A stretch of DNA of 64,000 nt from positions 62,001-126,000 of the forward strand of contig NZ_JACOFU010000004.1 in assembly GCF_014284275.1 (NCBI RefSeq). Reading direction: 5' to 3'. The translations under genes and the position numbers were made by a program. A model generated the notes under the pieces. It ran no database searches. It was not told the origin of the DNA and worked only from the letters and a program-made list of their open reading frames with translations. Positions 1 through 64,000 of this stretch are shown in pieces (positions within the stretch are counted from its first letter, which is position 1; each line of letters opens with the position of its first letter). The DNA is from Affinundibacterium amnicola. GTDB lineage: Bacteria > Pseudomonadota > Gammaproteobacteria > Burkholderiales > Burkholderiaceae_D.

Positions 1-22
1 CCAAAAAATTATTGTCACTCAT
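1..22 (-). CDS. tatC: TatC, Sec-independent translocase subunit (first seven codons only)
   Basis: The minus strand begins an ATG at position 22 that reads M-S-D-N-N-F-L before leaving the window. It starts 31 bases after the tatB stop, in the same direction, where tatC is expected in a tatABC operon. TatC is the multi-spanning membrane receptor that binds twin-arginine signals together with TatB. Seven residues are too few for a sequence-based call, so the name rests on position and on the polar N-terminus typical of the family. Confidence 0.5.
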
Positions 23-53
23 GGCATGCCCTGAAATGAATTATTGAGAGCAT

Positions 54-557
54 TTAGAAAAAACTCGATGATGTACTGCGATTGACACGATGCTTAGCCA
101 TCCGTGCAGCGCCAGAAATAACTTGACTGCGATGTCCGTGACGGCTTTTATACCAATGTGGAATATTCGAAGTTTTGGCGACTTTTCTGCGGCGGAAATT
201 CTTAGCTTTTGCCATCATCTCTTCACTAGAAGCAGAGGCTCGATGATCATAAGCGGAATAAATAGAATTCGAATCGGGTTGCACGAGCTCATTTAACTCT
301 TGCTGTGCCTCAGAAAATTCTTTATGAATATCTTGCTCGAAATTTTGCGCGGCAGATTCAACTTCTTTCTGCATTTTGCGCAATTCTTCCATTTCGATTT
401 CGCGACTCACCTCGGATTTCACCTGGCTAATATAACGCTGCGCACGACCAAACAAAGTGCCCGCCATGCGCGCTACTTTGGGAAGATCTTTAGGGCCGAT
501 TACGATCAAGGCCACTGCCCCAATTAAAGCGAGCTTGGTCAGTCCGAGGTCTATCAT
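54..557 (-). CDS. tatB: TatB, twin-arginine translocase subunit
   Basis: 167 residues. One N-terminal membrane segment (about residues 6-20, ending V-I-G-P) is followed by the conserved G-P-K-D-L-P hinge, an amphipathic helix and a long charged coiled region, the TatB layout. TatB forms the membrane receptor complex with TatC for folded proteins carrying twin-arginine signals. The basic, serine-rich tail after about residue 115 (R-R-R-K) is poorly conserved in the family. The gene lies 26 bases after tatA and just before the tatC start, so co-transcription is likely. NrtA, encoded at 61577, has a twin-arginine signal and is a likely client. Confidence 0.95.
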   Translation of the reverse strand: MIDLGLTKLALIGAVALIVIGPKDLPKVARMAGTLFGRAQRYISQVKSEVSREIEMEELRKMQKEVESAAQNFEQDIHKEFSEAQQELNELVQPDSNSIYSAYDHRASASSEEMMAKAKNFRRRKVAKTSNIPHWYKSRHGHRSQVISGAARMAKHRVNRSTSSSFF

Positions 558-583
558 AAATCTGTTCTAACACCATCCGAAGA

Positions 584-793
584 TTAGTGTGTCGACTTAT
601 CCTTTGCATCGACATCAATGGTTTTTTGTTCATCAGCCTTTGGCGATTTATCTTCATCACCTTTGACGCCATCTTTAAAACCTTTGACGGCTTTACCCAA
701 ATCACTACCAACGTTGCCGAGTTTTTTGGTGCCAAATACCAAGACCACAACAACCAAGACGACCAACCAATGCCAAATACTAAATGAACCCAT
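584..793 (-). CDS. tatA: TatA, twin-arginine translocase pore subunit
   Basis: 69 residues from the chosen start. The protein opens M-G-S-F-S-I-W-H-W, the usual TatA N-terminus, followed by a hydrophobic helix rich in V and L, the F-G-T-K-K-L hinge and a short acidic and lysine-rich tail. TatA oligomers form the transport passage for folded proteins. The ATG at 793 (or the adjacent one at 796) was preferred over the upstream start at 820 because AAGGA lies just upstream of it and the extra nine residues do not belong to the family. It heads the tatABC group and follows the HIT gene by about 55 bases. Confidence 0.95.
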
Positions 794-850
794 CATGCTT
801 CCTTTAGAGCCTAAGCCCAAAAATCGATCAATAAAATTTACAGCGAGTGA

Positions 851-1207
851 CTACAACTTCGTGCCACCAATCACATGCATATGCAAGTGATAAACAATCT
901 GACCACCGTTAGGACCTGTGTTCACCACGGTTTTAAAACCGCCGGACTTCGATCCATCCGCATGTTCTGTGTATGCACAGCCTTGTTGCGCTGCCAGTTT
1001 AGGTGCTAATTCCAACATTTTACCCAACAATACGGCATCTTCGGCTTTTGCGTCGGCCAAACTCGACAAATGTTTCTTGGGAATAATCAAGAAATGTACA
1101 GGTGCTGCTGGATTGATGTCATTAAATGCCATCAATTCATCATCTTCATACAAAATAGTTGCTGGAATTTGCTTCTCAACGATTTTACAAAAAATGCAGT
1201 TATCCAT
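851..1207 (-). CDS. HIT-family nucleotide hydrolase (HinT-like)
   Basis: 118 residues from the ATG at 1207; a GTG three codons upstream is possible but the protein begins naturally at M-D-N-C-I-F-C-K-I. The histidine-triad motif H-L-H-M-H-V-I-G lies near the C-terminus, and the N-terminal C-I-F-C pair is typical of HinT-like proteins. These enzymes hydrolyse purine nucleoside phosphoramidates, and their physiological substrate is often unclear. The gene sits between hisE and tatA, its usual place in Burkholderiales, and is probably read with the his genes. It has normal length and no anomalies. Confidence 0.93.
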   Translation of the reverse strand: MDNCIFCKIVEKQIPATILYEDDELMAFNDINPAAPVHFLIIPKKHLSSLADAKAEDAVLLGKMLELAPKLAAQQGCAYTEHADGSKSGGFKTVVNTGPNGGQIVYHLHMHVIGGTKL

Positions 1208-1252
1208 ACAGTTCACTCAAAAATTGTTACAAAATGCCGTAGACAATAATGA

Positions 1253-1600
1253 TTAATTATCTAAGCGAGAAGCCTTTTCTTCTATTCCAGAAATCCCTTC
1301 GCGTCTAGCCAACTCGTCTAATACTTGCTGCGGGTGCAAATTATACTGCGCTAACATGACAAGCGAATGAAACCAGAGGTCGGCGCATTCATACAGCAAA
1401 TCTGACGTATCGCCCGAAACACGCGCATCTTTTGCTGCTATCACGGTTTCGGTCGCCTCTTCACCAATTTTTTTCAAAATCGCATCATCGCCTTTGTGAA
1501 ACAATTTAGCGACGTAAGAAGTTTCAGGGTTGCCACCATTGATCGCTTTACGGCTTTCTATCACGGCTGCCAACTGATTCAATATCGTTTCTTGAGTCAT
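1253..1600 (-). CDS. hisE: Phosphoribosyl-ATP pyrophosphatase
   Basis: 115 residues. HisE removes pyrophosphate from phosphoribosyl-ATP, the second step of histidine synthesis. The all-alpha MazG-like fold is shown by the metal-binding acidic sets (G-E-E-A-T-E and Y-E-C-A-D-L-W-F-H). It is a separate protein rather than fused to HisI, as usual in betaproteobacteria. It follows hisI by 14 bases on the minus strand, and the HIT gene follows it by about 45 bases. Confidence 0.96.
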
Positions 1601-1614
1601 AGTCTGTGCGGCGC

Positions 1615-2013
1615 TTATTTATAAATGGTTTCAGGATCTTTGAGCACAGGATCAACCGTCACCCATTCACCTTCGTCCACATTGCCTTCAAATTTTTGGA
1701 AGAAACAAGAATGGCGTCCGGTATGACAGGCGATACCTTCAACTTGTTCAATTTTCAGAAGAATCACATCTTCGTCGCAATCTAAACGAATCTCTTTCAC
1801 TTTTTGCACGTGACCGGATTCTTCGCCTTTGTGCCAAAGTTTTTTGCGCGAACGACTCCAATACACCGCTTCGCCAGTTTCTACTGTGCGGCTCAGCGCT
1901 TCACGATTCATCCAAGCGAACATGACCACATCATTGCTACCAACTTCTTGAGCAATGACAGGAACCAAGCCGACTTCATCCCACTTCACTTTATTTAACC
2001 AACGAAAACTCAT
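1615..2013 (-). CDS. hisI: Phosphoribosyl-AMP cyclohydrolase
   Basis: 132 residues. HisI opens the purine ring of phosphoribosyl-AMP in the third step of histidine synthesis. Visible signatures are [16 protein letters not shown], the metal-binding D-C-D-E-D and the C-H-T-G-R-H-S-C-F zinc-site segment. It is a monofunctional protein. Its start overlaps the hisF stop by four bases, indicating translational coupling within the his operon. Confidence 0.97.
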
Positions 2014-2774
2014 GCTAACCTCATTGGTATATGTTGTGCTGCCATAAACTGTTTTGCTTCCTGCACTGTGTGCTGTCCAAAATGAAAAATACTTGCTGCT
2101 AATACGGCATCGGCTCCGCCGAGTTTGATGCCATCTGCGAGATCTTGCAAACCACCGACGCCACCCGACGCGATCACCGGAATATCAATCGCATCCGACA
2201 CTGCGCGGGTTAAGGCCAGATCAAAACCTGAACGAGTGCCGTCTTTATCCATACTGGTGAGCAGAATTTCACCTGCACCCAATTCCGCCATTTTGCGTGC
2301 CCATTCGACCGCATCGAGACCCGTCGCATTGCGACCACCATGCGTGTACACTTCCCACTTGCCTGGCGCGACGGCTTTAGCGTCGATTGCGACCACGATA
2401 CATTGCGAGCCATATTTATGTGCTGCATCTGCGACCAATTGCGGATTGGTGACGGCAGAAGTATTCATACCAACTTTATCTGCACCAGCATTCAACAAGC
2501 GCCGCACATCCGCCACTGTACGCACACCGCCACCGACGGTTAAGGGAATAAACACTTGTGAAGCGACCGCTTCTATCACAGGCAAAATCAAATCTCTGTC
2601 ATCGGAAGATGCGGTGATATCCAAGAAAGTAATTTCATCCGCACCTTGCACATCATAACGACGCGCAACTTCCACCGGATCACCGGCATCGCGCAACTCT
2701 AAAAAATTAACCCCTTTGACTACCCGCCCGGCATTCACATCCAGACAAGGAATAATCCGTTTTGCTAAAGTCAT
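2010..2774 (-). CDS. hisF: Imidazole glycerol phosphate synthase, cyclase subunit
   Basis: 254 residues, the full family length, with a TIM-barrel. The start [21 protein letters not shown] carries the catalytic Asp of strand 1 (C-L-D-V), and the second catalytic Asp is in [10 protein letters not shown]. It uses ammonia from HisH to convert PRFAR to imidazole glycerol phosphate and AICAR. It overlaps hisA upstream and hisI downstream by four bases each, so the three genes are tightly coupled. Confidence 0.98.
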
Positions 2775-3562
2775 TCTTCGTCTTCTTCGTAGATAAGATC
2801 ACCGCTAAGTTCGTCAGCACGTTCTTGTGCGCTGAACAAATCTAAAGTGCCTTCGTAAATCGAACGACCACAGATCACGCCTTCTACACCTTCATCTTGC
2901 ACGGCGCATAAAGCTTCGACATCGGCTAATACATGCACACCGCCTGAAGCGATCACAGGAACCGTCACGGCCTGCGCCAATTTCACTGTCGCGTCAATAT
3001 TCACACCGCCCATCATGCCATCGCGACCGATGTCAGTGTAAATAATCGCTTCTACGCCATAGCCTTCAAATTTTTGTGCCAGATCGATCACATCATGACC
3101 GGACATTTTGCTCCAACCATCTGTGGCGACTTTGCCATCTTTGGCATCGATACCCACAATGATTTGCCCTGGAAAAGCACTGCAAGCATCTGCTAAAAAG
3201 CCCGGACTTTTGACCGCAGCTGTACCGATAATGATGTAAGAAATACCGGCATTCAAATAGCGCTCGATCGTATCGAGATCACGAATACCGCCGCCCAGTT
3301 GCACGGGCACTTCTTCGGTATCGGTTTCTTCAGCATACTCGCGCACGGTTTTGATAATCGCTTTAATCGCCGCCTCATTTTTTGGCTTACCAGCGAAGGC
3401 ACCATTCAGATCCACCAAATGCAGACGACGCGCGCCTTGTTCTAGCCAGTGGCGCGCCATATCGGCGGGTTCTTCAGAGAATACAGTGGCTTGATCCATA
3501 TCGCCTTGTTTAAGACGTACGCAGTGACCATCTTTCAGGTCGATAGCAGGAATGAGCAGCAT
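2771..3562 (-). CDS. hisA: ProFAR isomerase
   Basis: 263 residues. This TIM-barrel isomerase converts ProFAR to PRFAR. The start [17 protein letters not shown] carries the first catalytic Asp, and the second is in [10 protein letters not shown]. Phosphate-binding G-G-G-I-R and A-S-G-G-V segments are present. An acidic tail (E-E-D-E-E) makes it somewhat longer than the typical 245 residues. The stop overlaps the hisF start by four bases. A 96-base gap separates it from hisH. Confidence 0.97.
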
Positions 3563-3658
3563 GATGAGTTTATAGGGTAATTAAAAATAAAAAATTGAGG
3601 TAAAACAACAGACAGTAAAACAGACAATAAGTTTGACGTATGTTCAATAATTCAAGGC

Positions 3659-4297
3659 CTACGGGTTCCAGTGTACAAAATTTTTATACAGTTGCAATCC
3701 GGCTGCAGCGCTCTTTTCTGGATGAAATTGCGTTGCAAAAATATTCTCGCGCGCCACAGCTGCGGTAAATACCTGACCATATTCAGTGGTACCGACCACA
3801 TCTTGCGCCTGTTCTGGCTGAACATAGTAGCTATGCACAAAATAAAAATAACTGTCGTCAGCAATGCCATTCCAAAGTGGATGTGTTTGCGACTGGCGGA
3901 CGCGATTCCAACCCATTTGTGGCACTTTATAACGGGAACCATCTTCTTGCAATTGTCCGCTCAAATCAAAGCGCACAACCTTGCCTGGCAACAAGCCTAA
4001 ACAAGGCGTATTACCTTCGGCGCTGACATCAAATAACATCTGTTCACCGACACAGACGCCAAATAAAGGTTTTTCACGCGCCGCTTGCAAAATCGCCTCT
4101 TGCAAACCGGATTCCTGCAAACAGCCCATACAATCTGGCATAGCACCTTGACCTGGCAAAACAAGTCGGTCAGCAGAACGGATATCGGCGATGTCGCCTG
4201 AAATCACGATCTGCGCTTCAGGTGCAACTGCGCGAAAGGCCTGAGCGACGGAACGCACGTTGCCCATGCCGTAATCGACAACAACTATCTTATTCAT
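3659..4297 (-). CDS. hisH: Imidazole glycerol phosphate synthase, glutaminase subunit
   Basis: 212 residues, class I glutamine amidotransferase. The nucleophile Cys lies in [10 protein letters not shown] and the His/Glu pair in A-T-Q-F-H-P-E-K-S. It supplies ammonia to HisF through the HisF barrel. The G-V-C-V-G-E-Q form differs slightly from the common G-x-C-L-G-M/x-Q but keeps the active residues. Gaps of roughly 75-95 bases on both sides contain no gene. Confidence 0.97.
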
Positions 4298-4370
4298 AAA
4301 TGTGGAGTAGACATAGTGAAGGTTGTAGGTGCTACAGCGACATACTTATCGATATAGCACTTAAGCTCTT

Positions 4371-4961
4371 TTATAGACTACCTTTAGTGGATGGAATGGT
4401 ACCCAAGGCGCGCTGATCTAATTCAGCTGCCATACGCAAAGCACGGCCAAAGGCTTTAAAAATGGTTTCACATTGATGATGCGCATTCTCGCCGCGCAAA
4501 TTATCAATATGCAGAGAGACTAAAGCATGATTGACGAAACCCTGAAAAAATTCATGGGTCAAATCGACATCAAATGAACCTATCATGGAACGTTTGAAAT
4601 CAACATGGTATTCAAGGCCTGGGCGGCCGGAGAAATCAATCACCACGCGTGACAAAGCTTCATCAAGTGGCACATAGGCATGGCCATAACGGCGTATGCC
4701 TTTTTTGTCGCCGATCGCAATCGCGAATGCCTGACCCAAAGTAATGCCGACATCTTCCACCGTGTGATGCGCATCGATATGTAAATCACCATCGGCTTCG
4801 ATATCCAAATCAATCAAACCATGACGGGCAATTTGATCCAACATGTGATCTAAAAATGGCACGCCAGTTTTCAATGATTGTTTGCCAGTGCCGTCGAGAT
4901 TGATGGCGACACGAATTTTGGTTTCGTTAGTGTTGCGTGTAACTTGCGCTGTACGTTGCAT
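4371..4961 (-). CDS. hisB: Imidazoleglycerol-phosphate dehydratase
   Basis: 196 residues. This is the monofunctional dehydratase, without the phosphatase domain fused in enterobacteria. Metal-binding repeats [15 protein letters not shown] and the second half H-H-Q-C-E-T-I-F-K are visible. It dehydrates imidazole glycerol phosphate to imidazole acetol phosphate. It lies 33 bases after hisC in the leftward his operon. The missing histidinol-phosphate phosphatase must be encoded elsewhere. Confidence 0.98.
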
Positions 4962-4994
4962 GATGAGTTTAGCTGGTGATTGTTAGCTATTAGT

Positions 4995-6092
4995 TTAAAT
5001 ATTTAAAGCTAGAGTGAATGCTTTTAAAAATAAGGCGTTTTCTTCTGGCGTGCTCACAGTAATGCGTAGGCAGTTCTGCAAAAGATCATGCATTTTACCC
5101 ACATTTTTCACTAAAATTTTTTGTTCCAATAATTTTGTGAACACTTCATTGCCATAAGTCTCACTTTTCGCATTATTTGACACGCGTATCAGCAAAAAAT
5201 TCGCCGCTGACGGGAAAACTTCTACACCCGGTAAGGCTGCAAGTTGACTAGACAACTCACTGCGTTGAGCACGTAATTGCGCAGCTTGCGCTTCAAAGAT
5301 TTCTGCGTGTTCGAGCAGGCAAATAATCGCTGCTTCGGTCAACACATTAATGTTGTACGGCGGCCTGACTTTATCGAATTCTTCGAGCAATTCTGCCGAT
5401 GCTGACATATAGCCTAGACGGATTCCCGCGAGGCCTAATTTAGACACCGTACGCATCACAATTAAATTAGAAAATTCTGGCAAGCGCGACATAAAACTGG
5501 TTTGCGCAAATGGCTGATACGCTTCGTCAACAATCACCACACCAGTATCACCAACCGCATGAATAATTTCTTCCATGTCCGCAGCATCAAACAAAGTACC
5601 AGTAGGATTATTCGGATACGCCAAATAAGTGACAGCAGGTCGATGTTCTGCAATCGCCGCCAACATCGCTGCTTTATCCAAAGTGAAATCGGTCTTGAGC
5701 GGCACACCGATAAACTCCATACCTGCAAATTTTGCTGACATCGCGTACATCACAAAACCTGGCAAAGGCGCTAGCACTTTTGCACCCGGTTTCGCGCAGG
5801 CGATGCTGATCATCGCAATCAATTCGTCTGAGCCATTACCCAACACCAGATCGTAGCCCTCAGGTACACCAAAATGCGTGCTGAGCGCGGTTTTGATGCC
5901 AGCATAATTTGGCACAGGATAACGATTCAGATCAGTTTCAGATAAGCGTTTGGCCAGCGCTTGTTGCAGCTCCGGCGTTAGCGTATAGGGATTTTCCATG
6001 GCGTCGAGTTTCAGAAAACCCGTTGCATCCGGCACGTTATATGCCGACAAGGCGCGCACGTCGGCGCGGATAATATTTTCTACTAAAGACAT
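4995..6092 (-). CDS. hisC: Histidinol-phosphate aminotransferase
   Basis: 365 residues, PLP-dependent fold-type I aminotransferase. The PLP-anchoring lysine is in [12 protein letters not shown], the cofactor Asp in [10 protein letters not shown], and the substrate segment Y-P-N-N-P-T-G-T is intact. It transfers the amino group from glutamate to imidazole acetol phosphate. It follows the methyltransferase gene by about 70 bases and precedes hisB. Confidence 0.97.
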
Positions 6093-6163
6093 GAGGCTTT
6101 TGCTCGTTTTAAAAATCGATGAATAATTCTTGAATAATTTTGAGATATTCGTTCAAACCGGAA

Positions 6164-7093
6164 TCAAGTTTCAAGTGCTACTGCGCTCTTCTTACGAACT
6201 GCAGTTTTCACACCTTTGGCTTTCGCCTTATCAGCTACAGTTTTAGTCTTAGCTTTACTAATATGCTTACTTGCTTTGGCCAACACAGGTTTAGCCCGCA
6301 CTGGTTCGGTCGGTTGATTATTCAGAACTTGTAACTCTGCCTCTGCCGATTGAAGACGCGCCGCTATGATGGCGCAGTATTCTGGATTTAATTCAAAGCC
6401 GACAAATTGCCGGCCGCAACGTCGTGCTGCGATCGCAGTTGTACCGCTACCCATAAACGGGTCAAGTACCACACCGTTCTCAGGACAAGATGCAAGCAAC
6501 ATGCGTTGAATAATTTCTAAAGGTTTTTGGGTAGGATGTTCGACTCGCTCGGCATCTTCTTTATGCAGGCGCGAAACACTCCATAAGTCCTTAGGGTTGT
6601 AACCTAGCTCTAACCATTTGGCGCCAACAAATATCGAACGTGAACGCGCTTTCTTGGTCGCGGCATCATAGGGAATACGTACTGCATCTAAATCGAAATA
6701 ATAGTTTTTCGACTTCACAAATAAACCTATCGTGTCATGGACAGACGAGAAGCTGCGAGTACTGCCGCCCATGGATGGCACACGTCTATCCCAAATAATT
6801 TCATTAATCATGGTCATGCGCTGCTTCAGCATCACGAAGACTTCTGGAGAATAGCGCCAGGTCAAAAAGATATACAGCGATCCGGTCGGTTTGAGTTTTG
6901 GCAGTGCCGCATCTATCCAACGTTCCGTCCATGCCAGATAATCAGCCGCTTCTTGTTTATCTGAATCATTACCGTAATCCTTACCCAAGCCATAGGGCGG
7001 ATCAGTCAAAATCAAATCGATACTGCCATCGGGTATGCGTTGCAAACCGGTGATGGCATCTTCGTTGAAAATCTGATTGATGAAGCTAGTCAT
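6164..7093 (-). CDS. Orphan DNA methyltransferase, beta class (DPPY, N6-adenine or N4-cytosine)
   Basis: 309 residues from the ATG at 7093. An open frame continues to 7240, but that extension is only translation of a palindromic repeat, so it was not used. The catalytic D-P-P-Y-G-L-G precedes the AdoMet-binding F-M-G-S-G-T-T motif, and H-P-T-Q-K-P lies between them; this order is the beta class. The target recognition region lies between the motifs (about residues 100-200). The C-terminal 50 residues are a lysine- and alanine-rich tail (K-S-K-A-K-T-K-T), possibly aiding DNA binding. No restriction endonuclease is nearby. It lies inside the his operon between hisD and hisC. Confidence 0.9.
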   Translation of the reverse strand: MTSFINQIFNEDAITGLQRIPDGSIDLILTDPPYGLGKDYGNDSDKQEAADYLAWTERWIDAALPKLKPTGSLYIFLTWRYSPEVFVMLKQRMTMINEIIWDRRVPSMGGSTRSFSSVHDTIGLFVKSKNYYFDLDAVRIPYDAATKKARSRSIFVGAKWLELGYNPKDLWSVSRLHKEDAERVEHPTQKPLEIIQRMLLASCPENGVVLDPFMGSGTTAIAARRCGRQFVGFELNPEYCAIIAARLQSAEAELQVLNNQPTEPVRAKPVLAKASKHISKAKTKTVADKAKAKGVKTAVRKKSAVALET

Positions 7094-7137
7094 ATTGCGA
7101 AAGCCTGCATAGTTTTCTCTATCGCAAAAAAGACTTT

Positions 7138-7235
7138 TAAACCTTTCAACACAGAGAAACAGAGACACAGAGGAGAATCTGAGAAAAGACTTTGTGCATC
7201 TCGGTGCCTCTGTTTCTCTGTGTTGAGAGGTTTTA
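7138..7235. repeat. Inverted-repeat element, AACACAGAG family, copy 1
   Basis: The left arm (7138-7173) reads AAACCTTTCAACACAGAG and onward. The right arm (7206-7235) is its complement, ending CTCTGTGTTGAGAGGTTTTA. A transcript would form a stem of about 30 bp with a 32-base loop. It lies in the gap between hisD and the methyltransferase gene. A second member forms the outer arms of the repeat between gltB and gltD (40553-40809). Confidence 0.85.
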
Positions 7236-7250
7236 TGCAATTCATAGCGG

Positions 7251-8594
7251 TTATGCCTGAGCCTTCAAACGCAATTCAGCGCTACGTGCATGGGCTGGTA
7301 GGCCTTCACCGTAAGCGAGTTCCGCTGCGATCTTGCCCAGTGTCTGAGCGCCCTGCTCACTGACTTGTATCATCGATGAACGTTTTTGAAAATCATATAC
7401 ACCCAAAGGTGAGGAAAAACGTGCGGTACGTGAAGTCGGCAATACGTGATTTGGCCCTGCACAATAATCACCTAAAGCCTCAGAAGAAAAACGGCCAAGA
7501 AACATCGCACCCGCGTGACGGATTTGATCTGCCCACTGCTGCGGATTTTCTGCGGAAATTTCTAAGTGTTCTGCCGCAATATCATTCGCGATATCACAGG
7601 CTTCTTGCATATCACGCACCTTGATCAAGGCACCGCGATCTTTGAGTGAAGTACGAATAATTTCTGCGCGCGGCATGGTCGTAATCAGCTTGTCGATACT
7701 CGCGTGGACGGCATCGATGTAGGCCGCATCAGGACACAACAAAATCGACTGCGCGAGTTCATCATGTTCCGCTTGCGAAAACAAATCCATCGCCACCCAA
7801 TCGGGATCTGTCGTGCCATCACATAACACTAAAATTTCGGATGGGCCGGCGATCATATCGATACCAACAGTGCCGAATACACGTCGCTTGGCATTCGCGA
7901 CATAAGCGTTACCGGGACCAACGATCTTATCGACTTGCGGAATGCTGCCTGTGCCATAAGCCAAAGCGGCAACAGCTTGCGCTCCGCCGATAGTAAATAC
8001 ACGATCAACGCCAGCGATGGCGGCAGCGGCTAAGACCAAGGGATTACGCACACCATCTGGCGTCGGCACTACCATAATGATTTCACGCACGCCAGCAACT
8101 TTTGCTGGAATCGCATTCATCAATACGGAAGAAGGATAAGCGGCCTTACCGCCAGGCACATAAATACCAACGCGATCTAAAGGCGTGACTTTTTGTCCGA
8201 GTACGGTGCCATCCGCTTCAGTGTAAGAAAATCCGGCCGAACCGCATTCACGCTTTTGCACTTCGTGGTACGCACGCACACGTTGTGCCGCAGCTTCTAA
8301 AGCGCTGCGACGTTCACTAGAAATACTAGCGAGCGCGGCATGTAAATCGGCTTGCGAAATTTCCAGCGCTTGCATACTGCTGACGGTGGCTAAACGATCA
8401 AAGCGCTGCGTGTATTCCAGCACCGCCGCATCGCCACGCGTTTTCACCGCCTGCAAAATCTGCACCACACTTTGATCTATCGCGGCATCTTCACTCGCTT
8501 CAAACGCTAACAATTGGCGTAAGGTTTGTGCGAACCCTGCTTGCGTAGAATCTAAACGGGTCAGTGCCGTAGCGAACGACATGGTGGGAGCCAT
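7251..8594 (-). CDS. hisD: Histidinol dehydrogenase
   Basis: 447 residues, with the ATG overlapping the hisG stop by one base (T-A-A-T-G). The enzyme performs the last two oxidations, histidinol to histidine, with NAD and zinc. Recognisable blocks are [14 protein letters not shown], the NAD-binding [24 protein letters not shown] and the zinc/catalytic Q-A-E-H-D-E. An internal start at M-S-F-A-T-A (four codons in) is possible. The stop precedes the repeat at 7138-7235. Confidence 0.97.
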
Positions 8595-9247
8595 TACTTG
8601 CCCTCCGACGCACGTTCAAATGCTTGGAGGATAGGCTGCAAACGTTCACGTTTGAGTTTTAAGGCCGCTTGATTCACTACCAGGCGCGAAGAAATTTCCA
8701 TAATTTCTTCTACCTCAACCAAATGATTGGCGCGCAAGGTATTGCCTGTGCTGACCAGGTCAACGATCACATCTGACAGGCCAACCAAGGGTGCTAATTC
8801 CATAGAACCGTACAGTTTAATCAAATCGATATGCACGCCTTTGCTAGCAAAATGCTGGCGCGCTGTTTCTGTGTATTTGGTCGCTACCCGCAGACGTGCC
8901 CCCTGACGCACCGCAGTTGCATAATCAAATCCAACCGACACCGCTACCGACATACGGCATTTGGCAATACCCAAATCAATCGGTTGATACAAGCCAGCAC
9001 CACCGTGTTCGAACAACACATCTTTACCCGCCACACCAAAATCCGCGGCGCCATATTGCACATAGGTTGGCACGTCAGAAGCACGCACAATGATCACACG
9101 CACATCAGGATCATTCGTCGCCAAAATCAGCTTGCGCGATTTTTCAGGGTCTTCCGTGACGTGAATACCCGCCGCTTCCAACAGCGGTAAGGTTTCTTCA
9201 AAAATGCGTCCTTTGGATAAGGCCAAAGTCAGTTGCTGAGAACTCAT
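8594..9247 (-). CDS. hisG: ATP phosphoribosyltransferase, short form
   Basis: 217 residues. HisG commits ATP and PRPP to histidine synthesis. The P-loop-like segment L-V-S-T-G-N-T-L-R and the N-terminal [10 protein letters not shown] are intact. The C-terminal histidine-binding domain of long HisG is absent, so this is the short form that works with the regulatory subunit HisZ. No hisZ lies in the window, so it must be elsewhere. It is the first gene of the his run, separated from murA by a palindromic element. Confidence 0.96.
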
Positions 9248-9277
9248 ATCGATTTACTTTTCTATTTAGCTTGCTCC

Positions 9278-9400
9278 AAGAAACCTCTAAAAATTCAATT
9301 ATAGGGATGCAGTGCTAGACGCTTCCCGCAACAATACTCCGGTATTGTGAGGACAAGCAACGACGCAATGCGCCCTAGAATTGAATTTGTAGCGGTTTCT
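9278..9400. repeat. Palindromic element downstream of murA
   Basis: The outer arms are AGAAACC..AATTCAATTATAGGG (from 9279) and CCCTAGAATTGAATT..GGTTTCT (to 9400), nearly complementary. An inner hairpin ACAATACTCCGGTATTGT lies at 9330-9347. The unit begins directly at the murA stop and ends 30 bases before the hisG start. It could terminate murA transcription or be a small mobile palindrome; no U-tract is evident. Confidence 0.7.
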
Positions 9401-10887
<1,487 letters not shown>

Positions 10888-10958
10888 GATATGTCTTTCT
10901 AAAATATTTTTAAAATTTACTTTGTAATGTTCTTCAATACTGCAATTCAGTGTCGCAC

Positions 10959-11711
10959 TCAGTGACGTAACTTATAACCACTGCGCAGCATCTGCATTGC
11001 GACTGCAGTCAACGCGACTAGGAAGATAGTAACAATCACCAAACTACGTACAGGATCAACATCCGATTGCTCTGAAAAGCCATAACGGAAACCATCGATC
11101 ATGTAGAAGAAGGGATTGAAATGCGAAATCGTTTGCCAGATTGGTGGCAGTGAATTAATCGAATAAAACACGCCCGACAAAAAGGTTGCGGGCACAATCA
11201 CGAAATTTTGAAAGCCTGCGAGCTGATCAAACTTCTCTGCCCAGATACCAACGATCAAACCCATTGTGCCAAGTACAAAGGCGCTCATCAAAGCGAACAA
11301 GGCGATCCACAAAGGCGCACTAAAACTCAAATGCGCAAACCAGGCCGTCACCACAAATACGCCTAAACCGACTGCTAAACCACGTACTACGGCCGCTAGC
11401 ACATAGGCAAAAAACATTTCCCAATGCGAGAGAGGCGGCAACATTATGAACACCAGATTGCCGGTAATTTTGGATTGAATCAACGACGAAGAGGCATTCG
11501 CAAATGCGTTCTGCAAGACGCTCATCATCACCAAACCGGGAATCAAAAACGCCATGTAAGTGACGCCATGTACTTTGACATGCCCCTCCAAAGCCTGACC
11601 AAAAATCAGCAGATACATCATCGCCGTCATGATAGGCGCGGTAATCGTCTGCGTCGCGACTTTCCAGAAGCGTAAAACCTCTTTATACAATAAGGTGCGG
11701 AAGCCTATCAT
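10959..11711 (-). CDS. ABC-2 type exporter permease (YadH-like)
   Basis: 250 residues with six hydrophobic segments, matching the ABC-2 permease family. The segment F-A-N-A-S-S-S-L-I-Q-S-K and the short loop A-G-F-Q-N-F-V-I-V-P-A-T-F-L-S-G-V-F-Y are family landmarks. It overlaps the preceding ATPase gene by four bases, and the two should form one exporter. The substrate is unknown. In Burkholderiales this pair follows mlaB. Confidence 0.93.
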   Translation of the reverse strand: MIGFRTLLYKEVLRFWKVATQTITAPIMTAMMYLLIFGQALEGHVKVHGVTYMAFLIPGLVMMSVLQNAFANASSSLIQSKITGNLVFIMLPPLSHWEMFFAYVLAAVVRGLAVGLGVFVVTAWFAHLSFSAPLWIALFALMSAFVLGTMGLIVGIWAEKFDQLAGFQNFVIVPATFLSGVFYSINSLPPIWQTISHFNPFFYMIDGFRYGFSEQSDVDPVRSLVIVTIFLVALTAVAMQMLRSGYKLRH

Positions 11712-12649
11712 TGTGGATTTCCTCCGCCCATAATTTGTAGGAACACATCTTCCAAATCGGCTTGTTGCAAATGCAGATCTTCAATCACGCAACCCGCTTG
11801 ACGTAAATTAGCCAGTATTGGCTCAACTTCAGCATAATTCGTAATCCGCAATGCAAAGCTATTCGCTTCAGCTTGGGTATCTGCGGGAATAATCAGATTA
11901 TGCAATGAAGATGGTAAGGGGGCTGACAATGAGCTTTGCGCCAGTTGCACTTTCATTTGCGAGCCTGAGATACGCTTAATCAAAGCAGACATGGTATCGA
12001 GCGCCACCACTTTACCGGCTTTTAACATCGCAACCCGATTACACAAGGCCTGTGCTTCTTCCAGATAATGCGTGGTTAAAACGATGGTATGGCCTTCACG
12101 ATTTAAGCGCGCAATAAACTTCCATAAAGTCTGACGTAACTCAACATCAACACCCGCCGTCGGCTCATCCAAAATGATGACTGGCGGTTTATGAACCAAG
12201 GCCTGTGCAACTAAAACCCGGCGTTTCATACCGCCCGACAAAGCCCGCATATTCGCGTCAGCTTTATTGCTCAGATCGAGGTTTTCCATAATCTCGTCGA
12301 TCCAGGCGTCATTATTCTTGATGCCAAAATAACCGGATTGCAGACGTAAAGTTTCGCGCACCGTAAAAAAGGGATCAAACACTAATTCTTGTGGCACCAC
12401 GCCGAGCTTGCTACGCGCCGCACGATAATCGCGCACTACGTCATGACCTTGCACTAAAACTTGTCCAGAGTCGGCACGATTTAAACCCGCAATAATTGAG
12501 ATAAGCGTGGTCTTACCAGCACCGTTCGGTCCAAGTAAGCCAAAAAATTCACCCTCTTCAATCGAAAGTGAAACACCACCTAAGGCCTGTAGCGGTTTGC
12601 CAGCAGACTGATAGGATTTTTGTACATTGCTAATTTGTATGGCGGCCAT
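11708..12649 (-). CDS. ABC exporter ATP-binding protein (YadG-like)
   Basis: 313 residues from the ATG at 12649. The open frame runs to 12721, but the first 24 codons precede the normal ABC start M-A-A-I-Q-I-S-N-V. Walker A is G-P-N-G-A-G-K-T-T, the signature L-S-G-G-M-K-R-R, and Walker B V-I-I-L-D-E-P-T-A-G-V-D. A C-terminal extension of about 90 residues (F-A-L-R-I-T-N-Y-A-E-V) follows the ABC core. It is coupled to the permease by overlap. A gap of about 230 bases before mlaB holds no gene. Confidence 0.93.
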   Translation of the reverse strand: MAAIQISNVQKSYQSAGKPLQALGGVSLSIEEGEFFGLLGPNGAGKTTLISIIAGLNRADSGQVLVQGHDVVRDYRAARSKLGVVPQELVFDPFFTVRETLRLQSGYFGIKNNDAWIDEIMENLDLSNKADANMRALSGGMKRRVLVAQALVHKPPVIILDEPTAGVDVELRQTLWKFIARLNREGHTIVLTTHYLEEAQALCNRVAMLKAGKVVALDTMSALIKRISGSQMKVQLAQSSLSAPLPSSLHNLIIPADTQAEANSFALRITNYAEVEPILANLRQAGCVIEDLHLQQADLEDVFLQIMGGGNPQ

Positions 12650-12882
12650 GTGGCATTCGCGCTTATGCGTATTGATTGTGAACTGAGTGCTAGTAAAAAT
12701 AATCTGTAGTTGGCATATCATTTCTTAGTGAGCACTTAGCTCGACCGCTTCGAAATAAGAATACCAAAACAAGATCACGACAATTGCCGTGAAAACCTTC
12801 GATTATAGGGGATTTTGTCTGATTACGGGTTGCGCTTTATTGAACCGCTTGTATAGACAAATTGATATAGATGGGTTGAGGA

Positions 12883-13182
12883 TCAATGTCGCTCAGGTGT
12901 GGCGGCTTCGACGAGTTTAAAGAAATCAGTCAATCCATAGAGCGAAATTAGGCTTATCAAGCTCGCTGGGACGCCGATAAATTGCAGACTGCGGTTAAGG
13001 GATTGTGCCTGACGTTGCCAAGCCAACATGACCGCCACCGCAGCAGAATCAACGATCTGCAATGGTGTCATATCTATTTGTTCAGAGCCAGCATGAATAG
13101 CCTGCAAGCCCGCTTCTGAAACGGACACTGCGTTACGCAAACTTAATTCTTGATCTTGCAAGACCATGCTGAGCTCCGACAT
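12883..13182 (-). CDS. mlaB: MlaB, STAS-domain protein of the lipid transporter
   Basis: 99 residues forming a STAS domain. The phosphorylatable-type loop V-D-S-A-A-V-A-V-M-L is present, as in MlaB and anti-sigma antagonists. MlaB binds the ATPase MlaF and stabilises the MlaFEDB complex at the inner membrane. The low sequence similarity among MlaB proteins makes the name depend partly on its place directly after mlaC (11 bases). Confidence 0.85.
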   Translation of the reverse strand: MSELSMVLQDQELSLRNAVSVSEAGLQAIHAGSEQIDMTPLQIVDSAAVAVMLAWQRQAQSLNRSLQFIGVPASLISLISLYGLTDFFKLVEAATPERH

Positions 13183-13193
13183 TCTATAAATAA

Positions 13194-13823
13194 TTAATTC
13201 TTCGCAGAAGCTGATGCCAGCTTCTTATTTTTTTCAGTCAAAGTTTTGATCAAACCATCAACGCCATTTTTACTAACTTCAGCTGAAAAACTACCTTTGT
13301 AAGTTTCTACTAACCAAGCACCGAGAACATTAATATCAAAAATCTTCCAACCCGATGCTGTTTTCTCTAAGCGATAACTCAATTGCAGAGGTTCACCACG
13401 AGTTTGAATGACCAAACTTTTTACTTCGACTTCAGTATCATCTGGCGCGCTGCGAAATGGTTTAAATTCAACGCGCTGATCACGAATTTGGGTAATCGCA
13501 CCTGAGTAGGTATGAATCAGCAAAGTGCGGAATTCTGTCACCAATTGCTTTTGCTGCTCTGGTGTAGCTGTACGCCAGCTTTTACTCACAGCTAATGAAG
13601 TCATACGTTCAAAATTAATATGTGGCAGAACCTTCACTTCAACCAAATCATTAATCCGCTGGCGATTACCAGATTGAATACTCTTATCTGTTTTCGCAGC
13701 ATCGATGATTTCTGTGCTCAGACGCTTAATCAAGGCGTCTGGGGCTTCTTGCGCGTGCACCGAAGCAATCAAACCAACACTTAAACATAAACTTACTAAG
13801 AACTGACTAATTTTTTTCATCAT
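13194..13823 (-). CDS. mlaC: MlaC, periplasmic phospholipid carrier
   Basis: 209 residues from the ATG at 13823, chosen because AGGAAAAT precedes it directly; an adjacent ATG at 13820 is equivalent. A signal peptide ends around V-H-A-Q. The mature part is a Tol_Tol_Ttg2 (MlaC) domain, with N-F-E-R-M-T-S-L-A-V and W-R-T-A-T-P-E-Q-Q-K-Q-L typical. MlaC shuttles phospholipids between outer-membrane MlaA and the inner-membrane MlaFEDB complex. Confidence 0.94.
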   Translation of the reverse strand: MMKKISQFLVSLCLSVGLIASVHAQEAPDALIKRLSTEIIDAAKTDKSIQSGNRQRINDLVEVKVLPHINFERMTSLAVSKSWRTATPEQQKQLVTEFRTLLIHTYSGAITQIRDQRVEFKPFRSAPDDTEVEVKSLVIQTRGEPLQLSYRLEKTASGWKIFDINVLGAWLVETYKGSFSAEVSKNGVDGLIKTLTEKNKKLASASAKN

Positions 13824-13956
13824 ATTTTCCTGACTTATGGGATTCATTCTTTAAACTGCACTGATGCGTTAACCGTACTCGATGGCATTTGGTTGACGCA
13901 AACTATCTCCCTCGCACCTGCCCGTCATGTTGAATGGACAAAGTACACTTTTCGAA

Positions 13957-14745
13957 CTATTCCTGTTCTTCTTTTTTACCAGCACTAATTTGGCTTTCTC
14001 TTCTTTGTAAATATGCACCGCGAATGAACACATATTTATCTAAAGCAGCTTCCTCAATCAAACTAACAGCATCTAAAGCTGAGGCACGCTTATCAATCAC
14101 TTTCAATACCGACGTAGAATTTTTCACCGCTGTTGAAGTCTGTGAATACAAAATATCCCCTTTGAAATCTATCGGTGTCGCAATCGTGTCACGCAAAGTA
14201 GACGCCCCCAAAATCGGCAGCATCACAAAGGGCCCGGCAGGCACACCCCATACGCCTAGTGTTTGTCCAAAGTCTGCGCGGTGCTTGGGCATGCCAGCAG
14301 CGCTCGCAATGTCGATCAGCCCCGCTAAACCGATAGTTGTATTCACACCGAAACGCAAAATGTCATTGACACCATCACCGATATTTCCTTGCAAAACATT
14401 ATTCACCGCGGTCCAGACATCGCCAATATTGCTAAAGAAATTACCTATCCCTGTTTGCACAAAATCTGGTGTCATCGATTGATACGCTTGCGCCGTTGGT
14501 TTTAGCACAGAGGCGTCAAGACTCTCGTTGAAATTGAACATGGAACGATTAAAGCCTTCCAAAGGATCATCGGGATTATTGCCGATACCAGTGGTTTCAC
14601 TGACTTTCTCTAGGGTGACCAATGCCTTCGACTTCACTTTCGTCACCGTGGAACAAGCGGTCATTGTCATACCAAATATGCACAACACCAACAAGCGGAC
14701 ACCCACAGTACGCAAAGTCATTAAATTTAAAAAGCGAAAACTCAT
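13957..14745 (-). CDS. mlaA: MlaA, outer-membrane lipid-asymmetry lipoprotein
   Basis: 262 residues. The lipobox M-T-A-C lies near residue 31 after a hydrophobic signal. Family landmarks D-P-L-E-G-F-N-R-S-M-F-N-F-N, G-N-F-F-S-N-I and A-D-F-G-Q-T-L-G-V-W-G are present. MlaA extracts misplaced phospholipids from the outer leaflet and passes them to MlaC. Its start overlaps the mlaD stop by four bases. Presence of mlaA in the same operon as mlaFEDCB is usual in betaproteobacteria but not in E. coli. Confidence 0.96.
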   Translation of the reverse strand: MSFRFLNLMTLRTVGVRLLVLCIFGMTMTACSTVTKVKSKALVTLEKVSETTGIGNNPDDPLEGFNRSMFNFNESLDASVLKPTAQAYQSMTPDFVQTGIGNFFSNIGDVWTAVNNVLQGNIGDGVNDILRFGVNTTIGLAGLIDIASAAGMPKHRADFGQTLGVWGVPAGPFVMLPILGASTLRDTIATPIDFKGDILYSQTSTAVKNSTSVLKVIDKRASALDAVSLIEEAALDKYVFIRGAYLQRRESQISAGKKEEQE

Positions 14746-15218
14746 TTTTGTTCTTCCTTACCTTCCGCCGCTTTACTGAACAAGAATTGACTGATCAAAT
14801 TTTCCAGAACAACAGCTGATTGCGTCATGGTGATTTTGTCACCCGCCGCTAAATTTTTCACATCACCGCCAGCCTCTAAACCGATGTATTGTTCACCGAG
14901 CAAACCTGCAGTCAAAATCTTCGCCGAAGAGTCTTTAGGAAAACTATAGCGTTTTTCCATCTTCAAAGTGACTGTCGCCTGAAAACTCTTGTCATCGAAA
15001 TTAATTGAACTAACACGACCAACCACCACACCCGCACTCTTGACTGCTGCGTTTGGCTTGAGACCACCAATATTGTCAAACTTTGTGGTGACATCGTAGG
15101 TCTGCTCAAATGACAGGCTACTCATATTGCCTGCCTTTAGCGCCAAAAACAAAAGCGACGCAGCACCTAGTAAAACAAACACACCCACCCACAAGTCTAT
15201 CGATTTCTTTTCCATCAT
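14742..15218 (-). CDS. mlaD: MlaD, MCE-domain substrate-binding subunit
   Basis: 158 residues. One N-terminal membrane anchor (I-D-L-W-V-G-V-F-V-L-L-G-A) is followed by a single MCE domain including F-D-N-I-G-G-L-K-P-N-A-A-V and G-L-L-G-E-Q-Y-I-G-L. The C-terminal hydrophobic helix (Q-F-L-F-S-K) helps form the hexameric lipid channel. It is coupled to mlaA. A double Met at the start leaves a one-codon ambiguity. Confidence 0.96.
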   Translation of the reverse strand: MMEKKSIDLWVGVFVLLGAASLLFLALKAGNMSSLSFEQTYDVTTKFDNIGGLKPNAAVKSAGVVVGRVSSINFDDKSFQATVTLKMEKRYSFPKDSSAKILTAGLLGEQYIGLEAGGDVKNLAAGDKITMTQSAVVLENLISQFLFSKAAEGKEEQK

Positions 15219-15293
15219 TTACCTCTTACTAAAATCCATTTGTGCACAAGGACGACAAATGCGATTATAAAAATTCAAATTTCAAAAACAGTT

Positions 15294-16073
15294 TTATTGG
15301 AACATCCAGGCGGTCAACAAGAAATCCAACCACAATACCAGCAGCGATGAAATCACCACCGTGCGAGTCGTAGCACGTGCCACGCCTTCTGGAGTTGGGG
15401 TTGCTTCATAACCTTGATAGAGCGCCACAAAAGTCACCGCAAAACCGAACACAATACTCTTGATAATGCCATTCCCAAGATCGTTCCAAATATCCACACC
15501 CGCCTGCATTTGCGACCAAAACGAACCGCTATCCACACCGATTAAGGAAACACCAACCAGATAACCACCAATGATGCCCATGGCATTAAAGATCAACGTC
15601 AATATAGGCAATGCGATAACACCAGCAATAAAACGAGGGGCGACGACACGCTGCAAAGGATTAACCGCCATCATTTCCATGGCAGCCAACTGTTCCCCGG
15701 CTTTCATCAAACCGATCTCTGCTGTTAATGATGTGCCAGCGCGTCCGGCAAATAGCAATGCTGTCACCACAGGCCCTAGTTCTCGCACCAATGACAATGC
15801 CACTAATAAACCAAGTGCCTCTTCTGAACCGTAGCGATTCAGCGTGTAATAACCCTGATAGCCCAACACAAATCCAACGAACAATCCAGAGATTGCGATA
15901 ATCACCAAAGAGTAATTACCAATGAAATGGACTTGATCAGCGATCAACTGCGGTCGACGCCACAGGCTTGGTGCGTTAATCACAATACTGACGAAACTAC
16001 GACTGGCGTGCCCGAGATTTTCTATAATTTCGCGCGTAGAACGACCAAGACGACTGACTAAATTCACGATCAT
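15294..16073 (-). CDS. mlaE: MlaE, lipid ABC transporter permease
   Basis: 259 residues with about five membrane segments, MlaE/YrbE permease family. Conserved segments are R-E-L-G-P-V-V-T-A-L-L-F-A-G-R-A-G, the coupling region M-K-A-G-E-Q-L-A-A-M and V-A-P-R-F-I-A-G-V. It overlaps mlaF by four bases. It forms the membrane core of the phospholipid transporter with MlaF, MlaD and MlaB. Confidence 0.97.
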   Translation of the reverse strand: MIVNLVSRLGRSTREIIENLGHASRSFVSIVINAPSLWRRPQLIADQVHFIGNYSLVIIAISGLFVGFVLGYQGYYTLNRYGSEEALGLLVALSLVRELGPVVTALLFAGRAGTSLTAEIGLMKAGEQLAAMEMMAVNPLQRVVAPRFIAGVIALPILTLIFNAMGIIGGYLVGVSLIGVDSGSFWSQMQAGVDIWNDLGNGIIKSIVFGFAVTFVALYQGYEATPTPEGVARATTRTVVISSLLVLWLDFLLTAWMFQ

Positions 16074-16885
16074 GTCTGGTCTCCAGAATTTGACTTCAAA
16101 CCAATTTCTTGCGCCATTGATTTACCTGGATAGTGGAATGGTACAGGCCCATCACTTTCTGCATGCACAAATTGTTTCACATAAGGATCGGTTGATTCCA
16201 ACATCTCTCTCGGTGTGCCTTGCGCCACAATTTTTCCTTGCGACAGGAAGTAAACGTAATCAGCGATAAGGAAAGTCTCATGCACGTCATGTGATACCAA
16301 AATACTGGTAGAACCAAGTGCGTTATTTAGATTACGAATCAAAGTTGCCGTCACCCCCATCGAGATAGGATCAAGTCCAGCAAATGGCTCGTCATACATA
16401 ATCAACTGTGGATCAAGTGCAACCGCGCGAGCCAAAGCAACGCGACGCGCCATACCACCGGAAATTTCAGATGGTTTTAACTTTGCTGCATTACGCAAAC
16501 CAACTGCGTTTAACTTCATCATCACCAAATCTTGAATCATGCTGTCTGGTAACTTGGCATGCTCACGTAATGGAAATGCAACGTTATCGAAAACGCTTAA
16601 GTCAGTAAACAAAGCGCCGTGCTGAAACAGCATGCCCATCTTGCGACGTAAAGCATATAAACCGGATGTATTTAATTGATGAACAATTTCACCATTGACA
16701 GCAACATGACCACGCTGCGGTGTAATTTGGCCACCGATCAGACGCAAAATGGTAGTTTTACCAGAACCAGATCCACCCATCACGGCGATCACTTTGCCAC
16801 GCGGAAAATCCATGTTCAAACCGGACAAAATATGCCGATTACCATAGCCAAACTGCAAATCACGAATTTCAACTAGATTGGGCAC
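16070..16885 (-). CDS. mlaF: MlaF, lipid ABC transporter ATPase
   Basis: 271 residues, starting with GTG at 16885 and without a strong ribosome site. Walker A is G-G-S-G-S-G-K-T-T, the signature I-S-G-G-M-A-R-R-V-A-L, and Walker B I-M-Y-D-E-P-F-A-G-L-D-P, the form typical of MlaF. It is the first gene of the long leftward block, so the promoter of the block should lie in the AT-rich region upstream (16886-17310). Confidence 0.96.
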   Translation of the reverse strand: MPNLVEIRDLQFGYGNRHILSGLNMDFPRGKVIAVMGGSGSGKTTILRLIGGQITPQRGHVAVNGEIVHQLNTSGLYALRRKMGMLFQHGALFTDLSVFDNVAFPLREHAKLPDSMIQDLVMMKLNAVGLRNAAKLKPSEISGGMARRVALARAVALDPQLIMYDEPFAGLDPISMGVTATLIRNLNNALGSTSILVSHDVHETFLIADYVYFLSQGKIVAQGTPREMLESTDPYVKQFVHAESDGPVPFHYPGKSMAQEIGLKSNSGDQT

Positions 16886-17310
16886 GACGATTGATTTCTG
16901 AAATAAAAACGAGATTGTAAACTAGAACGGGAAATTGAGTTGCCTTCCCATGCTATGAAAAATGTAACGAAATAATTAAATTCAATGAAAATCAATAATT
17001 TTTAAATTAAATTTAAACGAATGCAAATTCGCCAAATTAAATTCCACAACCTCACTGAAATTTAGTAAAAATAAATGAACCTAAAGTCAGCAATTTTAAT
17101 TATTTCGTCTATTTATGGTGTTTTATACATCGAAAAACCACTTAAAACACGCTGCTAAGACATCAAAGTCTGGGTGAAGTTTGATGCGAAACCAAATTTA
17201 TTTAGATCGGCTTACATCGCAAGCCCAAAGGTATCGTCAAACAACACTAAAGCACAGCCACATTTGAAGATATGGTGCGATAGATGGTGCGATGTTTGAG
17301 AGATGAATAC
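16886..17310. other. AT-rich gap upstream of mlaF
   Basis: No gene is seen. The stretch is rich in A and T (runs such as TTTAAATTAAATTTAAA near 16999) and lies upstream of mlaF on the minus strand, so it should hold the promoter of the mla block. No clear -35/-10 pair could be fixed by eye. It ends at the left tip of a MITE-like element. Confidence 0.5.
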
Positions 17311-17670
17311 TAGGGCGTGTTGAAATAATATTTTGGCATACGAATGAGTCGAAATGGACACAGGGCTAGGCTATCGCTGAAGGAAAGCATCTTTACAAAG
17401 ATGCTTTGTTGCGCCAGCAAGCAGCATGCTGCTCGAAACCCTGACTTCACCGTCAAGGCGCGCCGCAGCGAATTTTAACTGTGGCACTGTAAGCGACTTG
17501 CAACAACGCCATGTGTCCATTTCGGCCATTCCCGAAGGGTTCTTAGCAAAACGCACGATGGACAGCGTTGCATCTCTTGCTGGGGCGGCCAGCCGCAGCG
17601 GCGAGATGCGCCTTGCCATCCTGCGTTTTGCTAAGAACGCATTGCCCAAATATTATGTCAACACGCCCTA
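17311..17670. mobile_element. MITE-like non-coding element with terminal inverted repeats
   Basis: The 360-bp unit begins TAGGGCGTGTTGA and ends TCAACACGCCCTA. The outer arms continue as imperfect complements (ATAATATTTTGGCA against TGCCCAAATATTAT). Two nested inner pairs are visible: CGAATGAGTCGAAATGGACAC (17341) with GTGTCCATTTCGGCCATTC (17513), and GTTCTTAGCAAAACGCA (17539) with TGCGTTTTGCTAAGAAC (17622). A hairpin AAAGCATCTTTACAAAGATGCTTT lies at 17384-17407. TA at both tips fits a TA target duplication, as for IS630/mariner-type elements. No transposase is encoded; short open frames across it follow from the palindromes. Confidence 0.8.
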
Positions 17671-17970
17671 GCTAGTTTGCCCGCTACAAATCAGCATCTG
17701 CTTGCGTTCTTCGGTGAACTTCCACCACGCCTGCGCTGGTTCACCTGCCATAAAACGCGTAATGGATATAAACACGTCTATCATGCAAGGATCGTGTCTT
17801 TGCTGCGTCAGTACACACAATTCCTGATACATCTGGAGAGGATCACGCCCAATTAATTGCTCAGGATAAGTAATACCCAACACAATCAAATCTGCAGCAC
17901 ATGCCTTACCAATGTTCGGCAAATCAGTCAGGTCTCGCAGGTGTTCACGACAAACTTTATCAGGATGCAT
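17668..17970 (-). CDS. Cdd1-type helix-hairpin-helix protein
   Basis: 100 residues. It resembles the Cdd1 (pathogenicity locus) family: D-L-P-N-I-G-K-A-C-A-A-D-L is a helix-hairpin-helix segment, and the later block R-H-D-P-C-M-I-D-V-F-I, F-M-A-G-E-P-A-Q-A-W-W-K-F-T is characteristic. The function of the family is not established; the fold suggests DNA contact. The stop TAG is formed by the terminal bases of the MITE-like element, so insertion may have cut or replaced the natural 3' end. The encoded length is close to the family norm, so little was lost. Confidence 0.8.
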   Translation of the reverse strand: MHPDKVCREHLRDLTDLPNIGKACAADLIVLGITYPEQLIGRDPLQMYQELCVLTQQRHDPCMIDVFISITRFMAGEPAQAWWKFTEERKQMLICSGQTS

Positions 17971-18004
17971 AAGTAGAAGTTTCGCTGGTAACTCAGTTGG
18001 TAAA

Positions 18005-18643
18005 TCAATCGGCTAAGGGCTGTTCTTCAAACATCTTAGTTTGTTCATTCCACAAATATTCCACTTCATGTGTAAAGGGAAGGTCAATCAGTGACCGAAA
18101 TTTATCATCGATATTTAGAACTGCACCTAAGGAAACAAAGTGCCAGTTTTTGGCGTCATCGCAATATTCATCAGTTTCATCGCCTGCCGCCAAAGTCCAG
18201 CCACTAAATCGACGCTCAATATCTTCAGCCTCAAGCGCTTCGCGATAAAGCATATTCACCGGACGCCGATCTTGCAACACTGCACTAGTGACAAAGCATC
18301 GCTCGTTATATTTATCTGCCAAGCTGGGAATTGGATCATCTTTTTGGGATTGAATAATATGACAAGAAGAAAAAGCGATCTCATCATGTAAATGCAAGTC
18401 AGGAATAAAACGCGGCGTATTGTCTAATCTACCTAGAAATTGATCTCCGTCACGAGAGATAATTTCAACCCACATGCGCTCGGCAGTACACCCCTGATCA
18501 TTTTCAGTTTCGCATTCAAAAATCAGCTTAATCAGATCACCCGCTTGCAGTTGCGCGATTAGCTCCGCTGAAGGCAGATAAAAAGTGTAAGGTGCTTCAA
18601 TCGCACGACCTGATACATCTTCGAGTTTGCAAGTTTTGGACAT
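18005..18643 (-). CDS. DUF2314-like plus DUF2185 protein
   Basis: 212 residues, no signal peptide, acidic. The N-terminal half has R-M-W-V-E-I-I-S-R-D-G-D-Q-F-L-G and H-D-E-I-A-F, resembling DUF2314. The C-terminal half (C-F-V-T-S-A-V, then S-G-W-T-L-A-A-G-D-E-T-D-E-Y, N-W-H-F-V-S-L) resembles DUF2185, a group that includes Imm33-type immunity proteins. No toxin gene is recognisable beside it. The role is unknown. It lies 34 bases upstream of the Cdd1-type gene and could share its transcript. Confidence 0.65.
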   Translation of the reverse strand: MSKTCKLEDVSGRAIEAPYTFYLPSAELIAQLQAGDLIKLIFECETENDQGCTAERMWVEIISRDGDQFLGRLDNTPRFIPDLHLHDEIAFSSCHIIQSQKDDPIPSLADKYNERCFVTSAVLQDRRPVNMLYREALEAEDIERRFSGWTLAAGDETDEYCDDAKNWHFVSLGAVLNIDDKFRSLIDLPFTHEVEYLWNEQTKMFEEQPLAD

Positions 18644-18911
18644 GATGATTTGGTTTGATGTTTGAAGTTATTAGTCTACTCGAAAAAATCTCTGAGATTA
18701 AGCAGTGCCAATCTCGCATCTACACAAACAATAGGCATTATTCGACTGCTTTTTTTCAAAGTTATTGACCGATGACGCAATCAGCAGCAAGATCACAAAC
18801 GAACACTTACAAATAAATTTCAAGATTCGAAAAAATGAAGCATATGCTGTTCACATGCGAAGTTTCCAATGAAATCAAGCATTCCATATTGCGACAACAA
18901 CTAAAGAGAAC

Positions 18912-19358
18912 ATGCGAGCACACGAACTTAAAGATATTGCTGCGGGGATTTGCGGCTCTTTCATCAGTCGAAACAATGAAATAGAAGGATACTGGGCGCT
19001 GGGAAAGATCTATCTGTATGCAAAAGAATTGAAACTCAATAGCATAGAACTAGATTTACTGAAGAAGAATAGTCGCCCCAGTCCAACGATATATTCTGGC
19101 GTCCTAGAGTACTACGCATTGTGGCTAAGAAATCGACTACTGAAAAATCGGAATGGACATAATGTATGTAAGGCTACGGTCACACTTAACTTTCATATTT
19201 CAAGCGATACAGTACATTTACCCCGTCGCGAAACTTGGGGAGACTTATTCGAGGTTTCGGTCGTCATTTCAAACACAAAGGGGCGTGAAGCAAGGATAAA
19301 AAATTACGGCTATTGCGCACCACACGATCCTAATCGCGAATCAAGAAGTTGCCGCTAA
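18912..19358 (+). CDS. Hypothetical protein, unknown family
   Basis: 148 residues. The N-terminal 75 residues (R-A-H-E-L-K-D-I-A-A-G-I-C-G-S-F) look alpha-helical and the C-terminal half is beta-rich. There is no signal peptide, membrane segment or catalytic motif. The ATG at 18912 follows AAAGAGAAC with reasonable spacing. It stands alone between divergent neighbours and could not be assigned. Confidence 0.6.
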   Translation: MRAHELKDIAAGICGSFISRNNEIEGYWALGKIYLYAKELKLNSIELDLLKKNSRPSPTIYSGVLEYYALWLRNRLLKNRNGHNVCKATVTLNFHISSDTVHLPRRETWGDLFEVSVVISNTKGREARIKNYGYCAPHDPNRESRSCR

Positions 19359-21004
<1,646 letters not shown>

Positions 21005-21006
21005 AA

Positions 21007-22044
21007 ATGAGTAACGATGTAAAGGGAAAATCCACGCCCATGACCATGATTCAGGCGCTACGTTCAGCGATGGATGTGATGTTAGAGCGTGATAATGATG
21101 TGGTGGTGTTCGGCCAAGACGTTGGTTATTTCGGTGGTGTATTCCGTTGCACCGAAGGCCTGCAAAAAAAATACGGTAAGTCACGTGTCTTCGATGCGCC
21201 AATTTCTGAAAGCGGTATCGTGGGTGTGGCAGTCGGTATGGGCGCTTATGGTTTACGTCCCGTTATCGAAATTCAATTCGCTGATTATATTTATCCGGCT
21301 TACGATCAAATTGTTTCTGAAGCAGCGCGTTTGCGTTTTCGCTCTGCCGGTGATTTCACCGCACCATTAACGATACGTACGCCTTGTGGCGGTGGTATTT
21401 ATGGTGGACAAACGCACAGCCAAAGTCCGGAAGCGGTGTTCACCCATGTGTGTGGTTTACGCACGGTGATGCCATCCAATCCTTATGATGCGAAAGGTCT
21501 GTTGATCGCCTCGATAGAGAATAATGATCCGGTGATTTTCTTAGAACCTAAGCGCATTTATAACGGTCCGTTTAATGGTCATCATGATCAACCTGTTGTT
21601 CCTTGGTCTAAACATCCTATGGGCGATGTGCCTGAAGGTTATTACACGGTGCCATTGGAATCAGCATCGGTTTTCCGCGAGGGTAAAGATCTGACCGTGC
21701 TCACTTACGGCACGATGGTGTGGGTGTCTGAAGCGGCTGCGGCGGAAAGTGGTGTCGATGCCGAGATCATCGATTTGCGTAGCATCTGGCCTTTGGATTT
21801 GCCGACTATCTTAGCCTCGGTGAAAAAAACAGGTCGTTGCGTCGTTGTGCATGAAGCGACGCGTACCAGCGGCTTCGGTGCTGAACTGACGGCACTCGTA
21901 CAAGAGCATTGTTTCTACCATCTGGAAGCACCGATCGAACGCGTGACGGGTTGGGATACACCTTACCCGCATGCGCAAGAATGGGATTACTTCCCTGGTC
22001 CAGCCCGCGTTGCCGCGGCATTCAAACGTGCGATGGAGAAATAA
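21007..22044 (+). CDS. bkdA2: Branched-chain 2-oxoacid dehydrogenase E1 beta
   Basis: 345 residues. The transketolase pyrimidine-binding domain (F-G-Q-D-V-G-Y-F-G-G-V-F) comes first, and the C-terminal transketolase domain contains V-V-H-E-A-T-R-T-S-G-F-G. It pairs with E1 alpha in an alpha2-beta2 enzyme. The conserved P-C-G-G-G-I-Y-G-G-Q-T-H-S-Q-S-P-E segment is intact. It is one base from the E2 start, consistent with translational coupling. Confidence 0.96.
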   Translation: MSNDVKGKSTPMTMIQALRSAMDVMLERDNDVVVFGQDVGYFGGVFRCTEGLQKKYGKSRVFDAPISESGIVGVAVGMGAYGLRPVIEIQFADYIYPAYDQIVSEAARLRFRSAGDFTAPLTIRTPCGGGIYGGQTHSQSPEAVFTHVCGLRTVMPSNPYDAKGLLIASIENNDPVIFLEPKRIYNGPFNGHHDQPVVPWSKHPMGDVPEGYYTVPLESASVFREGKDLTVLTYGTMVWVSEAAAAESGVDAEIIDLRSIWPLDLPTILASVKKTGRCVVVHEATRTSGFGAELTALVQEHCFYHLEAPIERVTGWDTPYPHAQEWDYFPGPARVAAAFKRAMEK

Positions 22045-22045
22045 G

Positions 22046-23362
22046 ATGGGTATTCATGTCATTAAAATGCCGGATATCGGCGAAGGTATTGCAGAAGTTG
22101 AGTTAGTCGCGTGGAATGTCAAAGTCGGCGATATGATCACCGAAGATCAGGTGATGGCGGACGTCATGACGGACAAAGCCACCATCGAAATTCCTAGTCC
22201 TGTGCATGGCAAAGTGCTAGCGCTTGGCGGCGCTGCGGGTCAAGTCATGGCGGTGGGATCTGAGTTGATTCGGATTGAAGTCGAAGGTGCTGGGAATATG
22301 GATGCGAATGCAGCCTCAACAGCGCCTGCTCCTGCAAAAGCAGAACCAGTTGCAGTCGCAGCTGCGCCTGCGCCAGTTGTAGAGAAACCAGCAGCACAAA
22401 CAGCGCCGCCGGCTAAAGCGCCTGTCGCGGCAACAGCCACTTCGGCAGCAAAAACCAGCAGCGTTCCAAGCGCAGCGCGCGCCAATGGTGAAAAACCCAT
22501 CGCCTCCCCAGCGGTACGTCGCCGTGCTTGGGATCTGGGCGTGGAATTGCAATTCGTTCCTGGCACTGGCGCAGCAGGTCGTATTACGCAAGACGATTTA
22601 GATGCCTATGTTGCACGCGGCTCAACGCCGATTGCTTCTGGCGGCAATAGCTATCGCGAACTACATGAAGAAACCGCGATTCCCGTCATCGGTCTGCGTC
22701 GCAAAATCGCGCAAAAAATGCAGGACGCAAAACGTCGAATTCCACATTTCTCCTACGTCGAAGAGGTCGATGTCACGGAACTGGAAGCTCTGCGCACGCA
22801 ACTCAATCAAAAGTGGGGTAAAGAACGCGGTAAGCTCAGTTTGTTACCCTTATTGATGCGTGCCGTCGTTTTAGCAGTACGCGACTATCCACAAATCAAT
22901 GCACGCTACGATGATGAGGCTGGCGTAGTCACCCAATTTGCCGCCGTACATTTAGGCATTGCAGCGCAAACACCAGCAGGCTTGATGGTGCCCGTAGTGC
23001 GCCATGCCGAAGCACGTGATTTGTGGAGCAATGCAAATGAAATGGGACGATTAGCTGAAGCAGCCCGCATAGGCAAAGCGACACGGGAGGAATTATCAGG
23101 TTCGACAATTACGATCTCTAGCCTCGGCGCACTCGGCGGTATCGTTTCTACCCCCGTCATCAATTCACCTGAAGTTGCCATCATAGGTGTGAACAAAATG
23201 GTAGAACGCCCAATGATACGCAACGGCCAAATCGTCGCACGTAAGATGATGAATCTATCTTCGTCATTCGATCATCGCGTGGTCGATGGCATGGATGCTG
23301 CGCAATTTATTCAAGCGATACGCGGGTATTTGGAATGCCCGGCTACGCTGTTTATTGAGTGA
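22046..23362 (+). CDS. bkdB: Branched-chain 2-oxoacid dehydrogenase E2 acyltransferase
   Basis: 438 residues from the ATG at 22046; an in-frame start at 21971 lies inside E1 beta and was rejected. The N-terminal lipoyl domain carries the lipoyl lysine in M-T-D-K-A-T-I-E-I. An alanine-proline linker (about residues 88-150) leads to the E1/E3-binding domain (A-S-P-A-V-R-R-R-A) and the catalytic acyltransferase domain with D-H-R-V-V-D-G near the C-terminus. It transfers branched acyl groups to CoA. About 200 bases including a repeat separate it from the E3 gene. Confidence 0.96.
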   Translation: MGIHVIKMPDIGEGIAEVELVAWNVKVGDMITEDQVMADVMTDKATIEIPSPVHGKVLALGGAAGQVMAVGSELIRIEVEGAGNMDANAASTAPAPAKAEPVAVAAAPAPVVEKPAAQTAPPAKAPVAATATSAAKTSSVPSAARANGEKPIASPAVRRRAWDLGVELQFVPGTGAAGRITQDDLDAYVARGSTPIASGGNSYRELHEETAIPVIGLRRKIAQKMQDAKRRIPHFSYVEEVDVTELEALRTQLNQKWGKERGKLSLLPLLMRAVVLAVRDYPQINARYDDEAGVVTQFAAVHLGIAAQTPAGLMVPVVRHAEARDLWSNANEMGRLAEAARIGKATREELSGSTITISSLGALGGIVSTPVINSPEVAIIGVNKMVERPMIRNGQIVARKMMNLSSSFDHRVVDGMDAAQFIQAIRGYLECPATLFIE

Positions 23363-23381
23363 GGTCGGAACGCAATGAACA

Positions 23382-23500
23382 CCCCTTCCCCTTCAAGGGG
23401 AAGGCTGGGATGGGGATGGGATTTAGTTGTGCAACAGAGACTACTGATCGCGCTACAAAAACCCCATCTCCACCCTAACCCTCCCCTTGAAGGGGAGGGA
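23382..23500. repeat. Palindromic repeat, CCCTTCCCCTTCAAGGGG family, copy 1
   Basis: The left part is CCCCTTCCCCTTCAAGGGG (from 23382), then AAGGCTGGGATGGGGATGG. The right part is the complement, CCATCTCCACCCTAACCC then CTCCCCTTGAAGGGGAGGG (to 23500). The whole unit can fold into a long hairpin between E2 and E3. A second copy lies at 40602-40720. It is an interspersed palindrome of a type common in proteobacterial genomes. Confidence 0.9.
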
Positions 23501-23564
23501 ATCTTCATCGTGATGACAACTAACATGAAGCCCGATTAACTCTATCAAGATTCAAGAAAATATT

Positions 23565-24971
23565 ATGCAAACAACATCCACAACCCTAATCGTGATTGGC
23601 GGTGGCCCTGGCGGTTACATCGCTGCCATTCGCGCGGCACAACTCGGCATTGCCACCATACTCATCGAAGGCGATCAACTCGGCGGCACTTGCCTCAACA
23701 TCGGCTGTATTCCATCCAAAGCCTTGATCCACGCCTCTGAGGAATTTGAAAAAGCCAAGCATTACTCACACGGTTCATCTATCGGCATACAAGTCAGCAC
23801 TCCCAGCATCAACATAGTCCAAACCATCAGCTGGAAAGACGGCATCGTCAAACGCTTAACAACGGGCGTTGGTGCCTTGCTCAAAAAAAATGGCGCACAA
23901 GTGGTCAAAGGCTGGGCGCAAATTCTCGATGGTAAAACCGTCGCGGTAATGCAAGATGGCAAAGAGGTGCAACGTATCACTTGCCAACATCTATTAATCG
24001 CATCTGGTTCAACACCAGTAGAACTTCCTTTTATGCCCTTTGGTTCTGGCAGTGGCAAAGTCATCAGCTCAACCGAAGCCTTATCACCGACAGAAATTCC
24101 AAAGAAATTAGTGGTCGTCGGTGGCGGCTATATTGGTTTAGAACTCGGCATCGCGTATCGCAAGCTCGGTGCTGAAGTTAGCGTCGTGGAATCACTTGAC
24201 CGTATCTTGCCTGCTTACGATGAAGACCTGACCAAGGTCGTCAAAACTGCACTCAAACAATTAGGTGTTGAAGTTCATCTCGGCCTTACCGTACAAGGTT
24301 TGAATGCAGATGAAAATGCAGTGCGCTTGAAAAACGCCGCCGGTGAAGAATCTGAACTCGCTTGCGATAAAGTCTTAGTAGCAGTTGGACGTCGCCCTCG
24401 CACGGAAGGTTTTGGCTTAGAAAGTTTAATGCTAGACATGAATGGCCGCGCCATCAAAATTGATGATCAATGCCGCACGTCTATGCGTGATGTATGGGCG
24501 ATTGGCGACGTGGCAGGCGAACCTATGCTGGCTCACCGTGCGATGGCACAAGGCGAAATGGTGGCAGAAATCATCGCGGGCAAACGTCGTCATTTCACCC
24601 CGGCTTCTATCCCCGCCGTATGTTTCACCGATCCCGAATTAGTCGTGGTCGGCAAATCACCACAAGAAGCGCAAGCCGCAGGTATAGATTGCATCACAGC
24701 GATGTTCCCATTTGCGGCCAATGGTCGCTCCATGACTTTAGAATCGAGCGAAGGCTTTGTGCGTGTGGTGGCACGCAAAGACAATCACCTGATCGTCGGC
24801 TGGCAAGCCGTTGGCAAAGGGGTTTCTGAGCTGAGTGCAGCTTTTGGCTTATCACTCGAAATGGGGGCAACGCTCGAAGACGTCGCTGGCACGATTCATT
24901 CACATCCAACTTTGGGCGAAGCGGTGCAAGAAGCCGCGCTGCGTGCTCTAGGACACGCTTTGCATATTTAA
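23565..24971 (+). CDS. lpd: Dihydrolipoyl dehydrogenase (E3)
   Basis: 468 residues. E3 reoxidises the lipoyl group of E2 with FAD and NAD. The FAD motif V-I-G-G-G-P-G-G-Y, redox disulfide [16 protein letters not shown] motif [11 protein letters not shown] and active-site H-S-H-P-T-L-G-E near the end are all intact. It closes the bkd operon and is followed by a symmetric terminator. Confidence 0.97.
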
Positions 24972-24995
24972 AATATAGGCATGTAAAGAACAATG

Positions 24996-25038
24996 AAAAA
25001 ATGTCGGCACACAAAGTACCTCTGTGACCGACATTTTT
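24996..25038. terminator. Bidirectional terminator after lpd
   Basis: AAAAATGTCGG pairs with CCGACATTTTT around a 21-base loop. The A-run on one side and T-run on the other allow it to act for both lpd (plus) and the convergent gene at 25091 (minus). Confidence 0.85.
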
Positions 25039-25090
25039 CATAAAAACATAAAAGATTCCTCTAAAATACTTTCGTAACTTTAAGTTGCCA

Positions 25091-25549
25091 TCACAAACCA
25101 CTAACACCCTTCACCAGATAACGATGGGTATGTTTATCCATACGAATAGAAACTAAACCTTCCGCCCAACAGGCTTCTTCACCTGCTTTCAATTTCAATT
25201 TCACTTGTAGGCGCAATTGGTCTTTGGCATAAACTTGTTGGCGCGTTGCGCCGGTTTTGCAATCTGCTGTTGACTCTGCTTGTAGCGCACGCAATTCGGT
25301 TCGCACGCCATTCAAATTAATGATCGCTGATTTAGTATCGTTGCTGATCAAGAGTACTAAAGCGCCGCTGCCATAGCTGCCCTCATCTTTGGAAAAACTT
25401 GCGATACGAAATTCGTAAGGTGCGTGCAGAGATTTGCTTTCTTGACGATCTAATTCCTGTAAAGCCACTTGCTGTGCGATTGCGAGACTGTTTAACTGCA
25501 AGCTGAAAATAAGCAAGCCAAACTTCAAATGAAAAGCGCGCATCTTCAT
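25091..25549 (-). CDS. Hypothetical secreted protein
   Basis: 152 residues with an N-terminal signal peptide (F-G-L-L-I-F-S-L-Q-L-N-S-L-A-I-A, cleavage after A-I-A). The mature part is beta-rich, with two cysteines (D-C-K-T-G and E-E-A-C-W-A-E) that could form a disulfide. No known domain was recognised. It is convergent with lpd and alone on its strand. It is predicted to be periplasmic. Confidence 0.65.
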   Translation of the reverse strand: MKMRAFHLKFGLLIFSLQLNSLAIAQQVALQELDRQESKSLHAPYEFRIASFSKDEGSYGSGALVLLISNDTKSAIINLNGVRTELRALQAESTADCKTGATRQQVYAKDQLRLQVKLKLKAGEEACWAEGLVSIRMDKHTHRYLVKGVSGL

Positions 25550-26033
25550 GTTCCTTTTTTATTTTTACAGTGACAAATTCAATCCAAAATTCTCCATCAG
25601 AGCATAGATCAAAGAATATGCTTCAAGTTCCATTTCCAAGCAGAGTGAACGAAACAACATACATAAAATGGGACTGATACAAAATCGCGCTAGCGTCTGT
25701 TTTGGGTAAGCCCTGATAAAAAATCAGCTTAAAAAAAGCATTTGCAAGTCAATACCCTCGTTTCATTCAAGTAGCACATTTAGAAGCTGATATTCTGAAT
25801 TAAGGTTTATTGACAAGTAAATAATCCAAAATGATCTCATGCGCCTTAAATGTGAACATACAGCAACTAATTCGCAGTAATAAGCAGCATCACCAAGGGT
25901 ACAACAAAAATTCGATGCTAAATTAGTGCTGTACGTAAAATAAAAAATTAGGCTTCTAGAACGCATAATAAGTTCGTACAAAAAATTTGCATTTACATAA
26001 AAATCCTTGGGCCGAAAGGGAGCGTGCGCGGTG
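25550..26033. other. Intergenic region between divergent genes
   Basis: 484 bases without a gene. It is AT-rich and lies between divergent starts, so it should contain promoters for both. A small hairpin CTGATAAAAAATCAG lies at about 25712-25726. AAAGGGAG at about 26015 is the ribosome site of the kinase gene. No other structure was noticed. Confidence 0.4.
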
Positions 26034-29000
26034 ATGTCATCTTGGAATGCATTAAGGCTCCAAATCAGAACTTGCCTTCACATGAGCCTTTTCTGCGTAT
26101 CGATTTCTGTCTGCGCACAGGCGATACCGCGCGCTGATTCTATAGCCGCCATGTCTGGCGCTCCACTCATTAATAATTACGATTCAAAAACTTATAAAGC
26201 ACATAGCCAAAATTGGATTTCCGTTCAAGATAAGCGCGGCGTTTTATACTTCGGTAATTCATCAGGTTTAATTGAGTTTGACGGACAGCGCTGGCAATCG
26301 ATTAGCACCAAGGGAAATCCTATGATGCGGGCATTGGCGATTGCTTCTGATCAAACAATTTTTTATGGTTCTATTGGTGATCTTGGTTATCTGGCTGTCG
26401 ACAAAAAAGGCAAAGTAGAAGCTATCTCGCTGCTTGAAAAAATTCCCGAGAATGAACGCAATTTCAACGACGTGTGGCAGATTGAAGCAACCTCTCACGG
26501 TGTGTATTTTTTAACCCGCAGCAGAATTTTTCGTTTTTTTCAGGGGCAGATCAGCGTCTTGAGTGGCAAGTTCGCATCCTCTCAAGCGATGGTGATGAAC
26601 GATCATCTTTTGTATGTGGACAGTGAGCTTGGTCTCAGCATGATCGCTGCTGGAAAGATTATTCCTCTTCCCGATTTTGCACAGGTTGGCAATGGAAAAC
26701 GTGTGGTATTAAGTTACTTTGGTCCTCATCAAGTACTGGCTGCACGCGCCTCTGGCGACTTCCTCAGATTAGATTTCTCACCGCTGTGGAATGCTGCGCA
26801 GAAAAGCTATCAATCGCTCAGCCGCGATCAATCGGCACCTCTCGTACACAAGTTCGCAACAGAAATCGATCATCTAACTGACACCAATAATCTCTTCCTT
26901 TACAAGATGATTCCGGTTGGTGAACATCTGTTCGCGATCAGCACGATCAAAGGCGGCATCATTTTGCTCAATCGCCAAGGTAAAGTCCATGCTGCGATTA
27001 CGCGTAATGCGGGATTAATCGACAATACCGTCGCTAGTGTGATGTTAGATCGAGCCAATAATTTATGGGCGAGTACGAATTCAGGCATCTCGCACATCGA
27101 ATTGAGCCTGCCACAAACGGTCTACACTAACCGCAACGGCATTGATGGCATCTCTATTTCTAGTATCGCGCATCGTGGTGAATTTTATGTTGGCACTTAT
27201 CAAAACGTACTCCGCAAGCTGCCGTTTCATTATCAACAAAAACAAGACGCGCCACAGTTTGTTGCGATCCCTAACAGCCCGGGCGAAATCTGGCAGTTCA
27301 AAGAAATCGCTGGTGACTTGATGATTGCCTCCAGCCGAGGCTTATTCAGACTGGTCGATAATCAAACACAACGCATTGCTGGCTCAGGAAGCGACGGCTA
27401 TGCAATTGGCAGCTCACCGCGCTGGCCCGACTATCTGTTTATGGGGAAAATGGGTGGGCTAGAAATCTTCAAACGTGAAAATGGACAATGGAAATTATTC
27501 AGTCAAGTTCCGCAAATTCACGAAAATATTCGCCGGATTACCGCCGATGCCAGCGGTGATCTCTGGCTATCAACTGAAGTACAAGGATTACTGCGGCTTC
27601 ACTTTGTTGGTGACGATCCTAGCCAGGTAAGTATTCACAGAATCGGCATCAAGCATGGACTGCCGCAGTTGATTGGAAATCGTGCAAAATTTATCGACGA
27701 CACCTTGTTCTCAATCACCAGCAAGGGGCTATACAGCGCAAAAATTGCGCCTTGGTCAGATGCATCTGATCAAACGCAATTTAGTCCAGACGCACGCTTC
27801 GGCAAGCAATTTAGTGATGGCAGTATGAACGTCAGCGATCTCAATTCAGATCAACATGGCGGCTACTTATTGCAAACTTCGGAAGGCGTACAATTGCTAG
27901 AAAAAAGTCATGATGGGACTTTTCTCAACAAGAATCAGGCATTTCGTGGATTAATCACTAGCGATGAGTCACTGTATGTTCATCCCGACGGTAGTATTTG
28001 GTTACCGGGTGAAAATCTATACCGTGTTCAGACACAAACCGACAAAGACTATACACAAAGCTTTTCGGCGATGATCAGACGAGTTGCAGCCAATACGACC
28101 GAAAGCATTTTCGAAGGCAGCTTTGGCAAGCAAACAAGGAGCATTCAAGATGCGTCAACAGTTTTTCACTTAACGCAAGCGGCGCAAGACATCCCTCAAC
28201 TGAGCTATCAACAAAATGCCTTAATGTTTGAGTTCGCCGCTGATTTTTACGAGAAGCCAGGCAGTACACAATTTCAATATCGGTTAGAGGGATTTGATCA
28301 CCATTGGAGCGAATGGACGCGGATTAGCGCCAAGGAATACACCAATATCCCAGAAGGAAAATATCGCTTTCAGGTAAGAGCGAAAAACATTTATGGCAAA
28401 CTGGCAGAAGAAGCTGCTTATCAATTCACGATACTTCCGCCTTGGTATCGAACGCATTGGGCTTATGCATTATGGTTCATCCTAATCGGCACGACGATCC
28501 TCGGTGGCATGCAGCTTTATACAATACGGCTACGCAAGAATAAAAAACGTTTAGAACACGAAGTGATCGAACGCACGCGTGAAGCAATCTTACAAAAAGA
28601 CGCAGCAGATCAGGCGCGTCATAAAATCGCGTTGCTCGCTGAAATGGGCAAGCAAATTACCTCATCGTTAGAAATCCACGCCATCGAAAAAAGCCTGTAC
28701 ACCTATGTGCAAGATCTGATACCGAGCAACACCTTTGGTATTGGCATCGTTGACTGGGAACACCGTGTGATTCGCTTCGATTACGTGATAGAAAATGGCA
28801 AGCCAATTCATTCTTATCAACGTAGCCTCGATGCAAGCGACCAACCTGCAACGCAATGCGTCTTATCGGCAAAAGAATTACTGGTCAATAATCTGACACT
28901 CGATACCAGAGAATTAGATAGCTTTATCAGCCTCGAATTTGATACTAGCCAGATCAAACAGGATGATGGCAAATCAAAGCCTATGCCGCGCTCAGCAATC

Positions 29001-29957
29001 TATGTTCCGATGATGTTGAATAATCGGGTGATGGGTGTAATCGCCTTGCAAAACGATGCCAGCAATTCTTATCATGAGAACGACATCACAATCTTGCGCT
29101 CATTAGGGTCTTACGCTGCCGTGGCATTTGACAACGCCAACTCTTATCATCGTTTGCAACTCACCCAAAGCAAATTAGTAGAACAAGAAAAATTAGCCGC
29201 GCTCGGCTCACTCGTCGCTGGTGTCGCACATGAACTCAATACACCGATAGGCAATAGCCTGCTCACCGCCAGCTCGCTTGATGAATTAAGCGCGCAATTG
29301 GGGCAAGATATTCAATCAGGCAGCATACGTCGTTCTCGCTTAGAAAATTTCAGCACACAAGCGAAGACAGCATGCACACTACTCATGCGAAATTTAGAAA
29401 ACGCAGCCAATCTGATTACCAGCTTCAAGCAAATCGCCGTTGATCAAACCTCTGATAAACGACGCGTATTTAACTTACAAACTGTCACCACCGAAGTCGC
29501 ATCAACCTTAGGCGGGCGGATACGGCGTGATCTTCATCAGCTAAAAATACAAATTCCCGCAAATATTGAAATGGATAGCTATCCGGGACCGTATGGGCAA
29601 GTCATCAGTAATATGATCATCAACGCTTTGCTACATGCTTTCGATGAAAATAAGAGCGGTGAAATCCGAATTATCGCAAGCCAGTTAAACGCGTCTCATG
29701 TCCGCATTCAAATCAAAGATAATGGAAAAGGCATCAGCGAAGACAACCTCAACCGCATCTTCGATCCTTTCTTCACCACCCGCATGGGGCAAGGTGGCAG
29801 CGGCTTAGGTTTGCATATCAGTTACAACATTGTGACGGCGATTTTGGGTGGCAGCATTAAAGTCAAAAGCCGTGTTAGTAAAGGAACGATATTTGAATTG
29901 ATCCTGCCACTCTGTGCGCCAGAGGTTAACGCAGAAGAGCCACCTACGAATAACTAA
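26034..29957 (+). CDS. Two-component propeller sensor histidine kinase with GAF domain
   Basis: About 1308 residues from the ATG at 26034; the GTG one codon upstream is equally possible, while the TTG at 26007 lies before the ribosome site AAAGGGAG and was rejected. A signal or anchor segment (L-F-C-V-S-I-S-V-C-A-Q-A) precedes Reg_prop propeller blades (for example N-N-L-W-A-S-T-N-S-G-I and G-D-L-W-L-S-T), a Y_Y_Y domain (Y-R-L-E-G-F-D-H-H-W), one membrane segment near residue 810, a GAF domain, a HisKA phospho-site H (G-V-A-H-E-L-N-T-P, near 1065) and a HATPase (D-N-G-K-G-I-S, G-G-S-G-L-G-L-H). It lacks receiver and DNA-binding domains, so a separate response regulator is required; none is adjacent. 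The ligand is unknown. Confidence 0.9.
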   Translation: MSSWNALRLQIRTCLHMSLFCVSISVCAQAIPRADSIAAMSGAPLINNYDSKTYKAHSQNWISVQDKRGVLYFGNSSGLIEFDGQRWQSISTKGNPMMRALAIASDQTIFYGSIGDLGYLAVDKKGKVEAISLLEKIPENERNFNDVWQIEATSHGVYFLTRSRIFRFFQGQISVLSGKFASSQAMVMNDHLLYVDSELGLSMIAAGKIIPLPDFAQVGNGKRVVLSYFGPHQVLAARASGDFLRLDFSPLWNAAQKSYQSLSRDQSAPLVHKFATEIDHLTDTNNLFLYKMIPVGEHLFAISTIKGGIILLNRQGKVHAAITRNAGLIDNTVASVMLDRANNLWASTNSGISHIELSLPQTVYTNRNGIDGISISSIAHRGEFYVGTYQNVLRKLPFHYQQKQDAPQFVAIPNSPGEIWQFKEIAGDLMIASSRGLFRLVDNQTQRIAGSGSDGYAIGSSPRWPDYLFMGKMGGLEIFKRENGQWKLFSQVPQIHENIRRITADASGDLWLSTEVQGLLRLHFVGDDPSQVSIHRIGIKHGLPQLIGNRAKFIDDTLFSITSKGLYSAKIAPWSDASDQTQFSPDARFGKQFSDGSMNVSDLNSDQHGGYLLQTSEGVQLLEKSHDGTFLNKNQAFRGLITSDESLYVHPDGSIWLPGENLYRVQTQTDKDYTQSFSAMIRRVAANTTESIFEGSFGKQTRSIQDASTVFHLTQAAQDIPQLSYQQNALMFEFAADFYEKPGSTQFQYRLEGFDHHWSEWTRISAKEYTNIPEGKYRFQVRAKNIYGKLAEEAAYQFTILPPWYRTHWAYALWFILIGTTILGGMQLYTIRLRKNKKRLEHEVIERTREAILQKDAADQARHKIALLAEMGKQITSSLEIHAIEKSLYTYVQDLIPSNTFGIGIVDWEHRVIRFDYVIENGKPIHSYQRSLDASDQPATQCVLSAKELLVNNLTLDTRELDSFISLEFDTSQIKQDDGKSKPMPRSAIYVPMMLNNRVMGVIALQNDASNSYHENDITILRSLGSYAAVAFDNANSYHRLQLTQSKLVEQEKLAALGSLVAGVAHELNTPIGNSLLTASSLDELSAQLGQDIQSGSIRRSRLENFSTQAKTACTLLMRNLENAANLITSFKQIAVDQTSDKRRVFNLQTVTTEVASTLGGRIRRDLHQLKIQIPANIEMDSYPGPYGQVISNMIINALLHAFDENKSGEIRIIASQLNASHVRIQIKDNGKGISEDNLNRIFDPFFTTRMGQGGSGLGLHISYNIVTAILGGSIKVKSRVSKGTIFELILPLCAPEVNAEEPPTNN

Positions 29958-30053
29958 AGGTGAGCAAAATTGCGGTAACACGAGGATAGACAAGCCAGGT
30001 CGCGTTACCCGCATTCGCGCAACATCACCCACAAACGCAAACTTACACACAAC

Positions 30054-33000
30054 TCATTGAACGCGATTATCACAATGACTGATTTGTGCCGACACAGACT
30101 TCAATAGCTCAACTTCAGTCGTTAATAAATCGGCATATTTATTCAATTTTTCTAAAGATAGCTTTTCATCTTTCTGATTGGCGGTGCCCGCTAGCTTGAC
30201 CAAATCAAAACGCGCCAACAAGATACGGATATGATCCAACTGCGTCTGCTTCGCTTTGGAAAGACATGTACTTACTTTCAAATCCCCGATTCTATCTTCC
30301 AGAGTTTTAAGCTCCAATATCTCTCGGGCACTATCCGAATAACTCCAGAATTCTTCATTTCTAGTTACAGACTTAGCCAGCGCTCTACTTATCGCAGCAA
30401 GCCTAATTGAGGTTTCATTAATCTGACTAGACCCAAGATCACGCGGTGTAATCTTTTTGTACGCTTCAATTTCAGCTTGCTCTATGACCGCCAAATTTTC
30501 TGGCTTAGCAACTAACTGCACATAATTTTCTTGATCCAAATAATAGTTCGCCGCCACACGTACCGACTCTGGAGAAATCGTCTTCAGTAATTTTTCCGGT
30601 GCAAATAATAATCGCGCAGTCGGCGTAGTTAACTTCGATTCAAGTAATTGCCTTGCCCAGTAATCGTCGTCCTGCAAGCGCTCTTTATGTAACTGCGTCC
30701 AAGCCTTTTTCACTTGATTGAGCTCTGCCATTGAAGGTGGGTCTTTTTGCAAACGTTGAATCTCTTGAAATAATGCGCTCACGACCGCATCAGTCTGCTC
30801 TGCCGCACATGGCAAAATAAAGGCCAACTGATATCGCCCCCCTGCGATGGGGAACAATTGGCTAGAAATACCGCTGGCATAAATTAGCTGGCGCTCTTCA
30901 CGCAATGATTGTATTAATCGCAAACGCAAAATATCTGTCAGCAGCGTGAATCTTAGGCTTTCTTCCTCGGTGTAATTAAATGCACCATTGAATATAATCC
31001 GAACAGAAGCTTTGTTATCTTTGCCGACAAAGATTTCCTTCTTACGGATGCCGCGTTTAGGCAGAGGATATTCTGGCTGAATCTGATCTGCCTGTTCCTT
31101 GCCCGGTAAATTCGCCAGATACTTCCGCAGCAATGGGCGCATCGTATCTACATCAACATTGCCAACAAATACAAAATAGCTACCCGAAAAATTTTGATGT
31201 AGTTGATCAAAACTGGCAATCACCTTATCCATGTTGAGAGATTCGACCTCGTCAAACGGCGGAATAAACATAGCACGCGGATTGTTATCGTAAACCAGCT
31301 TAGTGAACTGATCATGGATAATCATCTCTGGTCTTTCAATCGCTTCCAATAAATTTCGCTTGATACGATCTAATCCAGAAGAAAATAGCGCTTTGCTTCT
31401 CGATGAGTTCACCAATCGTTGATAGTTCCACTGCAATAATGTCTCCAAGTCGAGCGTTGAGCTGCTCCCAGAAATCGTTTCGACATAAGGCGTCAAATTG
31501 ATTCCAAGAGCCACCGTTTTCGGTTGCAAAAATTCTTGCACCGCGCGTGGTGAAAGATCATCAAACCCCATTGATAGGGTTAAATTGGGCGCATAGGTGG
31601 CACTTAACACTTGATTGATCGGCGCTTTAGAGCTGCCGCCCAGAGATTGATGGAACATACTGATTTTGTTATTCGTAAAGTCAGTTTTTTTGATGATGAC
31701 CGTGACGCCATTTGACAAGCTGAATTCTGTCGTTCCGTAGATCACATTATGCGTTTCCGAAACAATCTTTCCAGCCGATGTTGGGGGTGTCTTTAGCAAC
31801 GACTTGATTCCCGATCTCGCTACAACCTGCTCAACTTTTTGTGTTTGTGCATCCGCAATGGTGGCCAAGATAGTTTGTTTCGAGGGTAGCCATTCTTCGT
31901 CACTTTTTGGTGCAATATAAAGCATCTGCGGTTTACTCTCGGGCAGCAACTGGGCTTTCGCATAGTCATTTAACTCTTGCAAAGTAATGCTTGAATAGAG
32001 TGGCTGCATCAGATCCCAATACTGCGCTGTGCTTGTGAGATTCTCGCCAAAAGAAAAATGATTGACATAATCATTGACGAAAGAATCAGAACTCAATTTG
32101 TCTCGTTCAAGATACGATTGCTCAAATGAATTGAGTCTGACTTTGCGCCTGTCGTTTAATTCTGATTCTAAAAAACCATATTTCTGCACTTGTAATAGTC
32201 GTCCAATCACGGCCCTAATCGCCGCTTTTGCAGCCGATTGTGTACTTGCTGCATCAACCGGTTTAGGATACTCAAAAACAATCGCGCGTCGTTTCTTTGT
32301 TCTCAATAAATTCGAATTCAACGCAGCCGCACGAGTAAAGAGCGGGCTATAAGTACTTAGCCTATCGTCCAGCAAATCCCAGTAAAGCGTGCGAAGCATA
32401 CCTTGACGCAATTCGCCTATCGTTTGAAATGGACCAAGATTTTGTACTTGATAAGTCAACTCTAATCGGTGTGTACTTTGCTGCGGATCAGTGAAAATCA
32501 CTAAATTGGATTCGCCAAATTCAGGTAATTCTTGGGTAAACTGTTCCGCGTTTTGAGGCGGATTCTGCAACCCTGAAAACAATTTCTGAATGGCTTTTTC
32601 AAGGGCCAACGGATCAATGTCGCCAACCGCAATCAAAGCCATTTGATCTGGCCTATACATCTGCCGATACAGTTGCTGTAACATCGGCGCAGTGAAATTT
32701 TTACGTATGGCCTCCACGCCAATTGGCGAACGAGATGGATACTTTGTTCCTCGCAAAGTCAGATCGTAAGTTGCGGAAGTTTTCCTCAGTTCTAAGTTAT
32801 TTCTAATTCGCTGTTCTTCTAAAATGATAGCCTCTTCGGCTGAAATATCATCTACACGTATCTCAACGTGTCCTGCGATATCGGCTAAAGCTGTCAAACC
32901 AATCTGCACATGTTCCTTTTTTGAACTTGGCAATGACATTTCATAACGAGTTAATTCATGTTCGGTATAAGCATTTAAGTCGCGTCCAAACTGCAAGCCA

Positions 33001-33332
33001 ATTCCTTCCAACTTCGGTCGCAAGGTCTCGTTCTTAAAGTTCTTTGAATTCTTAAAAACCAAATGCTCAATAAAATGCGCAGCCCCCTGTTGCTGATCAC
33101 TTTCGTGAATCGATCCGAACTTCACCAGCAAACGCAACTCCACTATCTGCTTAGGTTTGTCGTTCTTTTGAATGTAGTAAGTTAAGCCGTTTTTGAGTCT
33201 CCCAATTTTGACACTTGGGTCAACAGGTAAAGGTGAGGCGAGATCAACGGATGCAGTCGCAAAAAGGGACTGCAACAATAGACCAAATACCAAGACGAGC
33301 TTAGTGGGTGACAAGGAATGAAGCAAATTCAT
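30054..33332 (-). CDS. M16-family zinc metalloprotease, PqqL-like
   Basis: 1092 residues with a signal peptide (V-F-G-L-L-L-Q-S-L-F-A-T-A-S). The inverted zinc motif H-x-x-E-H is seen as H-F-I-E-H at residues 86-90, with downstream glutamates (A-E-E-A-I-I-L-E-E) for the third ligand. Two M16 halves and inactive C-terminal domains make up the full double-length clamshell. It is likely periplasmic and degrades peptides. The neighbours (sensor kinase, chemoreceptor) give no substrate hint. The long C-terminal part beyond about residue 950 is poorly conserved. Confidence 0.92.
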   Translation of the reverse strand: MNLLHSLSPTKLVLVFGLLLQSLFATASVDLASPLPVDPSVKIGRLKNGLTYYIQKNDKPKQIVELRLLVKFGSIHESDQQQGAAHFIEHLVFKNSKNFKNETLRPKLEGIGLQFGRDLNAYTEHELTRYEMSLPSSKKEHVQIGLTALADIAGHVEIRVDDISAEEAIILEEQRIRNNLELRKTSATYDLTLRGTKYPSRSPIGVEAIRKNFTAPMLQQLYRQMYRPDQMALIAVGDIDPLALEKAIQKLFSGLQNPPQNAEQFTQELPEFGESNLVIFTDPQQSTHRLELTYQVQNLGPFQTIGELRQGMLRTLYWDLLDDRLSTYSPLFTRAAALNSNLLRTKKRRAIVFEYPKPVDAASTQSAAKAAIRAVIGRLLQVQKYGFLESELNDRRKVRLNSFEQSYLERDKLSSDSFVNDYVNHFSFGENLTSTAQYWDLMQPLYSSITLQELNDYAKAQLLPESKPQMLYIAPKSDEEWLPSKQTILATIADAQTQKVEQVVARSGIKSLLKTPPTSAGKIVSETHNVIYGTTEFSLSNGVTVIIKKTDFTNNKISMFHQSLGGSSKAPINQVLSATYAPNLTLSMGFDDLSPRAVQEFLQPKTVALGINLTPYVETISGSSSTLDLETLLQWNYQRLVNSSRSKALFSSGLDRIKRNLLEAIERPEMIIHDQFTKLVYDNNPRAMFIPPFDEVESLNMDKVIASFDQLHQNFSGSYFVFVGNVDVDTMRPLLRKYLANLPGKEQADQIQPEYPLPKRGIRKKEIFVGKDNKASVRIIFNGAFNYTEEESLRFTLLTDILRLRLIQSLREERQLIYASGISSQLFPIAGGRYQLAFILPCAAEQTDAVVSALFQEIQRLQKDPPSMAELNQVKKAWTQLHKERLQDDDYWARQLLESKLTTPTARLLFAPEKLLKTISPESVRVAANYYLDQENYVQLVAKPENLAVIEQAEIEAYKKITPRDLGSSQINETSIRLAAISRALAKSVTRNEEFWSYSDSAREILELKTLEDRIGDLKVSTCLSKAKQTQLDHIRILLARFDLVKLAGTANQKDEKLSLEKLNKYADLLTTEVELLKSVSAQISHCDNRVQ

Positions 33333-33522
33333 AGAGATGAGGCTAACGAAATATAAAATTATCTATTTTACATTACCATCAACACTCTATATGCATTGAA
33401 TTCTTGCTGTCATAGTATAAACAACGAAATGACCTGAAGACGATCACAAAACTGCACTTGGCTTCATTAGAGTTCGCAGAGGCTAAAAGATATCGTCAAC
33501 CCAGCACTGGTCGACTGGTCGT

Positions 33523-35484
33523 TTAATACCCCACCAACTTAGTCGCAGGAAGCGCATCAATTCTAAAGGTCTTCACTGATTCGGCGAGGAAATTAGCGCG
33601 TTCTTCTAAAGACATCACCGCGGCAGAAATTTCTTCGACCATCGCAGCATTTTGCTGGGTACTGGCATCGACTTCACGCACAGCCTCTGCCATCTCATTG
33701 ATTTCATGTGATTGCTCGTTTGAACCCCGCGTAATTTGATCCATAATTACCGTGACGCTTTGGACCGAATTCACGATCTCTTTCATCGTGCTGCCAGCAT
33801 CATTCACATAGCGCGCGCCCGATTCAATATCTTGTATCGAATCACGAATCAAATCACCAATTTCTTTCGCTGCACTGGCGCTACGTTGTGCCAAACTGCG
33901 CACTTCGGAGGCAACCACAGCGAAACCTCGACCCTGCTCACCAGCGCGTGCGGCCTCAACTGCGGCGTTCAATGCCAAGATATTGGTCTGAAAAGCGATG
34001 CCATTAATGACTTCGGTAATTTCGCCAATTTTACGAGATGAAATCGTGATTTTTTCCATCGTTTCTACAGCCTGAGAAACAATCACACCGCCTTTAGTAG
34101 CAACTTGAAATGCAGATAAAGCGAGTTGATCCGCTTGCTTCGCATTCTCTAAATTATGGGTCACTTTGGCAGCGAGAGAATCCATATTTTCAGCGGTGTG
34201 CTGAACCGTTCCTGCAATTCTGGCACCACGTTCTGCTAAATCATTATTGCCCGCAGCGATTTCAGTGGTAGCTAAACTAATCGACTCTGCCGATTCACGA
34301 ACACCCGCGACGATCTTCGATAGCGCTTGCACACTCAGGCGGAAAATGTTGATCGATTCAGAAATTTCGTCGTTACCAATCGCGAGCTTTGATGTGGTCA
34401 GATCACCTTCGCCAAGCATGTTCACACGTTTAGACATGCTCTTAAAGCCACTCATTGAAGTCAAGTAAAAAGTGTATAAGGCATACATCGCAATAAATAG
34501 AGCAACAATCACGCCGATCAACATCAAGTTGCGATGACGGGTCAGGCTATCAACACGCAGTTCTAACGCCACACCTAAGGCTTTTAAAGTTTTTTCGGTC
34601 AATGCTTCGTTTGCATAAATCACCTCACTACCAGCGTTATAAATTGCTTTCGCTTGGCCGCTAACCTCCGCACCCATGATGGTGTTCTGAATCAATTTTA
34701 AGTACTCGTCAGTACGCTCAAATACCTGTTGGTCTATTCCCTTCAAGGCATCTGGATTAACTTTTTGCACTCTAGACAAAGCATCTTTTGCCTCTGCGGT
34801 ATCGCGTTTGATCAATGCCATAAATGCGGCGATACGTGTTCTAATTGTCTCGGCCTGATCCGGTTTGGCAGCGACATATGCAACCAAGCCGCGCAATGGT
34901 GCTAGGTTTGAAGTCATCGCTGGCAATTTCTCGGTTGCTGCAACCATTAAGTAATAACTATCGACATCGGGATCAAGTGCCAAACTAGATTGTTCGGAAA
35001 TCTGTCTGCGAATTTCCATCAAAGCATCATTCACTTTGGTGTATTTAGCAGTGATTTTAGCTGTTTCTGTGTAAGCCGTTTTCTCGGCGTCTACCCACGC
35101 TTCTTTCGCAGTGCTAAGAATCGGTTTTAGCTGAAACGGATCACGCTCAGTCAATATTTTTTCCAAACTATTAAAAGCTTTTTCAATGGCCGATGCTGCT
35201 TCATTGGTGACGGTTTTATCTTCCACCTCTAATAGCCGCAGTAAAGCCTGTCCACGATGCTGCAAAACCGCATCCATCAAGGGGTTAACGTGTTCGTGAT
35301 AATAAACACCAGTCGATTCATGCTCTGCAAATTCAATATAAGCATTTGCTCTGCTTACGTATAAATACAGGAGCATCATCAACGGAATAAGCAGGGTGAC
35401 GACAATAATCGAAAACTTCGCTGGCATACGCAAGCTGCGCATGATTTGTTTGCCTGGACCAAAGATATTGAAAGACAATTGCAT
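33523..35484 (-). CDS. Methyl-accepting chemotaxis protein
   Basis: 653 residues. An N-terminal membrane helix (about 22-44) is followed by a long, mostly helical periplasmic sensor, a second membrane helix near 325-345, a HAMP segment and the cytoplasmic coiled-coil. The signalling tip [20 protein letters not shown] is intact. It ends P-A-T-K-L-V-G-Y with no typical CheR-docking pentapeptide. No che genes are adjacent. The start at 35484 has GGGG just upstream; an internal Met at residue 15 is possible. Confidence 0.93.
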
Positions 35485-35698
35485 TCCCCAAAACGAAAAT
35501 AATTAGAATCGGCATGACCAATTTGGAGGGTCAATTATATTCGGTGATTTTTTCCGTACGGAAATCGATTGCAAAGAATGTGCACTTCAATTGTTAATTA
35601 TTGTGAAGGCAGATCACGCGACGAACTTAGCACATCAAATTTGATTCAAATCAATAACAGATCGAAAAACTCTGATCAATTTAAATAGCGAATATCGC

Positions 35699-35744
35699 GC
35701 ATAAAAAAATCTCCAACATATACGATAAAGGACAGATTGGAGGG
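35699..35744 (-). terminator. Decayed copy of the gltD-type terminator
   Basis: Read on the minus strand, CCTCCAAT..TTGGAG is followed by ATTTTTTTATG. The whole segment matches the gltD terminator (38934-38978) in order, with substitutions. It could end transcription of the small membrane gene at 36031. It is disrupted on its 5' side by the 145-bp element at 35745-35889. Confidence 0.6.
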
Positions 35745-35889
35745 TAATGCCGTTCAGTTAAACGAACAAGCTCATAGTTTGTCATTCCCGCGCAGACGGG
35801 AAACCAGTGACGTAACAGCTTAAAGACACTAGGTTCTCGCCTTCGCGGGAATGACAGTGCATCTTGCTGGGCTTAACTGAACATCATTA
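35745..35889. mobile_element. 145-bp MITE-like element with 12-bp target duplication
   Basis: The termini TAATGCCGTTCAGTTAA and TTAACTGAACATCATTA are inverted repeats with two mismatches in 17. The direct repeat CAGATTGGAGGG flanks the unit on both sides (35733-35744 and 35890-35901). Inside is a palindrome GTCATTCCCGCG (35781) paired with CGCGGGAATGAC (35844). From memory, the tip sequence and the duplication length resemble IS4-type elements, but no transposase is encoded here. The unit interrupts a duplicated terminator. Confidence 0.8.
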
Positions 35890-35892
35890 CAG

Positions 35893-35996
35893 ATTGGAGG
35901 GAAACTTTAAACAACATCGAGCTACTCAAAAAACGCTTTACCACTTCAACTCATCTCAAAAAATCAACGCGGCAAAACCGATTCGGCAACCAGAAC
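35893..35996 (-). pseudogene. Decayed duplicate of the gltD 3' end
   Basis: This segment matches the end of gltD and its trailer (38969-39073) at roughly 85-90 percent over about 90 bases by eye. On the minus strand it still encodes E-S-V-L-P-R followed by a stop, as gltD does. Coding similarity fades after about 12 codons, so only the tail of the gene remains. It sits between the stop of the small membrane gene (36031) and the duplicated terminator. Confidence 0.7.
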
Positions 35997-36030
35997 CTTC
36001 TCGCAAACACTCTACATGGCTGAACCAATG

Positions 36031-36312
36031 TCAGGTTAGCGCTGATGGCAGATACCGCATGGCAAACCCCGCAACCACCAAAACAAAGCCTACGATTAAG
36101 CCGTAGCGACCGCCTAGATCAAGCGCTTCTTTGGTCAGACCATTTCTATAAGTGCCGTAAGCCATCAAAGCGTAACCAATCGCGGAAATCATTTTGCGAG
36201 GCTCTTGGACATAGAAGATGAAGTCTATAAAATTGATGATGCTGACTACGACAAAAAAAACCAAGGTGACCTTGGTACCACTGCTAATGGGAGCTTTGAA
36301 GATTGAGTTCAT
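36031..36312 (-). CDS. Small integral membrane protein
   Basis: 93 residues from the ATG at 36312; the upstream open frame to 36381 runs into a repeat and was not used. Three hydrophobic segments are visible (V-T-L-V-F-F-V-V-V-S-I-I, then M-I-S-A-I-G-Y-A-L-M-A-Y, then G-L-I-V-G-F-V-L-V-V-A-G). No motif of known function was found. It has no operon partner. Its 3' side carries the gltD-like tail and terminator. Confidence 0.6.
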   Translation of the reverse strand: MNSIFKAPISSGTKVTLVFFVVVSIINFIDFIFYVQEPRKMISAIGYALMAYGTYRNGLTKEALDLGGRYGLIVGFVLVVAGFAMRYLPSALT

Positions 36313-36365
36313 ATTGTATTTGTAGTGAGCGCTAACGTCTTTTAAAGTTATATGTTGAAAAGTCT

Positions 36366-36450
36366 TGTAGGGCGGGTGCAACCCGCGCCGCCTGTCCTAT
36401 GTGTTTAATTTGATCGACCGATATACCGCGCGGGTTGCACCCGCCCTACA
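36366..36450. repeat. Inverted repeat, GTAGGGCGGGTGCAACCCGC type
   Basis: The left arm TGTAGGGCGGGTGCAACCCG (36366) is followed by a 40-base loop and the right arm CGGGTTGCACCCGCCCTACA (to 36450). The arms are 23 bp and perfectly complementary. It belongs to a widely interspersed palindrome type and lies upstream of the small membrane protein gene. Confidence 0.9.
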
Positions 36451-36625
36451 TGGCTCAAACGCCGAGCCAGATTTTTCATCGGCCTGAAATTCACCACACA
36501 AAATATTCAAACCACTCATGAGCTTTGCCATAACGCCGAATGTTGAGGTGAAATGAGCGCGCATTGCGTAGCAAAATCCAGCAATACACTCATTCGCTCG
36601 TCATTTTCGAATACCATGTTAAATT

Positions 36626-37342
36626 TCATTTCACTGCCATCTGATTGTCAACACAAGACATTTGCGCATTCGTTGGATTTAAATGATTTAGATGCGCGCC
36701 AAGTTTTGAAATAGCGATCGCATATCGGGGTATCGCACCTGTTGCAGTGCGATGAAAATATTCAGGGAATTTTTCAACTCTATAAGCTCCAAATTCGTGC
36801 TCTGGAATTTCTAGTGATAATTCAAACTCATCACTAGAAATTTCTTCCTTCAAGTCAGACACTGAACACGGTAGCCATGAAATAGGATCACTACTAAAGA
36901 TCAACATAACCAAATCATCTTTCTTATTTTTGACTAGACTCTTTTTGGCATACCTTGGCATAATAAAATTCTGACCGTCGGTTTTAATCATCACGAGAAC
37001 TGTGTTCAGTCCTTTTTCGTAGTCTCGCATCCCGAAGTGACCGCGCGTGATCAGTTCTAACTTCTGCTGAACATCACCGCCGTATACTGAAGAGCTAACT
37101 GTCGCTATAAGAGAAAATGGCGGCGGGTCAAAGTCGATACACACAACGTTTGGTTGACTACATTTAGCAGATTTGGGAGGATTCGCAAAATACGCACCTG
37201 GAGCAAGATCCGCAACAACCAAGAGCGGCTTCGCAAGTTTTTCATCAAATGTCGGCAAAACTTTTCCTGTTTGACCTTGCGAAACAGCAGGAAGCATTAG
37301 GAGCGCAATGGTAATTGGTAATGCTCTAATGAAGTAATTCAT
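36626..37342 (-). CDS. Hypothetical secreted protein
   Basis: 238 residues with a signal peptide (I-A-L-L-M-L-P-A-V-S-Q-G). The mature protein has several cysteines (K-C-S-Q-P-N-V-V-C, P-C-S-V-S, M-S-C-V-D) that could form disulfides. No domain was recognised. It lies upstream of, and in the same direction as, the CcdA/thioredoxin pair, but is separated from it by about 295 bases, so a shared operon is unlikely. Confidence 0.65.
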   Translation of the reverse strand: MNYFIRALPITIALLMLPAVSQGQTGKVLPTFDEKLAKPLLVVADLAPGAYFANPPKSAKCSQPNVVCIDFDPPPFSLIATVSSSVYGGDVQQKLELITRGHFGMRDYEKGLNTVLVMIKTDGQNFIMPRYAKKSLVKNKKDDLVMLIFSSDPISWLPCSVSDLKEEISSDEFELSLEIPEHEFGAYRVEKFPEYFHRTATGAIPRYAIAISKLGAHLNHLNPTNAQMSCVDNQMAVK

Positions 37343-37637
37343 GAAATTTAACCTGAGCTAATTTGATAAGTTAAAAAGATAACCGGACATCAAAAATAAA
37401 GCAATTTGTTTCAACTCTTTGCAAACCCGCATGGAACTTGGATCAAATTGTTTATACCAACTAAAAACTAGGTTTACCCAAATCGACAAAAGATGCAGAT
37501 TGCATGATTGTATTTGAGCTCCAGAAATTCGGCGAAATCAAACAATATACGGAGCAAGATCTTTCTTATTTACAAAAAAAAGGAGACAGCATCAACCGCC
37601 ATCCCCATCTTAAACCTGCACCTCAAACCAATTCACA
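37343..37637. other. Intergenic gap, no gene seen
   Basis: 295 AT-rich bases between the hypothetical secreted protein and the ccdA stop. AAAAAAAAGGAGACAGC near 37574 resembles a plus-strand ribosome site, but no start codon follows at a suitable distance. No repeat was noticed. Confidence 0.4.
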
Positions 37638-38342
37638 TCAAAGCGAAATCGCCCAATCAGGCAAGATTTGATTAGCGTAAATTTCTAAAGTCTTATCTAA
37701 GCCCACGAGTATCACGCCGCCGAGCACGATGAGTAGATAGCCCAACACCATTTTGGCACTCGCCACCCGACTAAATAATCCTGGACGAACTCGCTTTAGC
37801 ACCTGCCCCGAAACAAACGCTGCTAGCAATAAAGCAGAAGCCGTGCCGATACCAAAGGCGAACATCACTAGGAATGCCATCCCCATGTCTTGACCTATCG
37901 ACGCCACAGCGATTGCCGCGCCCAAGGTTGGGCCAACGCAAGGCAACCACACTAAGCCTAGCAGCAAGCCGACGCCAAACTGTCCTAGACTATTTGAACC
38001 ACTGCCAATATCCAAGCGGCTACTAAGCATCGACAAATGTTGGTTGATCCATTCGGCTAAGGGTTTGACTACCAAGATCAAGCCCACCAATACCATCAGC
38101 ACGGCGGCGACAGAACGGAAGGCATCCGGGTTCAAGCCCAAATTGAGCAAGATAAAGGATAAGAAGGCACCTGCGATGGCGAATGACAAACTCAAACCAA
38201 GCGCCAAGTAAATTGGCCCTAAACGACTTTGACCAATGGCGGACGTCATCACGATCGGAACCAAAGGCCAAACACAAGGCGATAAGACACTGAGCACACC
38301 AGCCACAAAGGCGATGGTGATGGAAGCAAATTCGAGTGGCAT
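37638..38342 (-). CDS. CcdA/DsbD-type thiol-disulfide transmembrane protein
   Basis: 234 residues with about six membrane segments. Paired cysteine-proline motifs S-P-C-V-W-P-L-V-P and L-P-C-V-G-P-T-L-G in two internally related halves mark the CcdA/DsbD membrane domain. It would carry reducing power from cytoplasmic thioredoxin to the periplasm. It lies four bases downstream of the thioredoxin-like gene; the two appear to be partners. Confidence 0.92.
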   Translation of the reverse strand: MPLEFASITIAFVAGVLSVLSPCVWPLVPIVMTSAIGQSRLGPIYLALGLSLSFAIAGAFLSFILLNLGLNPDAFRSVAAVLMVLVGLILVVKPLAEWINQHLSMLSSRLDIGSGSNSLGQFGVGLLLGLVWLPCVGPTLGAAIAVASIGQDMGMAFLVMFAFGIGTASALLLAAFVSGQVLKRVRPGLFSRVASAKMVLGYLLIVLGGVILVGLDKTLEIYANQILPDWAISL

Positions 38343-38346
38343 AACA

Positions 38347-38751
38347 TTAATTGTAGTTGTAGTCGATGGCTTTGAGGATCTCGGCAGAAATCACTTCAAC
38401 ACGCGTTTCAGCAACTGCGAACCAGTGTTGCTTGTTGCCGCGATACAGTAACAAAGTGGACTGACGTGGCGCTCGGAATTGACGCACGACTTCTTTGTCC
38501 TTGTCATAGTCGACCACTAGAATCGTAAATTTTTTATTGGGATTCGCAGCGCGAAATTGCTCAAATACTTTTTGCTGTTGCTTGCAAGTTGGGCACCAAG
38601 GCGCATAGATATCAATCAACACCACAGCGCCGGAGGCTTGCAATGCATCAAAACGCGCTTGCGTGTACGGCTCTTTATCTAGTGCATACGCATTGGAAAA
38701 AACGAAGAAAAGCGCGAAAGCGGAGAGGATTTTTTTGAGGAAGTTAGTCAT
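38347..38751 (-). CDS. Periplasmic thioredoxin-like protein
   Basis: 134 residues with a signal peptide (A-L-F-F-V-F-S-N-A-Y-A). The active site A-P-W-C-P-T-C-K-Q-Q lies in a thioredoxin fold, and the cis-Pro region is A-P-R-Q-S-T-L-L. It is probably reduced by the CcdA-type protein encoded immediately downstream. Its length is that of a single domain. Substrates could be cytochrome c or other periplasmic thiols; the context does not decide. Confidence 0.9.
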   Translation of the reverse strand: MTNFLKKILSAFALFFVFSNAYALDKEPYTQARFDALQASGAVVLIDIYAPWCPTCKQQQKVFEQFRAANPNKKFTILVVDYDKDKEVVRQFRAPRQSTLLLYRGNKQHWFAVAETRVEVISAEILKAIDYNYN

Positions 38752-38933
38752 ATCGGTCTCATTGAATAGTCGAGGTCTCTAGTTAGGGATTAGATCAATA
38801 CGCCTTTGTCACCTTATTGTGTTTTCAAGTGGGAAGGACTAAGCGCATTCCCGATTGGTCGGACGAGTTTCTGGATCCTTACATCCAACGCGTTTTTGAT
38901 TTATTTGCGTCTTAAGCGGAAATGAATCACCCA

Positions 38934-38978
38934 TAAAAAAACCCTCCAATACATTCACGAATGAATACATTGGAGGGA
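38934..38978 (-). terminator. Rho-independent terminator of gltD
   Basis: On the minus strand CCCTCCAAT and ATTGGAGGG pair, with an inner ATTCA/TGAAT pair around a TTCG loop, followed by TTTTTTT. It lies about 60 bases after the gltD stop. A diverged copy sits at 35699. Confidence 0.92.
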
Positions 38979-39039
38979 AACCTTAAACAACATGGTGCTA
39001 CTCAAAAAACACTATACGACTTCAATTCATCGCAGAAAA

Positions 39040-40503
39040 TTAACGCGGTAAAACCGATTCATCCATCAAGAACATATCGACTTCACGCGCACATTGGCGG
39101 CCTTCGCGGATCGCCCAAACGACTAAAGACTGACCACGGCGCATGTCACCTGCTGCGTAGACTTTCTCGACATTGGTTTTGTAGCAACCTTCGCCATCAG
39201 TCGTAGCGCGGGCATTGCCGCGTGCGTCTTTGTCGACACCGAAAGCGTCCAAGACTTGCGCCACTGGTGAGACAAATCCCATCGCTAACAGTACCAAATC
39301 GGCTTTCATCTCGAATTCAGAATCTGGCACTTCACTCATTTTTCCGTCTTTCCATTCGACGCGACAAGCGATCAGTTTTTCTACTTTGCCGCCCTTACCT
39401 TCTAGACGTTTAGTCGCCACCGCCCAATCGCGATCACAGCCTTCTTCGTGCGAAGAAGATGTGCGTAATTTGGTTGGCCAGTAAGGCCAAACGAGCGGCT
39501 TGTTTTCTGTTTCTGGTGGTTGTGGCATCAGTTCGAATTGAGCGACTGATTTTGCGCCGTGACGATTGGAGGTGCCGACGCAATCGGAACCTGTATCGCC
39601 ACCACCAATGACCACGACATGTTTGCCACTTGCGGACAGTTGGTCTTTGATCTTGTCTCCTGCATTCACCTTATTTTGCAGCGGTAAAAAATCCATCGCA
39701 AAATGTACACCTTTGAGCTCACGACCTGGCACTGGCAAGTCGCGCGGTACTTCTGCACCACCTGCGACGATCACGGCGTCAAAATCTTTTTTCAAATCAT
39801 CTGGAGAGACGGTTTCTTTTGCCCAGTTAGTAATCGTCGATGGAAAATCTTTACCGACCAAAGTACCAGTGCGGAAAGTCACGCCTTCGGCTTGCATTTG
39901 TTCTACGCGGCGGTCGATGTGCGATTTTTCCATCTTAAAATCTGGAATGCCGTAACGTAGCAAACCACCGACGCGATCATTTTTTTCGAAGACTGTCACG
40001 TCATGACCAACGCGTGCCAATTGCTGAGCCGCTGCCAAACCTGCTGGACCTGAGCCTACGATAGCGACTTTCTTACCGGTTTTGATTGCAGGGATTTGTG
40101 GCTTTACCCAACCGTTTTCCCAACCTTTATCGATGATGAAATGCTCTATCGATTTGATGCCGACTGGCAGTTCATTAATCCCGAGTGTACAAGCGGATTC
40201 GCAAGGTGCCGGGCAAATTCTTCCAGTAAATTCTGGGAAGTTATTGGTTGAATGCAGCACGTCCAAAGCTTGTTGATAATTGCCGTTGTAGGTCAAATCA
40301 TTCCAGTCAGGGATGATGTTATTCACCGGGCAGCCGTTATTGCAAAACGGGATGCCGCAATCCATACAGCGTGCTGCTTGGATTTTTGCTTGACCATCAT
40401 CCAAGTGCATTAAGAATTCTTTGTAATGCTTCAAACGCGCCTTAGGCGCTTCGCTCGCTTCTTGCAAGCGCTGGTATTCCATAAAACCTGTTACTTTTCC
40501 CAT
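39040..40503 (-). CDS. gltD: Glutamate synthase (NADPH) small subunit
   Basis: 487 residues. N-terminal cysteine clusters for iron-sulfur binding ([10 protein letters not shown] and C-P-V-N-N) are followed by the FAD motif [13 protein letters not shown] and an NADPH motif [11 protein letters not shown]. It delivers electrons from NADPH to the large subunit. It lies 312 bases downstream of gltB, an unusually long gap that contains nested repeats. Its 3' end and terminator occur again, decayed, at 35893. Confidence 0.97.
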
Positions 40504-40552
40504 GATAAAACCTCAATCTAGCTAGGCGCAATGCGCACAATTAAACTTGTAT

Positions 40553-40809
40553 AAAACCTGTCAACACAGAGATAACGAGTAACGTTCGAAGGTCTTTGAA
40601 CATTCCCTCCCCTTCAAGGGGAGGGCTAGGGTGGGGATGGGTTTCGGTCGTGCAAACTTAGAACAACTCACCCAACTAAAATCCATCCCCATCCCAGCCT
40701 TCCCCTTGAAGGGGAAGGGGTGAAAACCAGTTCACCACTACTCAAACTTTCTCCTGCTTTTCTCTCTAACTCGTAAAGGCCTGCCTTTACCTCTGTGTTG
40801 AGAGGTTTT
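40553..40809. repeat. Nested repeats between gltB and gltD
   Basis: The outer arms AAAACCTGTCAACACAGAG (40553) and CTCTGTGTTGAGAGGTTTT (to 40809) belong to the same family as the element at 7138-7235. Inside lies a complete CCCTTCCCCTTCAAGGGG-type palindrome (40602-40720), like the one at 23382. One repeat appears to have inserted into the other. The transcript between gltB and gltD would carry two stacked hairpins. Confidence 0.85.
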
Positions 40810-40815
40810 GATTCC

Positions 40816-43800
40816 TTAAGCCGCTTTTTCCAATTTGACGTCAGCCTGTTTCGCCGCAAACATCTCACCCAAAGCCCGTTTGTATTCGTGTGGGAATACC
40901 TTGACGAACTTGGCGCGACTACGCGCCCAGTCGTCCAACAAATTACGTGAACGCGTGCTGCCCGTGTGTTTGAAATGACGCTCAATCGAACTGCGCAAAA
41001 TTGCTTCGTCGGTTTCCGCCTCACCACCGCGAGTCTTAGCATGCCATAGGGATTTAGCGACGTTTTTCTCTTGTTCATCACCCGCTAAGACAGATTCCAA
41101 ACTCACCATAGACATATTGCACTTAGGTGCAAACTCACCATCGGGATCGTAGACGTAAGCGATACCGCCAGACATACCCGCTGCGAAGTTACGGCCAGTT
41201 GCGCCAAGTACCACCACCGTGCCGCCTGTCATGTATTCACAACCATGATCACCGGTGCCTTCGATCACTGCCAGCGCTCCGGAGTTACGCACTGCGAAAC
41301 GCTCACCTGCCACGCCGTTAATGAAAGCTTCACCAGCAATCGCACCGTACAGAACAGTGTTACCGCAGATGATGTTATCGACTGCCCAGCCACGGAACTC
41401 GGTGTTTGGACGAATGATGATGCGACCACCTGACAAACCTTTACCGACATAATCATTACCTTCGCCGACCAAATCCAAGGTCACACCGCGCGCTAAGAAT
41501 GCTCCAGCAGATTGACCTGCAGTACCTTGCAATTGAATATGGATCGTGTCATCTGGCAAACCAGCATGACCGTAACGTTTTGCGACTTCACCGGACAACA
41601 TCGCACCGACTGTACGGTTCAAGTTTTTGATAGGCTGGATGAAGGAGACTTTTTCGCCGGTTTCCAACGCCAATTTGGCTTGCGCAATTAATTTGTTATC
41701 CAAGGCTTTATCGAGGCCATGATCTTGCACATCAACGTGACGCGTCGCCACATCGGCACCCGCATCGACTTGATGGAATATACGGCTGAAGTCCAAGCCC
41801 TTCGCTTTCCAGTGGGTGATCGCTTTGGATTTATCCAAAAGATCCACACGGCCAATCAATTCGTCATAAGTACGGATGCCTAATTGCGCCATGATTTGAC
41901 GTGCTTCTTCGGCGACAAAGAAGAAATAATTCACGACGTATTCAGGCTTACCAGAAAACTTTTTGCGCAATTCTGGATCTTGAGTTGCCACACCAACTGG
42001 GCAAGTATTCAAATGGCACTTACGCATCATGATGCAGCCTTCTACGACCAAAGGTGCAGTAGCAAAACCGATTTCATCTGCGCCCAACATCGCCGCAATC
42101 ACGACGTCACGACCTGTTTTCATTTGTCCGTCAGCTTGCACACGCACACGACCACGCAAGCCATTCAAGACCAAAGTTTGCTGGGTTTCTGACAAACCGA
42201 GTTCCCATGGTGTGCCTGCATGTTTCACCGATGACAAAGGTGAAGCACCTGTACCGCCGTCATGACCTGCGATCACGATATGATCGGACTTCGCTTTTGT
42301 CACACCAGCCGCAATCGTACCGACGCCAACTTCAGACACCAGCTTCACGGAAATCGATGCACGTGGATTGACGTTTTTCAAGTCATGAATCAACTGCGCC
42401 AAATCTTCGATCGAATAAATATCATGATGCGGAGGTGGAGAAATCAAGCCCACACCTGGCACGGAGAAACGGAGTTTCGCGATGTATTCAGACACCTTAT
42501 GACCTGGCAACTGACCACCTTCACCTGGCTTCGCACCTTGCGCCATTTTGATCTGAATTTGATCAGCGGAGCTTAAGTATTCTGCCGTCACACCGAAGCG
42601 ACCGGATGCGACTTGCTTAATACGTGAACGCAGAGAATCGCCTTCTTGCAAAGGAATATCAACCTCAATCTGATCTTTGCCAATCACCGACGCCATGGTT
42701 GCGCCTTGTTTGATCGGAATACCTTTCAACTCTTGTGTATAACGCGCTGGGTCTTCGCCGCCTTCACCGGTATTCGATTTGCCACCGATACGATTCATCG
42801 CTACCGCCAAAGTCGCATGCGCTTCGGTACTGATAGAACCCATGGACATCGCACCAGTCGCAAAGCGTTTAACGATTTCTTTAGCTGGCTCAACCTGATC
42901 AAGCGGAATCGCTTTGCTAGGATCAATCTTAAATTCAAACAAGCCACGCAAAGTCATGTGACGCTTGGATTGATCATTGATGATTTGAGCGTATTCTTTG
43001 TAGGAATTAAAGTTATTTGAACGTGTGGAATGCTGCAACTTCGCAATCGAATCCGGCGTCCACATATGGTCTTCACCACGGATACGGAATGCATATTCAC
43101 CACCGGCATCAAGGGCATTCGCCAACACTGGATCATTGCCGAACGCGGCTGTATGCAAACGCAAGGCTTCTTCTGCAACTTCAAAAACGCCTATGCCTTC
43201 AACATTCGACGCGGTGCCTTTGAAGTATTTATCAACCAAAGATTTATTCAAACCCACGGCTTCGAAAATCTGCGCGCCGCAGTAAGACATATAAGTCGAG
43301 ATACCCATTTTCGACATGACTTTATGCAAGCCTTTGCCGATTGCTTTGGTGTAGTTGTAGATGGCTTTTTCTGCGTCCACATCTTTCAATTTAGTCGCCA
43401 TATCCGCGAGCGTTTGCATCGCTAAGTAAGGATGCACGGCTTCCGCGCCATAACCTGCCAGCAAGGCGAAGTGATGTGTTTCGCGTGCGGAGCCAGTTTC
43501 GACCACTAAACCTGTCGTGGTACGCAAACCCTTGCTGACTAAATGTTGATGCACCGTGGATGTCGCCAACAAGGCCGGAATCGCCACAAAGTTTGCATCC
43601 ATCTTGCGATCGGTGATGATCATGATGTTGTGACCGGATTTCACCGCATCCACCACTTCTGCACAAATTGACGCCAGACGTGCTTCGATACCGTCTTTAC
43701 CCCATGCGACTGGATAGCAAATATCGAGCTCGTAAGATTTAAATTTACCGCCAGTATTCGCACTGATGTTACGCAGTTTCGCGATATCCGCAAAATCCAA

Positions 43801-45498
43801 TACTGGTTGCGAGACTTCCAAACGCATCGGTGGATTGATGTTATTCGTGTCGAGCAAATTCGGTTTTGGACCGATGAACGACACCAGCGACATCACCATC
43901 GCTTCGCGGATAGGATCGATAGGTGGATTCGTCACCTGCGCGAATAATTGTTTGAAGTAGTTATACAGTGGCTTGAGCTTGTTCGACATCACCGCTAAGG
44001 ATGAATCGTTACCCATAGAACCAATTGCTTCTTCGCCCGATACCGCCATCGGCTCCATCAAGAACTTGATGTCTTCTTGGGTGTAACCGAAAGCTTGCTG
44101 TCTATCTAACAGCGAAGCCGCTTCTGGCGTATTGTCCTCTTCACCTTTGAGCGAATTAAGTTTGATACGTACAGAATTAATCCACTGCTTGTAAGGCTTG
44201 GCATTGGAATAGGTATCTTTGATTTCTTTATCGTCGATGATGCGACCAGCTTCCAAGTCGATCAAAAACATCTTACCTGGTTGCAGGCGCCATTTTTTGA
44301 TGATGCGCGCTTCTGGAATCGGCAACACGCCAGATTCAGAAGCCATCACCACCAAATCATCATCAGTAATAATGTAACGTGCAGGACGCAAACCATTGCG
44401 ATCCAAAGTGCCACCGATCTGACGACCATCGGTAAACGCCATCGCTGCGGGGCCATCCCATGGCTCCATCATCGCGGCGTGGTATTCGTAGAAAGCGCGA
44501 CGGTTGTCATCCATCATGGTGTGATTTTCCCAAGCCTCAGGAATCATCATCATCATCGCTTGGGCGATTGGATAACCGGCCATCACCAAGAGTTCCAGCG
44601 CATTATCAAAACTTGCGGTATCAGATTGGCCTTCAAAAATCAGTGGATACAGTTTTTGCAAATCATCACCCAACACGGCTGACTTCATCACGCCTTCACG
44701 CGCACGCATCCAGTTGAAGTTACCTTTAACCGTATTGATCTCGCCGTTATGCGCAATCATGCGGTAAGGGTGAGCCAGCGGCCATTCTGGGAAAGTATTA
44801 GTAGAGAAACGCTGATGCACCAAAGCCAAAGCAGACACACAACGCTCGTCTTGCAAATCTTTGTAGTAGACACCGACCTGATCCGCCAGCAACAAACCTT
44901 TGTAGACGATGGTACGCGCCGACATCGACGGCACAAAATATTCTTTACCATGCAAGAGGTGCAAAGCCTCAATCGCATGCACTGCCGATTTACGGATCAC
45001 GTAGAGCTTACGCTCCAAGGCATCGGTCACCATGATGTCAGGGCCGCGGCCGATAAAGATCTGACGAATCACTGGCTCTTTTTCACGAACAGTCGGCGAC
45101 ATCGGCATTTCACGATCGACTGGCACATCGCGCCAGCCCAACACCACTTGACCTTCAGCACGCACCGCACGTTCTATCTCTTGTTCACACGCCAAACGCG
45201 ACGCATGTTCCTTTGGTAAAAAGATCATACCCACGCCATACTCACCAGGCGGTGGCAATTCCACGCCCTGCTTCGCCATCTCTTCGCGATAGTATTGGTC
45301 AGGAATCTGAATCAAGACACCCGCACCGTCACCCATCAAAGCATCGGCACCCACCGCACCGCGGTGATCGAGATTTTTCAGAATCAACAGACCTTGTTCA
45401 ACGATGGCATGCGTCTTCTTACCCTTGATATGCGCAATAAAACCGACACCGCAGGCATCTTTTTCGTTACTTGGATCGTATAAACCTTGTACTTGCAT
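40816..45498 (-). CDS. gltB: Glutamate synthase large subunit
   Basis: 1560 residues. The N-terminal class II glutaminase uses the Cys in K-D-A-C-G-V-G-F (residue 17, after a short propeptide). Then come the central domain, the FMN-binding synthase domain ([21 protein letters not shown]) with the 3Fe-4S cysteines ([10 protein letters not shown]), and the C-terminal G-x-G-x-G beta-helix. It makes two glutamates from glutamine and 2-oxoglutarate. It is full length, and with gltD it forms the main ammonium-assimilation route after glutamine synthetase. Confidence 0.98.
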
Positions 45499-46030
45499 AG
45501 TTCCCCCTGCTGTTGCATTGCTGCACTTCGTTGCCGAAGTACCTCAATCTGCTTGCTGAACAATCCCAAATAAAGTTTTGGAAATCACCCAATCGACAAT
45601 AAAAAAATCAAACTTGGGCTCAAGAATAGTGCAGCGCAAAAGATTTCACAACAAGAAAAATTAGGGTCAGAGTTTATAAAAACTGGTCTTATTTTTTGGT
45701 ATTTTTTATTGGGGACGGAGTAAATATATTATGCAAAGGGAGCCAATATGAAATTCGCCGTAGCGACGATGTGCAGGCGTCAAATCAAGCAAAAAGTGGT
45801 CATGGAGGAGCAAAACTAATTGAGGAAGCTCTAGTGGGTGCAAGCCACAGCGGGGACATGAAAGAGATCAAATGTGCAGGACTCTCATGTTCACTCTGTT
45901 ATACCTGTTTTGATACAGGTATAACAAAAAAGAACAATAGTTGGCGCGGGTTTTGAGAGACTTGGAACTTTATTGATGAAAATTTAAGAATGTGTTAACT
46001 TCGGTTTTTCTCACTTTAAAACAAGCTTTC
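45499..46030. other. Intergenic region upstream of gltB, with RAYT-type scar
   Basis: 532 bases. The left part should hold the gltB promoter on the minus strand. TTAGGGTCAGAGTTT (45661) resembles the tail motif that often flanks REP-associated transposase genes. A small plus-strand frame at 45748-45819 (23 codons, starting M-K-F-A-V-A) has a good site AAAGGGAG but no known homologue. A longer open frame in this region lacks a ribosome site and was not accepted. Confidence 0.45.
45899..45924 (+). terminator. Hairpin, possible terminator
   Basis: TTATACCTG pairs perfectly with CAGGTATAA around an eight-base loop (45899-45924). It is followed by CAAAAAAG rather than a U-tract, so terminator function on the plus strand is weak. 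It lies downstream of the small frame at 45748. Confidence 0.4.
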
Positions 46031-46711
46031 ATGACCGACCATCGACTTTCTGCTGGAACCGACATTGCTGAAATGGCCTTGTTCGACACTGAGGCGATTC
46101 CTCGAACTCACCCATTAAACGAAAAAGGGCTTCACGAACTTGAAGCGAGTAAACATCTTATTCGACTTCCAACGGGCGCGGATGGCGGTTACCTTTTACA
46201 CTTGTACATTAATGAATTTCCTCCCGAGAAGATCATGCAGTACTGCCTAACAGACGATAAGTTGACAGGCGAGTTCAGTTCTTTGGGTGGTCGCATTGCG
46301 TTTGGTGGAGTTGAATCGACCTTCCAAGAATTCAAACCAAATCCACTCATTCGCAGCGATATGGTCATCCCTGCAGGTAATTACGCTTACACAGCATATC
46401 GAACCGACATCCCCGACGAAATCGTCAACGAAGCTATCCAAGTAGCGAGTACGGCCAGAGAACGTTGGCTGGATAGAGTGCCACTAATGATTACACTAGC
46501 CACTTTCGGGATCGCCTTTGGATTCGCTGCATTTAAGAACTTCCTTGCGGCAGGGATAGTTCTAGTCTTGGGCCACGTTTCCTTCAAATTTGTTAAGAGT
46601 CTCCCAGACCAAGGCGCGCTAGCGGCACGTCGTGAAAAAGCGCAAGAAGATTTTCCAAGCATCGTCATAGAGTTGCGAGCTAACATAGCAGTTGATAGGA
46701 ATCGCGAATAA
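46031..46711 (+). CDS. Hypothetical protein with C-terminal membrane helices
   Basis: 226 residues from the ATG at 46031; a GTG at 45992 adds 13 residues of no clear value. The N-terminal 150 residues look soluble and cytoplasmic. Two hydrophobic segments (P-L-M-I-T-L-A-T-F-G-I-A-F and A-G-I-V-L-V-L-G-H-V-S-F) follow, then a charged tail. No known family was recognised. It is alone in an accessory-looking region and is followed by a hairpin at 46764. Confidence 0.6.
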   Translation: MTDHRLSAGTDIAEMALFDTEAIPRTHPLNEKGLHELEASKHLIRLPTGADGGYLLHLYINEFPPEKIMQYCLTDDKLTGEFSSLGGRIAFGGVESTFQEFKPNPLIRSDMVIPAGNYAYTAYRTDIPDEIVNEAIQVASTARERWLDRVPLMITLATFGIAFGFAAFKNFLAAGIVLVLGHVSFKFVKSLPDQGALAARREKAQEDFPSIVIELRANIAVDRNRE

Positions 46712-46763
46712 GTCTTCACTTTTACATATTTGTGATGGTCGCATTCCGATCACCTATTTAACT

Positions 46764-46795
46764 GAAGGGCATCGCGGTTTTTGCGATGTCCCTTT
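46764..46795 (+). terminator. Stem-loop after the 46031 gene
   Basis: AAGGGCATCGC pairs with GCGATGTCCCTT (one bulge) around a GGTTTTT loop, about 50 bases after the stop. A short T-run (CCTTTCT) follows. A terminator role is likely. Confidence 0.65.
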
Positions 46796-46879
46796 CTAGT
46801 GAAACGTTCTCTGGAATAGAGAGCGGCGAGCAACGGCAAAGCAATTTTATCCACGAACTCTCCAAAATTTTGCCCGTTC

Positions 46880-46975
46880 AAATGCTTTACACCTGAAGCG
46901 ATGATCGCCTGTCCGAATCAACGACTTGTCGTTATTCGCGCTGGTGTTCATCGCTTCACTAAATAGCATTTTTTT
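46880..46975 (+). terminator. Large stem-loop followed by a T-run
   Basis: AAATGCT (46880) pairs with AGCATTT (46965), and inside GAAGCGATGA pairs with TCATCGCTTC, with a small ACGAC/GTCGT hairpin at the centre. TTTTTTT follows. It may be a second terminator or a fold of a mobile unit. It lies just before the LexA-like box. Confidence 0.5.
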
Positions 46976-46979
46976 CGAG

Positions 46980-46995
46980 CTGTATAAACATACAG
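46980..46995. promoter_or_regulatory. LexA (SOS) box
   Basis: CTGTATAAACATACAG fits the proteobacterial LexA consensus CTGT-N8-ACAG exactly. It lies 85 bases before the start of the secreted SecD-P1-like gene. TATAAA inside the box could act as a -10 element. Either that gene is DNA-damage inducible, or the box belonged to a lost gene such as an integron integrase on the opposite strand. Confidence 0.65.
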
Positions 46996-47060
46996 TTATT
47001 ATGTACTATATTTGGTTACCCAAAATTACACACTAGCTCTCTATTTCCAGGGAACTAAAC

Positions 47061-47067
47061 GTTAAAC
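47061..47067 (+). other. Possible integron cassette core site (GTTRRRY)
   Basis: GTTAAAC matches the integron recombination core GTTRRRY. The wider GTTAAACATCA is the same as the beginning of the aadA1 cassette as remembered. It sits 20 bases before the start of the SecD-P1-like gene, where a cassette boundary is expected. A seven-base match alone is weak; the paired attC-like site downstream adds support. Confidence 0.4.
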
Positions 47068-47080
47068 ATCAGAGAACAAC

Positions 47081-47710
47081 ATGAACCATCACGCCACCAT
47101 TCAATTCAATCGGCGACTTCTTGCTCTCGCGCTTACATTCAGTGCAGTCCCAGCAGTAGCAGCAACAAGCTCCATTTCATTGCAGGTCTCTGGGCAGGAA
47201 GCATCTCAAATTGCGGGCGTTGCTCAGGTAATCGAGAAGCGCTTCGATAGCTTGAAGCCCAGCATGTTTGACTCCGTTTCTGCTCAAGTTCAAGGAAGCC
47301 GAATCAAGATTCGCTTCTCAGGGTGGACCCCGACCTCTGGGCAGGTGGAGTACTTGGTTCGAACGGTTGGCCGCTTCAAGGTAACACTTCAAGGCGAACG
47401 AGATAATCCCCTTATTGTCGAATCCGATGTGGCGGATTCCCGACCATTTAATGGGCGAGGCCGCCCCGAGCTCGCAATTCGACTTAGCGACGCTGCAGCG
47501 TCTAGGGTCACTGCAAGGACGCAGAACGCTCTAGGCAAGGACGTCGTTGTCGAATGGGATGGTCGCGTCATGGTCAGGCTTCGGATTTCCGGCCCTCTCA
47601 CGCGGGATATTGCTTTAAGCGCGACATCCGATGCGGACGCATTGCTTATGAGTGCAGTTCTCCGCGGCGGTCGCCTGCCAGAGGGTGCCGTTCTTACGGT
47701 GGCACCGTAG
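47081..47710 (+). CDS. Secreted SecD-P1-like protein
   Basis: 209 residues with a signal peptide (L-L-A-L-A-L-T-F-S-A-V-P-A-V-A-A). The C-terminal 90 residues (R-P-E-L-A-I-R-L-S-D-A-A-A-S-R-V, G-K-D-V-V-V-E-W-D-G-R-V, then A-V-L-R-G-G-R-L-P-E) follow the pattern of the SecD periplasmic P1 head. The SecD membrane helices are absent, so it is a free periplasmic protein of unknown role. The gene is more GC-rich than its surroundings (for example GGCGAGGCCGCCCCGAGCTC), which suggests transfer. It is flanked by a possible cassette core site and an attC-like palindrome. Confidence 0.7.
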   Translation: MNHHATIQFNRRLLALALTFSAVPAVAATSSISLQVSGQEASQIAGVAQVIEKRFDSLKPSMFDSVSAQVQGSRIKIRFSGWTPTSGQVEYLVRTVGRFKVTLQGERDNPLIVESDVADSRPFNGRGRPELAIRLSDAAASRVTARTQNALGKDVVVEWDGRVMVRLRISGPLTRDIALSATSDADALLMSAVLRGGRLPEGAVLTVAP

Positions 47711-47712
47711 CG

Positions 47713-47766
47713 ATGTCTAACCAATCGGCTCAGCGTCAACGTTGAGGCCGTATTTTAAGTAGACAT
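47713..47766 (+). other. attC-like imperfect palindrome
   Basis: ATGTCTA and TAGACAT form the outer pair. Just inside is GTCTAAC, which matches the R'' consensus RYYYAAC. An inner pair CGGCTCA/TGAGGCCG carries one bulged base. The 3' side GTAGAC is one base short of the GTTAGAC expected. It begins two bases after the stop of the SecD-P1-like gene. The structure fits a degenerate integron attC site, but a chance palindrome is not excluded. Confidence 0.4.
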
Positions 47767-47828
47767 AAATTAAATCACGATATCGCGAGGCAACGCACTC
47801 CAATCACCATCACTTATAAAAAAGCCCC

Positions 47829-48170
47829 ATGTCTAAATACCTAATCTCCTTTCCCAGCGCAGCAATGCAAGTACCTGATCACGAATTAGCAGAAGTTGGC
47901 CGCGACGTGCATGCGGTCATCGAAGAAGCAAAAGCAGCAGGGGTGTATGTCTTCGCTGGCGGCATTGACGAAAGCATGCCACCCGTGTTGGTCGCTGCCG
48001 ATGGCACGATCACTTTGGGCGGTTACCCTTGGGCGCCTATGTTAAATGGTGGTTTTACTGTGCTTGAACTAGCTACACGTGACGAGGCCATCGCTTGGGC
48101 GGCACGCATCGCTAAAGCTTGTCACTGCCAACAAGAGCTGCGCGTGTTTGGTCTCGACTCGCGAACTTGA
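47829..48170 (+). CDS. YCII-related domain protein
   Basis: 113 residues. The pattern of a dimeric alpha-beta barrel with an internal histidine (D-V-H-A-V-I), the G-V-Y-V-F-A-G-G block and the W-A-A-R-I-A-K-A-C helix matches the YCII/DGPF superfamily. The catalytic role of these small proteins is generally unknown. It has no clear operon partner. The final 15 residues contain a C-H-C that is unusual for the family. Confidence 0.8.
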   Translation: MSKYLISFPSAAMQVPDHELAEVGRDVHAVIEEAKAAGVYVFAGGIDESMPPVLVAADGTITLGGYPWAPMLNGGFTVLELATRDEAIAWAARIAKACHCQQELRVFGLDSRT

Positions 48171-48455
48171 AGGCGCAATGTACACAATGTAGCAGCTACC
48201 ATCGAACAATTGCTCGCCACGCTTGATTATGGATTCGCTATAGAACACTGCCATTTAAACTTTTTTAACAATCCTGTCATCGCATTTCAAAACACCAACG
48301 TTAAATCTCTCAAGAGGTAACCGCGGATTGTCTCTCCCCTTTGAATATGAATTTTGAGTACTCAATCAATTTGAGCTACTGAGCGTGCATGCAAGCTTGG
48401 TATTTAGAATTCATTTCAGCATTATTGATTTTCGACGAGCGAGCGGAGAGTTTTT

Positions 48456-49571
48456 ATGGCATACGTATATGGCGATGGTAGTTATTTTGATGAGAAAACT
48501 AAAGGCTTTGATTCGAATGGTTTGAGTTCGACTTTTAAAGTCCAGCGTGACATGGTGTCATTCGGAAAATTATCTGCCAATGATATGACTGATTGGTACC
48601 AACTCAATCTTGATGGCCCTGGGCATTACTCCATTCTACTATCTACGGATGTCATCAATAACTATAGCAATGCAAACGCGTGGACTGAAAATTTCAGCGG
48701 TATTCGCGTCACTGTCACAGATCGCTATGGCACACCTTTGAGTAGTGTTGATACGAGCGTCGCCAATCTAACGACAGATGGCCTGATCAGTTTTGACTAT
48801 AACGGCGACTATTCGCGTGGTGATTACTTCGTCAAAGTCAGCAATTTGTCTTATGCGCCAACCGATTATGTGATTGGTTTAGAAGCGAGCAAAATGGCAG
48901 GTTTGGATGTGTATGGTAGTTACAACCATGACTATTTGCGTGGTAGTAAAGGGGATGACCATATCGAAGCCTATAGTGGTAGCGACACCATCCTCAACAG
49001 TGCGGGGAATGACTATTTCCATGGTGGCAGTGGGCTTGACTTCCTGATCATGGCTGGCGACATCGATGAGTACAATATCAGCGGTAGCCTGAATAATTTT
49101 ATGATCAAAGACAAGCTTGGCGAAGAAGGCACTGATCAAGTCGTGCAAATCGAACGCTTACTGTTTGATGATTATGCATTGGCGTTCGATGTGAATGGCG
49201 CAGCAGGTCAGGCCTATCGTTTGTACCAAGCCGCCTTTGACCGCAAACCCGATTTGGAAGGACTGGGTTACTGGATCAATAAATTAGACGACGGCATGAA
49301 TCTGACCAGAGTGGCGAATGAATTTTATCGCTCTGCTGAATTCCAAACGCTGTATGGAAGCTACACCAGCAATGCGAGTTTCATCACCACGCTCTATCAA
49401 AATGTCTTGCATCGTGCGCCAGATCACGGTGGCTTTGATTACTGGAACTACAAACTCAATAGCGGCGATATGTCGCGCGCTGAAGTATTGGTGAGTTTCA
49501 GTGAAAGCGCAGAAAATCAGGCGCAAATTATTGGGCAGATCCAAAGTGGGATTGAATATTTGGAGTGGTGA
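48456..49571 (+). CDS. DUF4214 protein, probable type I secretion substrate
   Basis: 371 residues with no N-terminal signal. The first half resembles a bacterial pre-peptidase-like beta-sandwich (D-W-Y-Q-L-N-L-D-G-P-G-H-Y). Near residues 155-190 are degenerate calcium-binding nonapeptide-like turns (R-G-S-K-G-D-D-H-I, N-S-A-G-N-D-Y-F-H-G-G-S-G). The last 120 residues form a DUF4214 domain with two related halves (Y-R-L-Y-Q-A-A-F-D-R-K-P-D and L-Y-Q-N-V-L-H-R-A-P-D). Such proteins are usually exported by type I transporters, but none lies in the window. GGAGAG precedes the ATG. Confidence 0.8.
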   Translation: MAYVYGDGSYFDEKTKGFDSNGLSSTFKVQRDMVSFGKLSANDMTDWYQLNLDGPGHYSILLSTDVINNYSNANAWTENFSGIRVTVTDRYGTPLSSVDTSVANLTTDGLISFDYNGDYSRGDYFVKVSNLSYAPTDYVIGLEASKMAGLDVYGSYNHDYLRGSKGDDHIEAYSGSDTILNSAGNDYFHGGSGLDFLIMAGDIDEYNISGSLNNFMIKDKLGEEGTDQVVQIERLLFDDYALAFDVNGAAGQAYRLYQAAFDRKPDLEGLGYWINKLDDGMNLTRVANEFYRSAEFQTLYGSYTSNASFITTLYQNVLHRAPDHGGFDYWNYKLNSGDMSRAEVLVSFSESAENQAQIIGQIQSGIEYLEW

Positions 49572-50041
49572 GCATCATCATTGGCATCAACATCTTCATC
49601 TTAGTTCTATCAAAGCACATAAACGAGACATTCCTCAATGCGGAACTTCTTTAACCGCATGCAGGAATGTTTTTTTCTTCCGTATTTTATCGATTGAATG
49701 TTCTCAAATAACCTAAGATCCTTTACGACGCAATGCTACAAGAGGCACACTTATTACAATGATTTTTGCGACAAAAATTTAACCTTAATCGAGATTTCCA
49801 ATTTATTATGACTAGTGTTCAGTATCCGCACTAAGTAGTAATTCTAACTTTCCTAGCATCATCACCAATACGCCAATTCAATTTCATCGTAAATTCATCC
49901 ATATCACAGAGATAATTTCCGAATAGTAGATGCCTCGAAGAATCAATATCCTTTCATTGACGAAATTAGCACAACAGCCAACTATTCGCTGTGAATGATT
50001 TTGTCGTGATGAATTATTTTACTCTTAAAAAAGGAGATTTT

Positions 50042-50245
50042 ATGAAACGATTACTATTTGCGTTGGCATGTTCTATCGGTATTGGGATGGCGCTTTCTGC
50101 TAGCGCTGACCCTACACCAGGTCCCGGAGTAGGCTGTCAAAGAGGATGCCAAGCCGCTGCACAAGCTTGTAATAGAAAGGCAAAAACTGACGTAGAACGG
50201 AAAAAGTGTAGCGACAATTACAATGCATGCAAAGCTAATTGCTAA
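50042..50245 (+). CDS. Small cysteine-rich secreted peptide 1
   Basis: 67 residues from the ATG at 50042, chosen because AAAAAAGGAG precedes it; the longer open frame starts without a site. The signal peptide M-K-R-L-L-F-A-L-A-C-S-I-G-I-G ends around S-A-S-A. The mature part, about 45 residues, has six cysteines spaced C-x3-C-x6-C-x12-C-x6-C-x3-C, a symmetric pattern that suits two antiparallel helices joined by disulfides. It is basic and rich in Ala, Lys and Asn. No family was recognised. Its paralogue follows at 50814. Confidence 0.75.
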   Translation: MKRLLFALACSIGIGMALSASADPTPGPGVGCQRGCQAAAQACNRKAKTDVERKKCSDNYNACKANC

Positions 50246-50813
50246 TTTCAAATAGAAAGAAAAATGACTGTGTGATTTTTGTACATCGTATGCGATCGAA
50301 ATATTGAATAAATCATCCTCAAACTATTAGGGGATGATTTTTTCTTTATCGATTAGTGAATCAATCAATTCGAAACGAAAGCACATTCACTCACTCAAGT
50401 TGGAATCAAACTTTGCTTATTTATTGAAACCTCAATTATCGCGGTCATCGCTCATCTGCTAGGTATGCATGTACAAGATATAGAAGATCTTATTCAAAGC
50501 ACGGTTGCAATAAGCACGACTGCATCTGTGTATTTCCGCGGTCCAGATTTAAACTTGATCAAGATTTTTAATTGTCTATGCTTGGTGATCTGTACCTACA
50601 CTAAGTAGTAACTCTAGTTCTTCCTAGCATCATCACCAATATCCCACGCCAATTTTATCGTGATTTCATCGATATCTCCGAGACATTTTCCGAATGGCAG
50701 ACGTAACTCAGAACCCATATTCTTTCGTTGACGAAATTGGTACAACAGCCGTCTGATCGCTGTAAGTAATTTTCGTCGAAATGAACTATTTAATTCTTAC
50801 AAAAGGAGATTTT
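50246..50813 (+). other. Spacer between the two peptide genes
   Basis: Contains the terminator of copy 1 (50311-50344), an unshared stretch of about 250 bases (50350-50598) without a gene, and then the duplicated upstream region of copy 2. Conserved positions are listed under the duplication units. Confidence 0.5.
50311..50344 (+). terminator. Terminator of peptide gene 1
   Basis: AATCATCC pairs with GGATGATT and is followed by TTTTTC. It lies about 65 bases after the stop. Confidence 0.9.
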
Positions 50814-51020
50814 ATGAAGCGATTATTATTGGCTCTGGCGTGCTCCATCGGTATTGGAATGGCGTTTTCTGCAAGCGCAATCAATAATGGGGGCTGCTTG
50901 CAAGGTTGCGGTATGGGTAAAGCTAAGTGTCTGGCAAAAGCAAGCACACCTCAACAAAAACAATCTTGCAACACTTCGTGGGCAAACTGCACAAAGAACT
51001 GCAACAAGCATGGAAACTAG
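50814..51020 (+). CDS. Small cysteine-rich secreted peptide 2
   Basis: 68 residues from the ATG at 50814, which follows AAAAGGAG. The signal M-K-R-L-L-L-A-L-A-C-S-I-G-I-G is nearly the same as in copy 1. The mature part, I-N-N-G-G-C onward, keeps the C-x3-C-x6-C-x12-C-x6-C-x3-C spacing exactly while the residues between cysteines have diverged. Retained cysteine geometry with divergent loops suggests selection for the fold. It ends N-K-H-G-N. No known family was recognised. Confidence 0.75.
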   Translation: MKRLLLALACSIGIGMAFSASAINNGGCLQGCGMGKAKCLAKASTPQQKQSCNTSWANCTKNCNKHGN

Positions 51021-51076
51021 TAATACTGATAAATGACTGCGTGATTTTTGCTAATCGTATGCGATTTCAATGCAGA

Positions 51077-51116
51077 TTAAGTCGTCCTCAAATTGCTAGG
51101 GGATGACTTAATTTTT
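51077..51116 (+). terminator. Terminator of peptide gene 2
   Basis: TTAAGTCGTCC pairs with GGATGACTTAA and is followed by TTTTTA. It is homologous to the terminator at 50311 with compensating changes in the stem. Confidence 0.9.
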
Positions 51117-51188
51117 ATCGTTTATCCGGTCAAAGTGTCCGCAGATAGCAAGTAAAAATATCCTCGCCTATTCACGAATAAAAACAAA

Positions 51189-51575
51189 ATGAAACTCCCT
51201 CACTATCTTAAACAAAGCCTCTTCTTTATCGTGACGATATTCTTCGGATTTAGCATCGGCTATGCTGTGATCAACTTAAAAGAACTGACAAAGAAATCCT
51301 ACGTCGAAGGAAATTATTCTGAATTCTATGCGGGCACAAAATCTCAGATCATTTTATATGGAACGGCTACTTGCCCTTACTGCAAAGAAGCACGCAACTA
51401 CTTTCACAATAAAAAGATTGCCATCGTCGATTACGATGTTGATATGCATAAAAAAGGAGAGAAAGATTTTCAGAAGCTAGGTGGGGAAATTGTGCCACTC
51501 ATTCTGATTGGCAATCGTAAAATTTCTGGTTTCGATCCTGATGCAATTGATGACGCACTCAAAGCGCTAAAGTAA
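51189..51575 (+). CDS. Membrane-anchored periplasmic glutaredoxin-like protein
   Basis: 128 residues. An N-terminal membrane segment (F-F-I-V-T-I-F-F-G-F-S-I-G-Y-A) is followed by a glutaredoxin domain with active site T-C-P-Y-C-K, cis-Pro region I-V-P-L-I-L-I-G and the G-F-D-P end. It should face the periplasm. It lies about 70 bases after the terminator of peptide gene 2, so it probably has its own promoter. Its proximity to the cysteine-rich peptides makes an involvement in their disulfides possible but unproven. Confidence 0.85.
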   Translation: MKLPHYLKQSLFFIVTIFFGFSIGYAVINLKELTKKSYVEGNYSEFYAGTKSQIILYGTATCPYCKEARNYFHNKKIAIVDYDVDMHKKGEKDFQKLGGEIVPLILIGNRKISGFDPDAIDDALKALK

Positions 51576-51665
51576 AACGAGCACATCAATCCCTATCGAA
51601 TTAATTCCTAGGTAAAGAAGTGAACTCCCAAGGTCGAATATTTCTAAAGCTGAAATTCTTCAAAA

Positions 51666-54600
51666 TCAAATTTGTCGATCAACCGAAAGCATAGGAAACT
51701 CAACAAAAAATATCGTACCACCAAGAGGATTTGGATAGAAACCGATTTTCCCATCCATGCGCTCTACCATTTCTTTGGCGATTGTTAACCCTAATCCTGT
51801 GCCATCTTTTGCGCGCGTATCGGAAGCATCTGCTTGTGAAAATTTTTGAAAAATTCTTTCACTGAAATTGGCAGAGATACCAGGACCACGATCAATCACT
51901 TCGATTTTAACTCGCCCTTCTGTATTAGGCGTCAAGCGTAATCTGACGTGCTCGCCTTGCGGCGAATATTTACAGGCATTGGACAAAAGATTCGCCATCA
52001 CCTGAGCGAAACGATCTGGATCAACACGCAATGCTTGATTCGGAATATCGCTATCAATCAATAAGGAAACGCCCAATCGTTGCGCAAAAGCTTGATTCGA
52101 TTCCAATACATCGGCAATCAAACTCGACAATGGTATTTTCTGAAAATTGAAATCCATCATATTCGCTTCAATTTTCTGCATATCCAGCAAATCATTGATT
52201 AAACGTGCCAAACGTTCTGCGTTATTTAAAGCAATTTGCCCCAACTTCGCCGCAGCAACTGGCAACTCACCAGCAACACCGCCAACCATTAATCCAAGCC
52301 CACCACGTATCGCCGTTAAAGGCGTACGCAGCTCATGACTAACGGTGGAAACAAATTGTGTCTTCATACGTTCAACCCGTTTTTGCTCTGTGATATCACG
52401 TACGATTAAAATAAATTTTCTCTGCCCTGCATCTGCAAAACCACTCAAGGATAACTCAGCCAAGAACACGCTACCGTCGGCACGCACTTGCTGCAATTCC
52501 ATTTCGCTATGCCCCTTTTGGGCAAAATCTTCGCTCGCGACCCGCTCCTGCAATTGATCGCTCACATCTTCAGCGCACAATTTGGCATAAGGCATTCTCT
52601 TAATCGCATCAAGCTGCCAGCCAAACAAGGCTAAACCTGCGCGATTACACGATTCTATTGTCCAGTATTTATCGGTTGTCAAAATCGCGTCGGCTGCATT
52701 TTGTAAAATCGCTTGCATGCGTTCAGCGTTGTCTCGATTGACTTGTTGTTGCGCTACCAGCTCTTGCAGGCGCACTGCAACCAACGATTCTAATCGAGCC
52801 TGATCACGGGTTAAATGTGCAACCCGCCAGCGATAAATCACAAACAATAATCCTGCCACGACAAACAACATCAACCATCGAAACCACACGGTTTGCCAAT
52901 ATCTTGGTGGTATCGCGATGTTCACACTAGCGACTTTCTCACTCCAAACCCCAAGATCATTTGCTGCCTTCACCTGAAAAACATAGTCACCTGGATTCAA
53001 ATTCGTATAGGTAGCGCTGCGTCGATCAGCATCAACTTCAACCCAATCACGATCAAAACCCTCCAAGCGATAAGCGTATCTGTTTTGTGCAGGATTGGTG
53101 AAATGCAGCGCGGCAAATTCAATCGAAAAAACCGACTCCTGTTGGCTAATTGTGAGCTCCTTTGGTGCGGTAACCGGCCCTGTAAGCCTCACGCCTGTAG
53201 GTGGCTTTCCAGACTTCAATGAGCGATTAAAAACGCTGATGTCGGTGATTGCTAGCTGTGGAGGTGTCGAGAAGCTACGCACTGCGGTTGGATAAACCGA
53301 GGTAATCCCTTTTGTGCCACCAAAATACAGCACGCCTTGTTTATCTCGATACGATGCGCCAGAAAAGCTATCCGACAAACCATCGCTTGCCGTGTAACGT
53401 TTTACCACACCGCTATCCGGTTCAAAGCAAATTAAACCGTTAACCGTACTAAGCCACAGCCTGCCTTGTAAGTCACTCTCAATCGCCACGATTTTCGCGG
53501 GCCCAATGCTACGGCTATCAGAAAAATGTCGAAACGAAATCCGTCCATCTTGCGATGTAATAATTTGATTTAAGCCATTCGATGCGCCAACCCAAATACG
53601 TCCTTTCGCATCTTCATGTAAAGAAGAAATATTGTCTGCGCTGATACTCGTCGGATCAGATGCATCATGCCGGAAGTGTGTGAATTTACCGGTCTTTTGA
53701 TCCAGCAAATCTAAGCCACCACCAACCCATTCTGCTCCCGCCCATAAACGTCTTCTGCTATCTTGTAAAATCGTCGTCGTTCCCTTTGCACTGCGGCTGT
53801 CAGGGTCGGCAGGATCAGATAAATATTTATGATGTTTACCGGTTTTTATTTCATAACGAATCAGGCTGTTCCCTGTGCCTAGCCAAAGAACACCTTCGTC
53901 GCCGGCAGCAATCGTGTTGATGTAATCATCGGCAATGCTACCAAATTGAATCACCGTAAATTGTGCCTCGCGCCCATTGTTGTCATCCAAACGATTTAAA
54001 CCAACTGAGGTACCAATCCACAACGGGCCATTTTCTTGTTTGTGCAAACTATAGACGAGATCATTGCTCAGAGATCCGCGTTGATTTTTATGCGCCCGAT
54101 AATGCTTCAGCACTTTACTGCTACTTAAGTCAAACAAAGCCACGCCATTATTATTCGCAAGCCAGATCTGCCCATCCGCTGCGCCTGCAATACGACCAAT
54201 CGCATTATTTGGCCGAGGATTTTGCGCATCCGCATCAAAAGGAATGATCCTTTGAAAACCTTTACTATTGAGATTGGTGATCGCGATGCCATCCGTTAAC
54301 GTCGCAATCCAGAGCATGCCGCCACGATCATGTAAAACTGCGCGTACATCGTCAGACGGCAAGCTATAAGGGTCAATCGCTTGCTTGACGAATTGCTTAA
54401 ACTTTTTTGTGCTGGCATCCCATCGTAGTAATCCTGCAGAAAGCGTCGCCGCCCAAACCACACCATGACGATCTGCATAAATATGATTGACTCTGCTAGC
54501 GGGTGTATCGACACGTCGCCGCGTGCTCCAATCAGTGGCGGTATGCCAGAGCACAATGCCATTTTCTGTGCCTATCCACAACATTCCTTGCGCATCGAGA

Positions 54601-55301
54601 TAGGTAGATCGGACGATATTTAATTTGGAGTCTGGTTGATCCGCATTATCAATACGAAAATGACGAAAACTAGTTGAACCTGGTGCCAAGTAATCAATAC
54701 CTGCGGGCCAAGTTCCAGCCCACACACCGCCGCGCTCATCCACTGCGATTGCATTCAAATCATTGGTCGCCAAACTGTCGGCTCGTGCCGCATCGTGTAC
54801 ATATAAAGTAAAACGACTTTGCAGAGGATCAAAGTGCTGCAGCCCACCCCAAGTGGCGATCCAAAAGCCCGATTTACCGTCAGATACGATGGATTTAATA
54901 ATGCGTTGATTTGCCGCGCCGCTCGATGGTAGATAGCGTGTGAAATTATTTGTTTCAGCATTAAACTTTGCCAGCCCGTTTTGCGTACCAACCCAAATCT
55001 GCCCGTCACCATCTTCATACAAGGCGGATATACGGTCATGTGGCAAACTTGAGGCGTCTGTCGCTAGGCTTTGATACTTTTCAGTTTGATAGCCATTAAA
55101 GCGATACAAACCGGCATTGTTCGTCCCTATCCAGATAAATCCTTGCCGGTCTTGCAGTAAGGACAAGCTGGATAATTGCTCGGCACCCAAAGCGGTCAAG
55201 CGCTGAAAGCGCAATTCCGAGGTCGATGATGCATAGGCAGACACACAAAAGACAAGCAACATCGTGATCACGATGTAAGCCAACTTGGTTCGTTTGATCA
55301 T
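51666..55301 (-). CDS. Two-component propeller sensor histidine kinase with PAS domain
   Basis: About 1211 residues from the ATG at 55301, chosen because it places the signal segment (I-V-I-T-M-L-L-V-F-C-V-S-A-Y-A) at the N-terminus; an earlier start at 55403 adds 34 unlikely residues. Reg_prop blades repeat (G-Q-I-W-V-G-T-Q-N-G-L, G-M-L-W-I-G-T-E-N-G-I and others), then a Y_Y_Y domain (Y-R-L-E-G-F-D-R-D-W), a membrane segment near residue 800, a PAS domain, HisKA (T-V-S-H-E-L-R-T-P, near 990) and HATPase (D-R-G-P-G-I-S, G-T-G-L-G-L-T-I). No receiver or output domain is present and no regulator is adjacent. Confidence 0.9.
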   Translation of the reverse strand: MIKRTKLAYIVITMLLVFCVSAYASSTSELRFQRLTALGAEQLSSLSLLQDRQGFIWIGTNNAGLYRFNGYQTEKYQSLATDASSLPHDRISALYEDGDGQIWVGTQNGLAKFNAETNNFTRYLPSSGAANQRIIKSIVSDGKSGFWIATWGGLQHFDPLQSRFTLYVHDAARADSLATNDLNAIAVDERGGVWAGTWPAGIDYLAPGSTSFRHFRIDNADQPDSKLNIVRSTYLDAQGMLWIGTENGIVLWHTATDWSTRRRVDTPASRVNHIYADRHGVVWAATLSAGLLRWDASTKKFKQFVKQAIDPYSLPSDDVRAVLHDRGGMLWIATLTDGIAITNLNSKGFQRIIPFDADAQNPRPNNAIGRIAGAADGQIWLANNNGVALFDLSSSKVLKHYRAHKNQRGSLSNDLVYSLHKQENGPLWIGTSVGLNRLDDNNGREAQFTVIQFGSIADDYINTIAAGDEGVLWLGTGNSLIRYEIKTGKHHKYLSDPADPDSRSAKGTTTILQDSRRRLWAGAEWVGGGLDLLDQKTGKFTHFRHDASDPTSISADNISSLHEDAKGRIWVGASNGLNQIITSQDGRISFRHFSDSRSIGPAKIVAIESDLQGRLWLSTVNGLICFEPDSGVVKRYTASDGLSDSFSGASYRDKQGVLYFGGTKGITSVYPTAVRSFSTPPQLAITDISVFNRSLKSGKPPTGVRLTGPVTAPKELTISQQESVFSIEFAALHFTNPAQNRYAYRLEGFDRDWVEVDADRRSATYTNLNPGDYVFQVKAANDLGVWSEKVASVNIAIPPRYWQTVWFRWLMLFVVAGLLFVIYRWRVAHLTRDQARLESLVAVRLQELVAQQQVNRDNAERMQAILQNAADAILTTDKYWTIESCNRAGLALFGWQLDAIKRMPYAKLCAEDVSDQLQERVASEDFAQKGHSEMELQQVRADGSVFLAELSLSGFADAGQRKFILIVRDITEQKRVERMKTQFVSTVSHELRTPLTAIRGGLGLMVGGVAGELPVAAAKLGQIALNNAERLARLINDLLDMQKIEANMMDFNFQKIPLSSLIADVLESNQAFAQRLGVSLLIDSDIPNQALRVDPDRFAQVMANLLSNACKYSPQGEHVRLRLTPNTEGRVKIEVIDRGPGISANFSERIFQKFSQADASDTRAKDGTGLGLTIAKEMVERMDGKIGFYPNPLGGTIFFVEFPMLSVDRQI

Positions 55302-55542
55302 ATTTTTTAACAAACTATGCAACAAATCACCTGCGAAATGACACAGAGAATCATCAGGATTCCTGCTGTAATCCACTTTGCCAACCAGCATCTTGACTGT
55401 CAACAGGTTTCAGTTGAGCTGGCACATAGCATCACCACAAAGCAGGGAAAGCGATCTTTTTACAACAGGGGCAAAGCTTGATAGCAGGCGTATTGACAGC
55501 GCAATTGCAAAGCATTTGCTATGCATTCATTGTGTATCAAGT

Positions 55543-55621
55543 GAGCATAAGCTGCGTGTAAGCTGCACATAAGCTGCACATAAGCAGCACATAAGCAGCA
55601 CATAAGCAGCACATAAGCAGC
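55543..55621. repeat. 11-bp tandem repeat, seven units
   Basis: Seven head-to-tail units of GCACATAAGCA or near variants, the first two degenerate and the last four nearly identical. The period is one helical turn. The array ends about 90 bases before the DUF4256 start and lies about 240 bases upstream of the divergent kinase start. It could be a regulator-binding array or a slippage-prone region. Confidence 0.9.
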
Positions 55622-55712
55622 AATAATTGATTTAACTTTACTATAGAATAATGCGTCAATCTGCTCGCTTCCTCGCACATTCAGCATAGTCCTTCGCTAA
55701 GGTTTTATCACC

Positions 55713-56270
55713 ATGAAAAATAAATCCGACACCAGTGCCTCATCAAACATCATCGCGATCTTGCACGAACGATTCGAGAAAAATTTTCCTCGTCATCGCG
55801 ATCTACCATGGCTTTCTATTTTGAAAAAATTAGAAAAAAATCCTGACAAACTAAACAGCCTCAATGAAATGGAACGCACAGGTGGCGAACCCGACGTACT
55901 TACTTATGACGCATCGAGTGACACCTATTTGTTCTGTGATTTTTCTGCAGAAAGCCCGATCGGGCGGCGTAGTCTTTGTTATGACCGAGCAGGATTGGAA
56001 TCACGCAAAGAGCATCAGCCAAGCGACAGTGCGGTCGATATGGCGGCTGCAATGGAGGTGGAGCTCATGAACGAGGAACAGTATCGAGCCTTGCAAGCAT
56101 TCGGTGAATTCGACAAAAAAACTTCTAGCTGGATACGCACGCCTGAGGCAATCAGAAAACTAGGTGGTGCGCTCTTTTGTGATCGTCGCTACGGTCATGT
56201 CTTTGTGTATCACAACGGCGCGCAGTCTTATTACAGTGCACGTGGATTTCGCGCCATACTCAAACTGTAA
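55713..56270 (+). CDS. DUF4256 protein
   Basis: 185 residues. Conserved blocks L-N-E-M-E-R-T-G-G-E-P-D-V, F-S-A-E-S-P-I-G-R-R-S-L-C-Y-D, M-A-A-A-M-E-V-E-L-M and L-G-G-A-L-F-C-D-R-R-Y match the DUF4256 family closely. The function is unknown. It is cytoplasmic, without signal or membrane segments, and full length. No operon partner is evident. Confidence 0.9.
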   Translation: MKNKSDTSASSNIIAILHERFEKNFPRHRDLPWLSILKKLEKNPDKLNSLNEMERTGGEPDVLTYDASSDTYLFCDFSAESPIGRRSLCYDRAGLESRKEHQPSDSAVDMAAAMEVELMNEEQYRALQAFGEFDKKTSSWIRTPEAIRKLGGALFCDRRYGHVFVYHNGAQSYYSARGFRAILKL

Positions 56271-56374
56271 TTCATGCCCGATCGATATCTGATAAATACC
56301 GTCAATGCGCTTAGCTCAGAAAACATGACTGAATGAATTTATACTGCCAGCTCTCTCAAACTATTTGTCAATCT

Positions 56375-57499
56375 ATGCGCAAAAGATCACCACAATCTCA
56401 ACGTTCAAGCCTACTTGGTTTGGCACTTCCATTCACCTTGTTACTGTCTGCTTGTGGCCATCAAAATCAAATAAAAGTAAGCCACGCGCCTGACTACAAG
56501 CAAGTTGTCAGTGAAGACGGTCGCTACCAAAATGCTTATCCTGGTAAGAAGACATATCCATTTACTTGTGAAAAAGATTGTTATCAACAACAAGCAACAC
56601 TGCAATGTCAAAGCGAAAGCCCAGCGGAACAATGTCGTTACACTGGCCCGCAGCCCGCAGTACAAATAAATAGTGGTTTCAAAGTACGTTGGTTTGGTCA
56701 CGCCAGCTTTCAAATTACCACGACGGATGGTCAACAAATCTTGCTCGATCCGGTGAGCCAACAATTTGATTGGCCAGTGAATTGGGGTTTTCATTTGCTG
56801 CAAGGTTTTAGCCGTGGGCTGCCACAAGGTCTAAGTGATCAGGTTTTATCGAATGCCAACGTGGTGTTGTATTCGCATATCCACTACGATCATTTCAATA
56901 AAGCTGACATTGAAAAGATGGGCAACAAACCACAATATTTGGTTCCGCTTGGATTTGCTGATTCCTTCCCCAAAGCTGGCTATCAGATCCATGAGATGGG
57001 CTGGTACAGTCAACAAAACTTCGCATCGCTACAAATTCATGCTGTGCCCGCGCATCATTTCAGTAATCGCATTTTAGTACCACTGATTTACGAAGATTTT
57101 GCCAAGAGTTCATGGAATGGCTGGCTTTTACAGTCACACGGAAAATCCCTTTTCTTTGCGGGTGATACCGGTTATTCACAACACTTTAAAGATATTCGCC
57201 AACGTTACGGCGCCATCGATGTATGCCTATTGCCCATCGCATCTTACTATCACAAAGAAGACGGCGCCCGCTATCGCAATGTCCACACTACACCCGAAGA
57301 TGCCCTCAGCGCCGCTGTCGATTTAGGTTGCAAAGTCATGATCCCTTGGGGCTATGGCAATGCCAGTTGGAAAATGGGCGATCACAGCAGTCATTCTGCT
57401 TTACAACGTTTATTGACGGTGCGCCAAAGAATTCAAGATAAGCCCGAAGGCCAGATACCATTGCTGATCTTGAATGAAGGTGAGGAAGTGAGACCTTAG
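56375..57499 (+). CDS. Lipoprotein metallo-beta-lactamase-fold hydrolase (UlaG/NAPE-PLD-like)
   Basis: 374 residues from the ATG at 56375, chosen to put R-K-R at the start of the lipoprotein signal and the lipobox L-S-A-C at residue 27; an ATG at 56333 is possible. The fold is marked by W-F-G-H-A-S-F-Q, the metal site S-H-I-H-Y-D-H-F, F-F-A-G-D-T-G-Y and H-T-T-P-E-D-A. It resembles N-acyl-phosphatidylethanolamine-type hydrolases. The substrate is not known. It is probably anchored to a membrane on the periplasmic side. Confidence 0.85.
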   Translation: MRKRSPQSQRSSLLGLALPFTLLLSACGHQNQIKVSHAPDYKQVVSEDGRYQNAYPGKKTYPFTCEKDCYQQQATLQCQSESPAEQCRYTGPQPAVQINSGFKVRWFGHASFQITTTDGQQILLDPVSQQFDWPVNWGFHLLQGFSRGLPQGLSDQVLSNANVVLYSHIHYDHFNKADIEKMGNKPQYLVPLGFADSFPKAGYQIHEMGWYSQQNFASLQIHAVPAHHFSNRILVPLIYEDFAKSSWNGWLLQSHGKSLFFAGDTGYSQHFKDIRQRYGAIDVCLLPIASYYHKEDGARYRNVHTTPEDALSAAVDLGCKVMIPWGYGNASWKMGDHSSHSALQRLLTVRQRIQDKPEGQIPLLILNEGEEVRP

Positions 57500-57621
57500 G
57501 AAACGAATTTAAGTGAGTGGACGTAACCAAACAGTCGCTAGCGTTATTAAGTTCGACTAGACAGCACATTTTTACATAAGTCCTAAGTGATCAACGACCT
57601 AATTAAATTAGCACGATAAAA

Positions 57622-58149
57622 ATGATAGAGAAAATCGTTCTACAACCTGTGACCCAAGATCACCTCAATGCTGGCATCGCAATACATTGCGATCCTGAAA
57701 CGAATCGATTTAATCCTTTTGGTCCGCCAACACCAAAACGTTTTGAGCTAGCACTGCGAGATTGGATCGCACATTGGGAGGCGCATGGTTTTGGTTACTG
57801 GGCGGTTAGTTTGGTACACGAGCCGCAGCATGTAGTTGGCTTTGGCGGCATCATGGATACGACAATTGGTACGCAGATGGGCTTGAATTTGTATTTTCGT
57901 TTATCGCCAACTGCATGGGGTAAGGGTATTGGCAGCGCGATAGCCGATGCTGGCCTGCATAAGGCCTTTGTGGTGCGCCAAAGAGATGCTGTATTGGGCT
58001 TAGTCCGACCGAAAAATCTGCCTTCACGTAAAACACTGGAAAAAGCCGGTCTGCGTATGATAGGCAGAACCGACGATGTACCAGGCCAAGAACAAAGTCT
58101 GATTTATCAAATAACAGCAGAAGAATATGCACAAAAAAATCATCCCTAG
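57622..58149 (+). CDS. GNAT-family N-acetyltransferase (RimJ-like)
   Basis: 175 residues. The acetyl-CoA loop is seen in W-G-K-G-I-G-S-A-I-A-D-A-G, and the later R-P-K-N-L-P-S-R-K-T-L-E-K-A-G-L is typical of RimJ/RimL-like acetyltransferases. The substrate cannot be predicted. The ATG at 57622 lacks a strong ribosome site. It has no operon partner. Confidence 0.88.
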   Translation: MIEKIVLQPVTQDHLNAGIAIHCDPETNRFNPFGPPTPKRFELALRDWIAHWEAHGFGYWAVSLVHEPQHVVGFGGIMDTTIGTQMGLNLYFRLSPTAWGKGIGSAIADAGLHKAFVVRQRDAVLGLVRPKNLPSRKTLEKAGLRMIGRTDDVPGQEQSLIYQITAEEYAQKNHP

Positions 58150-58366
58150 TTGCAATGAAGTCGCTGGGTGAGAACTAGGTGAAATAATCACGATTGTCAA
58201 TTGAGTGCAGTTTGCGCTTCCCTAAGGCACACAACAGAAAGTTCAGGATTAAAAATAATACTTACAATTTCTCACAGTCTTCCACCCGAACTCGCATAGA
58301 ATGCAGGTTTCGCTTCATGTTTATTCAACATGATTTTTCATTTATCTTTTTTAAAATGAGCATCCC

Positions 58367-59071
58367 ATGAACAATGTATCCCGCGCTTCGCATTTACTGA
58401 TCGTATTGAGTTGCCTGTTGGCATTTGGCTGCAATAAGAAAGCACCAGAAGCTTCTGCTGAAGTGGCTAGCAGTGAGCCAGCACCGGTTGCGACTGCACC
58501 AGCACCAGTTGTAAATAAAGCTGAACCTATCGCAGTGGAGCCAACGGCAGAGCAACGTGAGCAAGAGAAAAAGAAAGCGTTGATGGACTATGCCAAGATG
58601 GAAGATCAATATTTGAATGATACCAAGGCACAGTGGGGAAGTAGTGCGAAAGCCAGTTCCACATTTGGTGATGAAGGTAGTTCTGGTGCATCCCCTTACA
58701 ATATGGCGACCAATGTGAAAGGTGGAGTCGACGGAAAATCTTGGACCAATGGTCGTCAAGATATTGGTTTTGATTGGCTGGAAGTCAATTACGATAAACC
58801 AGTCTCTGCAAGCGAAGTGCGGATTGTGTTCGACGATGGTAAAGGCGTTGAATCCATTAATAAAATCGAACTGCAAAGTGTCGAGGGTAAATGGAACACA
58901 GTGTGGGACGGTATTAGCGACCAAAAAGGCGATAAACGCGGCAATCGTACTTGGTTTGTACGCAGCTTCGAAAAAACCACTTATAAAGTGAAGGCGGTAA
59001 AAATTACGATCGCGAATAACTTGGAACGTGGTTACAAAACAATCGACGCCGTGCAATTAGTTGGCGAGTAA
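58367..59071 (+). CDS. Lipoprotein with discoidin-like domain
   Basis: 234 residues. The lipobox L-A-F-G-C lies at about residue 22. An Ala/Pro/Glu-rich linker follows, then a lysine-rich helix and a beta-sandwich domain (W-L-E-V-N-Y-D-K-P-V-S-A-S-E-V-R-I, K-V-K-A-V-K-I-T-I) reminiscent of F5/8-type C domains. It may bind sugars or the cell wall, but this is inference from the fold. It is followed by a palindromic element. Confidence 0.75.
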   Translation: MNNVSRASHLLIVLSCLLAFGCNKKAPEASAEVASSEPAPVATAPAPVVNKAEPIAVEPTAEQREQEKKKALMDYAKMEDQYLNDTKAQWGSSAKASSTFGDEGSSGASPYNMATNVKGGVDGKSWTNGRQDIGFDWLEVNYDKPVSASEVRIVFDDGKGVESINKIELQSVEGKWNTVWDGISDQKGDKRGNRTWFVRSFEKTTYKVKAVKITIANNLERGYKTIDAVQLVGE

Positions 59072-59086
59072 CTTCGCCTCTGATTT

Positions 59087-59220
59087 GCAGAGACCTCTGT
59101 ACAACCGTAGCGAGCGGTCGAAGTTTGGATCGAGAAGCGCACCTGTGCTTGAGCGCAGCGACGTATTGGCAAAATCGCAGATTCAAAATTCGGCCGCGCA
59201 GTAGCTTGTGCAGAGGTGTG
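59087..59220. repeat. Palindromic element next to the RAYT-like gene
   Basis: ACCTCTGTACAA (59093) pairs with TTGTGCAGAGGT (59206) with one mismatch. Further partly complementary segments lie within (AAGCGCACCTGTGCTTG near 59143). It sits about 80 bases from the RAYT-like gene's 3' end and may be a REP-type target of that family. Confidence 0.6.
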
Positions 59221-59302
59221 GTGATAAAAAGTAAGGACCTTAGCCCCTGCAAATTCTTTCCAAAGCCGCTTTCAACGGCTACTTTACTATCCGCATATTT
59301 TC

Positions 59303-60004
59303 TCATGCCGAAATCGGCACTTTCTTTCTGGGGCGCCCACGTGCAACAGGCTCCACTCTGCGCTCGGTCAGTTTTGCCATTTCTGCTTTGTATGTCGAAG
59401 AACCAAGCACCCAAGCTTTATTGGTAGCGTCAGTGATGGTTTGCAAAAGATTCGATGGCAAACCTTTCTCTAGTAATTGACGATACGCAGCTTCACGCTG
59501 AAATGGTGTATTCCCCAAACCCCAGTACATCGCATGATCAGCTAATAAAGGATCGGCGCGCATCCCCAAATGATGCTGACAACTAGACCATAGATAAGCA
59601 CTAGGGTCTTGCACCAAATGCTGGCGTACTGCCATTTCTTCCAACATCACGCAACAAGGTAAAAAATATTGTGTCGCCTCCAACACGCTTGCTTTGAATC
59701 TGCCCTGCCATAATAAACCGCTACGCTTGTACTTCGTATTGAAATATGGAACGTAATAGCGTCCCAGCCATTGCATCAATTTTCCCAAGCCCAATTCATC
59801 TGTGGGTGTCACCAGCAAATGAAAGCGGTCTGGCAAAATCGTATACGCATGAATTTGCACTGCAAACTGTTTCGCCCCTAACTTGAGCCAATCAAGAAAT
59901 ATTTGGTAATCGGCATGATCAACAAAAATCGTTTTGTTATCGATACCAGCTTGTGTGATGTGATGAGCTTGATGTGGAATAACCAGGCGCGGAAGTCTTG
60001 CCAT
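59303..60004 (-). CDS. RAYT-like protein without catalytic residues
   Basis: 233 residues, full length for a REP-associated tyrosine transposase: the start M-A-R-L-P-R-L-V-I-P-H-Q, then M-Q-W-L-G-R-Y-Y-V-P-Y-F-N and L-L-W-Q-G-R-F are typical. The usual P-N-H-V-H-L-L has become P-D-R-F-H-L-L, so the first His of the HUH site is lost. The usual S-R-Y-V-E-L-N is C-V-M-L-E-E-M, so the catalytic Tyr is lost too. The frame is otherwise intact, suggesting either a recent dead copy or a protein kept for DNA binding. A C-terminal basic tail (R-G-R-P-R-K-K) remains. Confidence 0.85.
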   Translation of the reverse strand: MARLPRLVIPHQAHHITQAGIDNKTIFVDHADYQIFLDWLKLGAKQFAVQIHAYTILPDRFHLLVTPTDELGLGKLMQWLGRYYVPYFNTKYKRSGLLWQGRFKASVLEATQYFLPCCVMLEEMAVRQHLVQDPSAYLWSSCQHHLGMRADPLLADHAMYWGLGNTPFQREAAYRQLLEKGLPSNLLQTITDATNKAWVLGSSTYKAEMAKLTERRVEPVARGRPRKKVPISA

Positions 60005-60398
60005 GATAGGTATTTTGCAGGGCTGATTTAATGAGGGACATTGTAGTGGAAAATACCTTGGCCTGACCGATACAATGATGAAAAACCCGATTTTTATATA
60101 TTACTGGCAAAGCTGGCAAGGCTGATCTCAGCATCGCAATCAACACCAAAACCAAGGCGTGAACAGAGCCAGTTTCTGCATTCATTATCCAGACGCTGTG
60201 AGGTGCTTGCCTACGCGTTTCTCGCACGATTTCGAATAAATTCAATCTTGCAGTTTCTGCATTCAATAGTTCAACAGCGTAACCTGCATCTTGCCAAATA
60301 GTCGCAAGGCGATGGATGTGCTCAAGCGAAGTTGGTGTCAGCATGCACTGACCAATTTCTGTTTGCGGTAGTACGATCAGAAGAATCTTAGCTTTCAT
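59937..60398 (-). CDS. Truncated cobalamin-binding-like domain protein
   Basis: 153 residues. The start K-A-K-I-L-L-I-V-L-P-Q-T, the block G-Y-A-V-E-L-L-N-A-E-T-A and I-V-R-E-T-R-R-Q-A-P resemble the N-terminal B12-binding domain of cobalamin-dependent radical-SAM proteins. The radical-SAM part is absent, and the last 40 residues look like chance translation. AGGTG precedes the ATG. The 3' end overlaps the RAYT-like gene by 68 bases, so the ancestral gene may have been truncated there. It could also be a pseudogene. Confidence 0.5.
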   Translation of the reverse strand: MKAKILLIVLPQTEIGQCMLTPTSLEHIHRLATIWQDAGYAVELLNAETARLNLFEIVRETRRQAPHSVWIMNAETGSVHALVLVLIAMLRSALPALPVIYKNRVFHHCIGQAKVFSTTMSLIKSALQNTYHGKTSAPGYSTSSSSHHTSWYR

Positions 60399-60610
60399 AA
60401 AACACCTATTAGAAATAACAAGTCCACACTATAAAAAACAGATGTGATCACAGCATGTGCTGAGCGTGTAGTCTGTGTGCAATTCGCTTTTCTTTTGCAA
60501 ACAGTGAATTCTGGCTGCGTAATTCAATTCAGGCATGGCGCGAATATTGCATGAACCATCTTGTTCGCCATCGTTTTTATGCATTTTTCGATTGTTCATT
60601 GGAGCATTAC

Positions 60611-61258
60611 TTGTCTGATCCACACGCCTCTAGTTTGAAGATCGTCGTCATTAATACCGTCATGGCAGCTTCTGAACAAAGCGATCAGGATGCATCTGCA
60701 ATACAAAGACAAATGACACGTTCACGCGACTTGCGCATAGGCTTGCTGCAAGCGGGCTATAACATCATTGCGTCTATTCCCGGCGATATGTATCTAGTTG
60801 ATCGCTTAACGCAATTGCAACCCGACATGATCATCATCGATGCTGAATCGGATGCGCGCGATGTGTTGGAAGAATTAGTGTTAGTCAGCCGCGATGCACC
60901 GCGTCCTATTGTCTTATTCACGGAGGAAGATAATCCTTCACAACTCGCATCCGCCATGGCAGTTGGCGTCTCTGCCTATGTAGTGGCAGGCCTACAGGTA
61001 GAGCGCGTCAAACCAGTATTAGAAGTGGCAGTGGCACGATTTCAGGCGGATCAAAAATTACGCACTGAACTGCACGATACCAAAAACAAGCTAGCCGAAC
61101 GCAAGACCATAGAACGCGCCAAAGGCCTATTAATGGCGCGCCATCAACTTAGCGAAAACGAAGCTTATCAACGCCTGCGTAAGCAAGCGATGGAAAAGAA
61201 TCTGAAGCTGGTCGAACTAGCCCAAAGAATATTGGACGTGGCCGATTTGCTTGGTTAA
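60611..61258 (+). CDS. nasT: NasT-like ANTAR antitermination regulator
   Basis: 215 residues from the TTG at 60611, chosen because TTGGAG lies six bases before it; an ATG at 60551 is possible but has no site. The pseudo-receiver domain is recognised by D-M-I-I-I-D-A-E-S-D-A-R-D and P-I-V-L-F-T-E-E, and the C-terminal ANTAR domain by K-N-K-L-A-E-R-K-T-I-E-R-A-K-G-L-L-M. NasT binds RNA and prevents termination ahead of nitrate-assimilation genes. The matching hexaloop leader lies directly downstream, before nrtA. Confidence 0.93.
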   Translation: MSDPHASSLKIVVINTVMAASEQSDQDASAIQRQMTRSRDLRIGLLQAGYNIIASIPGDMYLVDRLTQLQPDMIIIDAESDARDVLEELVLVSRDAPRPIVLFTEEDNPSQLASAMAVGVSAYVVAGLQVERVKPVLEVAVARFQADQKLRTELHDTKNKLAERKTIERAKGLLMARHQLSENEAYQRLRKQAMEKNLKLVELAQRILDVADLLG

Positions 61259-61271
61259 TTACCGCCACGAT

Positions 61272-61309
61272 TTGGTGCATTGCACCAAGTTGGCGTCCAA
61301 AGCGGTGCA
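61272..61309. promoter_or_regulatory. Probable NtrC-binding sites
   Basis: TTGGTGCATTGCACCAA (61272-61288) is a perfect palindrome. TGCACCAAGTTGGCGTC (61281-61297) also resembles the known NtrC site TGCACCA-N3-TGGTGC. A half-site GGTGCAA follows at 61304-61310. They lie about 100 bases upstream of the sigma-54 promoter, a normal enhancer distance. Confidence 0.6.
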
Positions 61310-61368
61310 AAGCTTTAGCAAATCATCTACAAAATTTTCCCTAATTCCACATAATTTGGCATAGAACC

Positions 61369-61404
61369 ACTTGGCAGCTTACTTGGCACCTTACTTGGCA
61401 CGCT
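61369..61404. repeat. 12-bp direct repeats at the nrtA promoter
   Basis: ACTTGGCAGCTT, ACTTGGCACCTT and ACTTGGCACGCT run head to tail (61369-61404), followed by a partial ACTTGCAAAG. The last units form the -24/-12 promoter, so the repeats carry several overlapping GGCA half-elements. Confidence 0.85.
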
Positions 61405-61411
61405 ACTTGCA
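61395..61411 (+). promoter_or_regulatory. Sigma-54 promoter of nrtA
   Basis: TTGGCACGCTACTTGCA has GG and GC separated by ten bases, matching the consensus TGGCACG-N4-TTGCA completely. The leader of nrtA begins about 12 bases downstream. Confidence 0.85.
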
Positions 61412-61424
61412 AAGATAAAACTAA

Positions 61425-61531
61425 GTACCAAAGCTGGTACACCCAGAAAATTTGCTAACGGCGGCAATTTTCACAAGACAAAGGCGTCTTCCTACCTGCT
61501 CGAATGAGCGTGGTAGTAAGACGCCTTTTTT
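61425..61531 (+). ncRNA. ANTAR-responsive leader and terminator upstream of nrtA
   Basis: Hairpin 1 is GTACC-AAAGCT-GGTAC (61425-61440) and hairpin 2 is a stem with loop AACGGC (61446-61472). Both hexaloops have A at position 1 and G at position 4, the ANTAR RNA signature. A strong terminator follows: AGGCGTCTT (61482) pairs with AAGACGCCT (61518), with a U-tract to 61531. NasT, encoded just upstream, would bind the hairpins and prevent termination. Hairpin 2 has one bulged base. Confidence 0.85.
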
Positions 61532-61576
61532 CGTTTTGACCATGCAATTTGAAAACCATCACGCTGGAGTCTGACC

Positions 61577-62920
61577 ATGCATAAGCAAATGAAGTCCATC
61601 ACCAAAACCAATGAAACAGGTGCTAACAATGAAAACGCTACTACCGAACTCAACACCAGTTTGTCAGGCAAAAATCAAACTCGCCGCGAATTTATACAAA
61701 GTGCCAGCAGCATGGTCAGTCTTGGAGCAAGCAGCATGTTAGGCCTGGGCGCCATCGGCACTGCGAACACCGCGTGGGCGGCGGGTTCAGACAAACCAGA
61801 AAAAGAAGAAGTCAAAATCGGTTTCATCCCGCTGACTGATTGCGCATCGGTGGTGATCGCGGCGGTGATGGGCTTTGACAAAAAATACGGCATCAAAATT
61901 ATTCCAACCAAAGAATCTTCCTGGGCCAGCGTACGCGATAAATTAGTCAATGGTGAACTCGATGCCGCGCATGTTTTGTACGGTTTGGTGTATGGCGTAC
62001 AACTCGGTATCGGTGGTGCGAAGAAGGATATGAATATCTTGATGACGCTGAATAATAATGGGCAAGCGATTACGCTCTCTAAAAAACTCGCCGACAAAGG
62101 CGCGGTCGATGGCGCGGGTCTCGCTAAATTAATGGCGCGTGAAAAGCGTGAATATACCTTCGCACAAACCTTCCCTACTGGCACGCATGCGATGTGGCTG
62201 TATTACTGGCTGGCGGCGCATGGTATCAATCCTATGAGGGACGCGAAAGTCATTACCGTACCACCACCACAAATGGTGGCGAATATGCGTGTCGATAATA
62301 TGGATGGTTACTGCGTTGGCGAACCATGGAATCATCGCGCGGTCGCTGATGGCATAGGCATTACTGCGGCGACGACGCAAGACATTTGGCGCGATCATCC
62401 TGAAAAAGTCTTAGGCTGCACCGCTGAATTTTCACAAAAATATCCTAAAACTGCGCGTGCAGTGATTGCCGCGATTCTCGATGCCAGCCGTTGGATAGAT
62501 GCCTCGCTGATGAACAAACAAAAGATGGCAGAAATCATTGCCGAGAAATCCTATGTCAACACTTCTGTTGACGTGATTAATCAACGCATTATGGGGCGAT
62601 ACCAAAATGGTTTAGGTAAGACTTGGGATGATCCGCATTACATGAAATTTTTCAATGACGGCGCGGTGAATTTTCCTTACCTATCCGACGGCATGTGGTT
62701 CTTAACTCAGCACAAGCGTTGGGGCTTATTGAAAACTGATCCTGATTATTTGGGCGTCGCAAAAGCAGTCAATCGTATCGACATTTACAAAGATGGCGCA
62801 GCGATGGCGAAAGTCAATGTCCCCAAAGACCCTATGCGCAAGAGCAAGCTGATTGATGGCACGGTATGGGATGGACAAAATCCTGCTGCGTACGCCGCTG
62901 CATTTAAGATCAAAGCATAA
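61577..62920 (+). CDS. nrtA: Nitrate ABC transporter substrate-binding protein (NrtA)
   Basis: 447 residues. A twin-arginine signal with R-R at residues 36-37 (T-R-R-E-F-I-Q-S-A) precedes a hydrophobic segment ending T-A-W-A-A. The mature protein matches NrtA/CmpA: G-F-I-P-L-T-D-C-A-S-V, H-V-L-Y-G-L-V-Y-G-V-Q-L and G-Y-C-V-G-E-P-W-N. It binds nitrate for import. GGAG precedes the ATG. The Tat signal implies export in folded form, through TatABC encoded at the left edge of the window. Confidence 0.95.
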   Translation: MHKQMKSITKTNETGANNENATTELNTSLSGKNQTRREFIQSASSMVSLGASSMLGLGAIGTANTAWAAGSDKPEKEEVKIGFIPLTDCASVVIAAVMGFDKKYGIKIIPTKESSWASVRDKLVNGELDAAHVLYGLVYGVQLGIGGAKKDMNILMTLNNNGQAITLSKKLADKGAVDGAGLAKLMAREKREYTFAQTFPTGTHAMWLYYWLAAHGINPMRDAKVITVPPPQMVANMRVDNMDGYCVGEPWNHRAVADGIGITAATTQDIWRDHPEKVLGCTAEFSQKYPKTARAVIAAILDASRWIDASLMNKQKMAEIIAEKSYVNTSVDVINQRIMGRYQNGLGKTWDDPHYMKFFNDGAVNFPYLSDGMWFLTQHKRWGLLKTDPDYLGVAKAVNRIDIYKDGAAMAKVNVPKDPMRKSKLIDGTVWDGQNPAAYAAAFKIKA

Positions 62921-62929
62921 GGAAGCGCG

Positions 62930-63862
62930 ATGACGACTCTGCTTTCAACTTATTCAGCAAGCGATTCGGCTAATGCAGATACCAGCGCAGCGGAGAAACC
63001 CAAAGCTGCAACGGCTAGCGCATTAGCACTCAGGAAGGAAACAATGATGGTCAAGCCCTCTGCATTCTCTAATATTACAATCAAACTCAAAGCGATTGCC
63101 TTCAAGCTCTTGCCGCAATTTTTGGGCTTAGCCATGCTGGTATTGATCTGGGCAATTATTGCAGAGAAAAATACCTCGCTGCCCTCGCCTTGGGTCACTT
63201 TACTAGAAGCAATCAAACTTTTCTCTGATCCCTTCTACCAAAATGGCCCGAATGATCAAGGCATAGGTTGGAATATTTATGCATCTCTCAAACGGGTGGC
63301 AGTCGGCTTTGGTTTAGCGGCGGTGATCGGCATTCCACTCGGCTTCATGATCGGTCGCTTCAGCTTTATGGCGGGCATGTTTAATCCGATTATCAGTTTG
63401 CTCAAACCGGTCTCGCCATTGGCTTGGTTGCCCATCGGTCTATTAGTTTTCAAAGCAGCGCATCCTGCGGCGATCTGGTCTATTTTTATCTGCTCAATTT
63501 GGCCTATGGTGATCAACACCGCGATCGGTGTGCAACGTGTGCCGCAAGATTATATGAATGTGGCGCGCGTATTAAACCTCTCCGAATGGAAAATCTTAAC
63601 CCGCATTTTATTGCCTAGCGTGCTGCCGTATATGTTAACTGGCGTACGTTTGGCAATTGGCACGGCGTGGCTAGTGATCGTCGCCGCGGAAATGTTGACG
63701 GGCGGCGTGGGTATCGGCTTCTGGGTCTGGGATGAATGGAATAACTTGAATGTACCGCACATCATTATCGCGATTGTAGTGATTGGTTTAGTTGGGCTGT
63801 TATTAGAACAAGCGCTAGTAGCGATGGCACGTGCGGTCACCTACGAAGAAACAGGAGCCTAA
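62930..63862 (+). CDS. nrtB: Nitrate ABC transporter permease (NrtB)
   Basis: 310 residues. About six membrane segments follow a polar N-terminal stretch of roughly 50 residues that is longer than usual; a second Met at M-M-V-K-P-S-A-F could be the true start. The EAA-type loop D-Y-M-N-V-A-R-V-L-N-L-S-E-W-K-I is intact. It forms the membrane channel for NrtA. The gap to nrtA is nine bases. Confidence 0.94.
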   Translation: MTTLLSTYSASDSANADTSAAEKPKAATASALALRKETMMVKPSAFSNITIKLKAIAFKLLPQFLGLAMLVLIWAIIAEKNTSLPSPWVTLLEAIKLFSDPFYQNGPNDQGIGWNIYASLKRVAVGFGLAAVIGIPLGFMIGRFSFMAGMFNPIISLLKPVSPLAWLPIGLLVFKAAHPAAIWSIFICSIWPMVINTAIGVQRVPQDYMNVARVLNLSEWKILTRILLPSVLPYMLTGVRLAIGTAWLVIVAAEMLTGGVGIGFWVWDEWNNLNVPHIIIAIVVIGLVGLLLEQALVAMARAVTYEETGA

Positions 63863-63866
63863 CACT

Positions 63867-64000
63867 ATGGAAGCGAACGATAAGAAGTACATAGAAATCC
63901 AAAATGTGGAGATGCGCTTCGATACCAAAAAAGGCAGCTTTCATGCTCTACGTGAGATCAATCTGCGCATCGCCAAAGGTGAATTCATTACACTGATTGG
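63867..64000 (+). CDS. nrtD: Nitrate ABC transporter ATPase (NrtD-like), 5' part
   Basis: The ATG at 63867, preceded by AGGAG, starts M-E-A-N-D-K-K-Y-I-E-I-Q-N-V-E-M-R-F and continues to F-I-T-L-I-G, just short of Walker A, at the window edge. The order NrtA-NrtB-ATPase and the ABC-type first strands support the call. It may be of the NrtC or NrtD form, which cannot be told here. Confidence 0.88.
   Translation, partial: MEANDKKYIEIQNVEMRFDTKKGSFHALREINLRIAKGEFITLI

Follow-up and report, generated by a model that had tools for sequence, protein, structure and literature searches.

Variable six-cysteine peptides encoded beside a glutaredoxin-like gene in Affinundibacterium amnicola and related bacteria

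What do two neighbouring small genes make, when both products carry the same mirror-symmetric set of six cysteines? The window, that is the whole stretch of 64,000 nucleotides of Affinundibacterium amnicola DNA that we analysed, contains two such ORFs on the + strand, one for peptide A (67 aa, 50042..50245) and one for peptide B (68 aa, 50814..51020). Both start with a likely signal peptide (residues 1-22 in A, where the cleavage site was judged by eye) and continue with a mature part of the layout C-x3-C-x6-C-x12-C-x6-C-x3-C, giving the spacing 3-6-12-6-3 in both. The identity between A and B is 0.91 over the first 22 residues and 0.26 over the remainder. Thus the preliminary description of two adjacent ORFs with palindromic cysteine spacing, near-identical signal peptides and diverged mature parts stands as claimed.

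Each gene is preceded by the ribosome-binding site AAGGAG, five bases 5' of the ATG (50031..50036 for A and 50803..50808 for B, both on the + strand). The upstream stretches of A and B, about 220 bases long, are related to each other and to those of the corresponding genes in two further Undibacterium species. A leader hairpin is predicted upstream of A (49959..50005, + strand, RNA fold -15.6 kcal/mol, z -3.26) and another one upstream of B (50730..50777, + strand, RNA fold -14.8 kcal/mol, z -2.22). The matching stretch of locus L069 is also a predicted hairpin (z -3.45), despite several differing stem bases, and the leader hairpins of A and B are possibly an RNA or operator element. Terminator-like hairpins follow A (50310..50340, + strand, z -4.17) and B (51080..51108, + strand, z -4.00), the second one lying before a glutaredoxin-like gene. 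Both were missed by the terminator scan since its loop limit is 8. Because of the related upstream stretches and a terminator-like hairpin of their own, A and B seem to stem from an old duplication and to be transcribed separately. We found no sigma-70-like site between positions 49550 and 51700 of the window, where shuffled sequences would give about 7, and the two genes may use another promoter type. Further upstream (48456-49571) the window encodes a DUF4214 protein with calcium-binding RTX repeats, and an ORF similar to this gene is also located upstream in two other Undibacterium loci, L069 and L070.

When 5.8 billion proteins were searched with A alone, a single relative was obtained, from Undibacterium danionis, with the x12 loop as in A. 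A three-row profile retrieved 7 proteins and a 26-row profile 48. The spacing pattern recurs among these bacterial proteins: 48 of the 54 retrieved database proteins have it exactly, a share biased by profiles that were built mainly from exact members. The remaining six are P0041 (4-6-10-6-3), P0052, in which the last cysteine is displaced, and P0006, P0007, P0053 and P0054, which are truncated, fused or aberrant. The retrieved proteins come from Oxalobacteraceae, two Chitinibacteraceae (Andreprevotia and Chitiniphilus) and metagenome records, and one record is labelled as a Pseudomonas fluorescens MAG. All protein names shown were "hypothetical" or "uncharacterized", except for one "Kazal-like domain-containing". 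The latter is the UniRef label of P0041 from Chitiniphilus purpureus, and the layout of this protein suggests a mislabel. In P0006, the first half of a window-type peptide runs directly into the final residues of the glutaredoxin-like protein, the product expected from a deletion that joins neighbouring peptide and glutaredoxin-like genes.

Peptide A had no match in Pfam or NCBIfam at E up to 1, and B matched DUF6520 alone (E 0.79, below the cut-off). When 26 members were compared with the two libraries, three families appeared in each, every one with a single member (best E 0.0053 and 0.021), and no cut-off was reached. Among the curated families, defence systems and solved structures searched, none matched the peptides above the cut-off; the PDB sequence search gave no match at E below 0.01. 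The literature searched contained no bacterial family with this cysteine spacing. The earlier statement that no bacterial family has this exact layout is therefore correct for Pfam, NCBIfam and the literature searched, but it does not hold for the proteins themselves, where an unnamed family exists. As judged from sequence, the peptides form a very variable family encoded beside a glutaredoxin-like gene. The preliminary description had overlooked this partner, as well as the tandem arrays, the variation in the loop and the fact that most members are acidic.

Running the core peptide profile over 294 genomes of the taxonomic family pointed us to stretches that contain 4, 8 and 18 exact peptide genes. 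Among 96 distinct mature parts the 3-6 and 6-3 flanks are kept and the loop varies from 7 to 13 residues. Paralogues within four arrays share 0.25-0.29 identity in the mature parts and 0.45-0.60 in the signal peptides. The rows of our alignments A2, A4 and A9 were chosen by the motif, which makes their cysteines invariant by construction; that alignment A4 (79 rows) has no invariant column besides the cysteines is not an effect of this selection. In the first set, each of the 97 distinct exact peptides contains six cysteines and no more. As a control for chance, we counted mirror spacings among the short ORFs of 62 named loci: 3-6-(5 to 16)-6-3 occurred 80 times, and six other mirror spacings 0, 1, 1, 0, 1 and 1 times.

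AlphaFold2 with the family alignment predicted that both peptides fold as an antiparallel two-helix hairpin. The helices span residues 6-24 and 28-44 of mature A (mean pLDDT 84.5) and residues 4-21 and 25-44 of mature B (mean pLDDT 85.7), and the ten-residue block means over residues 11-40 are 91-96 in both models. Relatives with fewer cysteines agree with such a fold. Beside the glutaredoxin-like gene, four-cysteine variants without the outer pair were found in L154, L214, L217 and L233. In L225, L226, L227 and L232, Undibacterium peptides encoded beside the glutaredoxin-like gene have the layout C-x3-C-x13/14-C-x3-C, as if the inner pair were gone; these were matched by position and signal peptide rather than by alignment, and a separate origin is possible. 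Since most four-cysteine variants lack a mirror pair, they hint at the nested pairing C1-C6, C2-C5 and C3-C4. Several variants depart from the mirror-pair rule, namely those spaced 4-6-10-6-3, 2-6-n-6-3, 3-6-n-6-4, 6-7-7 and 6-8-7, and also L100 (CC and one more cysteine), L223 (ten cysteines) and P0007 (five cysteines). The models of both mature peptides, together with the loss of cysteines in mirror pairs, support the disulfide-locked helical hairpin that had been proposed from the spacing. Some genomes with the glutaredoxin-like gene also encode unlinked, likely exported peptides with the layout C-x6-C-x7/8-C-x6/7-C (L236, L239 and L243), perhaps part of a wider four-cysteine family.

The glutaredoxin-like gene begins 168 bases after B (51189..51575, + strand). 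In its 128 aa product a hydrophobic helix at the N-terminus is followed by a linker and then by a glutaredoxin domain with the CxxC motif CPYC, and the protein matches PF00462 with E 7.6e-11 and 42.5 bits, against a cut-off of 22.9. The protein scored below the curated cut-offs of all 17 NCBIfam models listed, among them the glutaredoxin subfamilies YruB, Grx3, NrdH and others; the best was YruB (TIGR02196) with 55.7 vs 88.55 bits. The CxxC motif is present in all 32 glutaredoxin-like proteins compared, as CPFC in 11, CGYC in 10, CPYC in 5, CAYC in 3, CSYC in 2 and CQYC in 1. The net charge is higher before the hydrophobic helix than after it in 29 of the 32 proteins, with three ties, when the start codons picked by our script are used; counting lysine and arginine alone, the part before the helix equals or exceeds the part after it in just 23. 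The protein is predicted to be membrane-anchored, and from this charge distribution its active site is predicted to lie in the periplasm.

How regularly do the peptides and the glutaredoxin-like gene occur together? Each of the three arrays first examined has a gene like the one at 51189-51575 of the window. With the glutaredoxin-like protein alone as bait and the peptides left out, we collected 62 loci in named genomes. The 31 closest loci all encode between 1 and 13 exact peptides (80 in total, none of them on the opposite strand, and the nearest no more than 935 bases away) and the other 31 encode none, a split that was placed post hoc, after the result had been seen. The 31 closest loci belong to Undibacterium, Massilia, Rugamonas, Pseudoduganella, Duganella, Janthinobacterium and Andreprevotia. 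L099 and L100, which lie on either side of the line, have an equal E-value, and L100 and L101, both below it, encode cysteine-variant peptides.

For the second sample of 294 family genomes, which overlaps in species with the first one, a cut-off of 1e-30 was fixed before the scan. The glutaredoxin-like gene was present in 45 of these genomes, as 51 copies in 49 loci. In the stretches read, which measured 3.4 to 18 kb, 36 loci contain exact peptides, 8 contain cysteine variants and 5 contain none. One variant locus has the spacing 3-6-6-6-4, three have C-x6-C-xn-C-x6-C and four have C-x3-C-x13/14-C-x3-C. An adjacent exact peptide is missing in 9 of the 45 genomes, 7 of which were searched for unlinked peptides. 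Exact peptides were found elsewhere in G107 and G242 and four-cysteine peptides in G256, and the genome search of G286 gave no convincing peptide. By genome, exact peptides occur in 38 of 45, four-cysteine forms only in 6 (4 of the 6 having been searched for unlinked peptides), and none was found in 1. The converse was also observed: 13 of the 29 genomes that match the core profile hold exact peptides, and all 13 are among the 45 with the glutaredoxin-like gene, an overlap with a chance of 5e-12 if the two were independent. In G047 and G222 a lone peptide is encoded away from the gene, and another contig carries the gene with further peptides beside it. With such distant peptides in G047, G222, G107 and G242, adjacency is not strict. 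G019, which has a partial peptide match only, gave no glutaredoxin-like gene in a genome that is 73% complete.

We then clustered ORFs of 110 aa or more within 6.5 kb of 32 loci (31 named loci and the window). The glutaredoxin frame was the sole one that recurred in all 32; the next widest cluster covered 27 loci and is an antisense frame that overlaps the glutaredoxin frame in 25 of them. Flanking genes vary by genus. Among these ORFs we saw no exporter, immunity or regulator gene common to the loci, and the combination of immunity and export genes by the peptide that marks a bacteriocin cluster was not found. In Rugamonas rubra (L062:1245-8561), the ribosomal protein genes S10 and L3 enclose an array of eight peptide genes together with the glutaredoxin-like gene and one for a TonB-type receptor, which places this array in the S10 operon region.

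If the peptides were secreted, bacteriocin-like antimicrobials, the glutaredoxin-like protein would be their maturation enzyme. The window peptides are indeed basic (+5 and +6), the arrays contain diverged paralogues, and plant alpha-hairpinins of similar fold include antimicrobial ones, according to the accessible part of PMC7191063. However, a charge of +5 or +6 is found in four peptides of the window type, and among 97 distinct mature peptides 80 are negative, 10 neutral and 7 positive. The peptides are also hydrophilic, with a mean hydropathy of -0.97 without cysteines (96 peptides). We calculated dN/dS for 132 reciprocal-best pairs with identities of 70-99%, the pairs not being mutually independent. 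The value was 0.07 for the signal peptide and, with cysteines left out, 0.30 for the mature part; values above 1 were seen in just 3 of 130 orthologue pairs. Both parts are thus under purifying selection, with the mature part diverging more. The acidity of most members and the purifying selection on close orthologues disfavour ordinary cationic antimicrobials, and the lack of a common immunity or export gene among the ORFs of 110 aa or more also speaks against them, so that we consider an antimicrobial role improbable. A scaffold whose surfaces are relaxed but in use fits better than either an arms race or a classical antimicrobial of the cationic type. Charge, hydrophilicity and dN/dS are therefore the grounds on which we settle on the reading of exported binders that are stapled by disulfides and have a folding enzyme of their own.

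The main rival is a periplasmic thiol or metal buffer similar to metallothionein, in which the cysteines themselves are the function, the glutaredoxin-like protein reduces or recycles them and gene copies serve dosage. Tandem amplification, the constant pairing with a redox protein, the scarcity of constrained positions besides the cysteines across paralogues and the missing common exporter or immunity gene (ORFs of 110 aa or more) would all suit it. Nested inter-helix staples need the mirror 3-6/6-3 spacing, though, and a thiol buffer does not; the purifying selection on non-cysteine mature codons (dN/dS 0.30, 132 pairs) and the lack of a recurrent metal-handling gene by the module (ORFs of 110 aa or more, within 6.5 kb) also make the buffer unlikely. 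The constant pairing could equally be expected if the peptides were electron carriers that relay from the glutaredoxin-like protein to other envelope proteins, instead of being its clients, and a Janthinobacterium subgroup beside the gene even begins with C-x2-C. Most members have C-x3-C, however, three staples in a hairpin of about 45 residues are probably structural rather than cycling, and the strong surface divergence fits a single common redox partner poorly. Such a relay is very improbable.

We favour exported three-staple hairpins that are oxidised or corrected by the glutaredoxin-like enzyme and whose faces have diversified as binders, and we give this reading as a whole a probability of about 55%. 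The tandem genes would encode short peptides that likely reach the periplasm through Sec signal peptides. Each peptide would adopt the predicted two-helix hairpin, likely held by three nested disulfides (C1-C6, C2-C5 and C3-C4), which the glutaredoxin-like protein, with its predicted membrane anchor, likely forms or corrects. In E. coli, glutathione supports periplasmic disulfide formation, as stated in the accessible part of PMC10344953, which cites a 2009 study by Eser on an exported glutaredoxin. The loop and the exposed faces of the helices could vary freely, given that the staples would maintain the fold, and gene duplication would then produce a range of binders, stable and exported, that meet different partners in the envelope or in the surroundings of the cell. 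The sequences themselves show the two ORFs, their spacing, the family with its arrays, the recurring glutaredoxin-like neighbour and, in variants, the disappearance of cysteines in mirror pairs. Export and membrane topology are predictions, as is the hairpin; the disulfide pairing and the role of the enzyme are what we infer, and the binder function is the least certain part. The terminator-like hairpin between B and the glutaredoxin-like gene in the window is a counter-point.

If this reading is true, the unnamed module has two parts, a redox enzyme and a scaffold that is variable nearly everywhere except for its six cysteines. Bacteria would then possess a natural mini-scaffold that is stapled by disulfides and highly variable, a membrane-anchored glutaredoxin-like protein would have its dedicated set of clients, and there would be an example of paralogue expansion in which scaffold and surface evolve separately. 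A conserved enzyme partner used as bait also finds very short, diverged peptides that profile libraries miss. More tentatively, and with more doubt than belief, the arrays of three-staple hairpins with freely diversified faces, which reach 18 genes and in one species lie within the S10 operon, might together with their own membrane-anchored glutaredoxin-like folding enzyme be what venom- or defensin-type multigene families are elsewhere, here in bacteria and as a species-specific repertoire of ultra-stable exported binders.

Disulfide-stapled alpha-hairpins are a fold class already known from other organisms, and the bacterial family with this spacing is unnamed. Twin CX9C and CX3C mitochondrial proteins are disulfide-linked helical hairpins that are oxidised by a dedicated redox enzyme; their spacing differs from that of the window peptides, and the PDB search gave no sequence match at E below 0.01. 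Some bacteriocin clusters, for example that of sublancin, carry their own thiol-disulfide oxidoreductase. Here too a small peptide, with predicted export, is encoded beside a thiol-disulfide enzyme, but the loci differ from bacteriocin clusters in lacking a common immunity or ABC export gene (ORFs of 110 aa or more) and in their Sec-type signals, mirror six-cysteine layout and large arrays. The enzyme has a glutaredoxin fold, passing the PF00462 cut-off and showing the CxxC and VP motifs in the alignment, and it differs from the PF00462 and YruB types by the N-terminal hydrophobic helix with a predicted periplasmic domain. Plant alpha-hairpinins, a group with antimicrobials, trypsin inhibitors and ribosome inactivators, are likewise short secreted peptides with an antiparallel helix pair (both secretion and helices are predictions for A and B) and mirror-symmetric cysteines. 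In the accessible part of PMC11591084 their motifs are CX3CX4-20CX3C for four cysteines and CX3CX3CX4-20CX3CX3C for six, and they pair Cys1-Cys4 and Cys2-Cys3 in the accessible part of PMC7191063. The four-cysteine spacing is also that of the four Undibacterium variants L225, L226, L227 and L232. A and B themselves do not fit these motifs as given in that part of PMC11591084: they have x6 where the six-cysteine motif has x3, and 26 residues separate their two CX3C motifs. Unlike the plant alpha-hairpinins, the present family is bacterial, most of its relatives are acidic, and it is paired with a glutaredoxin-like gene.
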